Shown in pieces: positions 1-64,000 of a DNA stretch of 64,000 nucleotides (its first letter is position 1; every line of letters begins with the position of its first letter). Below the pieces are notes generated by a model. It ran no database searches. It was not told the origin of the DNA and worked only from the letters and a program-made list of their open reading frames with translations. The position numbers and the translations under genes are program-made. The DNA comes from Oceanicoccus sp. KOV_DT_Chl (GTDB lineage: Bacteria > Pseudomonadota > Gammaproteobacteria > Pseudomonadales > Dasaniaceae), in the NCBI RefSeq assembly GCF_900120175.1, contig NZ_FQLF01000005.1, forward strand, positions 436,501 through 500,500, written 5' to 3'.

Positions 1-188
1 TCTCCGCCTAACACATCTACACAGCGCTCGGTTCGCTCGGCATCACGTGCAGCTGCTAATAACTTGGGTTTCACTGCCTTGTATTTTTTGGGTAACCAGA
101 TACGACTTTCATCCAGCGCCCAGCATTGGCCGCTAATAGCCACCGTTGTAATAACACTAAAAATTAAAGTAATTCTAGGGAATAACAC
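1..188 (-). CDS. Partial secreted protein of unknown function (runs off left edge)
   Basis: A minus-strand frame opens at a GTG (186-188) and leaves the window after 62 codons. A purine stretch reading AAGGAAAG lies about 10 bases upstream and can serve as ribosome binding site. The first 24 residues look like a Sec signal peptide: MLFPR, a hydrophobic core, and a likely cut after QCWA. The mature part starts LDESRIWLP and is rich in Lys and Arg. I do not recognise the family. The LuxR-type gene behind it is on the same strand, with 65 bases between them. Confidence 0.5.
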   Translation of the reverse strand, partial: MLFPRITLIFSVITTVAISGQCWALDESRIWLPKKYKAVKPKLLAAARDAERTERCVDVLGG

Positions 189-253
189 GAGTTAATACTT
201 TCCTTACAGGGATCCAATGATCAGTATAGACAATAAGCCAGGGCACCTCTGAA

Positions 254-1396
254 CTAATTAGCAAAGGGCGCAACACTTTTAAGAATAAGTTGAATGAGTT
301 TAGTTTGGCGAGTCAAACCCGTTTTGGAAAAAACCGAACTGAGGTGCGATTTAGCTGTATTGCGCGATACCTCAAGTTCTTCGGAAGCTTCATCCAGTGT
401 TAAACCATTGGCCAATAACAATGCCAGCGCAGCCTCAGCAGGAGTGAAACCAAATAAATCCGCCAGAATTTGCGCTGGTACTTGCCGGCGCTGATTGGGA
501 TCACTGATAAAAATTGCGACTGAGGGGTTTTCTTTCCCTTCTGAAGAATCCACTAACGGCAAAGGCCTTAACAGCAAACCTAAACTGTTAGCAGCCTCCG
601 AAGCACCAATTCGGAAAGCTTTAACAAAACCGGGTTCAGAACTGCGATGGGCTTGCAGCACTTGTTCCAACACTTGCCGAAAGGCTTTATCTTCGCTGCG
701 CTCCCCCACATATAAACGGCCAGCTTTGACGCGTAATCTATCATTGGCTGCCAGCAACTGCCGTGCGGCTTTATTAGTGTTTAATACTTTGGCCTGATCA
801 TCAAGAATAACCGTCCCCATCGCTAATTGATCGATAGCATCAGCATAAAATTCCCGCTCGCGTTCAGTGCGCTTGAGCTGCGAATGCAGCACGATAGACT
901 GCTGTAGATGCGGCAGTAGCAACTGGCACAACTCAATCTCTTGCGAAGAAAAATCATCACAGCCTGTCGGCCGGGTAATCCGCAGACGTGCATTTAAACC
1001 GTCAGCGGCAACCATATCAGCGCCCATATTATGAAATACGCCTACCGGCTTCATATATTCCTGATAATACTCGGTTTCAAATAAGGCCTCACGAGGCATA
1101 AATTGCGCCAGTGTCACTACCTTTCCAGCCGGCAAGTTTACAAACGGATCCAGCTCGAAATAACTGTGTTTGTAAATTTCGCGAATATTTTCAGAGGCGA
1201 CCACGGCATTTAGAATTAACCCCGCATCCCCAACTTTTGGCGGGCGCAACAACAGGGTAGCGTAATTTGCCTGCATGGTCTGTCGCAATAACTCTAAGAA
1301 ACCATGCCATGGCTGATGTTCCAGCGGCCCTTGATAGATGGCTGTAATCAACTGATTGACGAGAGGGGAAATAAATTGAGCGCTCACAACATCCAA
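254..1396 (-). CDS. LuxR-type transcriptional regulator with PAS-like middle region
   Basis: 380 residues. The C-terminal ~65 residues form a LuxR/FixJ helix-turn-helix: FGFTPAEAALALLLANG, then the recognition part around EELEVSRNTAKSHLSSVF. Residues ~185-300 resemble a PAS sensor (LAMGTVILDDQAKVLNTN). The N-terminal ~170 residues are an unassigned sensory region. The stimulus is unknown. No receiver domain is present, so this is not a classical two-component regulator. The start is uncertain: the longest frame begins with TTG at 1396, and a GTG at 1387 with a GGA just upstream is an alternative. It is separated from flgE by a strong terminator, so it is not part of the flagellar operon. Confidence 0.8.
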   Translation of the reverse strand: MDVVSAQFISPLVNQLITAIYQGPLEHQPWHGFLELLRQTMQANYATLLLRPPKVGDAGLILNAVVASENIREIYKHSYFELDPFVNLPAGKVVTLAQFMPREALFETEYYQEYMKPVGVFHNMGADMVAADGLNARLRITRPTGCDDFSSQEIELCQLLLPHLQQSIVLHSQLKRTEREREFYADAIDQLAMGTVILDDQAKVLNTNKAARQLLAANDRLRVKAGRLYVGERSEDKAFRQVLEQVLQAHRSSEPGFVKAFRIGASEAANSLGLLLRPLPLVDSSEGKENPSVAIFISDPNQRRQVPAQILADLFGFTPAEAALALLLANGLTLDEASEELEVSRNTAKSHLSSVFSKTGLTRQTKLIQLILKSVAPFAN

Positions 1397-1511
1397 CTTC
1401 GCTAACTAATGACGATGCATTGTCGCGGCTGGGCAATCGGCAAGTCAAGGTGAACCTTGTGGCATCCTCTCCTGCGCGTCTTGCGCTCGAGACATACCAC
1501 TCATCCTGAGC

Positions 1512-1545
1512 ATAAAAAAGGCGATGGTGTTTAAACCATCGCCTT
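1512..1545 (-). terminator. Rho-independent terminator after flgE
   Basis: Perfect 11-bp inverted repeat (1518-1528 and 1535-1545, stem AAGGCGATGGT) with a 6-base loop. On the minus strand it is followed by a run of T (plus-strand A run 1514-1519). It lies 18 bases past the flgE stop and ends the flgBCDE transcript. Confidence 0.9.
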
Positions 1546-1562
1546 AAGTTACTGCCAGAAAA

Positions 1563-3353
1563 TTAACGGATATTAATGATAGCCTGCGTAACAGTATCCG
1601 CAGTTTCAATCGTCTTCGCATTGGCCTGGAAGTTCCGCTGAGCAACAATCAACCTGACCAATTCTTCTGATAAATCCACATTAGATTCTTCCAGCGCACC
1701 GGATTGGATAGCACCTAAAGTACTGGTTAGCGGCGCACCCACCACCGGCTCTCCCGACTCAAAGGATTGCGCCCACGACGTTTCGCCCAAAGCACTTAAA
1801 CCCTGTTCATTGGCAAAGGAAGCCATCGCTACCTGGCCTAAAATTAATGCCTCACCATTGGTATATCGAGCAAAAATTTCGCCGGTACTGTTAATTTCCA
1901 ATCCGCTTAACTGCCCGGTAGCGTAACCGTCCTGATCAACTGAGGAAACGGCAAAGTTACTACCAAATTGAGTAGAGGTACCTATATCGACAACAAAATC
2001 AGAGTTACCCGTTGTCGCAGTAGTACTTCCATCAGTGGAAGACTGGTTAGCACCCGCCGGATTCCAGTTATCAATAGTTAAGACATCCGGAATAGAGCTT
2101 TGCAAAGTACCATCTGTAGCAAAAACTAAATCATAATGCACTTGAGAAGCAATATTTGTAGCTCTTACCAAAGCGCTGGCAGTATTTGCAGCAGCAGTTT
2201 GTGCAGTGCTATCCAACGTAGCTGCCAGCGCCAATGCATTTGCTGAAGCAGTAGCCGCCAACAAAGCCGAAGCAGCAGCATTATCGACATCCGCCTCACC
2301 AGCACCTGGACCCGCTATCCTCGCTGCCTCAGCAAAGGCTTCAGCATTCACCGCCTCATCCCGTGCCGTTGTAGCTGCTGCGGTCAATGCTGCATTACCT
2401 GTAGCTACCGCGGCTGTAAGCGCAGTATTGGCAGCGACCACCAACGCCTCAAGCTCTGTCTCCAGCGCCGCTACATCACCAGCCACAAAAGGAGTTGGCA
2501 CTGCTGCCGCTGCTGCATTAGCAGCCGCCGTTGCAGCCAAGCCATCAACCGTCGTAGTTTGCGTCGCTGCATCAGCAGTCAATACAGCTGTAGCCTGAGC
2601 GACAGTATTATTAGTGGTTGCTGTCGCCAAATCTGCTGCTGCCAGTGTACCGCCATTATTCAGAACATTTTGTAAATTACCATTTTCATCAGGAATATAG
2701 GCATACATACGCCATGCATTATCAGTATCAGACTTTACATAATAGGTAGACAACACATGTGACTGACCACGGCTATCAAAAATCGTTAGAGACGTAGAGC
2801 TATTAAACGTGTCTGCGTCATTAGGATCAAAAGTACTGATAACTGGCGGGTCGTTACGGGCATCAAGATTGAAAAGCAAATCAACTTCTGTGGTAGGCGA
2901 TGGCGCCAAATCACTCACTGCAACTTGCAAATCATCCGGGGTGCCACCAACACCGGTACCAGAACCTGTCGGTAAAAAGCCCTGTAATCGCGATCCACTA
3001 TTATTGGTGATATAGCCTTCTTCATTGAGACCAAAATACCCCGCTCGGGTAAAAGCTGTCGCGCCACTCTCTTCAGCGACAATAAAAAAACCGGTGCCAT
3101 TAATCGCCAGGTCCAAACTATTGTCGGTAAACGAAACGTTACCCTGGTCGAACTGTTGTGCAATGGCATTGACCAACACACCACTACCGGCACTATTACT
3201 ACCGCCACCCACTAACGAGTTGGCGTAAACATCACCAAACTCAGCACGAGAACGTTTGAAGCCGGTGGTACTAGCATTAGCAATATTATTACCGGTAACT
3301 TCAAGGTCCGTATTGGCGGCACGTAATCCACTAAGCGCAGTATTAAAAGTCAT
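1563..3353 (-). CDS. flgE: Flagellar hook protein FlgE with large Ala-rich insertion
   Basis: Builds the flagellar hook, the joint between rod and filament. The N-terminus ([19 protein letters not shown], then [20 protein letters not shown]) and C-terminus ([20 protein letters not shown], then [18 protein letters not shown]) are classic FlgE/FlgG-family ends. At 596 residues it is much longer than typical FlgE (about 400). The excess is an Ala/Thr-rich stretch at residues ~234-404 (bases ~2142-2654), between strand-like segments [12 protein letters not shown] and [11 protein letters not shown] of the outer hook domain. It is the last gene of flgBCDE, 47 bases after flgD, and is followed by a terminator. 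Confidence 0.95.
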
Positions 3354-3399
3354 GGCTGAACCCCTTTAAGGTTGTATTAATCTATAAATTGAATTTGAT

Positions 3400-4080
3400 T
3401 TACAAAATTTCTCGTACCGAGGAGATAGACACTGGCCCAACCCCCGCGACATTTAAACTAACAGCGCCATTGGCACCAACGGTGACACTATCGACATTGT
3501 GACTAAGTGCAGTATTGAGCTGTACATCATCGCCACCAAAATTGGCATACGCCTCAAAACGGTAATTACCTGCGGGTAATTGTGTGCCTTCAATATTGCC
3601 GTCCCAGGCAAAACTCATTGGACCAGCTTCCGCTGCACCCAATAACTCTTCGGCGACCAATTCGCCTTCTTCGTTATAAACATTAACTTTTAAATCATCG
3701 GTTGTTTGCGGTACATCAATAGTCCCTGCAATCAAACCTTCATTGCCCAAGTAAGAAGTATCAGAATTAACGATAACAAAACGACCAACCATTGCTGATG
3801 CCTGCAACGCCTGATTGGATTGCAAACTGGATTCAAAGGAACCCACGAAATCACCCATCGTATTATTCAGTTTATCCAGACCCTCAACCGAACTAAATTG
3901 TGCTAGCTGCGCAACAAACTCACTGTTGTCCTGTGGATCCAGTGGATTTTGGTTACGCATTTGCGTCACCATCAGCTCAAGAAAAACATCCTGACCCAGC
4001 TCTTTACTTTTCGGCTCAGCCGCATACTTTTCCTGTACCGAAATATCGCTTAACAAGCCGGTTGAAATTGCATCTGTCAT
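3400..4080 (-). CDS. flgD: Flagellar hook assembly scaffold FlgD
   Basis: Hook-capping protein needed for polymerisation of FlgE. 226 residues, normal length. The N-terminal signature KELGQDVFLELMVTQMRNQN followed by PLDPQDNSEFVAQLAQFSSV is diagnostic. A FlgD Ig-like domain follows (residues ~85-215), including FAWDGNIEGTQLPAGNYRF, the FlgD/FlgE-like turn. It lies 49 bases after flgC and 47 before flgE in the same operon. Confidence 0.95.
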   Translation of the reverse strand: MTDAISTGLLSDISVQEKYAAEPKSKELGQDVFLELMVTQMRNQNPLDPQDNSEFVAQLAQFSSVEGLDKLNNTMGDFVGSFESSLQSNQALQASAMVGRFVIVNSDTSYLGNEGLIAGTIDVPQTTDDLKVNVYNEEGELVAEELLGAAEAGPMSFAWDGNIEGTQLPAGNYRFEAYANFGGDDVQLNTALSHNVDSVTVGANGAVSLNVAGVGPVSISSVREIL

Positions 4081-4128
4081 GTCACTTGTCCGTTTATTTA
4101 AACGTTAATCTGTTAAGTTCTATAAAAT

Positions 4129-4575
4129 TTACTGACCCAGCGTTAACACCCGCTGCATCATGGTTTTGGCAGAATTCATTACTTCCACATTAATTTGAAA
4201 AGAGCGCGACGCAGAAATCATGTCGGCCATTTCTTCCACCACATTCACATTCGGGTAATAGACATAACCATCTTCATCAGCTTTCATGTGGTTAGGTTCG
4301 TAGCGGCGCTGCAAGGGAGCATCCGATTCAACAATGCCACTCACCCGCAAGCCCATGGAGGCATCGTCATCCACTGAAGGCATTACATTAAAATCATCGC
4401 CATGCATTAAATCCCGGCGCATGGTTTCAAATACCGGGTGTCTGGCCCGGTAAACTTCACTGGTATTGCTGCTGGCAGACTGGGCATTGGCGAGGTTACT
4501 GGCCGTGGTATTCAGCCGAATACTCTGTGCCGACATCCCCATACCGGCAATATCAAATACACTGCTTAACGACAT
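4129..4575 (-). CDS. flgC: Flagellar basal-body rod protein FlgC
   Basis: Proximal rod subunit. 148 residues. The N-terminal motif MSAQSIRLNTTASNLANAQS and the C-terminal EMADMISASRSFQINVEVMN match the FlgB/FlgC rod family; YYPNVNVVEEMADMI is typical of FlgC. The start ATG overlaps the flgB stop by one base (TAATG at 4573-4577), showing tight translational coupling. Confidence 0.95.
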   Translation of the reverse strand: MSLSSVFDIAGMGMSAQSIRLNTTASNLANAQSASSNTSEVYRARHPVFETMRRDLMHGDDFNVMPSVDDDASMGLRVSGIVESDAPLQRRYEPNHMKADEDGYVYYPNVNVVEEMADMISASRSFQINVEVMNSAKTMMQRVLTLGQ

Positions 4576-4991
4576 TACATGTCTCCTTTAATAGCATTGG
4601 TCAGGCCTTTAAACTTGCTATTCAATAGCTGAAAGCTGGCTTGAAAATCCATAGTGTTTTGCGCGTAGCGGCTCATCTCGCCCTGCTCATCGACGGTGTT
4701 ACCATCAAGCGAGGGCTGCATGGGATTGCGGTACATCAGCTCAGGTTCAAACAGGTTATTCGAGCCGCCGATGTGACGACTATTGGTGGCGACGATGCGG
4801 GTGCTGCCGGGGGTATTGACCATCTGGCCTTTTAATACCGATTTAAAATCCATATCCCGTGCTTTGAAGTTAGGCGTATCGGTATTGACCAGGTTATTAG
4901 CCAGTATCTCTGCACGCTTGGCACGGACATGCAGTGCTTTTTCGTGAATACCTAATGCGGATTGAAAGTTAATAGCCATCTGCTGTTGCAC
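4575..4991 (-). CDS. flgB: Flagellar basal-body rod protein FlgB
   Basis: Rod subunit and first gene of the flgBCDE operon. 138 residues. The motif RAKRAEILANNLVNTDTPNF followed by KARDMDF is the conserved FlgB N-terminal region, and MDFQASFQLLNSKFKGLTNA is the C-terminal helix. A sigma-54 promoter at 5026-5041 lies about 35 bases upstream of the ATG. The cheR gene is upstream on the same strand but separated by about 215 bases holding a heptamer repeat. Confidence 0.95.
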   Translation of the reverse strand: MQQQMAINFQSALGIHEKALHVRAKRAEILANNLVNTDTPNFKARDMDFKSVLKGQMVNTPGSTRIVATNSRHIGGSNNLFEPELMYRNPMQPSLDGNTVDEQGEMSRYAQNTMDFQASFQLLNSKFKGLTNAIKGDM

Positions 4992-5025
4992 ACCTTGCTG
5001 ATTTAAAGAATCTCAACAGGGATAT

Positions 5026-5041
5026 AGCAAAGGCTGTGCCA
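5026..5041 (-). promoter_or_regulatory. Sigma-54 (RpoN) promoter of flgBCDE
   Basis: On the minus strand this reads TGGCACAGCCTTTGCT, matching TGGCAC-N5-TTGCW with the obligatory GG-N10-GC spacing. The -12 element sits 35 bases before the flgB ATG. RpoN with a FleQ/FlrC-type activator is the established control of this operon in polar-flagellated gammaproteobacteria; the activator gene is not in the window. Confidence 0.75.
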
Positions 5042-5162
5042 GACTTTCAAGACATTGATTTTAAAGGATTTAATAATATACAGAAGGGAAAAGCGGCAAA
5101 TGGATTCCGCCCTATTTAATCACAGCGGCAAGAGTGGCAACCACCTTTGCCACCAGCTAAAC

Positions 5163-5202
5163 CTAGCATCTAGCATCTAGCATCTAGCATCTAGCATCTA
5201 GG
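5163..5202. repeat. Heptamer tandem repeat CTAGCAT, five copies plus CTAGG
   Basis: Five perfect head-to-tail copies of CTAGCAT (5163-5197) followed by CTAGG. The array starts with CCTAG and ends with CTAGG. It is intergenic, between the cheR stop (5207) and the flgB promoter (5041). Such arrays can change copy number by slippage. No coding function is seen. Confidence 0.95.
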
Positions 5203-5206
5203 ATTA

Positions 5207-6033
5207 TCACTTGGCACGATAGATAATACCGGGGTTACATTGCACCATCTCATAAAACTCACCAACACCCGATAAACCTTCAGAGGCGCCAAGGATCAGA
5301 TAGCCACCCGGTTTTAATGTGCCATGAATACGGCGCAGGATATCAACCTTTAAATCCGGTGAAAAATAGATCAACACGTTTCTGCAGAAGACAACATCAA
5401 ACTTACCCAGGGACAAGAAACTATCCATTAAATTCAAGGCCTGAAAACGTACTGCTCGACGAATATCGGATTTCACCCGATAGACATCACCGCTAACCGG
5501 TTCGAAAAAACGGCTTAATCGCTCCTTGCTCAAACCACGTCCCAATGAAAGCCCATCGTACTCGGCTTTTTTACACTGCTCCAACATTGACTTGGAAAGG
5601 TCGGTGGCCACAAATTCAACCGGATGCTTCAGCCCCCCCTACCGGAGTTGCGAAACTCTTCCACTAACATACTCAGCGAATAGGGTTCTTGCCCTGAAGA
5701 ACAGGCTGCAGACCAAACCCGAATAGTGCCTTTGCTGTCTTTTTGAAACTCAGGCAATAGCCGGTCTTTAAAAATAGTAAACGGGTGAGAATCGCGAAAC
5801 CATAATGTTTCATTGGTGGTCATCGCATCAACCACAGCTTCTTTCAAACTGCGTTGAGAAATCTGTTGCATGCACTGCACCAGCTCAGTCAGGCTAGCTA
5901 TCTGTTTCTCAGCCATTAATTTATTCAGTCGGCTGGAAACCAGGTACTGTTTATTTTCTCCGAGAATAATGCCGCAAGCATCCTCAAGAAAATCTCGAAA
6001 TATTTTGTAATCTGCTGGTGAACTAGCAACCAT
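5207..6033 (-). pseudogene. cheR: Chemotaxis methyltransferase CheR, broken by one frameshift in a G7 run
   Basis: SAM-dependent glutamate methyltransferase that adapts chemoreceptors. The N-terminal part (6033-5629) carries the CheR helical domain and TNETLWFRDSHPFTIFKDRL, then WSAACSSGQEPYSLSMLVEE, the SAM-binding motif. The C-terminal part (5611-5207) has VVFCRNVLIYFSPDLK and GGYLILGASEGL. The two frames join at a run of seven C on the plus strand (5633-5639). One extra base restores a continuous ~275-residue protein through SGRGGLKHPVEFVATDL, the normal length for CheR. It lies downstream of cheV. Real mutation, phase-variable tract or base-calling error are all possible. Confidence 0.88.
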
Positions 6034-6238
6034 TGGCGGCCCTGAATCAGATGATCGAATGCTGGTCTAAACTATCGAAATTTAGACTTCTAAAACCCAT
6101 TGAATTGACTGACCCGAGTAGTAGCGACAGTAAATTTAAACTTAGTTGTCCAGACTATAACCGGACCCCTCAAGCGGGCGCTAATCTATCATTATTAACT
6201 TACGGCTGATATAGGTAAATCAGCCTATATTCAGCCGA

Positions 6239-7168
6239 TTAACCACCAACGGCTTTAATTCGATCGGTTACCATTGTGGCTAACTGATCGGGATTAAATT
6301 TCGCTAAAAAATTATCCGCGCCGACTTTTTTCACCATCGCCTGATTAAACACACCACTAAGCGATGTGTGTAAAACCACATGTAAATTAGCTAGGCGTGG
6401 ATCGCTTCTAACAGCAGCGGTTAAAGTGTAGCCATCCATCTCGGGCATTTCGATATCGGATATCATGACTAAAAATTTCTCGGCGACATTTTCACCGGCG
6501 TCGGCTAACTCCAATAAATAATTCAATGCCTGACGACCATCATTCAATAGTGTGGTTTCTACACCTACTGTTTCTACACAGCGTTTGATCTGTTTACGGG
6601 CGATACCTGAGTCATCCACAATAAGTACGTGCATAGCCGCCGCGGCCTGAGTAGCTTCCTCCGTTAAAATATCCTCAGATATTTCTTCATGCATCGGTGA
6701 AACTTCCGATAAGATTTTTTCTACATCGATTATTTCAACCATCTTTCCGTCAACTTCCGTCACCGCGGTTAAATAGTGCTCAGTGCCTGAACCCTTGGGT
6801 GGTGGATGAATATCCCCCCAGTTCATATTGATAATACGCTCAACCCCTTGCACCAGAAAACCCTGTGTAGCGCTATTGTATTCAGTGATAATGACAAAGC
6901 GATTTTCGATATCGTCTAACGCCTGCTGACCGGTAGCCAGGCTCAAATCCAAGATTGAAATAGTGCCACCACGAATGTGGGCAATACCTCTAACGACAGG
7001 GCTACTCTGGGGCATCATGGTGAGCTTGGGACACTGCAAAACCTCTTTAACCTTAAAGACGTTAATCCCGTATATTTGCTCGCCTGCCAACCTGAACAAT
7101 AACAACTCAAGGCGGTTTTCACCCACCAACTGAGTTCGTTGATTCACGCTCTCAAGAACGCCCGCCAT
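6239..7168 (-). CDS. cheV: Chemotaxis coupling protein CheV (CheW domain plus receiver)
   Basis: Links chemoreceptors to CheA and buffers the signal by phosphorylation. 309 residues. A CheW-like domain covers ~20-160 (LELLLFRLAGEQIYGINVFK, IRGGTISILDLSLATG). A receiver domain covers ~178-305, with acidic pair VLIVDDSG, phospho-acceptor Asp in VMISDIEMPEMDGY, and the conserved Thr and Lys in LHTSLSG and FLAKF. The ribosome site AGGAGATAGCT directly precedes the ATG. It heads the minus-strand set cheV-cheR, divergent from flgA. Confidence 0.95.
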   Translation of the reverse strand: MAGVLESVNQRTQLVGENRLELLLFRLAGEQIYGINVFKVKEVLQCPKLTMMPQSSPVVRGIAHIRGGTISILDLSLATGQQALDDIENRFVIITEYNSATQGFLVQGVERIINMNWGDIHPPPKGSGTEHYLTAVTEVDGKMVEIIDVEKILSEVSPMHEEISEDILTEEATQAAAAMHVLIVDDSGIARKQIKRCVETVGVETTLLNDGRQALNYLLELADAGENVAEKFLVMISDIEMPEMDGYTLTAAVRSDPRLANLHVVLHTSLSGVFNQAMVKKVGADNFLAKFNPDQLATMVTDRIKAVGG

Positions 7169-7197
7169 AGCTATCTCCTAAATCAATTCATATCTGT

Positions 7198-7213
7198 GGC
7201 AACGGCAAAGCCG
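7198..7213 (-). promoter_or_regulatory. Possible sigma-54 promoter of cheV
   Basis: The minus strand reads CGGCTTTGCCGTTGCC, giving GG-N10-GC with GGC and TTGC matches about 30 bases before the cheV ATG. Weaker than the flgB site (no GGCAC). The same bases also form part of a small hairpin (GTGGC ... GCCAC), so this is tentative. Confidence 0.4.
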
Positions 7214-7262
7214 CCACAGCGAACTAGTCATTACCTAACCCACAGCCTGCAATACCTATACT

Positions 7263-7278
7263 GGGCATAGTTATTGCT
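7263..7278 (+). promoter_or_regulatory. Possible sigma-54 promoter of flgA
   Basis: Reads GGGCATAGTTATTGCT: GGCA and TTGCT with GG-N10-GC spacing, 160 bases before the flgA ATG. The first base (G for T) and one of the CAC bases differ from consensus. Confidence 0.4.
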
Positions 7279-7439
7279 TTGATTAACTACCAGATAGATA
7301 ACCGACAGTTTATCGTCGCCATGACCCGATATTAGTCTATCGGCACCAGACAGTAACTATTTAATCATAAACACTTAAAGTGCAAGCAGCGCACGGTGCT
7401 AAGCCGTACCGCCAACTACTTAGAGCATAGGTCAAGATA

Positions 7440-8153
7440 ATGAGAGTTCGTAGTTTTTTACTACTTTTAAGCCTTTCGCTAAGCCTATTTGGCCCACAGG
7501 CCTCTGCAGCCGTGGGCAGTAAAACTATTGAAGATCGTGCCGACCAGTTTTTGCAGCTCCACATCGTGGAACTACAAGCCTTCTACGATGATGCGGTGCG
7601 TATTGAGTATCAAATAAATCCACTGGATCCACGTCTGGCGATGGCTGACTGCCCTAGCCCCCTTGACGCTAAACTAAAGTCACGCAACACGATAGGTAAC
7701 ATAAACCTGAAGATCAGCTGCCCCGATGGTCGGCCATGGTCCCTATACATTCAAGCCAAAGTGAGCTTATTCCGCTCGGTTGTCACGGCCGTAATGCCAG
7801 TACCCAGAGGTGCCCGCATTAGCGCAGAACATGTAGAAATGCGCGAAGTCGATACCAGCCGATTGAATGGCAGCTATTTCATCAGTCTTGACGAAGTGCT
7901 GAATATGGAAGCCAGCCGTAATCTGCGAGCCGACAACGTCGTTATCGCCAGTTACATCAATCCACCACTTGTCGTCAAAAAGGGCGAAATGGTGCAAATG
8001 ACCGCTCAAAGCAGCGGTTTAATGGTGAAAATTTCTGGTGAAGCGCTGATGGACGGTTATTTAGGGCAACAAATTAGTGTACGAAACAATCAATCAAAAC
8101 GTGTGGTTGAAGCAAAAGTCAGTGCCCCCGGGCAGGTAACCATCAATATGTAA
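7440..8153 (+). CDS. flgA: Flagellar P-ring assembly chaperone FlgA
   Basis: Periplasmic chaperone for FlgI in P-ring formation. 237 residues with an N-terminal Sec signal peptide (MRVRSFLLLLSLSLSLFGPQ, cut near ASA). The C-terminal SAF-type domain has VMPVPRGARISAEHVEMREV and NPPLVVKKGEMVQMTAQSSG, typical of FlgA. Divergent from cheV across a 271-base regulatory region, and followed by flgM and flgN, the usual arrangement in Vibrio and Pseudomonas relatives. Confidence 0.93.
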   Translation: MRVRSFLLLLSLSLSLFGPQASAAVGSKTIEDRADQFLQLHIVELQAFYDDAVRIEYQINPLDPRLAMADCPSPLDAKLKSRNTIGNINLKISCPDGRPWSLYIQAKVSLFRSVVTAVMPVPRGARISAEHVEMREVDTSRLNGSYFISLDEVLNMEASRNLRADNVVIASYINPPLVVKKGEMVQMTAQSSGLMVKISGEALMDGYLGQQISVRNNQSKRVVEAKVSAPGQVTINM

Positions 8154-8214
8154 ATAGCCCCTTTGAGCGCTCTAGAGCAGCCATTGAAAGCACTAGTTGA
8201 AAGCTGAAATATGC

Positions 8215-8241
8215 TAAAGTTAGCAGCGGCTTTGCCGATAC
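8215..8241 (+). promoter_or_regulatory. Sigma-28 (FliA) promoter of flgM-flgN
   Basis: TAAAGTTA (8215-8222), an 11-base spacer, then GCCGATAC (8234-8241). This is an almost perfect match to the FliA consensus TAAAGTTT-N11-GCCGATAA. It lies 62 bases before flgM, so the anti-sigma factor gene is itself a FliA target, giving the known feedback loop. Confidence 0.88.
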
Positions 8242-8303
8242 ATACACTGATCGTTCTGAAATTTGCCTAACGGTGCTTGTCACCACACTAATGGATGTAA
8301 AAA

Positions 8304-8621
8304 ATGGTTAGAGATATCAACGGCTTAGGAGGTTTTTCCGGCCCCCAAGCGAAAACTGAACAAAGCGGTAAAAATACCGCTAAGCCCACTGAATCCAGCA
8401 CCCCTGGCAGTGAATCAGTCGCCCCTGCTGCAGACGATGTGCAACTCAGCAGCGAAGCGAAATCACTGCAAAGCCTGGCGGATAAGGTGAACAGCCTGCC
8501 CGAGGTCAATATCGAGCGTGCCGAGAAAATCAAGGCCATGCTGGAACGCGGTGAATATCAGGTGGATGACCTGGTGTTAGCCGACAAAATTTTAAGTTCA
8601 GACGCGCTCTTTGGCAAATAG
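8304..8621 (+). CDS. flgM: Anti-sigma-28 factor FlgM
   Basis: Binds and inhibits FliA until it is exported through the finished hook. 105 residues. The N-terminal half is disordered-looking (Gly/Ser/Pro/Ala rich). The C-terminal part VQLSSEAKSLQSLADKVNSL followed by PEVNIERAEKIKAMLERGEY is the conserved FlgM sigma-binding region. Start at ATG 8304. A FliA promoter lies directly upstream and flgN follows. Confidence 0.93.
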   Translation: MVRDINGLGGFSGPQAKTEQSGKNTAKPTESSTPGSESVAPAADDVQLSSEAKSLQSLADKVNSLPEVNIERAEKIKAMLERGEYQVDDLVLADKILSSDALFGK

Positions 8622-8724
8622 AGCGCCCTGAACGATTAGTAAGTACAAACCAACTTACTGATCAACAGCATTACAGAACAGCACCATCCACTAGAAATAG
8701 ATGAGCGATCAGAGGTAGACAGCT

Positions 8725-9294
8725 ATGGCCCCATATCAAGCACTATGGTCCGAACTTGAAGACACCTTCAAACTGGACCTACCCACCACCACGCAATTAC
8801 TGGAAGTCTTACAGCAGGAACGTGCCTCGCTGGAACAGCGTGATTACGACTTATTCCAAAAGCTGATCGGCCAAAAGCAGCAGCTACTTAAGCAGCTGGA
8901 AAGCCACTCCCAGACCAGACAAAAACTGCTACTTGAGGCCGGCTTTATTGATGAAAGCAGCACCTTGGATGCCGCCGAAGAACATGCACCACTGGTAGCC
9001 AAAGCCTGGCGCAAACTGGGCGAACAATGGTCACAATGCCAGGAGCTCAATGAAGTCAATGAGCGCATCGCCAAGCGCACCCGTTTAGTGGTCGGCCAAA
9101 TTCTGGACTTATTACGCGGCAATACTCACCAGCCCAAGCTGTACACTAATAAAGGGATGCCCAAAACCGCAGCACTGGCCGCAGTATCACCAGCGCCTGA
9201 ATCACCCCGCCAGCTAATAAACAGGTATTGGCATAAGCCAATGTCTGTTTTATGCGTTAACACGTCTTTTCTCGATCATCTCAATCCCTTATAG
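8725..9294 (+). CDS. flgN: Flagellar export chaperone FlgN
   Basis: Chaperone for the hook-filament junction proteins FlgK and FlgL. 189 residues, Gln/Leu-rich and helical: LLEVLQQERASLEQRDYDLF is the typical FlgN start and RTRLVVGQILDLLRGN the conserved end of the helical region. FlgN proteins are usually about 140-160 residues. Here the frame runs on through a terminator-like hairpin (9221-9248). A double stop TAATAA sits just before that hairpin in the +1 frame (9215-9220), so the last ~25 codons may come from a frameshift and the true end may be near 9214. Confidence 0.82.
   Translation: MAPYQALWSELEDTFKLDLPTTTQLLEVLQQERASLEQRDYDLFQKLIGQKQQLLKQLESHSQTRQKLLLEAGFIDESSTLDAAEEHAPLVAKAWRKLGEQWSQCQELNEVNERIAKRTRLVVGQILDLLRGNTHQPKLYTNKGMPKTAALAAVSPAPESPRQLINRYWHKPMSVLCVNTSFLDHLNPL
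9221..9251 (+). terminator. Terminator-like hairpin overlapping the 3' end of flgN
   Basis: ACAGGTATTGGC, a 4-base loop (ATAA), then GCCAATGTCTGT: 12 pairs with one G-T type mismatch, followed by TTTT. It probably ends the flgM-flgN transcript although it lies inside the open frame as written. Confidence 0.65.
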
Positions 9295-9327
9295 TCATGC
9301 GTTCAACCAGCTGTACAGACCTCGACT

Positions 9328-12226
9328 ATGCCCGCTCAGTTTTGCTCCCTCACACCCGTTCATAAACTATCAATTTATCTGTGCCTCTGCTGCGTACTGG
9401 CTAGCTGTGGGGTGGCGGTGGAAGTAGTAGCACACCAGCCACTCCACCAGTACCAGTCAGCAATGTAGTGGCAGATATCAGTTTGTCACGCACCGAACAA
9501 GCGGCTATTGCGGAAATCACTTTTGACGGCAGCGCCTCACAAGTAACCGGCACCACCGACGGCCAACCCGTTATTGAAAGCTACCAGTGGAATTTTGGCG
9601 ATGGCAGCACCGCTACTGGCGCTGTGGTTACCCACACTTATGATATCGAGAACTTACAGCCCTACACTGCCACGCTGATAGTCACCGACAGCTCCGGGGA
9701 TACCGACACTGCCAGTGTCGCCACTACTTTTTCTGTCGGCGGGACTATCAACGCCGCCAGCAATACCGTTGTTGACATTGACGTCAACGACCCATCGCGA
9801 CAGAGCAAAGCCCAGCTAGGCTTGTTATTTGAAACCAACAACCTGGGTGACGTACCACAGCCACTGCCCAATCCGGTGGTACTCAATGGTTTTGCAAACG
9901 CGTCCCAGCGTCAGAATCACTTGATGGTAGCAATTACCAAAGTGAGATTGATGAGGACGATATCTATTCCGTCTACTTAACTGCCGGTCAGTTTGTTTCA
10001 TTACAAATTGCTGACTTCAATCCCGCTGATGATGAAGAAAATGACCTTGATTTATTCCTACTCGAAAACGACCTCGACATCGTAGCAAGCTCCACTTCAT
10101 ATACTGAATTTGAATCCGTCAGCGCTCCTGCTGATGGTGAATACCTTATTGCCGTCAACGCCTATGCCGGCATCAGCAAATACATTTTAGCAATCGGCAA
10201 CAGCTCATTGGCCTCTGGCAGAGCAGCCTACGGCCAACCAGCCAACATTATTCCCGGCCAAGCCATTGTCAAAATGAAACCATCTAACACCGTCGCTAAG
10301 GCGAATAACGTTGCTAATGGTGCAACCGCTGCCGCCACTCAAAACCGCCCTAGCCTGTTAACGTTTGCTACCGAGACCAACGCCGTTAGCGCCAGCTACA
10401 ACAACCAAGCAAGCAGCCCTCCATTTCAACAAAAAAATCAAGCACTGCTAGCCACACTGAAAAAAATCAAACAACTTAACCGCCAAAGTGATGTGGAATA
10501 CGCCGAGCCCAATTACCGTGTCAGCGCGTTTCGCACCCCCAATGATCCTCTCTACCCAATCCAGTGGCATTACCCGCAAATCAATCTACCTCAAGCATGG
10601 GACATCACCACCGGCACACCAGCAACCGGCAATGTTATAGTCGCGATTGTTGATACCGGCGTGGTACTGGATCATGACGATTTAGCTGGCCAACTGGTCA
10701 GTGGTTACGACTTTATTCGCAGTACCACTGCCAGCAATGATGGTAACGGTATTGATAACGACCCGAACGACCCCGGTGATGGCGATGGCAGTGTTCCTGA
10801 TTCCTGGCATGGCACCCATGTTGCCGGCACAGTTGCCGCAGCCAGCAATAACAATCGCGGTGTTAGCGGGGTAGCTTGGGGGCAAAGCTTATGCCTATCC
10901 GGGTGCTGGGCCAAGGTGGTGGTAGCAGCTATGACGTCATCCAAGGGGTTCGCTATGCTGCCGGCCTCAGTAACGATAGTAATACTTTGCCAGCACAAGC
11001 AGCCAGCATCATTAACCTGAGTCTTGGCGGCAGCGGTTTAGCCAATCCGAGCAGAACTTATATAATCAATTAAATAGCGCAGGTATTATTGTTATTGCCG
11101 CCGCGGGCAATGAAAGCACGGCAACCCCCAATTACCCGCCAGCTATGACAATGTCATTTCAGTCAGCGCGGTTGACCCTAATAATAATCTCGCGCCTTAC
11201 TCCAACTTTGGCAGTTTTATTGATGTTGCCGCACCCGGTGGCGATGCCAGTATTGACCGCAATGGTGACGGTAATAAAGATGGCATTTTGAGCACCTTTA
11301 TAAATAGCAGCGGCAACGATGGCTACGCACTCTATGAAGGCACGTCAATGGCTGCTCCGCATGTCAGCGGTGTTGCCGCATTAATGAAAGCAGTACACCC
11401 AAATCTCAGCAGCGCAGAATTTATCAGCAGCCTGCAGAATGGCCAGCTGAGCACGGATATCGGCAGCAGCGGTCGAGATAACTCATTTGGCTATGGTCTT
11501 ATTGACGCACTGAAGTCTGTGCAACAGGCGCAATTACTTGCTGGCGGTAGCGCCACAGGTAGCCTGTTAGCGTCACCCAACCGCATTGATTTTGGCAGCA
11601 CCAGTAACTCTCGGGAACTCAGCCTGGAAGGTATTGGGAGCAACCCTCCTGCTATCGTAAGTGTTAGCGAATCACTACCCTGGCTGACCATCACTGACCT
11701 TGGAGGAGACAACTATCAACTTACCGTAAACCGCAGCGGCTTTGGTGATGCCACCTACAGCGGCAATATTGAATTTTCACTGGATAACGCTACAGAACTC
11801 AACATCCCGGTGGCCATGACCGTTCAAACCAGCGGCACTATCAGTTCTGATGCAGGCTTTCTCTATGTGTTATTACTCGATGCCGATAACTATGACTTTG
11901 TTGCGCAACTGAATGTCGATGTTAGTGATGGCGAATACGAATACAACTTCAATAACATTCCCTACGGCGAGTACGTGGTAGTTGCCGGTTCGGACATTGA
12001 TAATGATAGTTTTATTTGCGGCGTAGGTGAAAGTTGTGGCAGCTACCCAACCAATGACCAACCGTTGCGCATTCTGGTAGACGGCAGTAAAGAGAGCCTG
12101 AATTTTCTGGCATCGCTTGTTTCCAATGTGGTCAGCAATGCCAGCAATACCGATGAATCTGAAAACCGGCCGCTCGCATTCCAGCGCAAAGTACAAGTGC
12201 AGCCAATTAACAGCAAAAAGTTTTGA
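9328..12226 (+). pseudogene. Subtilisin-like (S8) protease lipoprotein with several frameshifts
   Basis: Secreted serine protease, about 966 codons if repaired. The start at ATG 9328 gives a lipoprotein signal ending LASC (Cys27), then after a one-base repair a Gly/Ser linker. A PKD domain (9468-9740, YQWNFGDGSTATG) and a PPC-like domain (~9930-10190) follow. The S8 catalytic domain has Asp in VAIVDTGVVLDHDDLAG, His in SWHGTHVAGTVAAASNN, and Ser in GTSMAAPHVSGVAALM. A BACON-like beta domain lies at ~11560-11830. Frame breaks are inferred near 9410 (G4), 9900, 10880 (G5), 11055 and 11140. All five are repaired by adding one base. Catalytic residues are intact, so either recent decay or sequencing error. 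Confidence 0.85.
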
Positions 12227-12242
12227 TAACACCGCCACTCAA

Positions 12243-12893
12243 TTACTTTAAGCCAGCAGGAGCGATATCTACCGTTAATGCTGGCATCGTTTTTTGCAGT
12301 TGTAGAAAATCTTCGGGGCGGTCAATGTCCGACATTGATGGTAACTCACAATAACTCAACCCCAATGCCCTTATCCGGTCAAGCGTTTGCGCTAACACCT
12401 GATCACCTCCCCAGCTGATGCCCTGAAATAACGAAGGGGACGGTGCTTTCATTGCCAACAAAACATAGCCGCCATCATTGGCCGGCCCCACCACCACATC
12501 ATAATTATCCAGCGCAGCAAAAGCCGCAAACAGCGTTTGTTGATTAAGGCTGGGGCAATCTGTACCTACTACTATGACCTTATCAGCACGCTCTAACGTA
12601 TTCGTTAAGGCATGTGATAACCGTGCCCCCAAATCCTCACCCTGCTGATAAAATAATTCTCCCGAAAAGTCTTCACACATCTGTGACCAGCACGCATGAG
12701 CACTGCCCACCCACAACTCCAGCTGCCAGCGTTCAGTGAGTGATAACTGTTGCAAACAATGTTGAATTAAGCGCTCATGCAAGCGCGCAGACTGGGCTGC
12801 ACTCAACAGCGGCTGCAAGCGAGTTTTGACCTGCCCGGCTACTGGCGCTTTAGCAAACACCAATAAACGCTGTCTCCCCCATTCAGCGACCAT
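12243..12893 (-). CDS. TIGR04282-type glycosyltransferase-like protein of arsenosugar clusters
   Basis: 216 residues, GT-A nucleotide-sugar transferase-like fold: LLVFAKAPVAGQVKTRLQPL is the family start, VGTDCPSLNQQTL and VVVGPANDGGYVLLAM are conserved core motifs. This family (DUF2064/TIGR04282) is regularly found beside ArsS and a TIGR04283 glycosyltransferase. Its exact reaction is not established to my knowledge. Overlaps the stop of the upstream glycosyltransferase by 11 bases, so the genes are translationally coupled. Confidence 0.85.
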   Translation of the reverse strand: MVAEWGRQRLLVFAKAPVAGQVKTRLQPLLSAAQSARLHERLIQHCLQQLSLTERWQLELWVGSAHACWSQMCEDFSGELFYQQGEDLGARLSHALTNTLERADKVIVVGTDCPSLNQQTLFAAFAALDNYDVVVGPANDGGYVLLAMKAPSPSLFQGISWGGDQVLAQTLDRIRALGLSYCELPSMSDIDRPEDFLQLQKTMPALTVDIAPAGLK

Positions 12894-13590
12894 AATAATA
12901 TTTCACTAATCGCTGCGGGCTAATCCCTAAAAAATAGCCCAATCGTAACTGCCACATCAATAACACCGTAGCCAAAAGACCGTGCTGCTCCCAGCGGCGA
13001 CTAGAGGTCATCACTGCCGCCGGCCATACCAAGGGCTTGGCTATTTTTTTACTGCGCTTACTTATCGCCACATCTTCCATCAATGGAATATCATCATAGC
13101 CATTGATCGCTTGAAAAAAATCACGCCTGAAAAACAAACATTGATCGCCGGTAGCAACGGCTGTCAATCGCGAACGACAATTCATCGCGCGCTCGATAAT
13201 ACGTAAGCCCAAAGCGTGGCCACTTAATGCAATAGCAAAAAAACCCCACGGCATGGTTGTAGCCGCTAAATTTTTTAAGAACCGGGAAAAGTCATCCGGC
13301 AGTACACTATCGGCATGCAAAAATAACAGCCACTGCCCTTTTGCTACTGCAGCAGCAGCATTCATTTGCGCAGCACGACCTTTAGGCGCCTCAATCAGCC
13401 GATCAACCAGGGGAAGGGATTTGTCGATGGTAGCATCGCTACTACCACCGTCGGCGACGATAATTTCACAAGAATAGTTTCTGAGGATCTGTAATCGTTG
13501 TAACTGGGACTCTATTAACGGCGCTTCATTTAATACCGGGATAATAATACTCAACAGCAAGCCCGAGGCGGCAGGTACTGGTTCAGTCAT
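12883..13590 (-). CDS. Family 2 glycosyltransferase (TIGR04283 type)
   Basis: 235 residues from the ATG at 13590, chosen because the open frame above it lies inside arsS and adds 20 residues not typical of the family. Motifs: SIIIPVLNEAPLIESQLQRL, IIVADGGSSDATIDK (DxD-like), GRAAQMNAAAAVAKG, LLFLHADSVLP, and GDQCLFFRRDFFQAINGY. Probably transfers the sugar moiety in arsenosugar or arsenolipid formation, by association with arsS. The start overlaps the arsS stop by 8 bases (ATGACTGA). Confidence 0.85.
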   Translation of the reverse strand: MTEPVPAASGLLLSIIIPVLNEAPLIESQLQRLQILRNYSCEIIVADGGSSDATIDKSLPLVDRLIEAPKGRAAQMNAAAAVAKGQWLLFLHADSVLPDDFSRFLKNLAATTMPWGFFAIALSGHALGLRIIERAMNCRSRLTAVATGDQCLFFRRDFFQAINGYDDIPLMEDVAISKRSKKIAKPLVWPAAVMTSSRRWEQHGLLATVLLMWQLRLGYFLGISPQRLVKYYYGR

Positions 13591-14545
13591 GCAAGGCGCC
13601 ACCACAGCTACTGCCTTGCCCGGCGGTACAGCCAAAACAATGATCACCAATGCTGATGTCTTTACCAGTGATATCGGTATTTAACAACTCGGCTAAATGT
13701 ATTTTAGGTTTATCCGTAGCCAGCATCGGCAGTGCTAACATTTGATTAAAGTCGCAATCGTAAACATAACCCTGCCAATCAATGCTGATCAAACTGCGAC
13801 ACATAACGGTCGCCATATTAGCTTCACTAAAATTATTTTTTAGTAAGTCCATATAAGTATCCAACTCACCATGGGACATCAACACGCTACCAAAACGACT
13901 AATCGGCATATTAGTAATCGTAAACAGCTGATTAAACACCACTCCAAAACGAGCTTTTAATTCACGCTGATAATCGGCTTGTAATTGTTCCTGTGGTGGC
14001 GGCAACGTGGCACCCGTTGGGTTATAAACCAGGTGCAATAATTTATCGGCATCAATACCGTAACCCAGAGCATTTAACTGCTGCAGTACTTGCATGCTTT
14101 CGTTATACACGCCTTTGCCCCGTTGTTTTTCAACATTTTCTTCCAGATAACAAGGAAGAGAGGCAGTGATAGTTACCTGATTAGCCGCGAGAAAACCGGC
14201 CAAATCTTCATAACCGGGCTCTAATAAAATCGTCAGATTACAGCGATCGATGACCTCCACATTGCGCGCTCTGGCGGCAGTGACCAGATAGCGAAAATGC
14301 GGGTTCATCTCCGGCGCACCACCGGTTAAGTCCAGGGTTGTAATCTGCTGATCATCGATAAAATCAAGTAATAAATCGATAGTGGCTTTGTCCATCAACT
14401 CGGTGCGACTGGGACCTGCGTTGACATGACAATGCACACAACTGAGATTGCACTTATATCCCAGATTAACTTGTAATGTGTGTAGCTGATCGCGCTGAAT
14501 CGGTGGAAAATCAGTGGCCAGTAATAGTGGACGGCTATCTAACAT
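13583..14545 (-). CDS. arsS: Arsenosugar biosynthesis radical SAM protein ArsS
   Basis: 320 residues. Radical SAM cluster motif Cys32-x3-Cys36-x2-Cys39 in YKCNLSCVHCHVNAGP, the variant typical of ArsS. LDLTGGAPEMNPHFRYL is the SAM-binding GGE-like motif. The C-terminal cysteine-rich tail HCFGCTAGQGSSCGG matches the family. It is thought to add 5'-deoxyadenosine to dimethylated arsenic, giving the arsenosugar precursor. First gene of a three-gene overlapping operon. The arsenic methyltransferase ArsM is not in the window. Confidence 0.92.
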   Translation of the reverse strand: MLDSRPLLLATDFPPIQRDQLHTLQVNLGYKCNLSCVHCHVNAGPSRTELMDKATIDLLLDFIDDQQITTLDLTGGAPEMNPHFRYLVTAARARNVEVIDRCNLTILLEPGYEDLAGFLAANQVTITASLPCYLEENVEKQRGKGVYNESMQVLQQLNALGYGIDADKLLHLVYNPTGATLPPPQEQLQADYQRELKARFGVVFNQLFTITNMPISRFGSVLMSHGELDTYMDLLKNNFSEANMATVMCRSLISIDWQGYVYDCDFNQMLALPMLATDKPKIHLAELLNTDITGKDISIGDHCFGCTAGQGSSCGGALHD

Positions 14546-14692
14546 TGCGTAGATTCCATAGGATGAAAATAAACGACAACGTTGGACAGTATTACGCGCA
14601 TTAGATTCCAGCGTTGCGATCCATCAATATACACGGTGCAACCTAATTTCAAAAGCGGTGTAAACTAACGGCTTGTAACTTAGCTTGGTAGA

Positions 14693-16156
14693 CTAAGTGA
14701 GTTCATACTCATGTAAGCCCGATTCCGCGCGCTGCTTAAGAAAGGTTTTATAATCGCCGGGAAAGATAAAAGGATGATGGCCACTATCGGTTTGGTAGTA
14801 GGTATTACAACCACCACTGCCCCAGGAAAACAAAGGGATATTTTGCTGCAGCCACTCGCCGTATTGCGCATGCAAATCACGTTTAACATCAATACTAGCG
14901 ACACCTTCAGCGCGCATTTTCGCCAGTAAATTTACAATACAGGCCACATTAGGCTCTAATGATTTAAAATAAGAAACCGACAGCACGACCGCATTAGGTC
15001 CCATGCCAAAAAAGTAGTTAGGAAAACCCGGTACTGTAATACCTTTATAAGCTTCCGGTTTTTGCTCTAATAATTGCGCCAGATTTTGCTGCTCTTTACC
15101 CAACACCTCGATGCGATCATAGTCCAGCACCCGATAACCAGTGCAATAAATAATAATATCGGCATCGATATGCGACCCCCCGCTAGTAACAATACCGGTA
15201 GGCGTCACTTCACTCGCCCCCTCTGCTAGCAAACGCACATGCTGCAAATTTAACGTTGGATAAAAATCATCAGCCACTAGCGGCCGCTTGCAACCAAAGC
15301 GACTGCTTGGCGTGACCATTTTTTGTATAGCGGGGTCCTTAATGGCTTTGGCGATATATTTTCGCCCCATATTTTCAAAGGTATCCATTTGTTTACTGCC
15401 GTTCATCGCCCCTTTATGCATCAACAACATCAGCCGCCCCTGCCCCCAACGGAGCAACCGCGCCAACGCCGGGATACGATTAAATAACGTGCGCTGAAAG
15501 GCTGAATAGACTTTACGTCCCCGCGGCAAAATCCAGTTGGGTGATCGCTGCAATACCGTTAACTGCTTCGCCACCTTCGCCACTTCCGGCACGATTTGTA
15601 CTGCCGCAGCAGCAGAACCCACCACCACTACCCGCTTACCGGTCAAATCGATATCGTGATTCCAGTGCGTACTGTGCCAACTGCTGCCTTCAAAACTATC
15701 AATACCTTTCAGCTTGGGGTAAACCGGCGTGTGCTGGTTACCCATCGCATTAATCACCACATCAAACGCCTCTACCGCAGTTTCACCTGCCGACGTTTGC
15801 GTATGCACTTGCCATTGATCAGCTTGAAATTTTGCAGACAGCACTCGCGTATTGAACTGCATATACGGATCCAAACCAAAGTCAGTCGCACAGCGCTGCA
15901 AATAAGCCTCGATTTCAGCATGGCCGACAAAACTCGCTGACCAATCAGGGTTTGGCGCATAGGAAAATGTATAAGCATGCGCCCATACATCGCAGGCCAA
16001 ACCCGGATAGCTATGCATATGCCAAGTGCCGCCCGCTGCGCGCTCTTTTTCAAAAATCGTAAAATTGTTAAAGCCCTGGGCTAGCAACTCACGGCCAGCG
16101 GCAATACCCAGCGGGCCAGCACCAATCACTGCGATACGGAAATCTTGCTTGGACAT
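14693..16156 (-). CDS. Flavin-dependent monooxygenase, type I Baeyer-Villiger type
   Basis: About 487 residues from ATG 16156; nearby ATGs at 16168/16171 are alternatives, and the longer frame to 16258 lacks family sequence. FAD Rossmann motif VIGAGPLGIAAG near the start and GGTW shortly after. The Baeyer-Villiger fingerprint FxGxxxHxxxW is present as FEGSSWHSTHW. A second Rossmann motif VVVVGSAAAAVQIVPEVAK binds NADPH. It likely inserts oxygen next to a ketone of a lipophilic substrate; the substrate cannot be read from sequence. Stands alone on the minus strand, divergent from yhhQ. Confidence 0.88.
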   Translation of the reverse strand: MSKQDFRIAVIGAGPLGIAAGRELLAQGFNNFTIFEKERAAGGTWHMHSYPGLACDVWAHAYTFSYAPNPDWSASFVGHAEIEAYLQRCATDFGLDPYMQFNTRVLSAKFQADQWQVHTQTSAGETAVEAFDVVINAMGNQHTPVYPKLKGIDSFEGSSWHSTHWNHDIDLTGKRVVVVGSAAAAVQIVPEVAKVAKQLTVLQRSPNWILPRGRKVYSAFQRTLFNRIPALARLLRWGQGRLMLLMHKGAMNGSKQMDTFENMGRKYIAKAIKDPAIQKMVTPSSRFGCKRPLVADDFYPTLNLQHVRLLAEGASEVTPTGIVTSGGSHIDADIIIYCTGYRVLDYDRIEVLGKEQQNLAQLLEQKPEAYKGITVPGFPNYFFGMGPNAVVLSVSYFKSLEPNVACIVNLLAKMRAEGVASIDVKRDLHAQYGEWLQQNIPLFSWGSGGCNTYYQTDSGHHPFIFPGDYKTFLKQRAESGLHEYELT

Positions 16157-16378
16157 AACCTGACTCATCATTATTGTTAGATACTTAAAATTGGCTGCCA
16201 GAGTGGATGTATAACCATTAGCCCAGCAATATCGCCAACAACCTTGGATTGCAGGCATAATACCAAAAGCCCAGCGCCGTGTTTGCTTACAGAGATTAAC
16301 AATCAGTAACCGAGTTGCGTTATTAACAAGCAGACATATACGCTAGCAAACGCATCCAATAACCGAATAGTAGAGCCC

Positions 16379-17125
16379 ATGACAACGACCACCGATAACT
16401 ACCCTATTTTCAACCGTGATGAAAAAGTCTTTATTGCACTGGCGGGCTTTTTTATCTGTTCAATGACCTTGTTGAATGTCATCGGTATTACTCGTTTTAT
16501 CCAAATGGGCCCACTGGCACTGGCTGTTGGCGTTCTACCTTACCCGCTGACATTCTTGTGCACTGATTTAATTTGTGAACTTTATGGTAAACAACGTGCT
16601 AACTATGTGGTCACCTTAGGGCTCATTCTGAATTTTTTTATTATTGGCTGTCTTTGGCTAGCCCAAACTATCTCTTCAGTTCCCAGCGAGGCAATGCCAC
16701 CCTGGCAAGTACTGGAACTCAGCAAAGCCGTGATGTTGCCCAGTGGCGAAAAACTGGAAGGCAGTGTTGAATTATTTACCCTCATCTATGCCTGTACCTC
16801 CGGTGCAGTTTTCGCCTCCATGCTAGCCTATATCGCCGCCCAGTATTGCGACGTACAGTTATTCCATTTCTTTAAACGTCTCACTAAAGGCAAGCATTTG
16901 TGGCTAAGAAATAACTTCAGCACCCTGATCAGCCAAGGAGTCGATTCTTTTATGGTAGTCGCGGTGACCTTTGGCGCCAGCTTTTTGGCTGGCTCAATCG
17001 GTATACAGCAAATATTATTACTAATGGGCAGTAATTATTTATTTAAAGTCTGTGTCGCTATTGCAGACACCCTGCCGTTTTATTTTTTAGTGGCGAAATT
17101 AAGCCGCTATTTAGGCAGAGACTAA
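16379..17125 (+). CDS. yhhQ: Queuosine precursor transporter (YhhQ/VUT family)
   Basis: 248 residues with about six membrane segments. Conserved family parts: VLPYPLTFLCTDLICELYGK, then QRANYVV, and the C-terminal LISQGVDSFMVVAVTFGAS and NYLFKVCVAIADTLPFYFLV. Imports preQ0/preQ1 for tRNA queuosine modification. The loop at ~95-130 is longer than in the E. coli protein (~221 residues). The Nudix lipoprotein gene follows after 7 bases, suggesting co-transcription. Confidence 0.88.
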   Translation: MTTTTDNYPIFNRDEKVFIALAGFFICSMTLLNVIGITRFIQMGPLALAVGVLPYPLTFLCTDLICELYGKQRANYVVTLGLILNFFIIGCLWLAQTISSVPSEAMPPWQVLELSKAVMLPSGEKLEGSVELFTLIYACTSGAVFASMLAYIAAQYCDVQLFHFFKRLTKGKHLWLRNNFSTLISQGVDSFMVVAVTFGASFLAGSIGIQQILLLMGSNYLFKVCVAIADTLPFYFLVAKLSRYLGRD

Positions 17126-17132
17126 CCTCGTT

Positions 17133-17630
17133 TTGATCACATGTAATGAGCAAACTCTAAGCAATACGCTGCTATTTTCGCTTTACCTATTGCTGAGCGG
17201 TTGTTACCAATCCGCCCCTATCTGCCCCGCTAACGACACGCTGCCAGCAGCTGAAAGATTTGCCCCTAGTGCCGGCTGCCTCACACTTGTCGATGGAAAG
17301 TTATTAGTCGTAGAAGACTTCAACCAAAAACTCAGCATTCCCGGTGGCAGCAGTCAAAAAAACGAAACATCACGCTGCACAGCCCATCGCGAAACCTGGG
17401 AAGAAACCGGCATCAGCACCATACCCTTCACATTTATTCACCAGTTTGACAGCGGCTTTCACCTATATCACTGTAAAATAAAATCCAACGATGCCAACAT
17501 TAATCCACCACTGCGATTGGAAAATTTACGTGTATTCTGGTTAGCACCCGATCAATTTTCAAACTATCAATGGCGTTATACCGGACAACAAGATTGGATT
17601 GCCGGCTGGATAACACAACACACAGAATAA
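17133..17630 (+). CDS. Nudix hydrolase with lipoprotein signal
   Basis: 165 residues from a TTG start at 17133; no in-frame ATG is available before the signal. Residues 1-24 form a lipoprotein signal ending LLLSGC. The Nudix box G-x5-E-x7-RE-x2-EE-x-G is visible from GGSSQKNE through HRETWEETGI, so the catalytic glutamates are present. The body gives a short Nudix domain (residues ~45-160). Substrate unknown. A membrane-anchored, extracytoplasmic Nudix enzyme is unusual because nucleotide diphosphates are mainly cytoplasmic. Follows yhhQ closely. Confidence 0.78.
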   Translation: MITCNEQTLSNTLLFSLYLLLSGCYQSAPICPANDTLPAAERFAPSAGCLTLVDGKLLVVEDFNQKLSIPGGSSQKNETSRCTAHRETWEETGISTIPFTFIHQFDSGFHLYHCKIKSNDANINPPLRLENLRVFWLAPDQFSNYQWRYTGQQDWIAGWITQHTE

Positions 17631-17689
17631 AATTTCGCCACCAAACTCTGGAATACAGCGCCGAAAAATACCGATCCGGTATCCAGCCT

Positions 17690-17717
17690 TTGCAGTAGGC
17701 TGATAATTCATTACAAT
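17690..17717 (+). promoter_or_regulatory. Likely sigma-70 promoter of tRNA-Arg
   Basis: TTGCAG (17690-17695), a 16-base spacer, TACAAT (17712-17717). The expected start near 17724 is about 20 bases before the tRNA 5' end. Reasonable match, one base short of the ideal spacer. Confidence 0.45.
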
Positions 17718-17745
17718 CTCGATCTTTATTTTCCGAGTGTTTATT

Positions 17746-17822
17746 CCGCCCTTAGCTCAGCTGGATAGAGCGTCCCCCTCCTAAGGGGAAGGTCTCAGGT
17801 TCAAATCCTGAAGGGCGGACCA
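17746..17822 (+). tRNA. tRNA-Arg (anticodon CCT)
   Basis: 77 bases including an encoded CCA. Acceptor stem CCGCCCT pairs with AGGGCGG, discriminator A, then CCA (17820-17822). T8-A9 and the D-arm TAGCTCAGCTGGATAGAGC are standard. Anticodon stem TCCCC/GGGGA with loop CTCCTAA gives anticodon CCT, reading AGG. T-stem TCAGG/CCTGA with loop TTCAAAT. The 3' end is repeated twice downstream in 133-bp units. Confidence 0.95.
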
Positions 17823-18088
17823 TTCTTTTGCCCTTCAGGGTTTGAACCCAGGTTTAACAAAACGTATACGTTTTGAACGCCCGTTTTATTCAGGCCGCCC
17901 CGAAGGAGTTAAAGCAGGCCTTAGCCTGATTTAATTAATCCTGAAGGGCGGACCATTCTTTTGCCCTTCAGGGTTTGAACCCAGGTTCAACAAAACGTAT
18001 ACGTTTTGAACGCCCGTTTTATTCAGGGCGCTCCGAAGGAGTTAAAGCAGGCCATAGCCTGATTTAATTAATCCTGAAGGGCGGACCA
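17807..18088 (+). repeat. 133-bp tandem units each starting with the tRNA-Arg 3' end
   Basis: Two full 133-bp units (17807-17939, 17940-18072) and a third partial one (18073-18088). Each begins with CCTGAAGGGCGGACCA, the last 16 bases of the tRNA. The two full units differ at four positions. Each also holds an inverted copy of the tRNA T-arm (GCCCTTCAGGGTTTGAACC, first at 17830-17848), a perfect palindrome AAAACGTATACGTTTT (17859-17874 and 17992-18007) and a CAGGC..GCCTG mini-palindrome. The organisation resembles the tyrT locus of E. coli, where 178-bp units repeat the tRNA 3' end, although the unit sequence is different. Confidence 0.95.
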
Positions 18089-18105
18089 CATAAAAAGACT
18101 CCCCC

Positions 18106-18954
18106 TCAGTCATTTTTCAGTACCGCATTCACCTTCGGTAATAATGGTTTTTTAATCATCGGCCATAGCAACTCCTCTGCCCAATGCAGTCTGGGGGATA
18201 TTGGCAGCCCAACATTTTGCTGGCGCTGATGCGGGTGTTTTGCTGTTTCAAATAAGTGATCTATAAAAAATAAGGTCACCGCATAATTTCCGTTAGGATG
18301 AGCGCCAGAACCATAGGCATGGTGGGCATGGTGAGCGTCTGGCAGTGTAATAACCTTCTCCAGCACCAACCACACCGGCTCGGTGCGAGGAAACATTTCC
18401 CGTAAATAGATATCCCAACGAAATGATGTATGGGTGAGTACATTGCACAGATAAGATGTGAGTACCGCCAAGGCATAGGCTTCGTAAATACCGGTATACA
18501 TGCTAAAAGCGCCCATCCAGGGTTGCGGCAATAAAAACATCCAAAAAATATTGTAGCGATACATCAAGCCAACACTCATATCCAAACCGCTGTGGTGGGT
18601 ACGATGTAGTTTCCACATCCAGCGCCATTCATGAGCCTTACGGTGTATCCAGTAATGCAAAAACTCTTTAGTAAAAAATAAACACAAATAGGCCAACCAA
18701 ATAGGCGAGTCGATCAAGCTTAAACTCGATTCAGGAAAAAGCTGAATTAATAGATAACCTGCAGCACCTCCCAACAAGGCTCCCGATACAATCGGCTGGC
18801 CAATAAGACCCGCTAAAGAAAATGCGGCATCCCGTAACGGCCGCTTAAAGCGCCGCATGCGCCCGCTAATTAATTCAAAAAAATAAATAATGAAAAAAAC
18901 ACTAAATACCACGATGCCTAACTGCGACTGTACTCTCTCAACATCGTATTCCAT
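18106..18954 (-). CDS. Sterol desaturase / fatty acid hydroxylase family protein
   Basis: 282 residues, integral membrane di-iron enzyme family. Histidine clusters that bind iron: HYWIHRKAHEW, HRTHHSGLDMS and DAHHAHHAYG, plus HTSFRWD. Several hydrophobic segments surround them. It likely hydroxylates or desaturates a lipid; the substrate is unknown. Lies 20 bases downstream of the alpha/beta hydrolase gene on the same strand and probably shares its transcript. Its 3' end abuts the tRNA repeat units. Confidence 0.88.
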   Translation of the reverse strand: MEYDVERVQSQLGIVVFSVFFIIYFFELISGRMRRFKRPLRDAAFSLAGLIGQPIVSGALLGGAAGYLLIQLFPESSLSLIDSPIWLAYLCLFFTKEFLHYWIHRKAHEWRWMWKLHRTHHSGLDMSVGLMYRYNIFWMFLLPQPWMGAFSMYTGIYEAYALAVLTSYLCNVLTHTSFRWDIYLREMFPRTEPVWLVLEKVITLPDAHHAHHAYGSGAHPNGNYAVTLFFIDHLFETAKHPHQRQQNVGLPISPRLHWAEELLWPMIKKPLLPKVNAVLKND

Positions 18955-18974
18955 AAGGCCACTCCCCTCTCCCG

Positions 18975-19853
18975 CTAGCGCTTGGCTGCTGATAAAAACT
19001 GTATGATGGCATTAGCTATTAATTCTGGTTGCTCTGGCAACATGGCATGGCCAGCGTCGGCGATTTCTACATAGCTGACCCGCTCTGGCAGACGTTTTGT
19101 GATAGCCCTTCCTGCAACATCAGCGGGGGCTGGTTTATCCGCTAGTGCTTGAACTACCAGCAGTTCGCTATCGCCACCATCAAGCCATTGTTTACCTCTA
19201 TTGTTCTCCATCGCCGTTACCTTACCCTGCGCTATACCGGCCAAGGGGAACCAACCGTCGCGCCAATATTCCGGTGCGCGATTACCGTCGGCAAAAAAGG
19301 CAGATTCAACCGTGCGTTGACGCTGATCCAGGGACCAAAAGTTAAACAGTGACAGCATGATATTTTTAGCAACAGCTTCGGGTGTTGGCGCTTCGCCACC
19401 GGCAGCTAACAGAACTACCCTGTCGCTTAAGTGCGGATAGTCGGTAGCAAATGTACGCGCGATGCGATTACCAAAGGCGTGACCGATCAAATGAACGGGG
19501 TGTTCAATTTGTTCAGCATCAAGTACCGCTTTTATGTCACTGGCGAGAGCCTTATAGCTGCTGCTTGAAAAGTCGAGGGCACTTTGGCCAACGCCACGTG
19601 ATTCTATGGCAACCGTTTGATAGGAATGGGCGTTTAAGCTAACAATCAACTCGTTAAAGTCGCTAACACTGCGCGCATAACTGGCGAGCAATACCACTAC
19701 AGGACCTTCGCCACTAACAAAGTAAGCGACATTCCCCGCTGCTCCCGCAATCACTTTTGCGTCACCTAGCGGCTCTCTGCCGGGGTTGCTGTGTAATGCA
19801 CTCATTACAATCAATGCCAGGCTTAATAAACTCGCCACAATTAGTTTTTTCAT
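18975..19853 (-). CDS. Alpha/beta hydrolase fold protein lacking the usual nucleophile serine
   Basis: 292 residues with an N-terminal signal peptide or anchor (MKKLIVASLLSLALIVMSAL). The fold is recognisable: ESRGVGQSALDF after strand 4, the nucleophile-elbow region LIGHAFGNRIAR, and the His region IADAGHAMLPEQPELIA. The elbow reads GHAFG instead of GxSxG, so position 126 is Ala where the catalytic Ser is expected. It may not be a serine hydrolase, or may use another chemistry. Divergent from a LysR gene that likely controls it. Confidence 0.82.
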   Translation of the reverse strand: MKKLIVASLLSLALIVMSALHSNPGREPLGDAKVIAGAAGNVAYFVSGEGPVVVLLASYARSVSDFNELIVSLNAHSYQTVAIESRGVGQSALDFSSSSYKALASDIKAVLDAEQIEHPVHLIGHAFGNRIARTFATDYPHLSDRVVLLAAGGEAPTPEAVAKNIMLSLFNFWSLDQRQRTVESAFFADGNRAPEYWRDGWFPLAGIAQGKVTAMENNRGKQWLDGGDSELLVVQALADKPAPADVAGRAITKRLPERVSYVEIADAGHAMLPEQPELIANAIIQFLSAAKR

Positions 19854-19980
19854 TATCAGCCGCTTTTAAAAGGTGGTAATTAACCAGGCTAATTACATGC
19901 CTGCTGTAGATAAACTGCTCTAATTAAGCGTACTATAACTGTTTCCAAAATATCGTAAACATACAAAAAAACAAAACAGT

Positions 19981-19997
19981 GTTTCCCTGGAGGAAAC
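19981..19997 (+). promoter_or_regulatory. Ribosome site and possible operator before the LysR gene
   Basis: GGAGG (19989-19993) sits 6 bases before ATG 20000 and decides the start of the LysR gene. It is flanked by an inverted repeat GTTTCC-N5-GGAAAC (19981-19997), and a further GTTTCC lies at about 19941. These could be autoregulatory sites; this is inference. Confidence 0.45.
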
Positions 19998-19999
19998 AA

Positions 20000-20893
20000 A
20001 TGAATAATCTTAATGAGCTGATAGTGTTTGCCAAGGTGGTTGATTGCGGCAGCTTTTCTGAAGCCGCCATTCAGCTGGGTATGACCAAGTCCTCTGTTTC
20101 AAAGAAAATAGCGCTTTTAGAGAAAAGTCTTGGTGCCAAACTGTTACAACGCACCACTCGCAAGATCGGTATTACCGAGCTAGGCAAAGATATATACCAG
20201 CACAGCGCAAAGATTATTGCTGAGCTGGATGCTGTCTCACTTGCCGTTGCCGATGCCCAGCACCGGCCTAAAGGCTCACTAAAGGTGAGCGCCTCACGAT
20301 TGTTTGGGCGAATGAAAATTGCGCCCATTTTGCCTGAATTTCTCAACCGCTATCCCGAAATCGATATTGCTTTACACCTGAATGAGAAGACGGTTGATTT
20401 GATTGGTGATGGTTATGACATAGCGTTATGTGCAGGTGAACTTGAAGACTCGAGCCTTATTGCCCAGCCGCTCTACCAAGTCAACATCGTTACTTGTGCA
20501 TCCCCCATGTACCTATCGCAACAAGGCGTCCCTACCAGCCCTTCGCAACTGGAACAACATAACTATTTGCTCTGGCAACAAGGTGAAAACGCTCCCCCCA
20601 AGCAATTACGTTTGGAAAAAGGCGGGCGAGTTGAGTGGCCCGTTATCACGAGTAACTTCATCAGCAATGACATCTATGCCATCAGGGAAGCCGCTATCGC
20701 CAATGGCGGCATTACTATGCTACCGGATTTTTCGGTTGAAACAGCGATTAAAAAAAGGGAGTTGGAATCGATTCTTCGAGACTACCATATCAGTCAATAT
20801 CCGATATCGATACTGTATGCTGACCGGAAACAAATGCCAGAGAAACTGAAGGTTTTTATCAATTATTTAAAAGAAAAACTGCAGTATAAATAA
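20000..20893 (+). CDS. LysR-family transcriptional regulator
   Basis: 297 residues from ATG 20000, set by the GGAGG ribosome site. The N-terminal winged helix-turn-helix reads NELIVFAKVVDCGSFSEAAI, then QLGMTKSSVSKKIALLEKSL, typical of the CrgA/AaeR-like LysR branch. The effector domain follows (KGSLKVSASRLFGRMKIAPI, DIALHLNEKTVDLIGDGYDI). Divergent from the alpha/beta hydrolase, across ~145 bases, which suggests it regulates that gene and the sterol-desaturase-like gene. Confidence 0.92.
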   Translation: MNNLNELIVFAKVVDCGSFSEAAIQLGMTKSSVSKKIALLEKSLGAKLLQRTTRKIGITELGKDIYQHSAKIIAELDAVSLAVADAQHRPKGSLKVSASRLFGRMKIAPILPEFLNRYPEIDIALHLNEKTVDLIGDGYDIALCAGELEDSSLIAQPLYQVNIVTCASPMYLSQQGVPTSPSQLEQHNYLLWQQGENAPPKQLRLEKGGRVEWPVITSNFISNDIYAIREAAIANGGITMLPDFSVETAIKKRELESILRDYHISQYPISILYADRKQMPEKLKVFINYLKEKLQYK

Positions 20894-20931
20894 CGTGATT
20901 AATTTGGTTAGTTAGTTCATTAAAATACCAG

Positions 20932-22431
20932 TTAGCGTATTGATTCTTCAGGCAGCTCACCCTTGATGCCCTGATCAATTGGCATCATATCAGGCTCAGC
21001 CCCAGTGTCTCTGAGCAACTTCGCCAATGCCAAACGCATCTTCACCAATTTTTCTGTACTAGCTGGATCAGCCGCCAGGTTTTGTGATTCAGCAGGGTCA
21101 CTAGCCAGGTTATAAAGCTCTTCCTGATGCCGCAATGCACCGCCATCGCCATGCGGATAAGCAATATATTTCCAATCACCCTGGCGTATACCGCGCACAT
21201 TTGGTGTGTACGGGAATTGTTTTTCGTAATTGTATTCATAAAGCCAGGCCTGACGCCAAGGCGCTTTGTTATTACTTAACAATGGAACCCAGGAGCGACC
21301 CTGAATATTATCCATATCCACACCAAGTGTCAGTTCCATCACAGAAGGTGCGACATCCAAACTTAAGACATGCCGTTCAATAATAGAACCAGCTGTTATT
21401 TTTTTAGGGTAGCGGACGACTAACGGCACCCGAATACTGGCCTCGTGCATGGTGCGTTTATCAATCATGCCATGCTCTCCAAACAAAAAACCGTTGTCGG
21501 AAGCAAAAATAAAAATCGTATTATCCAACTCGCCACTGCGCTCTAACGCGGCATAGATACGACCAACACTATCGTCAACGGAATTTATAGTAGCTACGTA
21601 GCTACGTACAAATCGTTCAAAATCATTCACTGCTTCGGGTCGAGTGTCGGGAAATTCCTTACGAAAACCATACAGGGGTCCATAAATACCATGCCATGTG
21701 GGCAAGCGTTCTTTAATCCAGGCGGGTTTATCTTCCAACTCAAAACCACTTTTGGGATAGGGATAAGGGATATTGTCGTAAAGATGGACGTAACGTGGCT
21801 CCGGGATAAATGGACCATGTGGCGCTTTATGCCCGATGACTATAGCAAAAGGTTTTTTATTGGCTGCTTCAGTAGACGTTAAATTGGCTAGCCAATCTAA
21901 CGCCATATCGGTAACCCGGTCAGTATAATAACCGGCTACGGTTTTCCGTTCGCCGTTAACATTAAATTCTGTATCGTAATATTTTCCCTGACCTTTATGG
22001 GTAACCCAATAATCAAACCCTGGACGCGGATTATCATCGCCTTCGCCCATATGCCACTTGCCAATATATGCAGTTTGATAACCTGCTTGCTGCAACAACA
22101 GCGGAAAACTTTTTAATTGGTGAGGGTAATCCGTGAAGTTATCCCGCACGCCATGTGTATGCGTATAGGTGCCGGATAAGAACGAGGCACGACTGGGTGA
22201 GCACAGCGAAGTGGTGGCAAACATGTTATTAAAACGAACGCCCTCCGCTGCCAAGCGATCAATGTTCGGTGTTTTTATGCCCAACAAAGGTTTTTCATGG
22301 TAGCCCACTGCATCGGCGCGTTGATCATCAGTGAGGATAAAAACCACATTAGGCTCACTCGCACGGGATAATGTAGAAAGCATCGCCAACACACCAGCCA
22401 ACGCCGCAATAATCGCTTTTCTTGTTTGCAT
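20932..22431 (-). CDS. Secreted sulfatase (type I, formylglycine-dependent)
   Basis: 499 residues with Sec signal peptide (cut near SRASEP). The sulfatase signature CSPSRASFLSGTY places the formylglycine Cys at residue 77. Metal-binding Asp35-Asp36 (ILTDDQRAD) and the later FASDNGFLFGEHG supply the calcium site. Also KWHMGEGDDNPRPGFDYW. It resembles iduronate-2-sulfatase or polysaccharide sulfatases of the S1 family more than arylsulfatase A. Located downstream of the TonB receptor gene on the same strand. The activating formylglycine enzyme is not in the window. Confidence 0.92.
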   Translation of the reverse strand: MQTRKAIIAALAGVLAMLSTLSRASEPNVVFILTDDQRADAVGYHEKPLLGIKTPNIDRLAAEGVRFNNMFATTSLCSPSRASFLSGTYTHTHGVRDNFTDYPHQLKSFPLLLQQAGYQTAYIGKWHMGEGDDNPRPGFDYWVTHKGQGKYYDTEFNVNGERKTVAGYYTDRVTDMALDWLANLTSTEAANKKPFAIVIGHKAPHGPFIPEPRYVHLYDNIPYPYPKSGFELEDKPAWIKERLPTWHGIYGPLYGFRKEFPDTRPEAVNDFERFVRSYVATINSVDDSVGRIYAALERSGELDNTIFIFASDNGFLFGEHGMIDKRTMHEASIRVPLVVRYPKKITAGSIIERHVLSLDVAPSVMELTLGVDMDNIQGRSWVPLLSNNKAPWRQAWLYEYNYEKQFPYTPNVRGIRQGDWKYIAYPHGDGGALRHQEELYNLASDPAESQNLAADPASTEKLVKMRLALAKLLRDTGAEPDMMPIDQGIKGELPEESIR

Positions 22432-22646
22432 ACTAACGTCCGTAAAAATTTGTTCCGAAAAGAAAACCTTTCCCCTTCTTTATATTCGAAACGGGTCACT
22501 TTAAGGGATACCTACTGGAGCGGTACCGACCTTTAAGCAGCATTTATCCTCATAAAAAAGGCTTTACACATAGCGAGTGTTTTCACACCACGCTATCAAT
22601 AAAGCTCGCGTTCAATTGTCAAACCGAAACAGTCAAAACATCACTA

Positions 22647-24923
22647 TCAAAAATAGTATTTACCAGTAACACCGATCGATCTACCGTCAATAACTTGCAC
22701 AGCGCGATAACCGCTATCCAGAAAGATAGAGGGGGATCCGGCTACGCCATTGGCTGTTAGCGTTCTATTATTATCAACGTCTGTTTTGGCAGACTTATCA
22801 AATAAATTTTTGGACCACACCGACACATCCCACTGCCCATTCACGTCACGAATACCTGTAAAAATATCTGCTACCGTATAGCCACCAAGATCAGAATTAG
22901 CCACCACTGGATTAGTTCTTCCACCAGTATATTTAGCTAACACCCGCAAATACCACTCATAAGAATCAAGCGCGATACTATATTCAGCGTTACTACTGAT
23001 GGACCAGTTTGGCTCACCGCCGATTCTGGTGCCTTCTACATCACAATAAGCCACCGCATTGCCAACCTCGGTTGCTGCGTTATTACAAGGCGATTTAGCA
23101 CCATCATCAAACTTGGCGTCGTTATAACTTAAGCGAAGACCTGCCACTAACTGTTCTGACACCAGCGCATTAACTTCAACTTCTGCGCCACGAATAATAG
23201 CGTCCGCGTTGTAAGTTAAACCGCCACCAATCCGGGCATCAGTTTCATCAATAAAACTGTCACTATTAGAATCCCAGTTAACACCAGCGATACGCGTAAT
23301 ATAGTCACTGAACTGCTGATAATAGGTCGCACCATTAAGCTGCACCCGCCCGTCTAACAATGTTGTCTTCACACCAAACTCCAGCGACGTACTGTCTTCG
23401 CCATCATAGAGTATATTTTCTGACCCCACTTCAAACGTAGGCGTGATAGTAACTCCGCCAGGACGAAAGCCGCGATCAAAGCTGGTGTACAACATCGTAT
23501 CGTCAGTCAATTCGTATGAAAGTTTAACCGTACCGGTAACAGCCTCTTCGGTAAAACTTTGATATTCTTGTTGAATAATCGGTGTAGTCAGATCTCTGAG
23601 AGGGGTGTAAGCCTCTCCACTGCGGAAAGATTTTACTTGTTGCCAACGCGCGCCCAATTGCAATACCAATGCCTCGTTCAGATTTATTTTATGGTGGGTA
23701 AAAACACCATACTGCTCGCCGCGAGAGAACACATTGCCCTCGGTAAATACTTTTAACAAGCCACCAAATGCAGGCGGCAAATTAATAAAGGTATTACTGG
23801 CGGTGGTGGCGTTGGAATCTCGTTTTTCATAATACAGACCGACCAAATATTCCCAATTCTCCATCTCAATAGACGATAGGCGCAGCTCTTGAGAAAACAC
23901 ATCCTGATCACTTGTAGTTCCACCTTCGGTAGGCTCACCTTCAAACAGATTGGCATAATCATAATCGGCATTCACCACATCACTTGTCACCTGATAACCA
24001 CTGGTCGAAGCAAGTTCATAATCGCCAACAGTCCATTCCACATTCAACACACTCAGACGGTTACGTTGTTGGTTCCTTAAAACATCTTCTGCCAAGGTTT
24101 TTCTATCACTGTGCTCCAGCGCTGGATAGCCTTTACCTAAATTATCAGCGCCCTCCAATACGGTTAATCTATCTCTATCAACCTCTTCATACTGATGCGT
24201 CAGGTGTAACGTTAAATCATCTGCCGCTTGCCAGGACAGTGTTAACCGGCCGGACGTACTTCGACCTTCGCTATCAACACCGGTGGTGACACTCTTTACA
24301 TCACCCTGATCATTCTCATCGTAAGAACCCGCAACCCTAACACCGAACGTGTCACTCACTAATGGAAGACTAGCAGCGTATTGAGTATTAAAACGGCCAC
24401 GATCACCAGCGGTTAACTGCACATTGCCGTCAAGCTCCTGCAGGTTAGCTTTTTTAGTAAATAACTGGATAGAGCCACCAGGCGATGTCCTCCCCTGAAC
24501 CGTACCCTGGGGACCCCTCAATACCTCGACGCTTTGCATATCGTACATTTGCCCAAACGCCACAATAGAATCGACCGGGATTTCATTCCAGTAGGCCTGC
24601 ACCGAAGCACTCGCACCAGAGTAGGGATTAAAAGTAATCCCTCTAAGACTAATAGTAGCAGGGCCTGTTGTTGATGAACTTAAGCTAAGACCCGCCGTCA
24701 GCGCCTCTATATCCTGCAGCTGCCTAACTTCAAATTCATTTAATGTAGATTCGCCTAACACGTTAACTGTGGCAGGAACGTCCTGTACAGACTCCAGTTT
24801 TTTCTGTGCAGTGACAATAATTTCTTCAAGCACCAAATTTTGTGCCGTCACCAATAAAGGAACCGACGCTGCAAATATCCCTAAAGCAAGAGATGTTTTT
24901 TTTATGTAGCCATAATTAGACAT
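22647..24923 (-). CDS. TonB-dependent outer membrane receptor
   Basis: 758 residues from ATG 24923, set by the GGGAGA ribosome site 6 bases upstream; the longer frame to 25010 has no receptor sequence. A signal peptide ends near LLVTAQN. Plug domain: LEEIIVTAQKKLESVQDVPA, VEVLRGPQGTVQGRTSPGGS. A beta-barrel follows and ends at GVTGKYYF with a terminal aromatic. It imports a large or scarce substrate, here probably a (sulfated) saccharide judging from the neighbouring sulfatases. A LacI-type palindrome lies 183 bases upstream. Confidence 0.92.
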   Translation of the reverse strand: MSNYGYIKKTSLALGIFAASVPLLVTAQNLVLEEIIVTAQKKLESVQDVPATVNVLGESTLNEFEVRQLQDIEALTAGLSLSSSTTGPATISLRGITFNPYSGASASVQAYWNEIPVDSIVAFGQMYDMQSVEVLRGPQGTVQGRTSPGGSIQLFTKKANLQELDGNVQLTAGDRGRFNTQYAASLPLVSDTFGVRVAGSYDENDQGDVKSVTTGVDSEGRSTSGRLTLSWQAADDLTLHLTHQYEEVDRDRLTVLEGADNLGKGYPALEHSDRKTLAEDVLRNQQRNRLSVLNVEWTVGDYELASTSGYQVTSDVVNADYDYANLFEGEPTEGGTTSDQDVFSQELRLSSIEMENWEYLVGLYYEKRDSNATTASNTFINLPPAFGGLLKVFTEGNVFSRGEQYGVFTHHKINLNEALVLQLGARWQQVKSFRSGEAYTPLRDLTTPIIQQEYQSFTEEAVTGTVKLSYELTDDTMLYTSFDRGFRPGGVTITPTFEVGSENILYDGEDSTSLEFGVKTTLLDGRVQLNGATYYQQFSDYITRIAGVNWDSNSDSFIDETDARIGGGLTYNADAIIRGAEVEVNALVSEQLVAGLRLSYNDAKFDDGAKSPCNNAATEVGNAVAYCDVEGTRIGGEPNWSISSNAEYSIALDSYEWYLRVLAKYTGGRTNPVVANSDLGGYTVADIFTGIRDVNGQWDVSVWSKNLFDKSAKTDVDNNRTLTANGVAGSPSIFLDSGYRAVQVIDGRSIGVTGKYYF

Positions 24924-25105
24924 TCTATTTCTCCCCCAAAAAAATTTATTACGCACAAAAGCTAATCTAAAAATGCAGCTGATAAAGTAAAGACTTATCA
25001 TATTGAGCACCCTGCGAAAGTTACCAGCAGCGTAACTTTTTGCTATGCATTAAATCGACTTCTATACCGATACTTCCACGACTTCTTAAGCTAAACCAAA
25101 CATAT

Positions 25106-25125
25106 AAATGTAAACGTTTACATTT
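25106..25125. promoter_or_regulatory. LacI-type operator palindrome before the TonB receptor gene
   Basis: Perfect 20-bp palindrome AAATGTAAACGTTTACATTT with the central CG typical of LacI/GalR sites. Core TGTAAACGTTTACA (25109-25122) is identical to the site at 35407-35420 beside the lacI-family gene. It lies between the ThuA terminator and the receptor gene. Confidence 0.85.
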
Positions 25126-25148
25126 TAGACTCTAGCACTCAAATAATT

Positions 25149-25180
25149 TAAAAAACAGGTTATTTTCTGCTAATAACCTG
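25149..25180 (-). terminator. Terminator after the ThuA-like gene
   Basis: Inverted repeat CAGGTTATT (25156-25164) and AATAACCTG (25172-25180), 7-base loop, followed on the minus strand by a T run (plus-strand A run up to 25155). It separates the GMC/ThuA transcript from the TonB receptor transcript. Confidence 0.85.
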
Positions 25181-25201
25181 CCAAATCCTGCTATCCAAGA
25201 G

Positions 25202-26050
25202 CTATGGCTTCTGGCCGGCCCAACCGATGGCTTCGGTGATAAGGCTTTGGTAGCGTTTATCCTGATAGACCGATTCTAGATGCCCTGGCGCCGAATACAC
25301 CGCGCGCCCTGCCCCCACATCATGCGCCCAGACCAAGGGGTGATCATCACCCATAGCCCAAAAGTTAGGGTCGTAACTTTTTTCATCAATAGTGAGCAGC
25401 ACTTGGCTGCCCGCTGTTCTGACGCTACTCTCAAAGCTGTACCACTCATCCTGCAGCACCCACTGTGCTGGCAACTCGCGGATTATCGGGTGTTGAATAG
25501 CTTCAGTGTGCAAGTTGCCCTGCTGTATTTGTGGCCACATCGGGTGCATCGTAAACTGACTGCGAATCACTTCATTGGCATACCAATCCCAGCTTTTATG
25601 TGAGCCATCACCCGCAGCATGAATCCCCACATAACCACCACCCCCGACTATAAAATTCTCAAAGGCCCGCTGTTGATCAAGCGTTAAAGCGGGTCCGGTA
25701 GCATTATTCCAAACCACCACATCAAATCTGGCAAGCTGCTCAGCATTAAATACGGCACCATTTTCGGTAAAAGCAATAGCCCACTGCTGCTGCTCAGCGA
25801 TCGCTGCCAGCAGTTGCTTAGCTGCAGGAATCGCCTCATGGTGACGAAAACCATTGGTCTTTGAAAATACTAGTACAGAAAAATCACGTTGCGCAAGATC
25901 CAATACCGGCGGCACGAAATCAAACACCGGGTCGGCAAACATCTGTGGCTGGTTACGCTTGTGTTCGAGAATAAAATTCCCCACCAACAACCCAAGACTT
26001 AAAATCACTACAGCAACCACTAGCAGTGATATTTTTGTAGTTTTACTCAT
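25202..26050 (-). CDS. ThuA-like domain protein, membrane-anchored
   Basis: 282 residues. An N-terminal anchor (LLVVAVVILSLGLLVGNFIL) is followed by a ThuA/class I glutamine-amidotransferase-like domain: VLVFSKTNGFRHHEAIPAAK, DVVVWNNATGPALTLDQQ, GGGYVGIHAAGDGSHKSWDW, and YSAPGHLESVYQD. ThuA proteins accompany 3-keto-sugar metabolism, as in the trehalose utilisation genes thuA/thuB; the reaction is not firmly known. Overlaps the small membrane protein gene by 4 bases and belongs to the sulfatase-GMC operon. Confidence 0.88.
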   Translation of the reverse strand: MSKTTKISLLVVAVVILSLGLLVGNFILEHKRNQPQMFADPVFDFVPPVLDLAQRDFSVLVFSKTNGFRHHEAIPAAKQLLAAIAEQQQWAIAFTENGAVFNAEQLARFDVVVWNNATGPALTLDQQRAFENFIVGGGGYVGIHAAGDGSHKSWDWYANEVIRSQFTMHPMWPQIQQGNLHTEAIQHPIIRELPAQWVLQDEWYSFESSVRTAGSQVLLTIDEKSYDPNFWAMGDDHPLVWAHDVGAGRAVYSAPGHLESVYQDKRYQSLITEAIGWAGQKP

Positions 26051-26348
26051 GACTGCTTGCTCTCGAGCTCTTTACTCATTGACCGCTTCAACAGCAGCGT
26101 CATCAACAACAGGGTTACCCCCATCCAAAACAAAACAGGTTCATAGGGGTCAACTCCTCGCAACCAACCCATAGCCCGTAAAAAATTACAATCTGCACCA
26201 ATCGAGTAAACACAGTCCAATGAAGACCACATGTTTTCACCCGTTTGTTTGCTCACAAAATAATAAACCAGGCCCACCACAGTGAACTAACCACAGTTAA
26301 TAACGCACCCAGGGTAAAAAATATATTAAGGATTGTTTTAGTTTTCAT
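26047..26348 (-). pseudogene. Small two-helix membrane protein, one frameshift
   Basis: The ATG at 26348 follows the GMC stop directly (TAATATG) and has an AGGA site 11 bases upstream. The first segment MKTKTILNIFFTLGALLTVV is a membrane helix. Near 26277 a missing G (TGGTGGG to TGGTGGGG) is needed to join the downstream frame, which has VDPYEPVLFWMGVTLLLM as second helix and a charged tail. The repaired protein is about 100 residues, with two Cys between the helices. Function unknown; possibly a membrane anchor for the GMC complex, by position only. Confidence 0.65.
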
Positions 26349-26349
26349 A

Positions 26350-28026
26350 TTAGATTTTTCCTGCCTTTAACTGTTTAACGGCATAGTCAACCGCCCTAGC
26401 GGTTAAGGCCATATAAGTAATCGATGGATTGACACACGACGACGAGGTCATACAGGAGCCGTCGGTAACGAAAAGGTTATTTACATCATGGGCCTGATTC
26501 CAACGATTAAGTACAGACTCTTTTGGATCGTTACCCATTCGCGCCGTGCCCATTTCATGAATAGCACTTCCCGGTGCGCATCACTGTCCATAACGCCAAC
26601 ATTGATAGCACCCGCCGCTTTTAGCATAGCTTGCGCTTGCGCCATCATATCCTGAGTCATGTTTTTTTCGTTTTCACCATAGACACTATCAAATCGTACC
26701 TGTGGAATACCAAAACTTTTTTGGTTCATCCAGCATCATTCGGCTATCCGCATTGGGGAGGTGCTCACCAAACCCGGCAAGGTAAGCCACCCAGGGACCA
26801 GGGCCACGCATCGCTTGTTTAAAACGCTTGCCAAACCCTTTGATCTGGGGCGGACATGCTTTTCCAGTCCATGCGCATAGCGCCGCCTTGATAGCCATAA
26901 CCTCTAACAAAATCACCTCTGAATTATTGTCGGTTAAATTTCTAAAGCGCGGTGTATAAGTACCGTTAGGACGATTACCAATAGTGTATTTATCGAGATA
27001 GCCGGGCATGATGCCATAAGCGCCATACCCGGACGTGTGATCCATTAGATAGCGACCCTAACGCACCGCTACTATTGGCCAGTCCGTTTAGGAAAATGTT
27101 GGGAGCGGGAATTCAACAGTATCTGGGTACTGGCCACAGTAGAAGCACAAAGAAAAACCAGTTTTGAACGATAAGTAGTCTTGGATAAATTGTTCGCATC
27201 AATCACTCTGACCCCCGACACCTTTTGAGTGACCGGGTCGTAATCCAAGCTCTCTACCACACTGTCAGTACGAATAGTTAAATTGCCGGTTTTTTCTGCG
27301 GCGGGTAATGTTGAACTCTGACTGCTAAAAATAAGCACCCACTGAACAGCCTCGGGCAACAGGCACCGCGATTATTCTTCGCCTCGGTTTGAACTGCACA
27401 ACGACCAATGGTCATATTGCGCCCAGAAAATGCGCCTCAACACTCTCTTTTATTTTTCGCTCAACAATATTCATCGCCATTGGTGGCTGAAATTCACCAT
27501 CGGGTAAATGTGGCAGGCCTAACTTTTCGCCACTAACGCCAACGAATTCCTCAACATAGGAATACCAGGGCGCTATATCTTTATACCGAATTGGCCAATC
27601 GATACCGTGACCATCCTTTTTATTGGCCTCAAAATCCAGGTCACTCCAGCGATAAACCTGTCTTCCCCAGAGCAGCGATCGCCCACCTAAAACATCGGCA
27701 CGCTTCCACTCAAAGGGTTTTTCTTTGTCATAAACGTAAGGATTTTTTTTGTCATTATTAAAAAAATGGCGAGTGGTCTCATCAAAAGCATACACCTTGC
27801 TTTGGATAGGGTACTCCTCAGCGTACAACTCACGCAGCGGTTTTCCGGCATAGGGGATTTTCCACGGTGGCATATGCTCACCCTTGTAATCCGCACCATG
27901 GCGCACCGGCGAACCACGCTCAAGCATTAATACTGTTAAGCCTTTTTCAGTGAGTTCTTTAGCGGCCCAGCCACCGGAAATACCCGAACCCACAACAATG
28001 GCATCAAAATCAGCTGTATTGGTCAT
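26350..28026 (-). pseudogene. GMC-family FAD oxidoreductase, multiple frameshifts
   Basis: About 559 codons, normal for the short GMC family acting on sugars. The N-terminus (28026-27412) carries the FAD motif DAIVVGSGISGGWAAKEL and VLGGRSLLWGRQVYRW. Middle: FSSQSSTLPAAEKTGNLTIR and GVRVIDANN. The C-terminal catalytic region has HEMGTARMGNDP in a shifted frame and ends NPSITYMALTARAVDYAV. At least six breaks are inferred, near 27415, 27335, 27085, 27065, 26715 and 26580; some need a base added, others a base removed. The partner small subunit is upstream. A likely role is oxidation of a sugar hydroxyl, as in glucoside 3-dehydrogenase, if the gene is functional. Confidence 0.85.
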
Positions 28027-28074
28027 GTTGACATCTCTCTACTATTTGATTAAACGCGAATAAGCACATAGACA

Positions 28075-28665
28075 TCATGATGACCACTGCCGCTCCACAT
28101 CTGCCAATTCGATATCACCATAACGCATCGGCATCGGATCATAATTAAGCTCTTTGGTTGCGCCCAGTTCCGAGCTGTAATACCCCAGCACCGTCAGCTC
28201 TTTCAGCTTAGTGAAAAAAGGCTTATCCTCATCCTCTTCGTTACCCATAAGGTTTTCTGGTTTGGCAGGTTTGTAAGCTTCACTCTGCTTTTCGGCGTCT
28301 TCAAGCGCGGTAATTTGTTGATCCTCGGTTGAGCTGAGAAAGCTCTGTTTAAATTGTGCAAGGCAATAAGCATCAAGCGACTGCAGTCCCTCAATATAAA
28401 TGGTTCGTTCACGTGTGGTATACCAATCGGAAACCATTAATTCGATAAAGTGCGGGACACCAGCGTCAATAGCACCAGGCGTATCAGTGCGAGGAATAAT
28501 CATCTCAGCCAAAACTGCGGTCATTGACTTTTGCGCGGAGGAAAATATCGGCGTCGCAATCTTCACCCTGCCATCGACTCCGGACAACATCGCATTAACG
28601 ACCGACGCGGAACTCAGACCACCTAATAAAATGGCTGCATTTTTTAATAAATCTCTTCGATTCAT
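28075..28665 (-). CDS. Gluconate 2-dehydrogenase subunit 3 family protein
   Basis: 196 residues. The N-terminus MNRRDLLKNAAILLGGLSSA resembles a Tat signal. The body matches the small subunit of membrane-bound sugar dehydrogenases (PF13618 type): VLAEMIIPRTDTPGAIDAGV, then PHFIELMVSDWY, and LTVLGYYSSELGATKELNYD. It pairs with the GMC flavoprotein gene 48 bases downstream. Placed after the sulfatase gene on the same strand. Confidence 0.9.
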   Translation of the reverse strand: MNRRDLLKNAAILLGGLSSASVVNAMLSGVDGRVKIATPIFSSAQKSMTAVLAEMIIPRTDTPGAIDAGVPHFIELMVSDWYTTRERTIYIEGLQSLDAYCLAQFKQSFLSSTEDQQITALEDAEKQSEAYKPAKPENLMGNEEDEDKPFFTKLKELTVLGYYSSELGATKELNYDPMPMRYGDIELADVERQWSS

Positions 28666-28838
28666 GATAATTCCTCAGGCTGTTGTGCGTTTTTTCGGCC
28701 ACTAACACCGTGTCAATTTTAAACTCACGATTAAAGCAAACATGTTGTGATATGTGATGAAATAATAGTCTGGCTTTAGTTGCAGTTGACTAACCCATTA
28801 ATAATGGCACTTCAATAAACCATTCAAAAGTGCAGCTA

Positions 28839-30371
28839 TTATTTATCACCCCTATATATAGCGATTTTTATTAGCCGGTAGAGCCCATACAGCAATGCCA
28901 ACGCCAGCAAAACTACTGCCAGCACCAATAATCCCCCCTTGATAAATAATGGGCCATAACCTTTTTTATCCGAGCTCGTCGCACGCATGTACAATTCGCG
29001 AGGTTCTGCAGCGGCAATATTTTTTTCTAAATCTGCAATGGCTTGCTGCATACGAGTAACGCGCTCAGGATACTCAGCGGCAATATTATTTTTTTCCGAA
29101 GGGTCTGTCTCAAGGTTAAACAACATTAATTCATGGCTGTAGCGATCAAACTTGATAATTGGCTCCAGTATTTTTGGATAACCGGACCGAGCCAGTTTCA
29201 ACTTCCAGTTCCCTTCCCGGTAAGCAACAATTTCTGGCGCGGCGGCGGAGTTATAAAAAAACTGGCGCTCAGTTGCTACCCCATCGCCTGTAAGGATGGC
29301 CGTAATATCTTCACCGTCGATGGTTCTATCCGCAGGTAACGGCACATTGGCCAGCGCAGAAAAAGTGGGCATTAAATCCATCAAACTGGTGATGGAGCTC
29401 TCCACTCGACCACCGTTAATTTGCGCTGGCCAATGAATCACTGTGGGCACTCGCTGGCCGCCCTCAAAGGTAGACCCCTTACCATCGCGCAATGAACCTG
29501 AAGAGCCACCGTGATCACCCATCGCTAACCACGGGCCATTGTCAGATGAAAACACTATCAAGGTGTTTTCCAACAGCCCCAGCTGACGTAGTTTATCGAC
29601 GACTTCACCGGTACTCCAATCCAGCTCCTGCACTACATCGCCATATAATCCGCCTGCGGATTTGCCTTCAAACTCAGGGGATACATACAAAGGCACATGG
29701 GGCATGCTGTGCGCAAGATATAAAAAGAACGGAACATCAGCGTGCCGCTCAATGTAATCCACCGCTTTTTCTGTATATCGACGTGTTAAGTAACGCTGAT
29801 CAATCGGTTCATAAATAATTTTCTGGTTTTCATAAAAAAAGAAATTTGCCATGTCATTGCTGAACGGCACCCCATAAAATTCATCAAACCCCTGATTCCA
29901 GGGCATGTAACGATCTTGATGACCCAGGTGCCATTTTCCCACCATGCCGGTGTAATAACCTGCCTGCTTGAGTTGTTCGGCAATGGTAATCTCGGACAAT
30001 GGCATGCCATCTGGCGCGTCCGCCATAAAGACATGACTCATACCCATCCGCGCTGCATAACGGCCTGTCATCAGACCGGCCCTTGACGGCGTGCACACCG
30101 GAGCGGCCGCATAGAACTGCGTCATCCTCAGGCCATCTTCAGCCAGCTGATCAATACGTGGAGTGGCAATGGTTTTGGCACCAAAACTACTAATGTCTCC
30201 GTAACCCAGATCATCCGCTAAAATCACAATGATATTGGGCGCTTTCGCTACAAGCTGCTCCTCGTCACCCACCACCGCGCTTGCCATCACCGGCAATACG
30301 GCAAGCAAACAACCAATACTTACCCGTACTATACGGGGTAGAAAATAGCTCGTTCTCGACTGTCGAATCAT
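28839..30371 (-). CDS. Arylsulfatase-type sulfatase with C-terminal membrane helix
   Basis: 510 residues from ATG 30371, chosen for the GAGAG site 4 bases upstream. Signal peptide, then IIVILADDLGYGDISSFGAK with the metal-binding aspartates. Sulfatase signature CTPSRAGLMTGRY with the formylglycine Cys at residue 93. KWHLGHQDRYMPWNQGFDEF and SSDNGPWLAMGDHGG are also conserved. Near the C-terminus a hydrophobic stretch (GLLVLAVVLLALALLYGLY) followed by basic residues suggests anchoring to a membrane. Divergent from the AraC gene; first gene of the GMC operon. Confidence 0.92.
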   Translation of the reverse strand: MIRQSRTSYFLPRIVRVSIGCLLAVLPVMASAVVGDEEQLVAKAPNIIVILADDLGYGDISSFGAKTIATPRIDQLAEDGLRMTQFYAAAPVCTPSRAGLMTGRYAARMGMSHVFMADAPDGMPLSEITIAEQLKQAGYYTGMVGKWHLGHQDRYMPWNQGFDEFYGVPFSNDMANFFFYENQKIIYEPIDQRYLTRRYTEKAVDYIERHADVPFFLYLAHSMPHVPLYVSPEFEGKSAGGLYGDVVQELDWSTGEVVDKLRQLGLLENTLIVFSSDNGPWLAMGDHGGSSGSLRDGKGSTFEGGQRVPTVIHWPAQINGGRVESSITSLMDLMPTFSALANVPLPADRTIDGEDITAILTGDGVATERQFFYNSAAAPEIVAYREGNWKLKLARSGYPKILEPIIKFDRYSHELMLFNLETDPSEKNNIAAEYPERVTRMQQAIADLEKNIAAAEPRELYMRATSSDKKGYGPLFIKGGLLVLAVVLLALALLYGLYRLIKIAIYRGDK

Positions 30372-30488
30372 TGTTCTCTCGCGACTAAATGTACACATAC
30401 TGAATCAAGAATATCCCGTCAACTCGTGTGAAGGAATGCTTTGAACTGCTGAGTAGCTGTCATTTTCTGCTATCTTTCTTTAGTATTA

Positions 30489-31712
30489 ATGACCACTCAG
30501 GTATTGCTCATTTCAGCTCATCATCCATTAAAATCAGTTAATGACGTAAGCTCCGAATTTCATAAAAATGAAACAGGAATCATAAAACTGGATAACACAA
30601 CTATGCCCTCCCAATTACAAATAGCAGCCCATCTTTGTTACCACTGGTATACCGGCAATCTCGACGCCGAACATATAACCAGCGAAGGGCTGGACGCCTT
30701 ACATAGCTTTCTAGGCTCTCCACTCAGCGCCGATGAGCTTATTCAATTTGGTGAGAAATTTCGCCAGAGCAAAGATTTCAATGCATTACAAAAAAAAATT
30801 AGCAGCCAGTGGCAGCACCGCTTTGAACCTAACCCCATTATTGACGACCATGAGTCACAACAATTTCTACAGATAATATTCGACAGCTTTGATCACTCGC
30901 TTATTTTTGACCACAGCATCATCGCCAACATAACTCACACCGCACGAGGTGGTGCTAGCGACAGGGAAAACCAATTTTCCGGAGCTATGCCATGCTGGAC
31001 ATTACACCTCACTACCCAGGGCAAAGCACTGGTTCTCAATGAAGAGATGGAAGTCGAAGTAACGCCCGGTGATTTAATGTTGTTTCACCCAGAGGCAAGC
31101 TACTATTATGGCCGCCATCCAACCGCCGATCATTGGGAGCACCTCTGGGTACTATTCCAGCCTCGCGCGCATTGGAGCGAGTGGCTGGACTGGAACGTAT
31201 TAGACAAGGGCATCCTCCATCTATCAAAATCCAGCAGTAACCAACAGTCAGTCATAGAGCAGCTATTCCGCCAGCTAATTAATTTAAAAGATCACCATGG
31301 TCGCTACCAAACGGATTTGCAATATAACTGCCTCGAAGAAATATTAATCCGCGCCAAGGAAGAACAATCCACTACTACTGGTAAGCCTGTTGATCAACGC
31401 ATTCAAAAAGCCTGCGATTACATCACTATGCATCTGGCAGAGCCCTTTTACGTGGAAGACGTCGCCGCCACATGTAATTTATCACCCTCACGCCTCGCTC
31501 ACTTATTCAAACAGCACATGGGCGTCAGCCTCAAATCCTGGGGTAATAATGCTCGTCTACAACAGGCTCGAAAACTACTGCTGCAGACCAATAACAGTAT
31601 TAGCCAGATTGCCAAACAAATTGGCTACGATGACCCTACCCAATTTGCCAAAAGTTTTAAAAAAAATATGGGCTGTAGTCCTCGAGATTTTCGGCAGTCT
31701 TTTAAATCCTAA
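30489..31712 (+). CDS. AraC-family transcriptional regulator
   Basis: 407 residues as written from 30489; an ATG at 30603 is an alternative. A cupin-like sensing domain (~170-265: TLHLTTQGKALVLNEEMEVE, GDLMLFHPEASYYYGRHP) resembles the arabinose-binding domain of AraC. The C-terminal two helix-turn-helix motifs read FYVEDVAATCNLSPSRLAHL and NSISQIAKQIGYDDPTQFAK. The N-terminal ~160 residues have no assignment. Divergent from the sulfatase gene across ~117 bases, so it probably activates the sulfatase/GMC operon in response to a sugar. Confidence 0.9.
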   Translation: MTTQVLLISAHHPLKSVNDVSSEFHKNETGIIKLDNTTMPSQLQIAAHLCYHWYTGNLDAEHITSEGLDALHSFLGSPLSADELIQFGEKFRQSKDFNALQKKISSQWQHRFEPNPIIDDHESQQFLQIIFDSFDHSLIFDHSIIANITHTARGGASDRENQFSGAMPCWTLHLTTQGKALVLNEEMEVEVTPGDLMLFHPEASYYYGRHPTADHWEHLWVLFQPRAHWSEWLDWNVLDKGILHLSKSSSNQQSVIEQLFRQLINLKDHHGRYQTDLQYNCLEEILIRAKEEQSTTTGKPVDQRIQKACDYITMHLAEPFYVEDVAATCNLSPSRLAHLFKQHMGVSLKSWGNNARLQQARKLLLQTNNSISQIAKQIGYDDPTQFAKSFKKNMGCSPRDFRQSFKS

Positions 31713-31739
31713 CGCTAGTGTCTTAGCCCCATCGTCACA

Positions 31740-33026
31740 TTATTTAGATGCTCGATCTCGCAGCCAAATAGCACCAAATATCGGTAATAACATCAACGGA
31801 ATAATGGCCACCGATTGAAAAGATTCAACAGATGCAAACCGCAATACCTGATCCAGCTCCTCAGCTGACAACACACTTAGGGCCTCAACACTTCCGGCCG
31901 CCTCAACTTTAGCCGAATCAAAAATCCCGCCCATTACCGGCAGTAAAAATTGAATCGCCATACCGCCAGCAAAACCCATTAAGCCCAACATCAAAGCACC
32001 CCCCTTAGGGAATCGCTCCGACACCACGGCCAACATAGTCGGCCACATATAACAGACACCAATACCCCATACTGTAGCCGCCACAAAAGCGGCAATAGCT
32101 GTTTCAGCGATACTCAAAAAATACAAACCGATCGCTGCTAACAATGCGCTTAACCACAACAACCCTACCGACGAAAAACGCCGAGCCACAGTGCCTGCAA
32201 AGTGGCGCATCACAAACATCAAGGCGCTAACGTAAACCAACAACAATATACCCTGCATACCGACGATGCGTGACAACGCTAAATTTACCCACTGCCCCGG
32301 CGCTAGCTCAGCCGCAGCTGTACCCCACATACAAATCCAGAACAACCAAAATAATGGTTGGCGTAATAACTCTTTGAACATATCCTGATAACTGACACCA
32401 GTGACCACTCTTTCTGTTTCAGGAAATTCAGTGTGACTCACTAACCAGGCCATTACTGCCGCCGGCACAATCAATACAAAAAGATTAAGCTCCCAGGCAA
32501 AATTCATCGACGAAAAAAGTACTCCCAACAACCCTCCAACGACAATCCCCGCCGGCCACCAGGCATGCAGAATATTTAATCGGTGGGTTTTTTCATCAGG
32601 GTATAATGAAGCTATCATCGGGTTACTGGCAGCCTCTACCGCCCCCCATCCCAGCCCGGTTAATAACAAGCCCACTAAAATTAAATTGCTCACCAACGAA
32701 CCCACGGGCAACGCAGCTGCCACCAAAATCAATACCGCACCCAACACATAACCCAGTGCTGACAGTAACAACATTTTTTTCATGCCGATCACATCAACCA
32801 GCGCGCTGCCAAATAACAAGGTTAAAGCAAAGCCAGTAAAGGTAATTCCCAACGCCTCGCCAACCATAGAAGCAGACCGCGCCAAATCAATCTGATCATA
32901 AATATTAGTTTGTAAATCAGGGGCTATAGTTGCTCTAACCGCAAAACCCAAACCAATCATAAAAATAGATAAATTGCCGATCAAAAATAAACGTTTTTTA
33001 TCCAGTGGGGACTGTGCTTGTGTCAT
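31740..33026 (-). CDS. MFS sugar transporter
   Basis: 428 residues from ATG 33026, which has a perfect GGAGGT site. Twelve hydrophobic segments. The start (RLFLIGNLSIFMIGLGFAVR) and the conserved parts GWGAVEAASNPMIASLYPDE, LNILHAWWPAGIVVGGLLGV and MWPTMLAVVSERFPKGGALM resemble the FucP/GlcP-type sugar MFS group. Likely moves the desulfated or oxidised sugar across the inner membrane. Precedes no gene on its strand; the isomerase and Gfo/Idh genes lie upstream. Confidence 0.88.
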   Translation of the reverse strand: MTQAQSPLDKKRLFLIGNLSIFMIGLGFAVRATIAPDLQTNIYDQIDLARSASMVGEALGITFTGFALTLLFGSALVDVIGMKKMLLLSALGYVLGAVLILVAAALPVGSLVSNLILVGLLLTGLGWGAVEAASNPMIASLYPDEKTHRLNILHAWWPAGIVVGGLLGVLFSSMNFAWELNLFVLIVPAAVMAWLVSHTEFPETERVVTGVSYQDMFKELLRQPLFWLFWICMWGTAAAELAPGQWVNLALSRIVGMQGILLLVYVSALMFVMRHFAGTVARRFSSVGLLWLSALLAAIGLYFLSIAETAIAAFVAATVWGIGVCYMWPTMLAVVSERFPKGGALMLGLMGFAGGMAIQFLLPVMGGIFDSAKVEAAGSVEALSVLSAEELDQVLRFASVESFQSVAIIPLMLLPIFGAIWLRDRASK

Positions 33027-33126
33027 GAACACCTCCGACATGATTGTTTTTTTGCAGACGGCTTATGGCTAACAGATTTGCTAAACTGTAAAACGCTGGC
33101 ATGCCCCACTACCTCTGAAACAATAG

Positions 33127-34178
33127 TCATAGACCTAAAATCCGTTTATTGAGTAACGGATCAGCATCAACGCTGGCAAAATCATCAAACGCTTTATCGG
33201 TAGTGCGAATAATATGCTGATTGATAAACGGAGCTCCTTCGGCGGCACCATCTTGTGAATGTTTTAAACAACATTCCCACTCAAGCACGGCCCAGCCCTG
33301 ATAATTGTATTGGGCTAATCGGCTGAAAATGCCTGAGAAATCTACCTGGCCATCACCCAAAGAACGAAACCGCCCCGGGCGATCAATCCAGTCCTGATAG
33401 CCGCCATAGACTCCGCTGCGACCATTCGCTCTGAATTCGGCATCTTTTACATGAAAGGCTTTAATGCGCTCGTAATAAATATCGATAAAAGCGAGATAAT
33501 CCATATGCTGTAACAACAAATGACTGGGATCATAGAGAATATTTGCACGCGCATGATTATTGGTTACCGCAAGAAAACGTTCAAAAGAAGCGCCATCATG
33601 AAGATCTTCACCGGGTGAATTTCGTAGCAGACATCTACACCGGCCTCATCAAAGGCATTCAAAACCGGCAACCAGCGCCGACCTAATTCTTCAAAACCGT
33701 CGGCGACCAAGCCTGCTGGACGTTGTGGCCAAGGGTAAGCAGTGTGCCATAGCAAAGCACCGGAAAAAGTCGCATGCGCGGTTAAGCCTAAACGCTCACT
33801 GGCCTTGGCTGCATACAATAATTGTTGAGTAGCCCACGCCATACGGGCTGCGGGATTGCCCCTGACTTCTGCTGCGGCAAAGCCATCAAATAGCTCATCA
33901 TAGGCAGGGTTAACCGCGATCAATTGCCCCTGCAAATGTGTCGACAATTCACTAATGGCTAAGCCGTGTTCCGCCAACATTCCGGTTATTTCGTCGCAAT
34001 AAGTTTGGCTTTCCGCAGCCAATGGCAAGTTAAATAGCGAGCTCTCCCAGGTGGGGATCTGTAGCCCTTTATAACCCAAACCAGCTGCCCACCCGGCAAT
34101 CGCTTCCAGTGTATTAAAAGGCGCATCCTCACCAGCGAACTGGGCCAAAAAAATCCCAGGGCCTTGCATTTTACTCAT
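33127..34178 (-). pseudogene. Sugar phosphate isomerase/epimerase-type TIM barrel, one frameshift
   Basis: About 350 codons. The first part (34178-33564) starts after AGGAGG and reads GIFLAQFAGEDAPFNTLEAI, LGYKGLQIPTWESS. The second part has ANILYDPSHLLLQHMDY, IKAFHVKDAEF and VLEWECCLKHSQDG, typical of the AP-endonuclease-2-like xylose isomerase barrel (PF01261) with metal-binding His and Glu. The frames join near 33610 in EIHPGEDLHDG when one G is added (CACCCGG to CACCCGGG). It lies 15 bases after the Gfo/Idh gene and is typical of keto-sugar degradation gene sets. Confidence 0.87.
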
Positions 34179-34193
34179 GATCGACCTCCTGAT

Positions 34194-35351
34194 TTAGTGC
34201 TGTGGAATAACATGCCATTTGGTCTCGCTATTACCCGCAGTGACAACTTGTTCGATAAAAACCATGCCACGTACTGCTTCATCAATACCCGGGACATCCA
34301 AAGCCTGCGCCGAAAGTGTCTCCCCTAGCAAACGTGACTGTATCTGGCTGGCAAAATTTCGATATAAATTAGCAAATGCTTCAATGTAACCTTCAGGGTG
34401 CCCCGCCGGGAGGCGTGTATTCGCGTTTGCCATTGATCCAACAGCGCCGCCGGTTCGCAGCACGAGGCTGGGTTTATCGTTATATTTTATGACTAAAGTG
34501 TTCGGGTCCTGATGCGACCAGCTCAAACTGGCTTTATCGCCGTAAAGCCGAATAGATAGCGTATTCTCTTCACCGATCGCGACCTGACTCGCCAGCAAGG
34601 TCCCCCGAGCACCTTGGTCAAACTTCAAAAAAACTGCGCCATCGTCATCCATCGATCTCCCAGCTACCACATTGCCTATATCAGCACACAGTGCCGCTGC
34701 TGTCAGGCCGCTGATATACTCAACCAGATTAAATGCGTGCACCCCGATATCTGCCATGCAACTGCTGATACCTGCTTGCTTGGGGTCAAGCCGCCAAGCC
34801 GCTTGTTTATTGTCAGCTTCAGCTTGCTGTGCTGCCAACCAACCTTGTGTGTATTCGACGACCACCTTGCGAATATTTCCTAACTCACCGGACTGCACGC
34901 GCGCGCGCGCTTCCTTGACCATTGGGTAACCGGTATAAGTCTGGGTGATACCGTAGAGCAAACCAGAATCAACAATCAGCGAACGCAGTTCCAATACCTC
35001 TTCCACATTCAATGTTGCCGGTTTATCTGACAATACATGAAAGCCGTATTTGATCGCCTCTACCGCAACCGGAAAATGCAAATGATTGGGTGTCACAATG
35101 ACTACGAAGTCCATGCGAACATCCTCCGGCAAAGCCGCTTCCTGCTGCATCATTTGCTGGTAACTTTGATAACAACGTTCCGCAGGAAGGTACAAGGCCT
35201 GCCCTGACCTCAAACTGCAGTCGGGGTCGTGACTAAAGGCCCCACAAACTAGGTCTATCTGACCATCAAGATTGGCCGCCATCCGATGAACGGCACCGAT
35301 GAAGGCACCCTCCCCGCCACCAACCATTCCCATTCTCAGCTTTCTTCGCAT
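34194..35351 (-). CDS. Gfo/Idh/MocA family oxidoreductase
   Basis: 385 residues from ATG 35351 (GAGG upstream). The NAD-binding N-terminus MGMVGGGEGAFIGAVHRMAA is followed by VTPNHLHFPVAVEAIKYGFH and VLSDKPATLN, the catalytic Lys region (EKP-type motif). DIGVHAFNLVEYISG holds the conserved catalytic His. Acts on a sugar or sugar-derived ketone or polyol. The downstream isomerase gene and the palindromic operator 50 bases upstream place it in the LacI-controlled carbohydrate operon. Confidence 0.92.
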   Translation of the reverse strand: MRRKLRMGMVGGGEGAFIGAVHRMAANLDGQIDLVCGAFSHDPDCSLRSGQALYLPAERCYQSYQQMMQQEAALPEDVRMDFVVIVTPNHLHFPVAVEAIKYGFHVLSDKPATLNVEEVLELRSLIVDSGLLYGITQTYTGYPMVKEARARVQSGELGNIRKVVVEYTQGWLAAQQAEADNKQAAWRLDPKQAGISSCMADIGVHAFNLVEYISGLTAAALCADIGNVVAGRSMDDDGAVFLKFDQGARGTLLASQVAIGEENTLSIRLYGDKASLSWSHQDPNTLVIKYNDKPSLVLRTGGAVGSMANANTRLPAGHPEGYIEAFANLYRNFASQIQSRLLGETLSAQALDVPGIDEAVRGMVFIEQVVTAGNSETKWHVIPQH

Positions 35352-35400
35352 TAAAGCGCCTCGATTTTCAGCTATAAAGATTGAATATTTAATACACAAG

Positions 35401-35426
35401 CAATAATGTAAACGTTTACATTATTG
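35401..35426. promoter_or_regulatory. 26-bp perfect operator palindrome before the Gfo/Idh gene
   Basis: A perfect 26-bp palindrome centred between 35413 and 35414, core TGTAAACGTTTACA (35407-35420), extended to CAATAA...TTATTG. Same core as 25109-25122. Lies 50 bases upstream of the Gfo/Idh start and downstream of the lacI-family gene, so it probably represses the Gfo/Idh-isomerase(-MFS) transcript. Confidence 0.88.
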
Positions 35427-35580
35427 CTTGCAAGGCCTCGAGGAATAATTAACAGCTCGTTAATTATCTAGCTAAAACGCCGGAAGTTTTCACAATAGGG
35501 ATTAGCCCAAGCAAACACAGCCGCTGTGGCGTGTTTCAGGGTGTTTAGGAAGAGTAATGCTGCAACTCAACAGCCTTTTC

Positions 35581-36585
35581 TTATAAGGACTGGGTAGAGG
35601 CACGCTCGATTAACTGATGTGGCAACTCTATCCGCCCCTTAGGTATACGCTCATCACCCAACATCCTCAGCATCAGATTCATCACCTGCTTGCCAATCTC
35701 TTGAGTAGGCTGCCTAATGGTCGTTAACGGCGGGTCAGTGAACTCGGAAAAACTAATATCGTCAAAACCAACGACAGAAATATCCCCGGTATCGTTAAGC
35801 CCGCGGCCTTTATGGCCGCCATTGCCCCTATCGCCATCTCATCATTAGCCGCAAAAACGGCGGTGGGCATTTCACCCCTGGACAACAACTTCATCATCGC
35901 ATCCCTACCCGAAGCCAAACTAAAATCACCCTCAACCACCCAGCGCCGAGTATCTGTTACCCCGACTTTTCGCATCACCTGGCGATAGCCGTTTAGCCTA
36001 TCCTTACAAATGGGAGACGCCGAAGGTCCATTAATATAAGCCACCTTAGTATGACCCATCGCCGTTAAGTGTGTGACCGCATCAATAGCCGCAGCAGTAT
36101 TATCAATACAGACAGTGGGCACAGGAATGATACCCTCGTACTCACAGGCCATAGCAAAGGGGGCCAGGCTGGATCAACGGTGGTACGACCTTTTTTATAG
36201 CTGAAAGGGATATTGCCACCAAAGAAATAACGCCATCAGCCTGTCGCTGCGCGACCATTGCCGCATAGGCCTTCTCACCTTCCGGGTTAGATTGTGTGTC
36301 CCCTAAAAGTACTTGGTAATTACGTTTTTGGGCGACCCATTCAATACCCTGAATGACCCCGGCAAAAAAAGTATTGGTAATATCCGGAACCAATACCACA
36401 ATTGAATTGGTTCTACGACGACGGAAGTTACGCGCTAAAGAGTTAGCGACATAACCGCTGGTCGTTACCGCCTTCATCACTTTTTCTCGGGTAGTCTCTG
36501 ACACCTTATCAGGTTCAGCCAAGGTTCTGGATACCGTGGCAGTAGAGACACCTGCGAGTTTAGCTACATCTTTAATTGATACCAT
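35581..36585 (-). pseudogene. LacI-family transcriptional repressor, three frameshifts
   Basis: About 335 codons. The N-terminal HTH is intact: MVSIKDVAKLAGVSTATVSR, with hinge region SLARNFRRRRTNSIVVLVPD. The sugar-binding core follows in three frames: NTFFAGVIQGIEWVAQKRNY; PTVCIDNTAAAIDAVTHLTA with VAYINGPSASPICKDRLNGY; and, after the last break, DISVVGFDD to the end. One base must be added near 36216 (GTGGC), 36165 (C5) and 35795 (G4). It most likely binds the TGTAAACGTTTACA palindromes. If truly broken, its targets would be constitutive. Confidence 0.87.
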
Positions 36586-37293
36586 AAAAGCTAACGCTTA
36601 TTGATTGATAATTTTTTATACCGCTTACTGTACACTATCAGATGGAAGTTTATTTAAATTATCAATGTAATAAGAGTCATCAATAAGACAATCACGGGCA
36701 GTAATTCGGCTTTCAGCACCTAAACATTTGACATCATATATGGCACTACATACGGCTAGTGCTGCCGAGTCACATAGTATCGTTTGGTCACAACCGGATA
36801 CTCCCTGACTTTAACTGTCTTCTATTTAATTACATCTAACTGACTGACTATTCATGCTGAATATTGTGGATAATTCATAGAGAAACTTTCACTCTGGCCA
36901 AAACCAAATCTACTCTGTAACAGACATCTTGTATACGATCTTTTCTGGCTCATTGAACTCAGACCTCCCATTCAGACAAAATATTTAATCACTTGGAGGC
37001 ATCCAGAATCGCTCACTTGCTTGCTTAACCCCCCAAACTAAAGATACTCTGGATACAGATTTTTCTTATAAATGTCTTTTATAGAAATTAATTTTAACGT
37101 TATTATGTGCCCAGCCAAGTACAGGGCAGCCAAAACCGAACACCTCTTTTAACACCTTAAAAGATTCTGCAAGCAAGCACCTTTACAACGCCACTTGAAT
37201 TGTATAATCGATACTGTAATTTTTTTCACCGGAATCTATTGTATTATAATTTTTGGAATATTTGACTATATAAACAAGAGCAATAAAAAAACA
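36586..37293. other. Long AT-rich intergenic region with no gene recognised
   Basis: About 700 bases between the lacI-family gene and the terminator of the next TonB receptor gene. No frame with a ribosome site and a family signature was found on either strand. The first ~70 bases probably contain the lacI promoter. The rest separates the carbohydrate locus from the kynurenine locus. Confidence 0.6.
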
Positions 37294-37321
37294 TAAAAAA
37301 ACCGACTGTTTTCACAGCCGG
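37294..37321 (-). terminator. Terminator after the first kynurenine-locus TonB receptor
   Basis: CCGACTGT (37302-37309), loop TTTC, ACAGCCGG (37314-37321), 8 pairs with one wobble, followed on the minus strand by a run of eight T (plus-strand A 37295-37301). It lies 54 bases past the receptor stop. Confidence 0.88.
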
Positions 37322-37374
37322 CTAAGGGAGACCATGATGAAACTCATGGGTTTGAAACGCTTGCTATTAATCGC

Positions 37375-39686
37375 CTAATAACGCCAGGTTACGCTAGCAC
37401 CGTAGGTGCGAGGTGCGGTATAGGTTTCATACAAATTACGCCACTCTGTTACCGCACTGACATTCAATTCATCAGTCAGGTTTTTACCCCACAGCTTAAT
37501 TTCCCATTTGTCACTGACCGTCACATATCTCAATGCTGCATCGACAGAATACTGGCTATCGATTTCTGTGATTGCTTCATTTTCATTTTCGAAGAAATAT
37601 GAATCCTGATAACGATAATCCGCGCGTGCATTGACGGTGGCGCCAGAACTCAGCGACCATTCATATTGAATAGCCAAACTAGCGGTATTATCTGCCGAAC
37701 GTCGCAAGCTATTACCCTTCAGGTTAATACCGTCCTCGACAAATAAATCACCCGTAATTTCAGTATCCAAATAGCCGTAAGTACCCGAAATAGTCAGACC
37801 TTCAGCAACTAATGCGATCACTTCAAGTTCAACCCCTTGCGACGTTGCTTCATCAGCATTAGTGGTAATAATGGCAGGCGCACCTAAATCATTATCAACC
37901 AGCTGGTCTGTTTGCAGATCATCATAGTCAGTACTAAACACCGAAAGGTTTAACTGCAAGCGGCGATCAAGCCACTGTGTTTTGGCACCCATTTCGTAGT
38001 TAGTAGCGTATTCAGGATCATATGAAATTGTTGCTACATCACCGGCCTCTACTATAATTGGCGCCCCCAGCCAGAGCCATCATCAATCGGCTTGGCATCT
38101 TCACCATTCCAACCTCCGGCTTTATAACCTTCAGATACCGTGGCGTAGAAATATAAATCTTCTGTCGCCTGAAAACTGAGTGTGGCATTACCAGTAGTTG
38201 CATCCCAATCTTTACTGGTTTCTACATCGTAGAAAATTCCATCTTCCGGCGCATTACGCGTGGCACCAAAATCTTTATCATCCACACTGTGGCGAATACC
38301 CAGAGTCAAACTCCATTGCTCGTTAAAGCGCCAGGTACCCTGACCAAAAGCGGCGTAGGAAGTAGTGTCAACGGCGGTAGAATTACCTTCTTCACCGAAA
38401 GTACCAAACGCATAGTAAGAGTGAATATCAAAATAGAAATCAACATTTTCTACGCGCTCTACTTCTTCTTCAGCATAATAAACACCGGCTAACCAATCTA
38501 ACTGATCATCAAAAGCCAGGCCGGTAAAACGGAATTCCTGTGAGAACTGATTGGAGCTTTCTTCCTTTACCTGATTCCACATTAATGAGGGATAATCATG
38601 TGGGTTTTCACCCGAAGCTGAAGGATCGTAATCCCAGTTATCCGGGTGATCATCCAACTGAAAGTTTACTAACGGGCTAACATAGGTACCAGCCGCATTA
38701 TCAACTGTGGTGTAATCATTATCACGATAAGCAGTAATTGACGTTAAATGAAAGTTATCAGCATGCCAGTTTAAAGTGAATGCAACACCTTTCAGATTTA
38801 CATCTTGTTGACCGTCCAGAATGTTAGTGCCTTTCCGAGGATCTGTTGCCACCCAATCCGCATCACTGCGATCACCATCTGAAATACTGGTATCGGCTTG
38901 TGCCAATGAACGCCAGGGCGCCGTGCTGTCTTGCTTGTATTGATCAACGCTTAGGTTCCAATCCAGCTGATCACTGACCTGATAGGCTAATTGGCCGCGT
39001 AAAGAAAACTGTTTTTGATCATCGACATCATTACCGGTGTAATAGTTATGTGCAAAACCATCGCGTGATTTTGAAGAGTAACTAACACGGGCGGCCAACT
39101 TATCAGTCAATCCGCCGTTTACAAAACCTTTGGTCTCTAACGCTTCGTAATTACCAACACCTAACTCAACCATCGCATCCTGCTCCTGGGAAGGTTTGCT
39201 GGTGATATAGCTTATAGCGCCACCCACTACATTTTTTCCGTACAAGGTTCCCTGTGGGCCGCGTAAAACTTCCAGCCGCTCCAGATCAAATATTTCTGTT
39301 GCAGCAGCAGCACCACGTGACATAAACACACCATCAACATAAATACCAACAGCCGAATCAGAACCGGCACTTTCCATATCACTACCGATGCCACGAATAA
39401 AAAGATTTGGCTCACTGGCGCTTTCAGTATTAATTTGAAAGCCTGGTACACGCCCAGCCAAATCACCTACACTTTCAATTCTGGCATTCCTTAAGGACTC
39501 ACTACCAAAGGCACTGACGGCAATAGGCACCGACTGAAGGTTTTCCGATTTGTGGCGTGAGGTAACCAATACTTCTTCGAGGGCTGGAGCGTCAGCAGCA
39601 TATGTTACTACTGGAAAACCATAACCCGATAAAATCACTGCGATGACCGCAGGTAGACGCTTTAAATGAAAAGCCGTTTTAATCAT
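37375..39686 (-). pseudogene. TonB-dependent receptor, one frameshift in a G5 run
   Basis: About 770 residues if repaired. The start at ATG 39686 has GGGGA upstream. The signal peptide ends near YAADAP, then the plug ALEEVLVTSRHKSENLQSVP and RLEVLRGPQGTLYGKNVVGG. The C-terminal barrel part (37992-37375) starts MGAKTQWLDRRLQLNLSVF and ends GASVTWRY. The frames join at five C on the plus strand (38064-38068); one added base gives GWGAPIIVEAGDVATISYDP. It is closely similar in layout and motifs to the receptor at 46617-48926. Probably imports an aromatic compound of the kynurenine route. Confidence 0.9.
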
Positions 39687-39910
39687 CAATCTATCCCCAT
39701 TATCATTTTTAAAATGCAAATTTACTGAACTAGAAATTTGCGGATTTACTGTATTTTTATCTTTAATTTATTTGCACTAACATATTCACTAAGTCAGTCG
39801 CGACATCAAAACGCCGCTACAAACTATGCTATAGAGAAAACACAGTAAAATAATATTTTGGAGGGATATCATAATAAAAAAGCTATACCTGTTAACTACA
39901 GGCAACACTT

Positions 39911-39940
39911 ATGATCGATAGACTAATGACTATCGATCAT
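39911..39940. repeat. Perfect 11-bp inverted repeat between transporter and receptor genes
   Basis: ATGATCGATAG (39911-39921), 8-base loop, CTATCGATCAT (39930-39940). It lies 44 bases after the stop of the NSS transporter gene. No T run follows on either strand, so it is a weak terminator or an mRNA-stabilising hairpin or operator; not decided. Confidence 0.6.
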
Positions 39941-39983
39941 CAACTATTCCCATAATAGGATACGCTTAAACAATATGAAGAAA

Positions 39984-41357
39984 CTATGCAGACAATAAAC
40001 TATAACAGAGCAACGAAAGAACAACCGGGACCAAAAACCGAACGGAATATAGCCACAACTTAAACACTATACTCTCACCACTGGCGGACAACTCCTCAGC
40101 CGTTACACTGCGACTAATTGCCCACCCAACAAACAAAGCTATACAGGTTCCGATCACCGGCGCTGCAATTCGAGTCGTAATGAAATCATAGAGGTCAAAA
40201 AATGTTTTACCGGCAAAATAATCAAACATACCCAGCGGATAAACATCTGAAAGTAAACTAAAGGAAAACACACACAGCAGGCCCAACAGCCAAACCGTCG
40301 TACCGACTATCAATACAGAGCGCTTACGAGACCAATTAAATAAATCGCCCAGCCAGGCAACGGGGGCTTCCAACATACTTAATGCCGATGTTAAGGCAGC
40401 AAAACTTAGCAGTAAAAAGAATGCGCCTCCAATTAACGCACCACCATTGATTTCACCAAAAGCAATCGGCAAGGTCATAAATACCAAGCCCGGCCCACCG
40501 CCTGGCTCTAAGCCATGGGCAAAGATAATTGGAAATATCGCCATGCCCGCCAACAACGCGACCAAGGTATCAGCGCCGACAATCACCATGCAGGAGCGAG
40601 GAATATTGACATCACGATTGAGGTAGGCACCATAGGCCATCAAATTGGTATAGCCTACACTGACGGAGAAAAAGGCTTGACCAAAGGCATCAAGCACAAT
40701 GGAGGGTGTAATCTTGGAAAAGTCCGGGGTAAACAAAAATGTTAGCGCTTGAATAAAAGCCCCATTAATCGCTGAGTAAACCACCATGCCCAGCAACATC
40801 ACAAACAACCCAGGCATCAACACTTTTACGGTGCGCTCAACGCCACCCTGTATCCCTTTTGAAGAAATAAAAACCGTCACCCCAAGAAAGGCAGTGTAGG
40901 CTAACAACATAACTATGGGATCAGCGTTGACTTGATCAAAGGCCTGACCTAATTGCTCACCGGATAAACCGCTCAAGCTACCACTGAGCATTTTCTGGAT
41001 ATAAATCAGCGTCCAACCACCCACCACACAATAAAAAGCAAGAATTAAAAACGCGGCGATACTGCCACCATAACCCATACCAATCCATCGACGACTGGCA
41101 CCCGCCTCTTTGGCAACGGCGGCAATAGCATTGGGAGGACTCGCTTGTCCACGTCGCCCTACCAAAAGCTCCGCAATTAATAGTGGTAATGCGACCGTCG
41201 CGACAGCAGCAAGATACACCAGCACAAAAGCGCCGCCACCACCCTCACCGGCGGCATAGGGAAAGCGCCAAATGTTAGCGAGGCCGACAGCCGAACCCAT
41301 AGCTGCCAGCATAAACCCCCAATTAGACGACCACTTTTGCTGACTATTCGCTGGCAT
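39984..41357 (-). CDS. NSS-family sodium-dependent amino-acid transporter
   Basis: 457 residues, about 11-12 membrane helices. The N-terminus WGFMLAAMGSAVGLANIWRF followed by PYAAGEGGGGAFVLVYL is the signature of the neurotransmitter:sodium symporter family (unwound helix 1 with the Na+ sites). The bacterial tryptophan transporter TnaT belongs to this family. It lies 42 bases after kynU, so a kynurenine or tryptophan substrate is likely; this is inferred from context. Confidence 0.92.
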   Translation of the reverse strand: MPANSQQKWSSNWGFMLAAMGSAVGLANIWRFPYAAGEGGGGAFVLVYLAAVATVALPLLIAELLVGRRGQASPPNAIAAVAKEAGASRRWIGMGYGGSIAAFLILAFYCVVGGWTLIYIQKMLSGSLSGLSGEQLGQAFDQVNADPIVMLLAYTAFLGVTVFISSKGIQGGVERTVKVLMPGLFVMLLGMVVYSAINGAFIQALTFLFTPDFSKITPSIVLDAFGQAFFSVSVGYTNLMAYGAYLNRDVNIPRSCMVIVGADTLVALLAGMAIFPIIFAHGLEPGGGPGLVFMTLPIAFGEINGGALIGGAFFLLLSFAALTSALSMLEAPVAWLGDLFNWSRKRSVLIVGTTVWLLGLLCVFSFSLLSDVYPLGMFDYFAGKTFFDLYDFITTRIAAPVIGTCIALFVGWAISRSVTAEELSASGESIVFKLWLYSVRFLVPVVLSLLCYSLLSA

Positions 41358-41399
41358 ATGCTTACCCTAAAATAAAATAACGATGAACTGAAAAATAAA

Positions 41400-42641
41400 T
41401 CAGGTGACTGCGCCGCGTTGATTAAATTCAGGCTGTTTCCACAACTGTGTTTCCATAATATTGACCAACCTATCAACCGCATCCCACACATCGCTATAAC
41501 TAATATATAGAGGCGTAAAACCAAAGCGAACATTTTTTGGCGCACGAAAATCACCAACCACATCACGACTAATCAGTGCCTGCATGACCGGGTAACCATC
41601 ATCGTGATTAAAGGAAACCTGAGAGCCGCGCAAATCGCCATCAACCGGGCTGACCAAACTAAAACCATATTCACTGCAACGCTGCGCCATCAAATCAATA
41701 AATAACTGCGTGAGTTGTTTCGACTTTCGACGCACCTGCTCAATATCGGCCTGTAAGAAAATATCCAGACCCACTTCGGTAACAGCCAAACTTAAAATAG
41801 GCTGAGTGCCACTTAACATCTGATCAATTCCTGAAGCCGGACGATAATCTCGCTCAAAGGCAAAAGGATCTGCATGCCCCCACCAACCTGTCAAAGGTTG
41901 CAAGGCTTTACCATGATGGCGCTTGGCAGAAAAAATAAAGGCTGGACTACCCGGGCCACCGTTAAGATATTTATAGGTACACCCTACGGCAAAATCGACA
42001 TTGCATTCATTCAGCTGGACATCCAAGGCTCCAGCACTGTGACATAAATCCCATATGGTCAACGCTCCCACTGAATGAGCTTTGGCGGTTATCGCCGCCA
42101 TATCAAAAATGCTGCCGGTTTTATAATGGACATGGGTTAAGCACACCGCCGCCACGTCATCATCAATAGCCGCCATAACGTTATCTTGTTCGATAAACCG
42201 AATCTCATAGCCGTCGCCTAACTGTTCCACTAAGCCCTGCGCCATATAATTATCAGTAGGAAAATTACTGCCGTTCATCACAATCACTTTGCGATCGGGG
42301 CGTTGCGTCAATGCCGCAGCTAACACTTTGTATAAGTTGATACCGGTTGAGTCGGTCACCACCACCTCACCCTCATCGGCACCAATAATTTTCGCTACTT
42401 TGTCACCCAACTTTTGCGGCAACTGAAACCAGTCTGCCTCATTCCAACTTTTAATTAAGCCGGTTCCCCACTCCTGCTCAACCACTTCAATGGCGCGAGC
42501 TAACGCCGCCTTGGGACGAACGCCCAGCGAATTGCCGTCTAAATAAATCATCCCTTCAGGGATGGCAAACATATCGCGGAAGCTGGCTAGAGAATCTTGC
42601 TGGTCTAACTGTTCACAGTCGGCATGGGTAATTGGGTTCAT
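41400..42641 (-). CDS. kynU: Kynureninase
   Basis: PLP enzyme that splits kynurenine to anthranilate plus alanine, or 3-hydroxykynurenine to 3-hydroxyanthranilate plus alanine. 413 residues from ATG 42641 (a GTG 15 bases upstream is also possible). Motifs: IPEGMIYLDGNSLGVRP, STGINLYKVLAAAL, THVHYKTGSIFDM, IWDLCHSAGALDV with the PLP-binding Asp, and the Schiff-base Lys in GCTYKYLNGGPG. It feeds the 3-hydroxyanthranilate operon at 52-57 kb. Divergent from mhpF. Confidence 0.95.
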   Translation of the reverse strand: MNPITHADCEQLDQQDSLASFRDMFAIPEGMIYLDGNSLGVRPKAALARAIEVVEQEWGTGLIKSWNEADWFQLPQKLGDKVAKIIGADEGEVVVTDSTGINLYKVLAAALTQRPDRKVIVMNGSNFPTDNYMAQGLVEQLGDGYEIRFIEQDNVMAAIDDDVAAVCLTHVHYKTGSIFDMAAITAKAHSVGALTIWDLCHSAGALDVQLNECNVDFAVGCTYKYLNGGPGSPAFIFSAKRHHGKALQPLTGWWGHADPFAFERDYRPASGIDQMLSGTQPILSLAVTEVGLDIFLQADIEQVRRKSKQLTQLFIDLMAQRCSEYGFSLVSPVDGDLRGSQVSFNHDDGYPVMQALISRDVVGDFRAPKNVRFGFTPLYISYSDVWDAVDRLVNIMETQLWKQPEFNQRGAVT

Positions 42642-42656
42642 GGTAGGTAGACTCAC

Positions 42657-42972
42657 AATAGTTCTTTAGTAGTTATAGCTAGTAGTAACGGCTGGTAGCT
42701 ATGGCAGATCGTTTAAGCTGTTCACTTTGAGCCATTATAGGAAAGCCAGCTATATAGAGCTTATATTTTTTGTAGGTCACGTCATAACTTTTTAGATATA
42801 CCATCCAGAAACATCCACGTTATAACAGCCGGTGTATAACGACGACAAAAAATACGATTAGTCTGTGATAACGACATTGACTATATTTGCCGCCTGAATC
42901 CGCGGTCATTAAAGACCTAACCCCACTTTGACCGCCCAGTATACATTCCATGACTTAGCATGAGAGTACATC
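42657..42972. promoter_or_regulatory. Divergent promoter region kynU/mhpF with AGCTAT-type boxes
   Basis: 316 bases without a gene. Boxes of the same type as in other promoters of this locus: TATAGCTA at 42674-42681, TAGCTATG at 42696-42703 and AGCTATATAG at 42748-42757. They could be sites of the LysR regulator encoded at 57727. Exact promoters not assigned. Confidence 0.45.
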
Positions 42973-43881
42973 ATGAAACAGAAAATCAAAGCAGCCATTA
43001 TCGGCCCCGGCAATATCGGCACCGATCTATTAATGAAGGCGATGCGTTCCGAGTTGATTGAACCTGTGTGGATGGTCGGCGTAGTGGCAGACTCCCCCGG
43101 ACTGGCTCGCGCCAAGGAGCTGGGCTTAAAAATTACCGCCGAAGGCGTTGATGGCATGCTGCCAACGATGAAGGCCGACGGCGTGCAGATTTGCTTTGAT
43201 GCCACCTCCGCCTATGTACACGAGGAGAATTCCCGCAAGGTCAATGAGCAGGGCGCGGTGATGATCGATCTTACCCCGGCGGCCATTGGCCCCTACTGTA
43301 TCCCACCGGTGAATTTGGCCGAGGCGGTGAACGCCAAAGCGATGAATGTAAATATGGTGACCTGTGGCGGGCAGGCGACTATCCCGATGGTAGCCGCTGT
43401 CAGTCAGGTGCAAACAGTCACTTACGGTGAAATTATTGCCACGGTATCATCCAAGTCAGCCGGTCCCGGCACCCGTAAAAATATCGATGAATTTACTCGC
43501 ACCACCGCAGGCGCCATTGAAAAAGTCGGCGGCGCCGGTGAAGGCAAAGCGATTATTGTAATCAACCCGGCTGAACCGCCGTTGATTATGCGCGATACCA
43601 TTCACTGCTTAACCGAAGACGAACCTGATCAGGAAGCCATTACCGCCTCGGTCCATGCGATGATCAAGGAAGTACAAAAATACGTACCGGGTTACACCCT
43701 GAAAAACGGCCCGGTGTTCGATGGCAAACGCGTATCGATTTTTATGGAAGTGGAAGGTCTGGGTGATTTCCTGCCCAAGTATGCGGGCAACCTCGATATC
43801 ATGACGGCCGCCGGTTTACGGACCGCCGAAATGTATGCCGAAGAAATTTTAGCGGGCCGTTTTGTGCCCACCGCAGCGTAA
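42973..43881 (+). CDS. mhpF: Acetaldehyde dehydrogenase (acylating)
   Basis: Oxidises acetaldehyde to acetyl-CoA with NAD+ and CoA, the last step of meta-cleavage type pathways. 302 residues. N-terminal Rossmann motif [16 protein letters not shown]. The catalytic Cys131 lies in [34 protein letters not shown] is conserved. It works in a substrate-channelling complex with the aldolase encoded directly downstream (13 bases). Also known as BphJ/DmpF/NbaJ type. Confidence 0.95.
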
Positions 43882-43894
43882 GGGGAAAGCAACA

Positions 43895-44917
43895 ATGAAT
43901 ATTAACGGTAGAAAAATCACCCTGCACGATATGTGTCTGCGCGATGGTATGCACCCCAAGCAACACCAAATCAGCGTCGATGAAATGATCACCGTGGCCA
44001 AGGCTATGGATGAAGCCGGAATGCCGATGATTGAAGTCACCCATGGTGACGGCTTGGGTGGCCGCTCGGTGAATTATGGTTTTCCTGCACACAGCGATGA
44101 AGAGTATTTGAGGGCCGTGTGTGGTGTGGTCAAGAACACCAAAGTCTCGGCACTGTTATTACCCGGTATCGGTACAGTTGATCATCTGAAAATGGCCGCT
44201 GACTGTGGTATTCACAGTATTCGGGTGGCTTGTCATTGCACCGAAGCCGATGTCACCGAGCAGCATATTGGTATGGCGGCCGAGATGAAGCTGGATACCG
44301 TCGGCTTTTTGATGATGGCGCATATGATTGAGCCGGAGCAGTTAGTCGAGCAATTATTATTGCTGGAATCCTATGGCGCTAACTGTGTGTATGTCACCGA
44401 CTCCGCCGGCTATATGTTGCCAGATGATGTCAGCAGTCGTATTGCCTTGGCGAGAAAGTCGCTGAAGCCGGAAACGGAATTGGGTTTCCACGGCCATCAC
44501 AATCTCAGTTTGGGCGTGTGGAACTCCGTGGCGGCGATTGAAGCCGGTGCTAATCGTATCGATGGTTCCGTGGCAGGCCTTGGTGCGGGTGCGGGTAATA
44601 CGCCGTTAGAAGTGTTGCTGGCAGTGCTTGAACGAATGGGCGTAGAAACGGGTGTTGATTTATTCAAGACCATGGATATTGCGGAAGAGTTAATTGTACC
44701 GATGATGGACCAGTTGGTGCGGGTTGATCGCGATTCACTGACACTGGGTTATGCCGGGGTGTATTCGTCGTTCCTGTTATTTGCCAAGCGTGCAGCAGCG
44801 AAATACGGTTTATCCTCGCGGGATATATTAATGGAGCTGGGCCGTCGTCGCACGGTGGGTGGGCAGGAAGATATGATTGAAGATCTGGCCTTGGATATGG
44901 CCAGACTTAATAACTGA
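43895..44917 (+). CDS. mhpE: 4-hydroxy-2-oxovalerate aldolase
   Basis: Splits 4-hydroxy-2-oxovalerate into pyruvate and acetaldehyde. 340 residues from ATG 43895 with AAGGGGAAAG upstream; the longer frame from 43862 lies inside mhpF. N-terminal [18 protein letters not shown] carries the catalytic Arg-Asp pair. [13 protein letters not shown] and [16 protein letters not shown] supply metal-binding His. [16 protein letters not shown] is the family's C-terminal motif. Partner of the upstream acetaldehyde dehydrogenase. Confidence 0.95.
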
Positions 44918-45010
44918 TACGGAATAAAGGTAGAGAAATCCCCAATAAGCCACACGATTTATCCAACGAGGATATGTAGATCGTTGGTGCTTAGTTTAAT
45001 AGTAAGATAA

Positions 45011-45862
45011 TCAAGGCTCTAATTTTTTGAATCTAAAGTAATTATGAATTAGATCAGAATCAACACAGCCATCGCCTAAAATCCAGGCGTTAAGATAGCT
45101 CTTGCTAACTTTTTCAATGATGCCGCTTGCTTTATAGTTTCTTAGCTTAGATTCAATTTTCTTTATAATTTCAGGGTCAACTTTATCTGGCTTGTAATTG
45201 ATATAAGCATGGCGGTTTAACGGAGAAAACCGGAAGCTCGAAATATTCTTAATATTGGTGTTAGCGGCCAAATATAGATGGGCTACATTACGATCAATCA
45301 ATAAGCCATCTACTTCTTGCTTTACTAATAAATCAAATCCTTCCTGTCTTGTTTTAACAAAACGAACTTTATGGCCGTTCTTTTTTAAGTAACCAACCAA
45401 GTCCTTGTTGTACTCTCGTTGACCAATAAGACTTATAGTTTTTCCGGTCATATTTAAAAGCACTTGACTGGACAGTGGCTTGTTAGTGTTATAAGCAATA
45501 TTACCTTCATAGTTAATAAGCGATTCTTTGAGAGTTTTATGATTTTCCATTCTTGACTCAGAGATGGCGGCAAAAAAATCGATTTTCCCATCGTCAAACT
45601 GCTGATAAGCCCAATGAAAATGTTCAGTAGTTTCCATGGGTATAACTTCAATATTGGTCTCTAAATCTTTTGCAATACGGCTTAAAGTATGCAGGCCAGT
45701 TCCTGTGGGTAGTTGCGTGCAGCGATCAATCCAGATATAGGGGGGGATGTCTATAGTCGCCGAAATTGCGATAGATAAGGCTTCACTTGCAAGCGTCTGT
45801 AGTGGAAATAACATTAGCACAAAGACAGTATAATAAAATCGATTTCTTATATGACTAATCAT
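45011..45862 (-). CDS. Periplasmic substrate-binding-like protein (amino-acid type)
   Basis: 283 residues with a Sec signal peptide (VFVLMLFPLQTLAS). The body follows the SBP_bac_3 pattern: IAISATIDIPPYIWIDRC, then GTGLHTLSRIAKDLETNIEV, FDDGKIDFFAAISESRMENH and GKTISLIGQREYNKDLVGYL. No permease or ATPase gene is near, so it may act as an orphan binder or a sensor input. The coding sequence looks more AT-rich than the adjacent mhpE. Convergent with mhpE and next to an inverted-repeat region, so possibly an acquired gene. Confidence 0.78.
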   Translation of the reverse strand: MISHIRNRFYYTVFVLMLFPLQTLASEALSIAISATIDIPPYIWIDRCTQLPTGTGLHTLSRIAKDLETNIEVIPMETTEHFHWAYQQFDDGKIDFFAAISESRMENHKTLKESLINYEGNIAYNTNKPLSSQVLLNMTGKTISLIGQREYNKDLVGYLKKNGHKVRFVKTRQEGFDLLVKQEVDGLLIDRNVAHLYLAANTNIKNISSFRFSPLNRHAYINYKPDKVDPEIIKKIESKLRNYKASGIIEKVSKSYLNAWILGDGCVDSDLIHNYFRFKKLEP

Positions 45863-46219
45863 TCTATTGTTCGCGCCTTATGAGCTATGCGGTTCACTTG
45901 ACTGTAATCTACTCTTTAAGTTTCATCAACTTATCTGTTGCTAGTGGATGGTGATAGGGTGCCCAGCCCTTTGATTCAGGATTTATCTATGGATTGCTTC
46001 AATGGGGTCATCAATGGGGTCGTTGATTAGCGGCTGTAGTTGGCACGAAGTTGTCGAATCGTGATATTTAGAAAGACTGTTAGCTGATGGCGATTATTGG
46101 ATTGTTAGCGGCCACTTAGGTTACATATAAGATAAAAATGGTGGTTTTGACGGGTGTTGACCCGCTACTGACATGGCGGCCCATCGCTAATATCGGACTA
46201 TCTCATCGCGGCACGATCC
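45863..46219. other. Intergenic stretch with no gene recognised
   Basis: About 360 bases between the binding-protein gene and the inverted repeat. It contains a stray copy of TTGGCACGA near 46038, which recurs in the inverted repeat. No supported frame. Confidence 0.55.
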
Positions 46220-46432
46220 GGGGTCGGACCAATAATTTTACGTTGTTTGTAAAATTTTGCTCTGACCCCCGTTAGAAACAGTTGGCACGATGCTGTTTCG
46301 AAGTATCTGCCAGAATGGCACGTTGATAAATCGGAGTGACCTGAAAAAGGTTTATTTAGGGAAATCGTGCCAACGGTTTCTGTCAGGGGTCAGAGCCAAT
46401 TTTGTAAACAGCACAAAAGTGGGTCCGGCCCC
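46220..46432. repeat. Nested long inverted repeat (REPIN/MITE-like)
   Basis: Left arm 46220-46291 and right arm 46364-46432 are near-complementary over ~70 bases. Both inner ends carry the GTTGGCACGAT motif and its complement. Each arm is itself an imperfect palindrome: GGGGTCGGACC ... GCTCTGACCCC on the left, GGGGTCAGAGCC ... GGGTCCGGCCCC on the right. The 72-base centre has no gene. The GGGGTCAGAGC-type ends resemble repeats seen near REP-associated tyrosine transposases, but no transposase is present here. Confidence 0.75.
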
Positions 46433-46490
46433 GCACTGTGCCATGGCAAGCCTGTCTCTCGTCAGTTTACTTCCGCCCATAAAAAAACCG

Positions 46491-46520
46491 CCACCCCGAG
46501 GGGTAGCGGCTTCATTATGT
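46491..46520 (-). terminator. Terminator after the second kynurenine-locus TonB receptor
   Basis: CCGCCACCCC (46498-46507), short loop, GGGGTAGCGG (46510-46519), followed on the minus strand by a run of T (plus-strand A 46491-46497). It lies ~97 bases past the receptor stop. Confidence 0.9.
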
Positions 46521-46616
46521 GGTTGGTCATTTTTCATTAAAGGATGTAAACCGTTTTTCCTTACACTTTACCTCCTCTGGCTAACCGGGATTTTGTGTAA
46601 CTAAGCGCATTAAACT

Positions 46617-48926
46617 TTAGTCAGGCATCATCCACTTTATCGATACCCCAGCCGTTCTTGGTGGCGCGTAGGACACTAACACCGACCCAATAACTTCATT
46701 AATACCGGATTCGTAAAGCTCGTTGTTTAGATTTTTTCCCCAGACTGTGGCCTGCCATTGGCCATCTGCAGTGATATAGCTGACATTGGCATCAATAACA
46801 CCAAAGCTTTCCATAACCGTATTAGGGTTATTTTCGTTGTCGTTAAAATAATCATCACTCCAACTATAATTCAGTGTGGCATTAACACTGGCGCCGCTTT
46901 GTAAACTCCAATCCCAGTAACTGGCGATATTGTAAGAATGCTCCGGCGCACGACGAAGTTCATTACCTTTTAAGTTAGACGGTACGGGCACACTACAAAA
47001 ACAATTGGGGTCATATTGCAGATCAGTACTGATTAAGTCACCGGTAATTGCTGCATCCATATAAGCGTAACTGATAGACAGTGTCCACCATTCGGCTAAA
47101 GCGGCATTCATATCCAACTCCAGGCCTTCCACTTCAGCTTCACCCGCATTGGCAATGACGTTGTCAGCTGGGAGGCTGGGGTTATAAACAATAAACTGCT
47201 GCGTTTGCAGGTCTTCATATTCAGTATGGAATACCGTGGCGTTCAACTGTAAGCGGCGATCAAACAAAGTACTTTTTGCGCCTATTTCAAAGTTGGTTGC
47301 AAACTCTTCATCATAACCCTGGGCAGCTTCTTGAGGACTAGTGGCATTTTCACCGTTCCAACCACCGCTTTTAAAACCTTCACTATAGGTAGCGTAAAAA
47401 AAGACATCTTCATTAGCTTCCCAGTTAATCGTCAAGCTTGGGTTAACATCGGACCAGCTATCCGAATCAGCGGCTGAAAACTCTTTAGTTGGGTTACCCC
47501 CTGCATCTTCAAAATCCGGACCCAGAAAATCGCCGCTATTAAAACGTGCTACGTCAAAATCTTTATCGTCCTTGGTGTAGCGAAGCCCCATAGTAGCACT
47601 AACGCTATCGGTAAAATCATAGGTCAACTCTACAAAGGCACCAAAGGTTGTATTCTCTGATTGCGTTGCAGAAGACTCAAAACCCTGTGCATAAAACTGA
47701 CCAAACAAATAATCCTGCCCCTCCAATCGATTAATTTCTTCAACCATATAAAACACACCTAACATATAGTTAAGTGAGGTTTCTTTTTCGGTGGCATAAG
47801 TAAATTCCTGTGAATAGGTTTCTACCTCTTCCATTTTATCGTTAACAAAATAATCGTCGTTAAACGTACTTGGATCATAATCAGGGCTAAAGAAATCAAC
47901 CCGCCCCGTTGTAAAGTCCGTTGGGATTAAACTAAAATCGATAAAGCTACCACCGTCATTACCCGTTTGTTTAAAATCGCCATGACGAGCAGAAGTAATC
48001 GACGTTAACGTCCAGTCATCAGCTGACCAATTCACATGCAAACTACCACCACTAACATCCGCCTCTGAAACGCCATCAATATTATTGGGGCCACGACGGG
48101 GGTCATCATTTTTAAACGGTAAATTATTGCTTGAGGGCACTGCCATGTCAGTCCACTTACCCGTACCACGACGACGACTTTCGTCCAGGTTAAGCAAATA
48201 TCCCAATTCATCATTGGCCTGATAATGCAACTGCAGACGCAGACCATCGGCATTCATATCTTCAATATCTTTACCGGTATAGGTATTTTTTGCGTAGCCA
48301 TCATGCGATCGCGATGAAGCCGACAAGCGCGCGGTTAACTTGTCAGTAATCGGGCCACTCACAAAACCCTTACTGTTGATCGAGTTGTAACTACCACGCC
48401 CTACTTCAAACATCCCGTCTTGCTGCTCGGTTGGTTTGGCAGTAATAAAATTTATTACCCCGCCAACTACGTTCTTACCGTATAGGGTACCTTGAGGTCC
48501 GCGCAATACTTCTACCCGCTCCAGATCAAAAATATCCATAGCAAAGGCCATTGATCTAGCCATATAGACATTATCAACAAAGACACCAATCGAGGAGTTA
48601 GCCGCCGCACTTTCGATATCGGTACCGATACCGCGGATAAACACATTAGGTTCCATCACGTTTTCAGCATTCATGGTAAAACCAGGTACGCGGTTAACCA
48701 CCTCCAACATATCTTCGATGCGACCTTTTTCCAATGTGGTGCTATCCAGCAGAGCAACTGAAATCGGTGCGGTTTGGGCCAGGTCTTCTTTCTTTCTGGC
48801 ACTGACTATCACTTCCTCCAAGACCGGGGCGGCGACAACAGCTGAGTTCATCAAAGGGCTGGTCACTATAGTGGATGCGATAGCTATCGCGAGGAGGGAA
48901 GGTTGAGTAAATTCTGGCTTCTTCAT
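46617..48926 (-). CDS. TonB-dependent receptor (second paralogue)
   Basis: 769 residues from ATG 48926, preceded by AGGAG; the longer frame to 49022 is not receptor sequence. A signal peptide ends near NSAVVAA. Plug: VLEEVIVSARKKEDLAQTAP, RVEVLRGPQGTLYGKNVVGG. Barrel with SEGFKSGGWNGENATSP and a C-terminus GVSIKWMMPD. It shares several blocks with the receptor at 37375-39686 (GTLYGKNVVGG, GFKSGGWNGE/GYKAGGWNGE, LRRAPEHSYNIAS/LRRSADNTASLA), so the two are paralogues. It lies between mhpFE and the nba-type operon and has AGCTAT boxes upstream. Confidence 0.93.
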   Translation of the reverse strand: MKKPEFTQPSLLAIAIASTIVTSPLMNSAVVAAPVLEEVIVSARKKEDLAQTAPISVALLDSTTLEKGRIEDMLEVVNRVPGFTMNAENVMEPNVFIRGIGTDIESAAANSSIGVFVDNVYMARSMAFAMDIFDLERVEVLRGPQGTLYGKNVVGGVINFITAKPTEQQDGMFEVGRGSYNSINSKGFVSGPITDKLTARLSASSRSHDGYAKNTYTGKDIEDMNADGLRLQLHYQANDELGYLLNLDESRRRGTGKWTDMAVPSSNNLPFKNDDPRRGPNNIDGVSEADVSGGSLHVNWSADDWTLTSITSARHGDFKQTGNDGGSFIDFSLIPTDFTTGRVDFFSPDYDPSTFNDDYFVNDKMEEVETYSQEFTYATEKETSLNYMLGVFYMVEEINRLEGQDYLFGQFYAQGFESSATQSENTTFGAFVELTYDFTDSVSATMGLRYTKDDKDFDVARFNSGDFLGPDFEDAGGNPTKEFSAADSDSWSDVNPSLTINWEANEDVFFYATYSEGFKSGGWNGENATSPQEAAQGYDEEFATNFEIGAKSTLFDRRLQLNATVFHTEYEDLQTQQFIVYNPSLPADNVIANAGEAEVEGLELDMNAALAEWWTLSISYAYMDAAITGDLISTDLQYDPNCFCSVPVPSNLKGNELRRAPEHSYNIASYWDWSLQSGASVNATLNYSWSDDYFNDNENNPNTVMESFGVIDANVSYITADGQWQATVWGKNLNNELYESGINEVIGSVLVSYAPPRTAGVSIKWMMPD

Positions 48927-49065
48927 CTGTGTATCTCCTAAAGAATACTTTGTCGACATTGCTGACAGCCAAAATAAATACCTTGAGATTCGGCTTAGGT
49001 AAACTGTATGCCAAATAATCAAATCAATAAAATTATAGTTTTTATTTCTGATATAACATTAATGT

Positions 49066-49138
49066 TATAGCTATATCAGTATCAAAAGCTTCATACCCTT
49101 CCCAACAAGTTAGATTAAGCTAAGCCAAATAGCTATAT
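49066..49138. promoter_or_regulatory. AGCTAT-type boxes upstream of the TonB receptor
   Basis: TATAGCTATA (49066-49075, palindrome) and ATAGCTATAT (49129-49138), 140-212 bases before the receptor ATG. A perfect 16-bp palindrome ATAACATTAATGTTAT overlaps the left side (49053-49068). The same box occurs before the nba-type operon and kynU. Likely regulator sites; binding not shown. Confidence 0.45.
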
Positions 49139-49541
49139 ACAAGCAGCTTTACTATCACCAAGCGCGCCTAAGCGCTAATACATCAACATCAAACTACCGC
49201 GATCCAAAGCGAACCACCTGCTCAAACAACTGTTACTCTCGACCTTTGTACCGACAGTTTTCTTAGCCGTCGCTAGAGGTGGAGCTTTGTTGGGTTTCTG
49301 GAGCAGATTAAGTGATAGCGTTAATGTTGTTATTTACTCTTTCAGGAGCAAGGGGCGGCTTTGCTTACCGGCGCATGGTTTATATGCCGCCGCCGCATTA
49401 ATATTTAAGGTCACTCTAGCGAAACTTTGAGCCCGTGGAGACGTCGCAAGCCTTCTAGCGCGCTAACTTTTTTTATTGATCGCGGTTTGTTATGGTAATC
49501 TGCACGAGCGAGCAAACAAGCTAGCTATCATCGAGGCGGAC
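49139..49541. other. Intergenic stretch with no gene recognised
   Basis: About 400 bases between the boxes before the TonB receptor and the small helical protein gene. No frame with support was found. It may hold the promoter for the plus-strand gene. Confidence 0.5.
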
Positions 49542-49808
49542 ATGAAAAAAATAGGTAAAAAGTATGACAATGCACTTGATGATGCCTTTGACCTGGTTAG
49601 TATGAGCAACGAGGCCGACACTCGGGAAAGAAACCGGGAAACAATGCGGGAGATCATTACTAAAGCCTTAGAAAACATTCGGCTCGCTGAGCAAGAAGCA
49701 CGCTCACAAAAACTCGCCGCAAAATATCAATATGAACTGGCTGCATCACGCTTATCACTATTATCTATTCTTGCCGGCTTCGATGAAGACAGCGAGGACG
49801 AGCTCTAA
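49542..49808 (+). CDS. Small helical protein of unknown function
   Basis: 88 residues from the ATG at 49542, which has a GAGGCGG stretch 3 bases upstream; the frame extends to 49476 without an ATG. Very rich in Glu, Lys, Arg and Ala, e.g. RERNRETMREIITKALENIR and LAEQEARSQKLAAKYQYELA, so probably a coiled coil or helical hairpin. It ends in an acidic tail (DEDSEDEL). No signal peptide and no family recognised. Neighbours give no clear clue. Confidence 0.55.
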   Translation: MKKIGKKYDNALDDAFDLVSMSNEADTRERNRETMREIITKALENIRLAEQEARSQKLAAKYQYELAASRLSLLSILAGFDEDSEDEL

Positions 49809-50044
49809 ATACTGGCTTAACCCAAACTCCTGCACTCTTACATAACCCATTGAATTACTCTGGGCACGCGCTTTCTGGCTCAGACAGGCCAATGACATAC
49901 CTCCGCAGCCTATACTGAGTACAGCTTTTAATCGTATGACTCTTCCAGAATGAAAACTGGATGCCAGGAATTTTATTCGAGATTTTTAACCAGGAGAACC
50001 ATCACAATGCCCTCCTACTTTGCATATTTTCCTCAGCCACATTT
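49809..50044. other. Intergenic stretch with no gene recognised
   Basis: About 235 bases; together with the small ORF and its upstream flank it forms the 670-base gap before the LVIVD-repeat gene. No supported gene or clear hairpin seen. Confidence 0.5.
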
Positions 50045-50200
50045 TCACTCGTTAGTCTTTGCCACCGAATAACTTGATAGCTCTTCCAATGACATACTGA
50101 ATAAATCATTTTCTTTTTCTATGGTATATAAACTATTATCGACCAGAAAAATATATCCGGCTAAAGAACATGAAAACATAGTACATAGAGTCAGATTCAT
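50045..50200 (-). CDS. Possible 51-residue secreted peptide or receptor remnant
   Basis: A short minus-strand frame with a perfect ribosome site GGAGGG (50205-50210) 4 bases before ATG 50200. The first ~20 residues (MNLTLCTMFSCSLAGYIFLV) look like a signal or membrane segment. The end, DLFSMSLEELSSYSVAKTNE, resembles the N-terminal LSLEELMN-V-SK stretch just after the signal peptide of some TonB-dependent receptors, then stops. It may be a degraded receptor start or a true small protein. Weak evidence apart from the ribosome site and residue pattern. Confidence 0.4.
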   Translation of the reverse strand: MNLTLCTMFSCSLAGYIFLVDNSLYTIEKENDLFSMSLEELSSYSVAKTNE

Positions 50201-50430
50201 ATTGCCCTCCAATAAATCAATTTGATATTTTTCTAAAATAGTTCAACCGAATAGCATTCTATTCAGACATGACACGGATTGATAAAGGTCATCTATAGGT
50301 CAGAACAAACCTTATGAGCCGCTATCAATTTCAAACAAGTGTAATCAATCAAGCTATAAGTAGATAATAGTGTTTTGCTAGCCAGACACATGCCTTTAGT
50401 TATAGTGTTCATTGGCCACAATAGCACCGG

Positions 50431-50458
50431 AAAATAAAAAGCCCGGTAAGAACCGGGC
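50431..50458 (-). terminator. Terminator after the LVIVD-repeat gene
   Basis: GCCCGGT (50441-50447), short loop, ACCGGGC (50452-50458), followed on the minus strand by a T run (plus-strand A 50436-50440). It lies 24 bases past the stop. Confidence 0.9.
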
Positions 50459-50481
50459 AATTAAAGAAATTACAACGTTGC

Positions 50482-52278
50482 TTAACGCTTTGGCCACGGT
50501 TCCTCAGGTGCTGAAAATCTGGGCTCACCTAAGACTGGGCTGGATAACAAATAAATACCGTGATTAGTAAACAGCCAGAAAAGATTTCTATCGTATTCAA
50601 CATACACACTATGCGATAGATTGCCCCGCGCATATTCCGCCACCGTTTCGGTATCAAAGCGTGGCACAAAATAGGCAGCAATTTTTGGGTTCGCCGTATC
50701 ACTAACATCAAACACCTGCAAACCGGCATTATAAAAGTTGAACGGTAAGATGCCCGCTTTCGGGGTTCCCGGCTGGGTGTAATAACCGGTACGCTTAGGC
50801 CCAAAACTACCACGACGCTGACAAAAATCAGTAAACTTGGCGTCCGCCGGTGGCGTTGGTCGCGGCAACACACCTAACACTTTTGGTGTAGCAGGATCAT
50901 TCACATCTATCATGAACACATCTTTGTATGGCTCCCAACAATCTTCATTTAGTGGATAACCACTAAAATAAACAATGCCCGTTGCTTCAACTTGTGACAC
51001 ATCGACAAAGTCACCTTCAACACCGGCTACATTGGGTTCAAATTCGAGATGACTAACCACTTTCATTTCAGCAGGATTACTAATATCAACCACATAAAAA
51101 CCCAACCCGCCCATGGCTGCATAACCGTACTTGCCACCTTCTTCTACAGGTGTTGGAATAAACAGCGACATTCGTGCCCCCATCCATGAGGTACGATTAC
51201 CGGCACGTGGATTAGCTTTGTACGCTACTTCATCATCCGCGTTGCCGCTGATTTGTCCAGGTACATTCAACTGGTCCAGAAATTTTGGATTAGTCGGGTC
51301 TGACATATCCCAGGATTGATAACCGGCGGAATAAAGATCATTCGGGTATTCCGTTAGCGAATGTGATGCTTCAGGTGCTGCAGCAACAAACATAGTATCA
51401 CCACCAAAATAAACCGGAATATCTCGCACTCCGGAACCTTGCTGCTGACCTACCGGCGCATCCGGGTGTTTGTAATCGGTGGTACGCTCCGCCAACAATT
51501 CCCAATCCTCTGGCATAGGTCCGTTCATAGCATAGACCTTAAACCCTTTTAGATGATTAGCATTGCGAATTTTCTTAACCTGCTCCGGTTTCTGGTATTT
51601 ATTTTTCAACAAGCCAAAACGTCTTATTTCAAAAGACTGGACCATGATATTTTTGCCCAGTTTGTCATTCCATTGAATGCTAGCTGCACCAAACATATCG
51701 TCTTCAGGATAAGGATTTACTTCTTCATCAGGCCCATTGATGCCCCACGTATTACCTTTAGTCAATAACAGCTTTAGCGATTTTGGGTCAGTAATATCAA
51801 ATATTTTTAAATCACGACGCACATATTGATAGAGATAACGCCGGCCATCAAAATCGACAATATTCTGCCAAGTATGAAACGGTTCTACCGTAATAGGGTA
51901 AAAAGCCTCCAGTGTCATATTTTTTATATATTGATTCGGGTCCCAGTAATCGAGTATGCCCTTAAATGGCTTGGCATCATGGGAATCACGGGTGGCAGCT
52001 GGGTGAATAAACACACCCTGCTCATTTAAACCATAACTGGACGGGTCAGGATCAGCCGGGGTTTTATCCTCCGACATCGATACCTGTGCCAGAACAAAAG
52101 GGTCGGTAATATTGTACTGCCCGGTATGACTATCATGGCTTTCAGCTTTGATCGTAGATTCATTGGTTTTCAATCCATCACTCGCCGAATCAACCGATGG
52201 TTTTTTATCGTCAGCACAGGCTGACAACAATACTGATAATGCAAGCCCACAAATTACACTGGTTTGTTTTTTACTCAT
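50482..52278 (-). CDS. LVIVD-repeat beta-propeller lipoprotein
   Basis: 598 residues with a lipoprotein signal ending SVLLSAC. Four or more LVIVD-type blade motifs are visible: LKIFDITDPKSLKLLL, GFYVVDISNPAEMKVVSHL, VFMIDVNDPATPKVLGVL, AGLQVFDVSDTANPKIAAYF. The family forms surface or periplasmic beta-propellers of unknown function. It is the last gene of the 3-hydroxyanthranilate operon strand, 64 bases after nbaD, and ends in a terminator. A role in binding or handling the substrate outside the cytoplasm is inferred from context only. Confidence 0.88.
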   Translation of the reverse strand: MSKKQTSVICGLALSVLLSACADDKKPSVDSASDGLKTNESTIKAESHDSHTGQYNITDPFVLAQVSMSEDKTPADPDPSSYGLNEQGVFIHPAATRDSHDAKPFKGILDYWDPNQYIKNMTLEAFYPITVEPFHTWQNIVDFDGRRYLYQYVRRDLKIFDITDPKSLKLLLTKGNTWGINGPDEEVNPYPEDDMFGAASIQWNDKLGKNIMVQSFEIRRFGLLKNKYQKPEQVKKIRNANHLKGFKVYAMNGPMPEDWELLAERTTDYKHPDAPVGQQQGSGVRDIPVYFGGDTMFVAAAPEASHSLTEYPNDLYSAGYQSWDMSDPTNPKFLDQLNVPGQISGNADDEVAYKANPRAGNRTSWMGARMSLFIPTPVEEGGKYGYAAMGGLGFYVVDISNPAEMKVVSHLEFEPNVAGVEGDFVDVSQVEATGIVYFSGYPLNEDCWEPYKDVFMIDVNDPATPKVLGVLPRPTPPADAKFTDFCQRRGSFGPKRTGYYTQPGTPKAGILPFNFYNAGLQVFDVSDTANPKIAAYFVPRFDTETVAEYARGNLSHSVYVEYDRNLFWLFTNHGIYLLSSPVLGEPRFSAPEEPWPKR

Positions 52279-52342
52279 TGCATTCCACCTAACAATTTCT
52301 ATTATTTAGCATGACCGATACAATTGTTAACAATCACGACCG

Positions 52343-53335
52343 CTATATTTGCAAAAAATTCTGCGCGTTATCACCAAGAATCTTTTGCTTTAATGACACA
52401 TCAAATAATGTGTGATCCTGAATCAATTGCCCTATCTCCTGCTCACCCAATGGAAATGGATAATCAGATCCCAACATGACCCGATCATCACCCATGACTT
52501 TGACCAACATGGCCAGAGCATCAGAATTAAACACCGCGGAATCAACATAAAAACGGTCAACATAACTTGAAGGAATATTCGGACAATCTTCACGAACTAT
52601 GTCACGGTGTTTCCAGGCGTTATCAACACGACCTAATAAAAATGCAAAACTACCACCGCCATGGGCAAAACAAATGCGTAAACTTTTTGGCAAACGCTCA
52701 AAGGAACCTGACATAATTAATGAAAGAATAGATAACTGCGTTTCTGCCGGCATGGAAACCAACCACGGCAACATATACTTAGGCATCCGATCACGGGCCA
52801 TCATATCCCAGGGATGTACCAGCACCGCCGCGCCCACACTGGCACAGTGCTGCAAAAAAGTCAGCAAGCCTTCATCATCCAGGTTTTTATGGCCAACATG
52901 ATTGCCAATTTGTACACCTAAATGACCATTTTTAACGGCGCGAGTCACCTCTTCACAGGAAGCATCGATATCCTGTAAAGGCACCTGGCACAAGGCTTTT
53001 AAACGTTGCGGGTTATAGGCGCATATTTCCAATGCCGCATCATTAAACAGCTTCGCACAATCTGCCGCTTGTTCAGCTGGTCTTTCATAGGCAAACAGCA
53101 CTGGAGTAGCACAAATAACCTGCACATCTACATTATGCCGATCCATCTCCTCAATACGCACTGCTGGATTCCAGCAAGCTTCGTAGACAGGACGAAACTC
53201 CTGATCGCCGACCATGATCATCGCTTTACCAGGTTCAGTATGGCGCATGGCTGGCCAATCCGGTGTACCAAAACGCGCCGCTAGATCTGGCCATTTTTCC
53301 GGTAAAAAGTGCGTATGTATATCAATTTTTTTCAT
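52343..53335 (-). CDS. nbaD: 2-amino-3-carboxymuconate-6-semialdehyde decarboxylase (ACMSD)
   Basis: Zinc amidohydrolase-family decarboxylase giving 2-aminomuconate semialdehyde. 330 residues. Metal ligands visible: His7 and His9 in [16 protein letters not shown], His174 in [12 protein letters not shown], Asp291 in [12 protein letters not shown]; catalytic His225 in [14 protein letters not shown]. Length matches bacterial ACMSD (~330). It lies 3 bases after nbaC and diverts the ring-cleavage product away from quinolinate formation. Confidence 0.95.
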
Positions 53336-53338
53336 TGC

Positions 53339-53854
53339 TTATTTTCCCGGGTGCAGTTCGCCACAGTTTTTACACAAACGGTGCTGTTCATTTTCGGCAA
53401 AGGCAGAAAATAAGGGCGGCAAATCTTTTACTATCGATTTCAGTACAACATCAACCCGATGAATCCGATGATTACAACTTTGGCAATACCATTCGAACGC
53501 ATCTTTTTCGCCCTCAGGCCGTTTTGGTTCTATTACCAAACACAAGCTACCTTCTTCAGGACGCTGCGGCGAATGTGGTACCAGAGGTGGCAGTAAAAAA
53601 ATATCGCCTTCTTTCAAATTGACATCATAAGGACCATCATCGTCCATAATACGAATAAACGAATTTCCCTTGAACTGATAGAAAAACTCTTCAACGGGAT
53701 CCACATGGTAATCAAACCGACGATTAGGTCCGCCCACTACTGTCACCATTAAATCGGCATCTTCCCAGATCAACTGATTGTTAACCGGTGGCTTAAGTTT
53801 GTCTTTGTGCTCTTCAAGCCACGCCTGAAAATTAAATCCTGACAGCTTTGCCAT
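53339..53854 (-). CDS. nbaC: 3-hydroxyanthranilate 3,4-dioxygenase
   Basis: Opens the ring of 3-hydroxyanthranilate with O2. 171 residues, cupin fold. Iron ligands His50, Glu56 and His94 ([17 protein letters not shown] and [11 protein letters not shown]). The rubredoxin-like C-terminal site of bacterial enzymes is intact: Cys124-x2-Cys127 and Cys161-x2-Cys164. The start at 53854 follows a good purine stretch. It sits between nbaF and nbaD. Confidence 0.96.
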
Positions 53855-53871
53855 TATCTTCTCCTGTTTTC

Positions 53872-54309
53872 TTACTGCGGCTTATACGCCACAGCTTTTA
53901 TTTCAATAAGTAAATGAGGGTGCGGCAATTGATGTACCGCCACCGTAGTTCTGGTCGGCCCGCTTTCGGTAAAAAACTCGGCATAGATTTCGTTGTAGCC
54001 GCCAAAGTCATTCATATTGACTAAAAAAGTACTTAGCTCTACCAGATCATCCAAGCTGGCCCCGGCTTCGGTCAGAATGTCACGAATATTTTCTATCACT
54101 GCACGGGTTTGTTCTTTTATATCAAGCTTAGTAGTACCCATTTCATCAACGTCTACGCCTACAAAACTATTGTCGGGACGACGTGAGCTGGTACCGGACA
54201 CATAAATAAAATCACCGGCGCGTTTATAGTGAGGAAATCGACCGCGAGGTTTTGCTTTGCCCGCAATCACCTGGCTAGCTGCTGGTTCTTTCACGTCATC
54301 ACTCTCCAT
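53872..54309 (-). CDS. nbaF: 2-aminomuconate deaminase (RidA/YjgF family)
   Basis: Releases ammonia from 2-aminomuconate to form 4-oxalocrotonate. 145 residues. RidA-type fold: [40 protein letters not shown], and [20 protein letters not shown]. Longer N-terminus than plain RidA, as in the AmnD/NbaF group. The start overlaps the stop of the upstream decarboxylase gene by 11 bases. Other RidA proteins do not act in catabolism, so the assignment leans on operon context. Confidence 0.9.
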
Positions 54310-55072
54310 TCACCGTTATTTCTACACAACCCAACTTTTCTGCCACCATGCGCACATGCACGCCGGGCATCAAAGCTTCGGCAGCTGTAGCGGCACCGGC
54401 CATAACAACCCAGCCTTTCTCCAGCACCATACCTGCTTCAGCCGCTAACCTCGCAGCGGCAACCAACGACCGATAGGGATTCCCCATAATCGCCGCCGAT
54501 GAGCCCACCTGAACCGGCTTACCGTTAAACTCCATGGCAATACCCAGATTGGAAATATCCTCTGGTACTGATTGCCAGGCACCTATGACCAGTCCTGATG
54601 AGGAAGAGTTATCGGCTACTACATCTTCCAGTGAAAATTTAAAATTCTCATAACGCGAATCAATGACTTCCATCGCCGGTGCAATCGCATCAACCGCAGC
54701 CATCGCTTCCAGCAACGTCACTTCACCAGTTAGCGGTTTTGACAATCGGAAAACAATTTCTGGTTCTATGCGCGGATGCACATAGTTACTCAAATTGAGT
54801 TCACCACCATCTTCCAGCAACATAGCATCCGTTAAACGACCCCAGATCAGATCAGCAACACCCATCTGCACCATCTTGGCCTTACTGGTAAAACCCATTT
54901 TCACCCCGATGATTTTTTCACCGCGATCCACACGGCGAGCCATAGACCAGGCCTGCACTTCATAGGCTTCCGCTAAAGTTAATGCGTAGCCAGTTTCTGA
55001 TAACTGGCCTATCGCCTGTGCGGTATGCGCTGCGTCATCGACTATCTGCGCTACTGCTGCTGTATCAATCAT
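54299..55072 (-). CDS. nbaG: 4-oxalocrotonate (2-oxo-3-hexenedioate) decarboxylase
   Basis: Decarboxylates 4-oxalocrotonate to 2-hydroxypenta-2,4-dienoate. 257 residues, fumarylacetoacetase-like hydratase/decarboxylase superfamily. Motifs: [35 protein letters not shown] (metal-binding Glu residues), and [20 protein letters not shown]. It resembles the following hydratase, as is usual for this enzyme pair. Which of the two is the decarboxylase is assigned from the [10 protein letters not shown] and EPEI motifs and from the order. Confidence 0.88.
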
Positions 55073-55117
55073 AGTGTTTCCATTTTTTACTTAATCGTAT
55101 TTTTTTAAGCTAAGGAT

Positions 55118-55906
55118 TTACCCGCCAAACGCAGCACGCACCGAACCCAATCCGGAAATTCTTGCTTCAATAACATCACCGGGACTAGCTGCCACCATGG
55201 GCCCCAGCGCTCCGGTTAAAATAATATCGCCAGCCTGTAACGGCGAGCCATGACTGATCATAGTTTTTGCTAACCACAACGCGGCATTTAATGGATGCCC
55301 TAAACACGCTAATCCCGCACCGGTAGACACTTGCTCGCCGCGACATTCCATCACCATTCCGCACAGCCGCAAATCCAGACCGTCCAGTTTTTTTGGCTCA
55401 TTACCTAATACAAATAACCCTGAGGATGCGTTATCAGCAATCGTATCAACAATATTAATATTCCAATCCTTAATTCTGCTGCCAACAATTTCGATCGATG
55501 GCAACGCATAGGCAATGGATGAAATCAGCTCGGCCATGGTTGGCTGTTCCTGATTAATATCCCTGGACAACACCAAAGCCACTTCCGCCTCCACTTTTGG
55601 CTGCAACACGGCATCAACGACAACCTCATCACCGTCAACCACCGCCATATCCGCAAACAACCGACCAAAATCAGGCTGATCAACACCTAACTGTGTTTGC
55701 ACCGAGCGCGACGTTAAGCCTGTTTTAAATCCCACTAAACGACGCCCTTGTTCCATCCATATTTTGGTATTCACATTCTGTACAGCATAGGCGCTGGCAA
55801 TATCCAGCGCCGGCAGTAAATCGCGCACCGGGGCACAGGTGATACCACTACTGTATGCCTGCCGAATTGATGCTGCTGCTGTTTCTATTGCGCTGTTATC
55901 TGCCAC
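55118..55906 (-). CDS. nbaH: 2-oxopent-4-enoate (2-hydroxypentadienoate) hydratase
   Basis: Adds water to give 4-hydroxy-2-oxovalerate, the aldolase substrate. 262 residues, same superfamily as the decarboxylase. Motifs: [57 protein letters not shown], and [20 protein letters not shown]. In the operon it lies 45 bases before the decarboxylase gene and 18 bases after the dehydrogenase gene. Confidence 0.88.
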
Positions 55907-55924
55907 TTTGCTGCCTTTGATAAT

Positions 55925-57430
55925 TTAATTTAACTTGATACAAATATTCATTGGTTCTGAATAAAAACTTAAAGAATGCACGCCACCTTCACGACCGATG
56001 CCAGAAAGTTTTACACCACCAAAAGGTGTGCGCAGATCGCGCAAATACCAGGTATTTACCCAGACAATACCGGTTTCCATTTTGGGCGCGACACGATGTG
56101 CACGCTGCAGACTTGTAGTCCAAACAGTGGCCGCCAAACCATAGTCACTGTCATTCGCCATAGCGATAGCCTGCTCTTCCGTATCGAAAGGAGCGATATG
56201 ACACACCGGTCCAAACACTTCTTCTTTAACACTGCGCGCTGTTTCTGCGAGACCGGTGAAAATGGTGGGTTCGACAAATGCACCGTTATCCCGCTCATCA
56301 CCAAACTGTGGTATACCGCCACCAGTAACGACCTTAGCGCCTTCATCTTTGGCCAATTGATAGTAAGACAATACTTTTTGTTGATGCGCACGCGAAATTA
56401 ACGGCCCCATATCAGTATCGGGATCCTGAGGCCAACCAATATTCAGCGCTTGCGCTTTTTGCTTTAATGCCTGCACAAACTTTTCAAAAACAGGCCGCTG
56501 TACATAAACACGCTCGGTACACAAACAAACTTGCCCGCCATTGGTAAACACCGATTTAGCAGTACCTTCTACGGCGGCATCAAAGTCAGCATCATCAAAA
56601 ATAATGGCAGCGTTTTTGCCACCCAACTCAAAGGACAGCGCCTTCACATTATCTGCAGCCGCTTTCATAATCGCGCTACCGGTTTTCGATTCACCGGTAA
56701 ATGTCACCGCATCAATATCTTTATGCTGACTCAAAAACTCACCAGCAGAATCAGGACCAAATCCATGCACTAAATTAAACGCACCAGCCGGCACTCCTGC
56801 ATCGTGCATCACCTCAGCTAACAAGGTTGCTGTGGCGGGTGTATCTTCTGAGGGTTTGGCGATAACGGCATTACCCACCGCCATAGCAGGAGCTAACTTC
56901 CAGGTCAGTAATAGCATCGGTAAATTCCACGGCGCAATCACAGCCACCACTCCCAGCGGTTTGTTGACAGCATAATTCAGCGCCTGCTGACCATCCGCTG
57001 TTTCAGTGTGAAAACACTCACTGGAACGGGTTTTGGCCAGATCAGCGAAGACGCGAAAATTGGCAGCCCCTCGAGGAATGTCAATATTGCTGGCCTGCCA
57101 CAAAGACTTGCCGGTATCGGCCATTTCAGCAGCAACAAATTCGTCAAAACGAGCCTCAATGCCATCCGCCACTTTGTGCATCAAGGCGCTGCGCTGATTG
57201 TCCGACAACGCAGCCCACTCACCCGCCAGCGCCGCTTGCGCAGCCATCACCGCCTGATCAACCATCTCGCGACTGGCCTCAGATACCTGGTTAATTAAAC
57301 TGCCATCGACCGGATTAATATTGTCAAAGCACTTGCCAGACTCGACAAACTGCCCATTGACATAATTACGCAAAACGCCACCGAAATGGGGTGGCTGCTG
57401 AAAAGGTTGTGGGGTTGTGCGTGCTGTCAT
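55925..57430 (-). CDS. nbaE: 2-aminomuconate-6-semialdehyde dehydrogenase (ALDH family)
   Basis: NAD-dependent oxidation of 2-aminomuconate semialdehyde to 2-aminomuconate. 501 residues. Aldehyde dehydrogenase motifs: NKPLGVVAVIAPWNLPMLLL, catalytic Glu in LSFELGGKNAAIIFDDAD, catalytic Cys in NGGQVCLCTERVYV, and EEVFGPVCHIAPFDTEEQAI. It matches the hydroxymuconic-semialdehyde group (DmpC/XylG/NbaE). First gene of the minus-strand operon, divergent from the LysR gene. Confidence 0.93.
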   Translation of the reverse strand: MTARTTPQPFQQPPHFGGVLRNYVNGQFVESGKCFDNINPVDGSLINQVSEASREMVDQAVMAAQAALAGEWAALSDNQRSALMHKVADGIEARFDEFVAAEMADTGKSLWQASNIDIPRGAANFRVFADLAKTRSSECFHTETADGQQALNYAVNKPLGVVAVIAPWNLPMLLLTWKLAPAMAVGNAVIAKPSEDTPATATLLAEVMHDAGVPAGAFNLVHGFGPDSAGEFLSQHKDIDAVTFTGESKTGSAIMKAAADNVKALSFELGGKNAAIIFDDADFDAAVEGTAKSVFTNGGQVCLCTERVYVQRPVFEKFVQALKQKAQALNIGWPQDPDTDMGPLISRAHQQKVLSYYQLAKDEGAKVVTGGGIPQFGDERDNGAFVEPTIFTGLAETARSVKEEVFGPVCHIAPFDTEEQAIAMANDSDYGLAATVWTTSLQRAHRVAPKMETGIVWVNTWYLRDLRTPFGGVKLSGIGREGGVHSLSFYSEPMNICIKLN

Positions 57431-57535
57431 TCTTAAGTCCCGCCCTGCGCGGATGGGATTAATTCACCACCGCTGTATGGAACAAACCATATGCTATCGC
57501 TCCATAATCTAAAAATAGTTTTTTTACAGCCTGTT

Positions 57536-57557
57536 ATAGCTATTTCAATATAGCTAA
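57536..57557. promoter_or_regulatory. Paired AGCTA boxes in the nbaE/LysR intergenic region
   Basis: ATAGCTAT (57536-57543) and ATAGCTAA (57550-57557), 14 bases apart, in the 296-base gap between divergent nbaE and the LysR gene. Spacing and symmetry fit a LysR-type regulator site. The same box recurs at kynU, at both TonB receptors and at 39881. Confidence 0.55.
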
Positions 57558-57726
57558 TTGAAACCCGTTCTTAGCCATATCCGCATTCGATCAGGCCCTG
57601 TAAAAACCTGTTTTTCAGGCATCAAAAAACATATATTAAATTGACTCACTATAATCTTATACATATAGTTAAAAGCAACTGCTTACCTTCAACCGCCCAC
57701 CAACCAGCACTGACAGGTATTTCATC

Positions 57727-58677
57727 ATGACCCCCGATACCCTCGAACGACACCTAGTCTCACGTCTTAAAATCAAGCATCTGCGACTACTGGTGACGGT
57801 GGCAGAGCAAAAAAATATTTTTAAAGCCTCGCAAATTATGAATATGGCGCAGCCTGCTGCCACCAAAACCATTCGTGATATGGAAAACGCGCTGGATATC
57901 ATATTGTTCGACCGCTCATCCCGTGGGGTTACCCCAACCCCCTATGGAACGGTGTTAATTAAACACGCCAAGTTAATTCTTTCGCAGATAAAACATGTCA
58001 GTGAGGAACTGATTTCTATTCAGGATGGTATCTCCGGTAAGGTCAACATCGGTACTTTGTTGGCTGCCAGCCCCACCCTGCTACCAAAAAGTCTCGCCAC
58101 CCTGAAACGCGAGCGCGCCAATATTTCGGTATCCGTTATTGAGGGCACAAACGATATGTTGTTGCCTGGGCTTTTAATGGGCGATATCGATGTCGTGGTT
58201 GGCCGCTTGCCCGAAGTGCAGGAGAACGAAGGCTTAAGTTCAGAAGTACTGTATTACGAGCCGATTGCTTTGGTTGCCCGCAAAGGACATCCGCTTGCCA
58301 GCAAACAAAAACTTTCGCTAAAGGATTTGGTGAACGAGCAATGGATACTGCCTTCCTCGGGTACCACCCTACGTAGAGAAATCGATAATGCCTTTCATAA
58401 GGCCGGACTGAATGTTCCCCATGACAGCATTGAATGTGTATCTATTCTGACTAATCGTACCCTGTTAATGGAAACAGATATGATCGCCGCCATGCCCTAT
58501 CAAGTCATTCGCAGCTATGAAGATATGGGGCTTTTAGAGCAATTACCACTGAAAATAAAAGCTGAGTTGGGGCCTGTTGGCTTTACCGTTCGTGCAAACT
58601 CGGAACTCACTCCGGCAGCAAATTACTTCCTTAGTATTTTGAAACAAACAGCACTGGAAATGGAAAAGAGCAAGTAA
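57727..58677 (+). CDS. LysR-family regulator of the 3-hydroxyanthranilate operon
   Basis: 316 residues. N-terminal winged HTH: HLRLLVTVAEQKNIFKASQI followed by MNMAQPAATKTIRDMENALD. The effector domain begins ISGKVNIGTLLAASPTLLPK and carries IEGTNDMLLPGLLMGDIDVV and GRLPEVQENEGL, resembling PcaQ/GbpR-type LysR proteins that sense aromatic acids or galactose derivatives. Divergent from nbaE, so it most likely controls that operon. The inducer is unknown; 3-hydroxyanthranilate or a ring-cleavage product is plausible. Confidence 0.92.
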   Translation: MTPDTLERHLVSRLKIKHLRLLVTVAEQKNIFKASQIMNMAQPAATKTIRDMENALDIILFDRSSRGVTPTPYGTVLIKHAKLILSQIKHVSEELISIQDGISGKVNIGTLLAASPTLLPKSLATLKRERANISVSVIEGTNDMLLPGLLMGDIDVVVGRLPEVQENEGLSSEVLYYEPIALVARKGHPLASKQKLSLKDLVNEQWILPSSGTTLRREIDNAFHKAGLNVPHDSIECVSILTNRTLLMETDMIAAMPYQVIRSYEDMGLLEQLPLKIKAELGPVGFTVRANSELTPAANYFLSILKQTALEMEKSK

Positions 58678-59139
58678 TACTGAGATATTCCAATAATGTC
58701 TTTATTGGGTGCAGTTCTTAACTACACCTTTTTATTGATTAAATATTTTCACCACGTAAAACACGTTTTATGATTCAATTCATCTATTGTTTTATAAAGA
58801 CACTGTCACTATAAAAGCCTAGCAACGCAATATGACCGACTTTTAAAGGCACTGACGTAACCCCTAAGGTTTGTGTGCAACTAATCCCTTAACATTAATT
58901 TGCAGCCAATAAGATCTGCCCCCCGCTAATGGTCTAACCTATTAATAGGATGAATACACCATCGTGCAGAAAAAACCTCAGTGACTACATCGCTGGGCAT
59001 TTTAGTTTTTAAGTACTGGCGACGGCATTAACTCGCCAACCTGGCTCATCAAAGTCAATAACTAACAAATATTGACTTAGCATTTCCAGCTTCAGCCTAT
59101 AGAATACGCGCACATTTATTATCAAGCAGTGAATCCGCT
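58678..59139. other. Intergenic region with no gene recognised
   Basis: About 460 bases between the LysR gene and the MFS gene, both on the plus strand. No supported frame and no strong hairpin. It must hold the promoter for the MFS gene; none is assigned. Confidence 0.5.
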
Positions 59140-60327
59140 ATGCAATTTTTATTCGCGACCGTCCTTATTGACCTTATTGGTTTCGGTATTGTTATCCCTA
59201 TTCTTCCGTTTTTAGCCCCCAAGCTGGGAGCCTCAAATTTAGAAATCGGTTTAATCATTGCTACCTATTCCATTTTTAATGGCTTATGTGGGCCATTTTG
59301 GGGGCGCATGAGTGATCGCTTTGGCCGCAAACCGATCATTTTGATCTGTTTAGCCGGTGCGGTTATCTCCTACATTGGCTTGGCGTTTGCAAGCAGCCTC
59401 ACGGCAATCTATATCTGGCGTGCTTTTGGTGGCTGGATGGCGGGTAATTTCGGCGTGGCTTCGGCGATGATCGCTGACATGACTACACCCGAAAATCGCG
59501 CCAAAGGCATGGGCATGATTGGCGCTGCTTTTGGCCTGGGTATGGTGATTGGGCCCACCCTGGGTGGCTTGCTCAGCGGTAACGGGGAATCATACATGCT
59601 GCCGTTTTTAGTGGCTGCCGGCTTGTCAACTACAGCCATTATTGCTGGTTTCTTTTTATTGGAGGAAACCATGACCGCTGACAAACGCGCTGATCATGTG
59701 GTTGAACAAAGTAAGCACGAAAAAGCTTCATTATTTAGAATGCTTAAACAAACCAACAATAGAATTCTGGCTTCAATTTTTACCCTACATAATACCTGCG
59801 TCAGCATGATTAGCTTTGTCTTCCCTTTGTGGGTAGGCAAGTTGTTAGGTTGGGGGGCGATGGAAGTGGGTTTTGTGTTTGGCATTCAAGGCTTGATGAT
59901 GGCCTTTGTACAAATAAAATTATTAGGCCCGTTATCAACTCGCATGGGCGAAATTCCATTCTTAATAATGAGCATCGGCATTATGAGCTCGGGGTTTGTA
60001 GTAGCTACTTTGGCCTCGACCACTCCCTTTATTTTGATGTCTTTTTTCCTAACGGTAACCGGCTCCACCCTTTGCTTACCCATATTGAATTCGATTACCT
60101 CTAAACGGACACCGCTGCGCTTTCGCGGACAAATGCTAGGGACGACATCGTCGATGTCAGCGTGGGGACGGGTTACCGGGCCATTACTGGGAGGCGTCAT
60201 CTTGCATTACACCGGCTTTAATATTGCTTGGGTGGCCGGTGCGATCTTAGGCTTAATTTACTTAAGCTGGGGCTTTGCCCAACGCGCTGTCCCGGAGTTG
60301 TCTCAAGACTCCTCGCCAGCTAGTTAA
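59140..60327 (+). CDS. MFS transporter of the drug/proton antiporter type (DHA1, TetA-like)
   Basis: 395 residues, 12 hydrophobic segments. The N-terminal LIDLIGFGIVIPILPFLAPK and the loop 2-3 motif GRMSDRFGRKPIILICLAGA are those of the tetracycline/multidrug antiporter family. RAFGGWMAGNFGVASAMIAD and MIGAAFGLGMVIGPTLGGLL (motif C, typical of exporters) are also present. Probably exports a small hydrophobic compound; the substrate is unknown. Single gene ended by a terminator. Confidence 0.9.
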   Translation: MQFLFATVLIDLIGFGIVIPILPFLAPKLGASNLEIGLIIATYSIFNGLCGPFWGRMSDRFGRKPIILICLAGAVISYIGLAFASSLTAIYIWRAFGGWMAGNFGVASAMIADMTTPENRAKGMGMIGAAFGLGMVIGPTLGGLLSGNGESYMLPFLVAAGLSTTAIIAGFFLLEETMTADKRADHVVEQSKHEKASLFRMLKQTNNRILASIFTLHNTCVSMISFVFPLWVGKLLGWGAMEVGFVFGIQGLMMAFVQIKLLGPLSTRMGEIPFLIMSIGIMSSGFVVATLASTTPFILMSFFLTVTGSTLCLPILNSITSKRTPLRFRGQMLGTTSSMSAWGRVTGPLLGGVILHYTGFNIAWVAGAILGLIYLSWGFAQRAVPELSQDSSPAS

Positions 60328-60353
60328 GCTTTTTATAACTTCAGCACTACAAT

Positions 60354-60380
60354 AAAAAACGGCTCATGGCCGTTTTTTTT
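60354..60380 (+). terminator. Terminator after the MFS gene
   Basis: AAAAACGGC, short loop, GCCGTTTTTTTT; stem of 8-9 pairs followed by a run of eight T (60373-60380). It lies 27 bases past the stop. Confidence 0.9.
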
Positions 60381-60484
60381 GTAGTTAAAGCGTATAAAAC
60401 TGAATACCCTTTCAAAGTAATCCTATAGGGCAACCTCTGCGTATAATCTATCTTAAACTCGTAAATCGATAGTCAGGGCCAACC

Positions 60485-61456
60485 ATGTTAAAAAATTTCT
60501 GGTACCCGGTATTAGTGAATACAGATCTCAGCGAAGGAAGCGTCTGCGAGATCAGACTATTTGATCAATCGATAGCGGTTTATCGAGGTCATAATGGAGT
60601 AGTACATGCGCTGGAGGATGCCTGCGCACATCGCAGCGCACCACTGTCCAAAGGCAAAGTCATCGCCAATCAATTGCGCTGCCCCTATCATGGCTGGAGC
60701 TACGATGGCCAAGGCCAGTGTCAGCACATCCCCGCGTTAGAGCAAAACAAATCAATCCCGAAAGCCGCTACAGTAAGCTCATACCCGATAATGGAGGCTG
60801 TCGGCCTAATTTGGTTATGGCCGGGGTCGCCAGATCAAGCCACTGATTACCCTGAAATGGCCGCTGTTGAAAACACCTACTTCGGCAATAGTCAGTGGGA
60901 GGTAACCGATTATCAGCGTGAACTCGATTTTCGTCATTCATTACTCATTGAAAATTTACTCGACCCTGCGCATATACATTTTGTTCATGAAGGCACCATG
61001 TCCAGCCCAGCCAATGCCGGACCGTTAAACCCCAAACTTGAAATAAATACTCAGGGCTTTATTTCGGGGGGAGGTAGTAAAGGCATTGGCGTAAATAGCG
61101 AATTCGTTGGACCCGCACTGGTAGCGCTGTATTTTAATTTTGGCTATAGCCGAAGTGTGCAGTTGTTTTATTGCCTACCCACCTCAGCAACGACCATGCG
61201 CTTAATTGCGCGCCTATATGCAGCCGCTGGTAGCGGTTCCAGAGAGCGGATGATTGCTGGCACCAACCATGTGTTAGGCGAAGATATTGTCGTCCTTGAG
61301 CGAGTTGAGCGCCGCTTGCGAGAAGGCTACCCACAACTGAAAACACCGATAAAAGCCGATTGGGCTATTACCGAATTTCAGCGCTGGTGCCGCCAGCACA
61401 GCAGTCATCAATCGACATTATCTTCAACGACACCTATCTCAATGATGAAGGACTAA
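60485..61456 (+). CDS. Rieske non-haem iron oxygenase (pheophorbide-a-oxygenase-like)
   Basis: 323 residues. The Rieske 2Fe-2S ligands are visible as CAHRSAP and CPYHGWSYDG (Cys-x-His and Cys-x2-His). The catalytic iron region reads ENLLDPAHIHFVHEGTMSS, with two His and the bridging Asp; this form fits the PaO/TIC55-like or vanillate-demethylase-like monooxygenase group. No ferredoxin reductase gene is near, so an electron donor must come from elsewhere. Substrate unknown. Followed by two secreted-hydrolase genes on the same strand. Confidence 0.88.
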   Translation: MLKNFWYPVLVNTDLSEGSVCEIRLFDQSIAVYRGHNGVVHALEDACAHRSAPLSKGKVIANQLRCPYHGWSYDGQGQCQHIPALEQNKSIPKAATVSSYPIMEAVGLIWLWPGSPDQATDYPEMAAVENTYFGNSQWEVTDYQRELDFRHSLLIENLLDPAHIHFVHEGTMSSPANAGPLNPKLEINTQGFISGGGSKGIGVNSEFVGPALVALYFNFGYSRSVQLFYCLPTSATTMRLIARLYAAAGSGSRERMIAGTNHVLGEDIVVLERVERRLREGYPQLKTPIKADWAITEFQRWCRQHSSHQSTLSSTTPISMMKD

Positions 61457-61505
61457 ATCTGTAGTTGAAAAAACTGACAAACAACATTAACCAGAAAGAC
61501 CACTC

Positions 61506-62471
61506 ATGCTAAAAATATTATTGTTAGGATTAATCGTTAGTTTGCAGACCGTTAATAGCATCGCTGATGAGGGTAATTCACTATTCGCCAGCGGTAGCCG
61601 CTTTGATATAGAGTGGCGTGGCAAGTACAGCGATGCTGAAAAAACAAAATTAAAACAGTGGTTGGCGCATGCGGCTAAATCTACCGCAATGCTTTACGGC
61701 AATTTACCTCGCAATCCTATCCGCATCATTATGAAGCGACGCGATAAAGCTAATAAGCCGGTACCTTTCGCTCAAGTTCTTCGCAGTGAACCACAGGGCA
61801 TTAGTTTTTTAGTTAATCCCGAATTTGAGCTGCAAGCCTTCATAGATGACTGGACAGCCGTGCATGAATTATCCCATCTCTATATTCCCTACCCCGGAGG
61901 AAAAGATATATGGCTCTCTGAAGGGTTGGCAACTTATTATCAAAATGTATTAATGGCTCGTGCTGGCGTACTCAGCGAACGTCAAGCCTGGCAAAAGCTT
62001 TACGAGGGATTTATGCGCGGTGAGGCTGATAACCGTTATCCGCAATACAGCTTGCTGGAGCTCTCGCCCAGGATGATTGCAACACGTTCTTTTATGCGCA
62101 TTTACTGGTCAGGCACAGCTTATTTTTTGCAAGCCGATTTACAATTGCGACAGCAAACCAGTAATAAGCAGTCTTTGGATACGGTCATTGAACAATTTGT
62201 AGATTGTTGCTTACTACAAGCTAATGACTACAATGGTGAAGATTTAGTCAGAAAATTTGATCACATCGCGCAAGTGGATTTGTTTTACCCGTTATATAAA
62301 CACTATCAACAACTAACGGAGCAACCATCGACCGTAGAATTATTTTCACAACTGGGCATCACCGTAAACTCAGGCAAGGTGCAACTACTTGCTTTGCCCC
62401 AAAATACGCTCAGCTTACGTCAAGCGATCATGCAAACTAAAAACGCGCTTTCCTCTGTAGCTGATAACTAA
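61506..62471 (+). CDS. Secreted zinc-peptidase-like protein (gluzincin motif)
   Basis: 321 residues with a Sec signal peptide (MLKILLLGLIVSLQTVNSIA). HELSH (zinc-binding, HExxH) is followed 18 residues later by SEGLATYYQNVL, whose Glu completes the gluzincin site of M1/M61-type aminopeptidases. The rest is not assigned to a family. Proposed as a periplasmic peptidase or related hydrolase. One base separates it from the next gene, so they are probably co-transcribed. Confidence 0.8.
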   Translation: MLKILLLGLIVSLQTVNSIADEGNSLFASGSRFDIEWRGKYSDAEKTKLKQWLAHAAKSTAMLYGNLPRNPIRIIMKRRDKANKPVPFAQVLRSEPQGISFLVNPEFELQAFIDDWTAVHELSHLYIPYPGGKDIWLSEGLATYYQNVLMARAGVLSERQAWQKLYEGFMRGEADNRYPQYSLLELSPRMIATRSFMRIYWSGTAYFLQADLQLRQQTSNKQSLDTVIEQFVDCCLLQANDYNGEDLVRKFDHIAQVDLFYPLYKHYQQLTEQPSTVELFSQLGITVNSGKVQLLALPQNTLSLRQAIMQTKNALSSVADN

Positions 62472-62472
62472 T

Positions 62473-63894
62473 ATGTGGCGGCTATTACTGACATGTATTT
62501 TTCTATTACCTTGCTGCGCTCATGCTCTCAACCAACAGGCGATTAGCAAGCTGGTAGAAGAATTGGATTATTTGCGTAGTCAGCAAGGCGTACCCGCTTA
62601 TGCCTTGGTTATATCAGATAAACAAAAAACGCTTTTTACAGAAGTCAGAGGGTTTTCAACACTCTCGTCCAATACAGTAGCGCCGCAAGATGCCTGGTTT
62701 CGAATTGGATCCATTACCAAAACCTTTGTTGCCTTAGCCGCATTACAGGCAGAAAAGCAGGGACACCTAAACCTTCAGGACGACCTTACAGCACTACTCA
62801 GCCATGCTAATAACAACGCTTACTTCCGCAATCCCTGGTCAAAAAAATCGCCCCTCAAACTTATTCATTTATTAGAGCAAACTAGTGGCCTTACCGATAT
62901 GTCAAAGGCGGAATGGGACCACAACACGCCCATACCGTTAGATCACGCTTTATTGAAATTTTCTGACCAACATAAATTGCAATGGCCACCCGGCAAATAT
63001 TATAGCTATAGCAACACGAATTATGGACTGGCAGGCCTCGCCATTGAAAAAGCAACAGCTACTCCGTTTGAGCATTATATTGAGGAGCAGGTATTCAAAC
63101 CGCTGGGTATAGAAAAAATTGCTATTGCGCATAATAATAATGTAGAAGCCAGATTAATTACCGGGTATGACAGTGATGGCCTAACGCCAATCCCCTATTG
63201 GCATACTATTTACCGACCGCTGGGTGAAATTTCGGTAGAGCCTGAAGAAATGGCCAAGTTACTGCGCTTATTTTTAAACCGTGGCGATGAAGTGTTTAAT
63301 AAAAAAATCATTACACGGATGGAAACACCACACAGTTCACTGGCAGCGCAAGCAGGCCTTGAATACGGCTATGGCCCTGGTTTGTACGATTGGTTTCGCA
63401 ATGGTTATCGATTTTATGGCCATGGTGGTGATGGCGATGGCTACCTGGCTCACTTTGCTTATCAGCGCGAAAGCGGATTAGCGTATTTTCTAGTAATTAA
63501 CAGTTTTCAAGGCTCCAGCATAGCCAGGATGCGGGCGCGAGTAGAACAGGCGTTTATAGCAGACCTACCTAAAGCCAAGTTCGTCCCGGAATATAACATC
63601 ATAAACCCACAACACTATACTGGGAGTTATCAACCCGCCAGCTGGCGTTTTGGTGATAAACCAACGAACTCAGAGTTGCGCATTTTTTTAAAGAAAAATC
63701 AGCTCTATGCACAATTTACAGATTACCGCGGCGAGCAGGAAAAGGCGTACCCCCTCATAGCGGTCAACGATAATTTGTTTCGCTGGCGCTCAGAGCCTGA
63801 TGCCAGCATGGCGATAATAAAAACTGATCAAGGTATGTTATTTAGTGGTGATGAAGGTAATTTTTTGAAAGCGATTAACCCTGTTAATCGGTGA
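62473..63894 (+). CDS. Beta-lactamase-fold serine hydrolase (class C/esterase-like)
   Basis: 473 residues with a signal peptide (MWRLLLTCIFLLPCCAHA). The three active-site motifs are present: SITK (SxxK) in FRIGSITKTFVALAAL, YSN (YxN) in YYSYSNTNYGLAGLAIEKAT, and HGG in YGHGGDGDGYLAHF. A C-terminal beta domain (~385-470) follows. This family contains peptidases, esterases and D-aminopeptidases, and few true beta-lactamases. Likely works with the preceding peptidase-like protein in the periplasm. Length and motifs are normal. Confidence 0.9.
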   Translation: MWRLLLTCIFLLPCCAHALNQQAISKLVEELDYLRSQQGVPAYALVISDKQKTLFTEVRGFSTLSSNTVAPQDAWFRIGSITKTFVALAALQAEKQGHLNLQDDLTALLSHANNNAYFRNPWSKKSPLKLIHLLEQTSGLTDMSKAEWDHNTPIPLDHALLKFSDQHKLQWPPGKYYSYSNTNYGLAGLAIEKATATPFEHYIEEQVFKPLGIEKIAIAHNNNVEARLITGYDSDGLTPIPYWHTIYRPLGEISVEPEEMAKLLRLFLNRGDEVFNKKIITRMETPHSSLAAQAGLEYGYGPGLYDWFRNGYRFYGHGGDGDGYLAHFAYQRESGLAYFLVINSFQGSSIARMRARVEQAFIADLPKAKFVPEYNIINPQHYTGSYQPASWRFGDKPTNSELRIFLKKNQLYAQFTDYRGEQEKAYPLIAVNDNLFRWRSEPDASMAIIKTDQGMLFSGDEGNFLKAINPVNR

Positions 63895-64000
63895 CTTCAA
63901 TCTGTTTAGCTATTTATTCCTGGCTCGCAACACACAAACTGCCTGCAATAGTGCAATGATTCTCGTTACAATAATGCTCTACTGATCAACAATAAAATCA

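Follow-up and report, generated by a model that had tools for sequence, protein, structure and literature searches.

The tandem 133-nt units that follow the tRNA-Arg(CCT) gene of Oceanicoccus sp. KOV_DT_Chl, in a stretch of 64,000 nucleotides (the window), are a real and well-conserved feature. On balance, the evidence favors their interpretation as widespread RtT-like multi-hairpin elements of about 90 nt, lodged in the loops of extra tRNA copies, the unit having subsequently been doubled. In effect, the T-arm and 3' end of tRNA-Arg(CCT) would have been copied and the copy interrupted in its T-loop by an element of four hairpins (hp1-hp4), with the functional tRNA left intact upstream of the occupied copy. 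The simplest route to the doubled unit would be slippage or recombination acting on the 19-nt tRNA 3' end copies; direct repeats of this end make the units able to multiply. The element itself would move in trans by means of some enzyme, and the units would be transcribed as a continuation of the tRNA and then cut by tRNA-processing enzymes to an RtT-like RNA that may be mostly a by-product rather than a selected regulator. The interpretation is based on the split T-arm, the tracking of local tRNA sequence by the flanks, the inserts in D-, T- and anticodon loops, the two-sided changes in base pairs and the patchy occupancy of tRNA genes.

The original prediction described tandem 133-bp units behind tRNA-Arg(CCT) with only four differences between the two full copies, and both points hold. 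ARAGORN calls the tRNA, a period-133 array spans 17804-18088 (2.1 copies, 97% identity), and the units differ exactly at 17855/17988, 17895/18028, 17899/18032 and 17921/18054. The recurrence of the tRNA 3' end was also seen correctly, with a length of 16 that has to be corrected to 19 nt: AATCCTGAAGGGCGGACCA is present at 17804, 17937 and 18070. A chosen 12-nt piece of this end occurred in none of 2000 mononucleotide shuffles of 17823-18088. Beyond this earlier description, each unit contains an inverted copy of the T-arm and acceptor 3' strand together with four internal hairpins (Table 1). A NUDIX-domain gene (17133-17630, + strand) lies upstream of the tRNA, and a gene of the fatty-acid hydroxylase family (18106-18954, - strand) has its stop 17 nt past unit 2. 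Elsewhere in the window, CTAGCAT forms a perfect 7-bp tandem repeat of 5.6 copies at 5163-5201.

Table 1. Features of the tRNA-Arg(CCT) locus in window positions; R1 is the covariance model of the insert described in the text.
Feature	Position	Strand	Basis or detail
Intact tRNA-Arg(CCT)	17746-17822	+	ARAGORN; Rfam tRNA 67.2 bits; T-loop TTCAAAT
Unit 1	17823-17955	+	Spacer, inverted T-arm/acceptor copy, T-arm 5' half, multi-hairpin insert, tRNA 3' end
Unit 2	17956-18088	+	Layout as unit 1, four differences; hp0, hp2 and hp3 stems perfect
Inverted copy of T-arm and acceptor 3' strand, unit 1	17830-17848	+	19 nt, 95% complementary to 17798-17816
Inverted copy of T-arm and acceptor 3' strand, unit 2	17963-17981	+	Letters identical to 17830-17848
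R1 element, unit 1	17850-17941	+	R1 94.1 bits, E 1.1e-21 (among the 13 training rows of R1)
R1 element, unit 2	17983-18074	+	R1 99.5 bits, E 4.5e-23 (among the 13 training rows of R1)
Element parts, unit 1	hp1 17858-17875; hp2 17878-17897; hp3 17898-17908; hp4 17909-17934		T-arm 5' half AGGTTTAA
Element parts, unit 2	hp1 17991-18008; hp2 18011-18030; hp3 18031-18041; hp4 18042-18067		T-arm 5' half AGGTTCAA
Second tRNA 3' end copy	17937-17955	+	19 nt; repeat search
Third tRNA 3' end copy	18070-18088	+	19 nt; repeat search

Read from 5' to 3', a unit opens with a 7-nt spacer, followed by the inverted copy of the T-arm and acceptor 3' strand (GCCCTTCAGGGTTTGAACC) and by the T-arm 5' half (CAGGTTCAA in unit 2, CAGGTTTAA in unit 1). 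The hairpins come next, namely hp1 (CAAAACG..CGTTTTG), hp2 (CGCCC..), hp3 (around CGAAGG) and hp4 (loop CATA or CTTA), after which AATCCTGAAGGGCGGACCA closes the unit. Because the insert lies between the T-arm 5' half and the tRNA 3' end, the second T-arm is recognized as a split copy of the tRNA's own T-arm, the split falling after the T-loop letters TTCAA in unit 2 and TTTAA in unit 1. Three of the four differences between the units touch stems; compared with unit 2, unit 1 carries G-U for G-C in hp0 and one unpaired position in each of hp2 and hp3. The predicted RNA fold reaches -49.5 kcal/mol (z -4.9) for unit 1 and -58.9 kcal/mol (z -7.5) for unit 2.

One promoter-like site is found upstream of the tRNA (17689-17717; 0.8 expected), and a terminator scan gave no terminator-like site from the tRNA end to hp4 of unit 1. 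In both units hp4 is itself a weak terminator-like site (17915-17928 and 18048-18061; two found, 1.0 ± 1.2 in shuffles), so that a transcript might stop at hp4 and need not run through to the end of unit 2. Judged from these signals, transcription of the units together with tRNA-Arg(CCT) is predicted as plausible. A putative small RNA derived from the units is plausible.

The spread of the insert was assessed with R1, a covariance model trained on 13 elements picked by hand in the window genome and in its family. One of its training rows carries one wrong flank letter, and counts based on R1 favor T-loop sites because the model contains T-arm letters. Absence from close relatives, named with the original prediction as something that would speak against it, does not apply, as elements occur in all ten genomes of the family (E ≤ 0.1). 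Matches extend to 67 of 369 genomes of the class Gammaproteobacteria (E ≤ 0.01) and to 36 of 398 genomes of the phylum (E ≤ 1e-4), 24 of these being outside the class. In named genomes, a hairpin pattern free of tRNA letters identified 113 stretches (80 listed by title), including Oceanicoccus, Dasania, Zhongshania, Haliea, Aggregatibacter, Mannheimia and Yersinia. Pattern stretches also occur in Alphaproteobacteria (Rickettsiales, Midichloriaceae, Micavibrio), where misbinning is possible, since three of the four with good matches are metagenome bins. R1 was run on 97 of the 113 stretches plus the E. coli tyrT locus, with 101 matches at E ≤ 0.1. A later run covered 85 of the 113, loci without a match of interest being omitted, as were the strong matches L153 and L230, taken as near-copies of L205 and L178; a second R1 locus set consisted of 64 chosen sources. 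The non-proteobacterial records among the titled loci (15 of 80) yielded one R1 match only, with E 0.089.

In the window's own genome, a DNA search revealed related sequence close to two other arginine tRNA genes, tRNA-Arg(TCT) and tRNA-Arg(CCG), with three copies in tandem at the second; tRNA-Ser(GCT), too, is followed by an element. Five further loci of this genome (L127, L128, L131, L132 and L134) hold a near-identical R1-like element, mostly behind a shared GGGGTCAGAGC-type repeat, a composite repeat family. L129 and L130 are made up of R1-like units, each about 75 nt long, repeated head to tail with no tRNA nearby. Extra hairpin-like sequence was noted within the hp2 part of elements linked to tRNA-Leu(TAA) (L187, 4322-4451; L219, 5348-5477, - strand), possibly a nested insertion.

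The structure of the insert is conserved at the level of pairing. In an alignment of 101 sequences (A4), two-sided changes occur at 24 of 28 pairs and 92.9% of cells are paired, a level reached by none of 500 shuffles and compared with at most 43.9% for shifted partners; A4 was fitted to the structure of R1, its hp1 letters are biased by the search pattern, and kinship among the sequences may inflate its counts. The smaller alignment of 13 rows gives two-sided changes at 16 of 28 pairs, with 90.0% paired.

A key property of these elements is their position relative to tRNA genes. Elements located no more than 1200 nt downstream of a same-strand tRNA account for 14 of 33 in the window's own genome (E ≤ 0.01; 0.16 expected), 6 of 12 in the relative G005 (0.06 expected) and 22 of 46 in the relative G009 (0.25 expected). 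These counts took the matches listed, which are 33 of 38, 12 of 13 and 46 of 47, respectively, and one own-genome element scored for tRNA-His actually lies within a pseudo-tRNA-Arg array. By the same distance, occupancy is patchy, with elements at 9 of the 40 tRNAs found in the own genome, 6 of 40 in G005 and 12 of 35 in G009. In a pooled set of 200 R1 matches (196 non-identical), from loci chosen for holding matches, 108 of the 196 elements lie downstream of a same-strand tRNA (≤ 1200 nt) and 24 upstream of one (≤ 600 nt), with an opposite-strand tRNA in these windows for four. The start falls 51-104 nt after the tRNA in 74 of the 108 downstream elements, and the nearest tRNAs represent 21 different anticodons. 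The remaining 64 elements have no same-strand tRNA in the windows used, which counts against lodging in tRNA copies; eight of them had less than 300 nt of upstream sequence. Because R1 contains T-arm letters, the count was repeated with the bare hairpin pattern. Over the 113 stretches this pattern gave 121 non-identical matches, a figure that takes in chance ones: 37 downstream, 13 upstream only and 71 in neither position, with five opposite-strand cases; T-loop letters directly precede the hairpin in 27 of the 71.

The letters that flank the insert follow those of the local tRNA. On the right, a match of at least 10 nt to the 3' end of the element's own tRNA was found for 58 of the 108 downstream elements, compared with 54 of 2565 comparisons with other tRNAs, and where the right match is at least 8 nt long, it starts at tRNA position A58 in 49 of 78 downstream elements. 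On the left, with downstream and upstream elements combined, tRNAs with TTCGA have elements flanked by TTCGA (83), TTCA (3) or other letters (24), and tRNAs with TTCAA have elements flanked by TTCA (16), TTCGA (1) or other letters (5). Directly before hp1 stand CGA (71) or TCA (16) among 96 downstream elements; CGA (8), TGA (6) or TCA (2) among 17 upstream elements; and TCA (25) or CGA (18) among 60 elements without a tRNA. Even among the 64 tRNA-less elements, 20 are closed by a tRNA-like 3' end, against an expectation of 1.8 by shuffling. For instance, the elements of L141, L171, L200 and L225 end in this way with no tRNA in 5.7-7.1 kb upstream, and that of L155 has its matching tRNA-Leu(TAA) 7.1 kb upstream; all five are possible far ends of islands or rearrangements.

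Elements upstream of tRNA genes suggest that the T-loop is only one of the sites. When the left flank of the 24 upstream elements was compared with the next intact tRNA, broken tRNA copies were recognized, interrupted in the D-loop in eight cases, in the T-loop in seven (six judged by the left flank and L149 by the right) and in the anticodon loop in one (L120); the remaining eight have no tRNA-like left flank. In the own genome (L125, about 2650-3100; C7:229.1-229.6 kb), the intact tRNA is preceded by two pseudo-tRNA-Arg(TCT) copies arranged in tandem at a distance of 266 nt, whose D-loops hold an insert and whose T-loops hold an R1 element. Two wider rules were considered and dropped. A preference for hairpin loops outside tRNA copies is not clearly above chance (own mean -16.3, cross mean -15.4, n = 29). 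The outer stem between the inverted copy and the tRNA 3' end is clear in the window and weak over the 108 downstream elements, where the longest perfect stem (own mean 5.13, cross 4.72) and the duplex energy (-17.0 and -15.2 kcal/mol, n = 108) barely exceed those of cross pairs, and for this reason it is not claimed for the family.

Occupancy of tRNA-Arg(CCT) itself varies among relatives. Comparison of the window with the loci of eight relatives (G025 being partly masked there and G007 ending at a contig edge) shows filled sites in the window genome (G000), G005 and G009, a weakly matching one in G008 (E 0.0027), and no R1 match at tRNA-Arg(CCT) in G002, G006 and G022. The T-loop TTCAAAT, common to the window tRNA and its copy, is present in none of the seven relatives' tRNA-Arg(CCT) genes set out for comparison, and the GGACCA end of the window tRNA recurs in G008 and G009, not in G002, G005, G006, G022 and G025. 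An element that is probably mobile would fit such patterns; that neither insertion nor excision was observed in the single genomes compared counts against both mobility and lodging.

The likeness to the E. coli tyrT locus that had been proposed is right, and closer than the proposal had it. In both loci a tRNA is followed by tandem units, each ending in the tRNA 3' end, and E. coli K-12 has four RtT copies at tyrT, spaced 178 nt where tandem. By eye, RtT (RF00391) also shares with the window an inverted T-arm copy, GGTTCGA, hairpins, a CCCGAAGGG hairpin and AATCC; it differs in its tRNA-Tyr locus and 178-nt unit, versus tRNA-Arg(CCT) and 133 nt in the window, and in hp1 and hp4, which are unlike. 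The RtT model gave no match in 17700-18200 of the window up to E 10 (Rfam gathering threshold 45 bits), and R1 with default filters returned nothing in the tyrT locus at E ≤ 0.1. With filters off, R1 ranks the four RtT copies first to fourth in the 2.1-kb locus (10.0-13.7 bits, next 2.8; E 0.003-0.027, significant within the locus and not genome-wide). The same ranking is obtained with R2, a model from 101 elements that leaves out E. coli, at 14.8-16.9 bits with the next at 2.8 (filters off; E 0.0016-0.0048, again significant for the 2.1-kb locus and not for a genome).

A bridge between these groups is provided by the element of L258, which scores 58.7 bits with RtT (cut-off 45), 40.8 bits with AaHKsRNA22 (cut-off 39.8) and E 1.1e-7 with R1. 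Two copies in L262 reach 48.0 bits with RtT; none of the other 18 of the 20 chosen loci scanned exceeds the RtT cut-off, with sub-threshold matches in L260, L080 and L082. The AaHKsRNA22 model (RF02902), named for an Aggregatibacter sRNA, has four hairpins in the order of the window units and scores 29.9 bits on unit 2 and 27.3 bits on unit 1, below its cut-off of 39.8. It matches in 13 of 37 relatives at E ≤ 1, above cut-off in three of the 37. Among the matches inspected (28 of 38 places), a same-strand tRNA (Gln, Ser, Val, Leu, Met, Lys, Arg) precedes 13; the others, some of them weak and perhaps due to chance, have no such tRNA before them. Unlike the window units, the R1 match of Aggregatibacter L163, which may not be AaHKsRNA22, has no same-strand tRNA within 1200 nt upstream. 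A chain of above-threshold profile matches joins RtT, AaHKsRNA22 and the window units; by Rfam score the latter are not RtT members, and through L258 they are placed by profile in the same superfamily.

To our knowledge, there is no accepted origin for the E. coli tyrT repeats. Short hairpin repeats that apparently invade genomes include the double-hairpin elements of mitochondria and the Rickettsia palindromic elements; these and the RHE occupy other genomes and other targets and are likened here by description. The RHE of sponge mitochondria, in the excerpt of PMC2800124 considered, are likewise short hairpin repeats that appear to invade. REP and BIME sequences are also dispersed hairpins, and the consulted part of PMC2965389 assigns rtT-like elements upstream of gatY, rbfA and cvpA to BIMEs; compared by description, window-type elements differ in that many of them come after tRNA genes and occupy loops of tRNA copies. 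Across titles and the beginnings of abstracts, mostly from non-subscription papers and including excerpts of the stem-loop surveys PMC1590033 and PMC2267715, a family of hairpins inserted in tRNA loops was not described, and AaHKsRNA22 was not found.

The alternative that survives best, although it is unlikely, is a selected regulatory RNA of the RtT type, released from tRNA transcripts and kept for the stringent response, as a sponge or as a decoy for T-arm or CCA enzymes. A description of rtT RNA from the E. coli tyrT operon dates from 1991 (cited in the sections available of PMC4986893 and PMC2965389). The portion of PMC4986893 considered reports that RtT-family RNAs of A. pleuropneumoniae located upstream of tRNA-Asn and tRNA-Lys gave Northern signals, and quotes both the release of RtT from tyrT and other E. 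coli tRNA operons and a role of rtT in the stringent response. Together with the annotation of E. coli RttR as an ncRNA, the two-sided pair changes and the stretch free of terminator-like sites between the window tRNA and hp4 of unit 1, these reports are what such an RNA would predict; conserved structure and published transcripts fit it equally well, which is counted against the lodging account. Selection for an RNA agrees less well with occupancy that varies by species and by tRNA, with copies inside the D- and anticodon loops of broken tRNAs, and with others in arrays or further repeats away from tRNAs. Moreover, unit 1 is one pair short in hp2 and in hp3 relative to unit 2, besides its G-U in hp0, and several other loci have a terminator-like hairpin separating the element from the tRNA (by eye, not counted).

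The original prediction also raised repeated integration at the tRNA. A lodged insertion is retained from it, in the form of a small hairpin element that sits in a tRNA copy's T-loop; a run of islands is not. Integration of islands or phages at the tRNA 3' end, with an att copy left each time, is improbable: a 133-nt unit is too short to hold a gene, conservation of the insert reaches beyond the class, and 5' parts of tRNAs are duplicated too, even though direct repeats of the tRNA 3' end, the tRNA-like ends of 20 tRNA-less elements and the distant tRNA of L155 would suit it. An own-genome copy about 8.3 kb downstream of tRNA-Arg(TCT) would suit it as well, but no obvious phage-type integrase is seen in that stretch (ORFs of at least 90 aa, by eye), and an integrase island there was rejected, the stretch up to the far copy showing, by eye, a transposase-like ORF and others. 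A phage origin was likewise set aside, as seven viral-contig loci found by two patterns gave no R1 match at E ≤ 0.01 and a single one at E ≤ 0.1 (0.027). A plasmid origin was not retained either; among the eight matches listed of 100 records, only the tRNA and a few bases beyond it matched (query 2-86). Least credible of all is plain local duplication by slippage or template switching with hairpins formed in place: forward, inverted and second forward T-arm copies do resemble template switching, and tandem arrays occur at several loci, but the same insert and pair pattern stand downstream of tRNAs with 21 anticodons, so that the insert was inherited or transferred and not made anew, and local duplication may account for the doubling of the unit.

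Returning to elements lodged in tRNA-copy loops, a broader proposal is possible, if short of probable. RtT, AaHKsRNA22 and the window unit might form one class of non-autonomous mobile elements that insert in the T-, D- and anticodon loops of tRNA genes, next to CGA, TGA or TCA, probably by recognizing folded nucleic acid, and leave an intact tRNA beside the occupied copy.

The findings place the E. coli tyrT repeats, which look like distant members of the window-element family, as what appears to be one outlying member of a family present at many tRNA genes, ranging over Gammaproteobacteria and over loci and genomes outside that class. Its tRNA-linked copies follow a simple rule, a multi-hairpin insert in the loop of a spare tRNA copy, and the joining of two separate Rfam families, RtT and AaHKsRNA22, is suggested. 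With a target site, a covariance model and comparisons of filled and empty sites, mobility and the origin of the repeats are now testable. Should movement be borne out, bacteria would have a counterpart of the mitochondrial hairpin elements, one that uses tRNA genes as its harbor.
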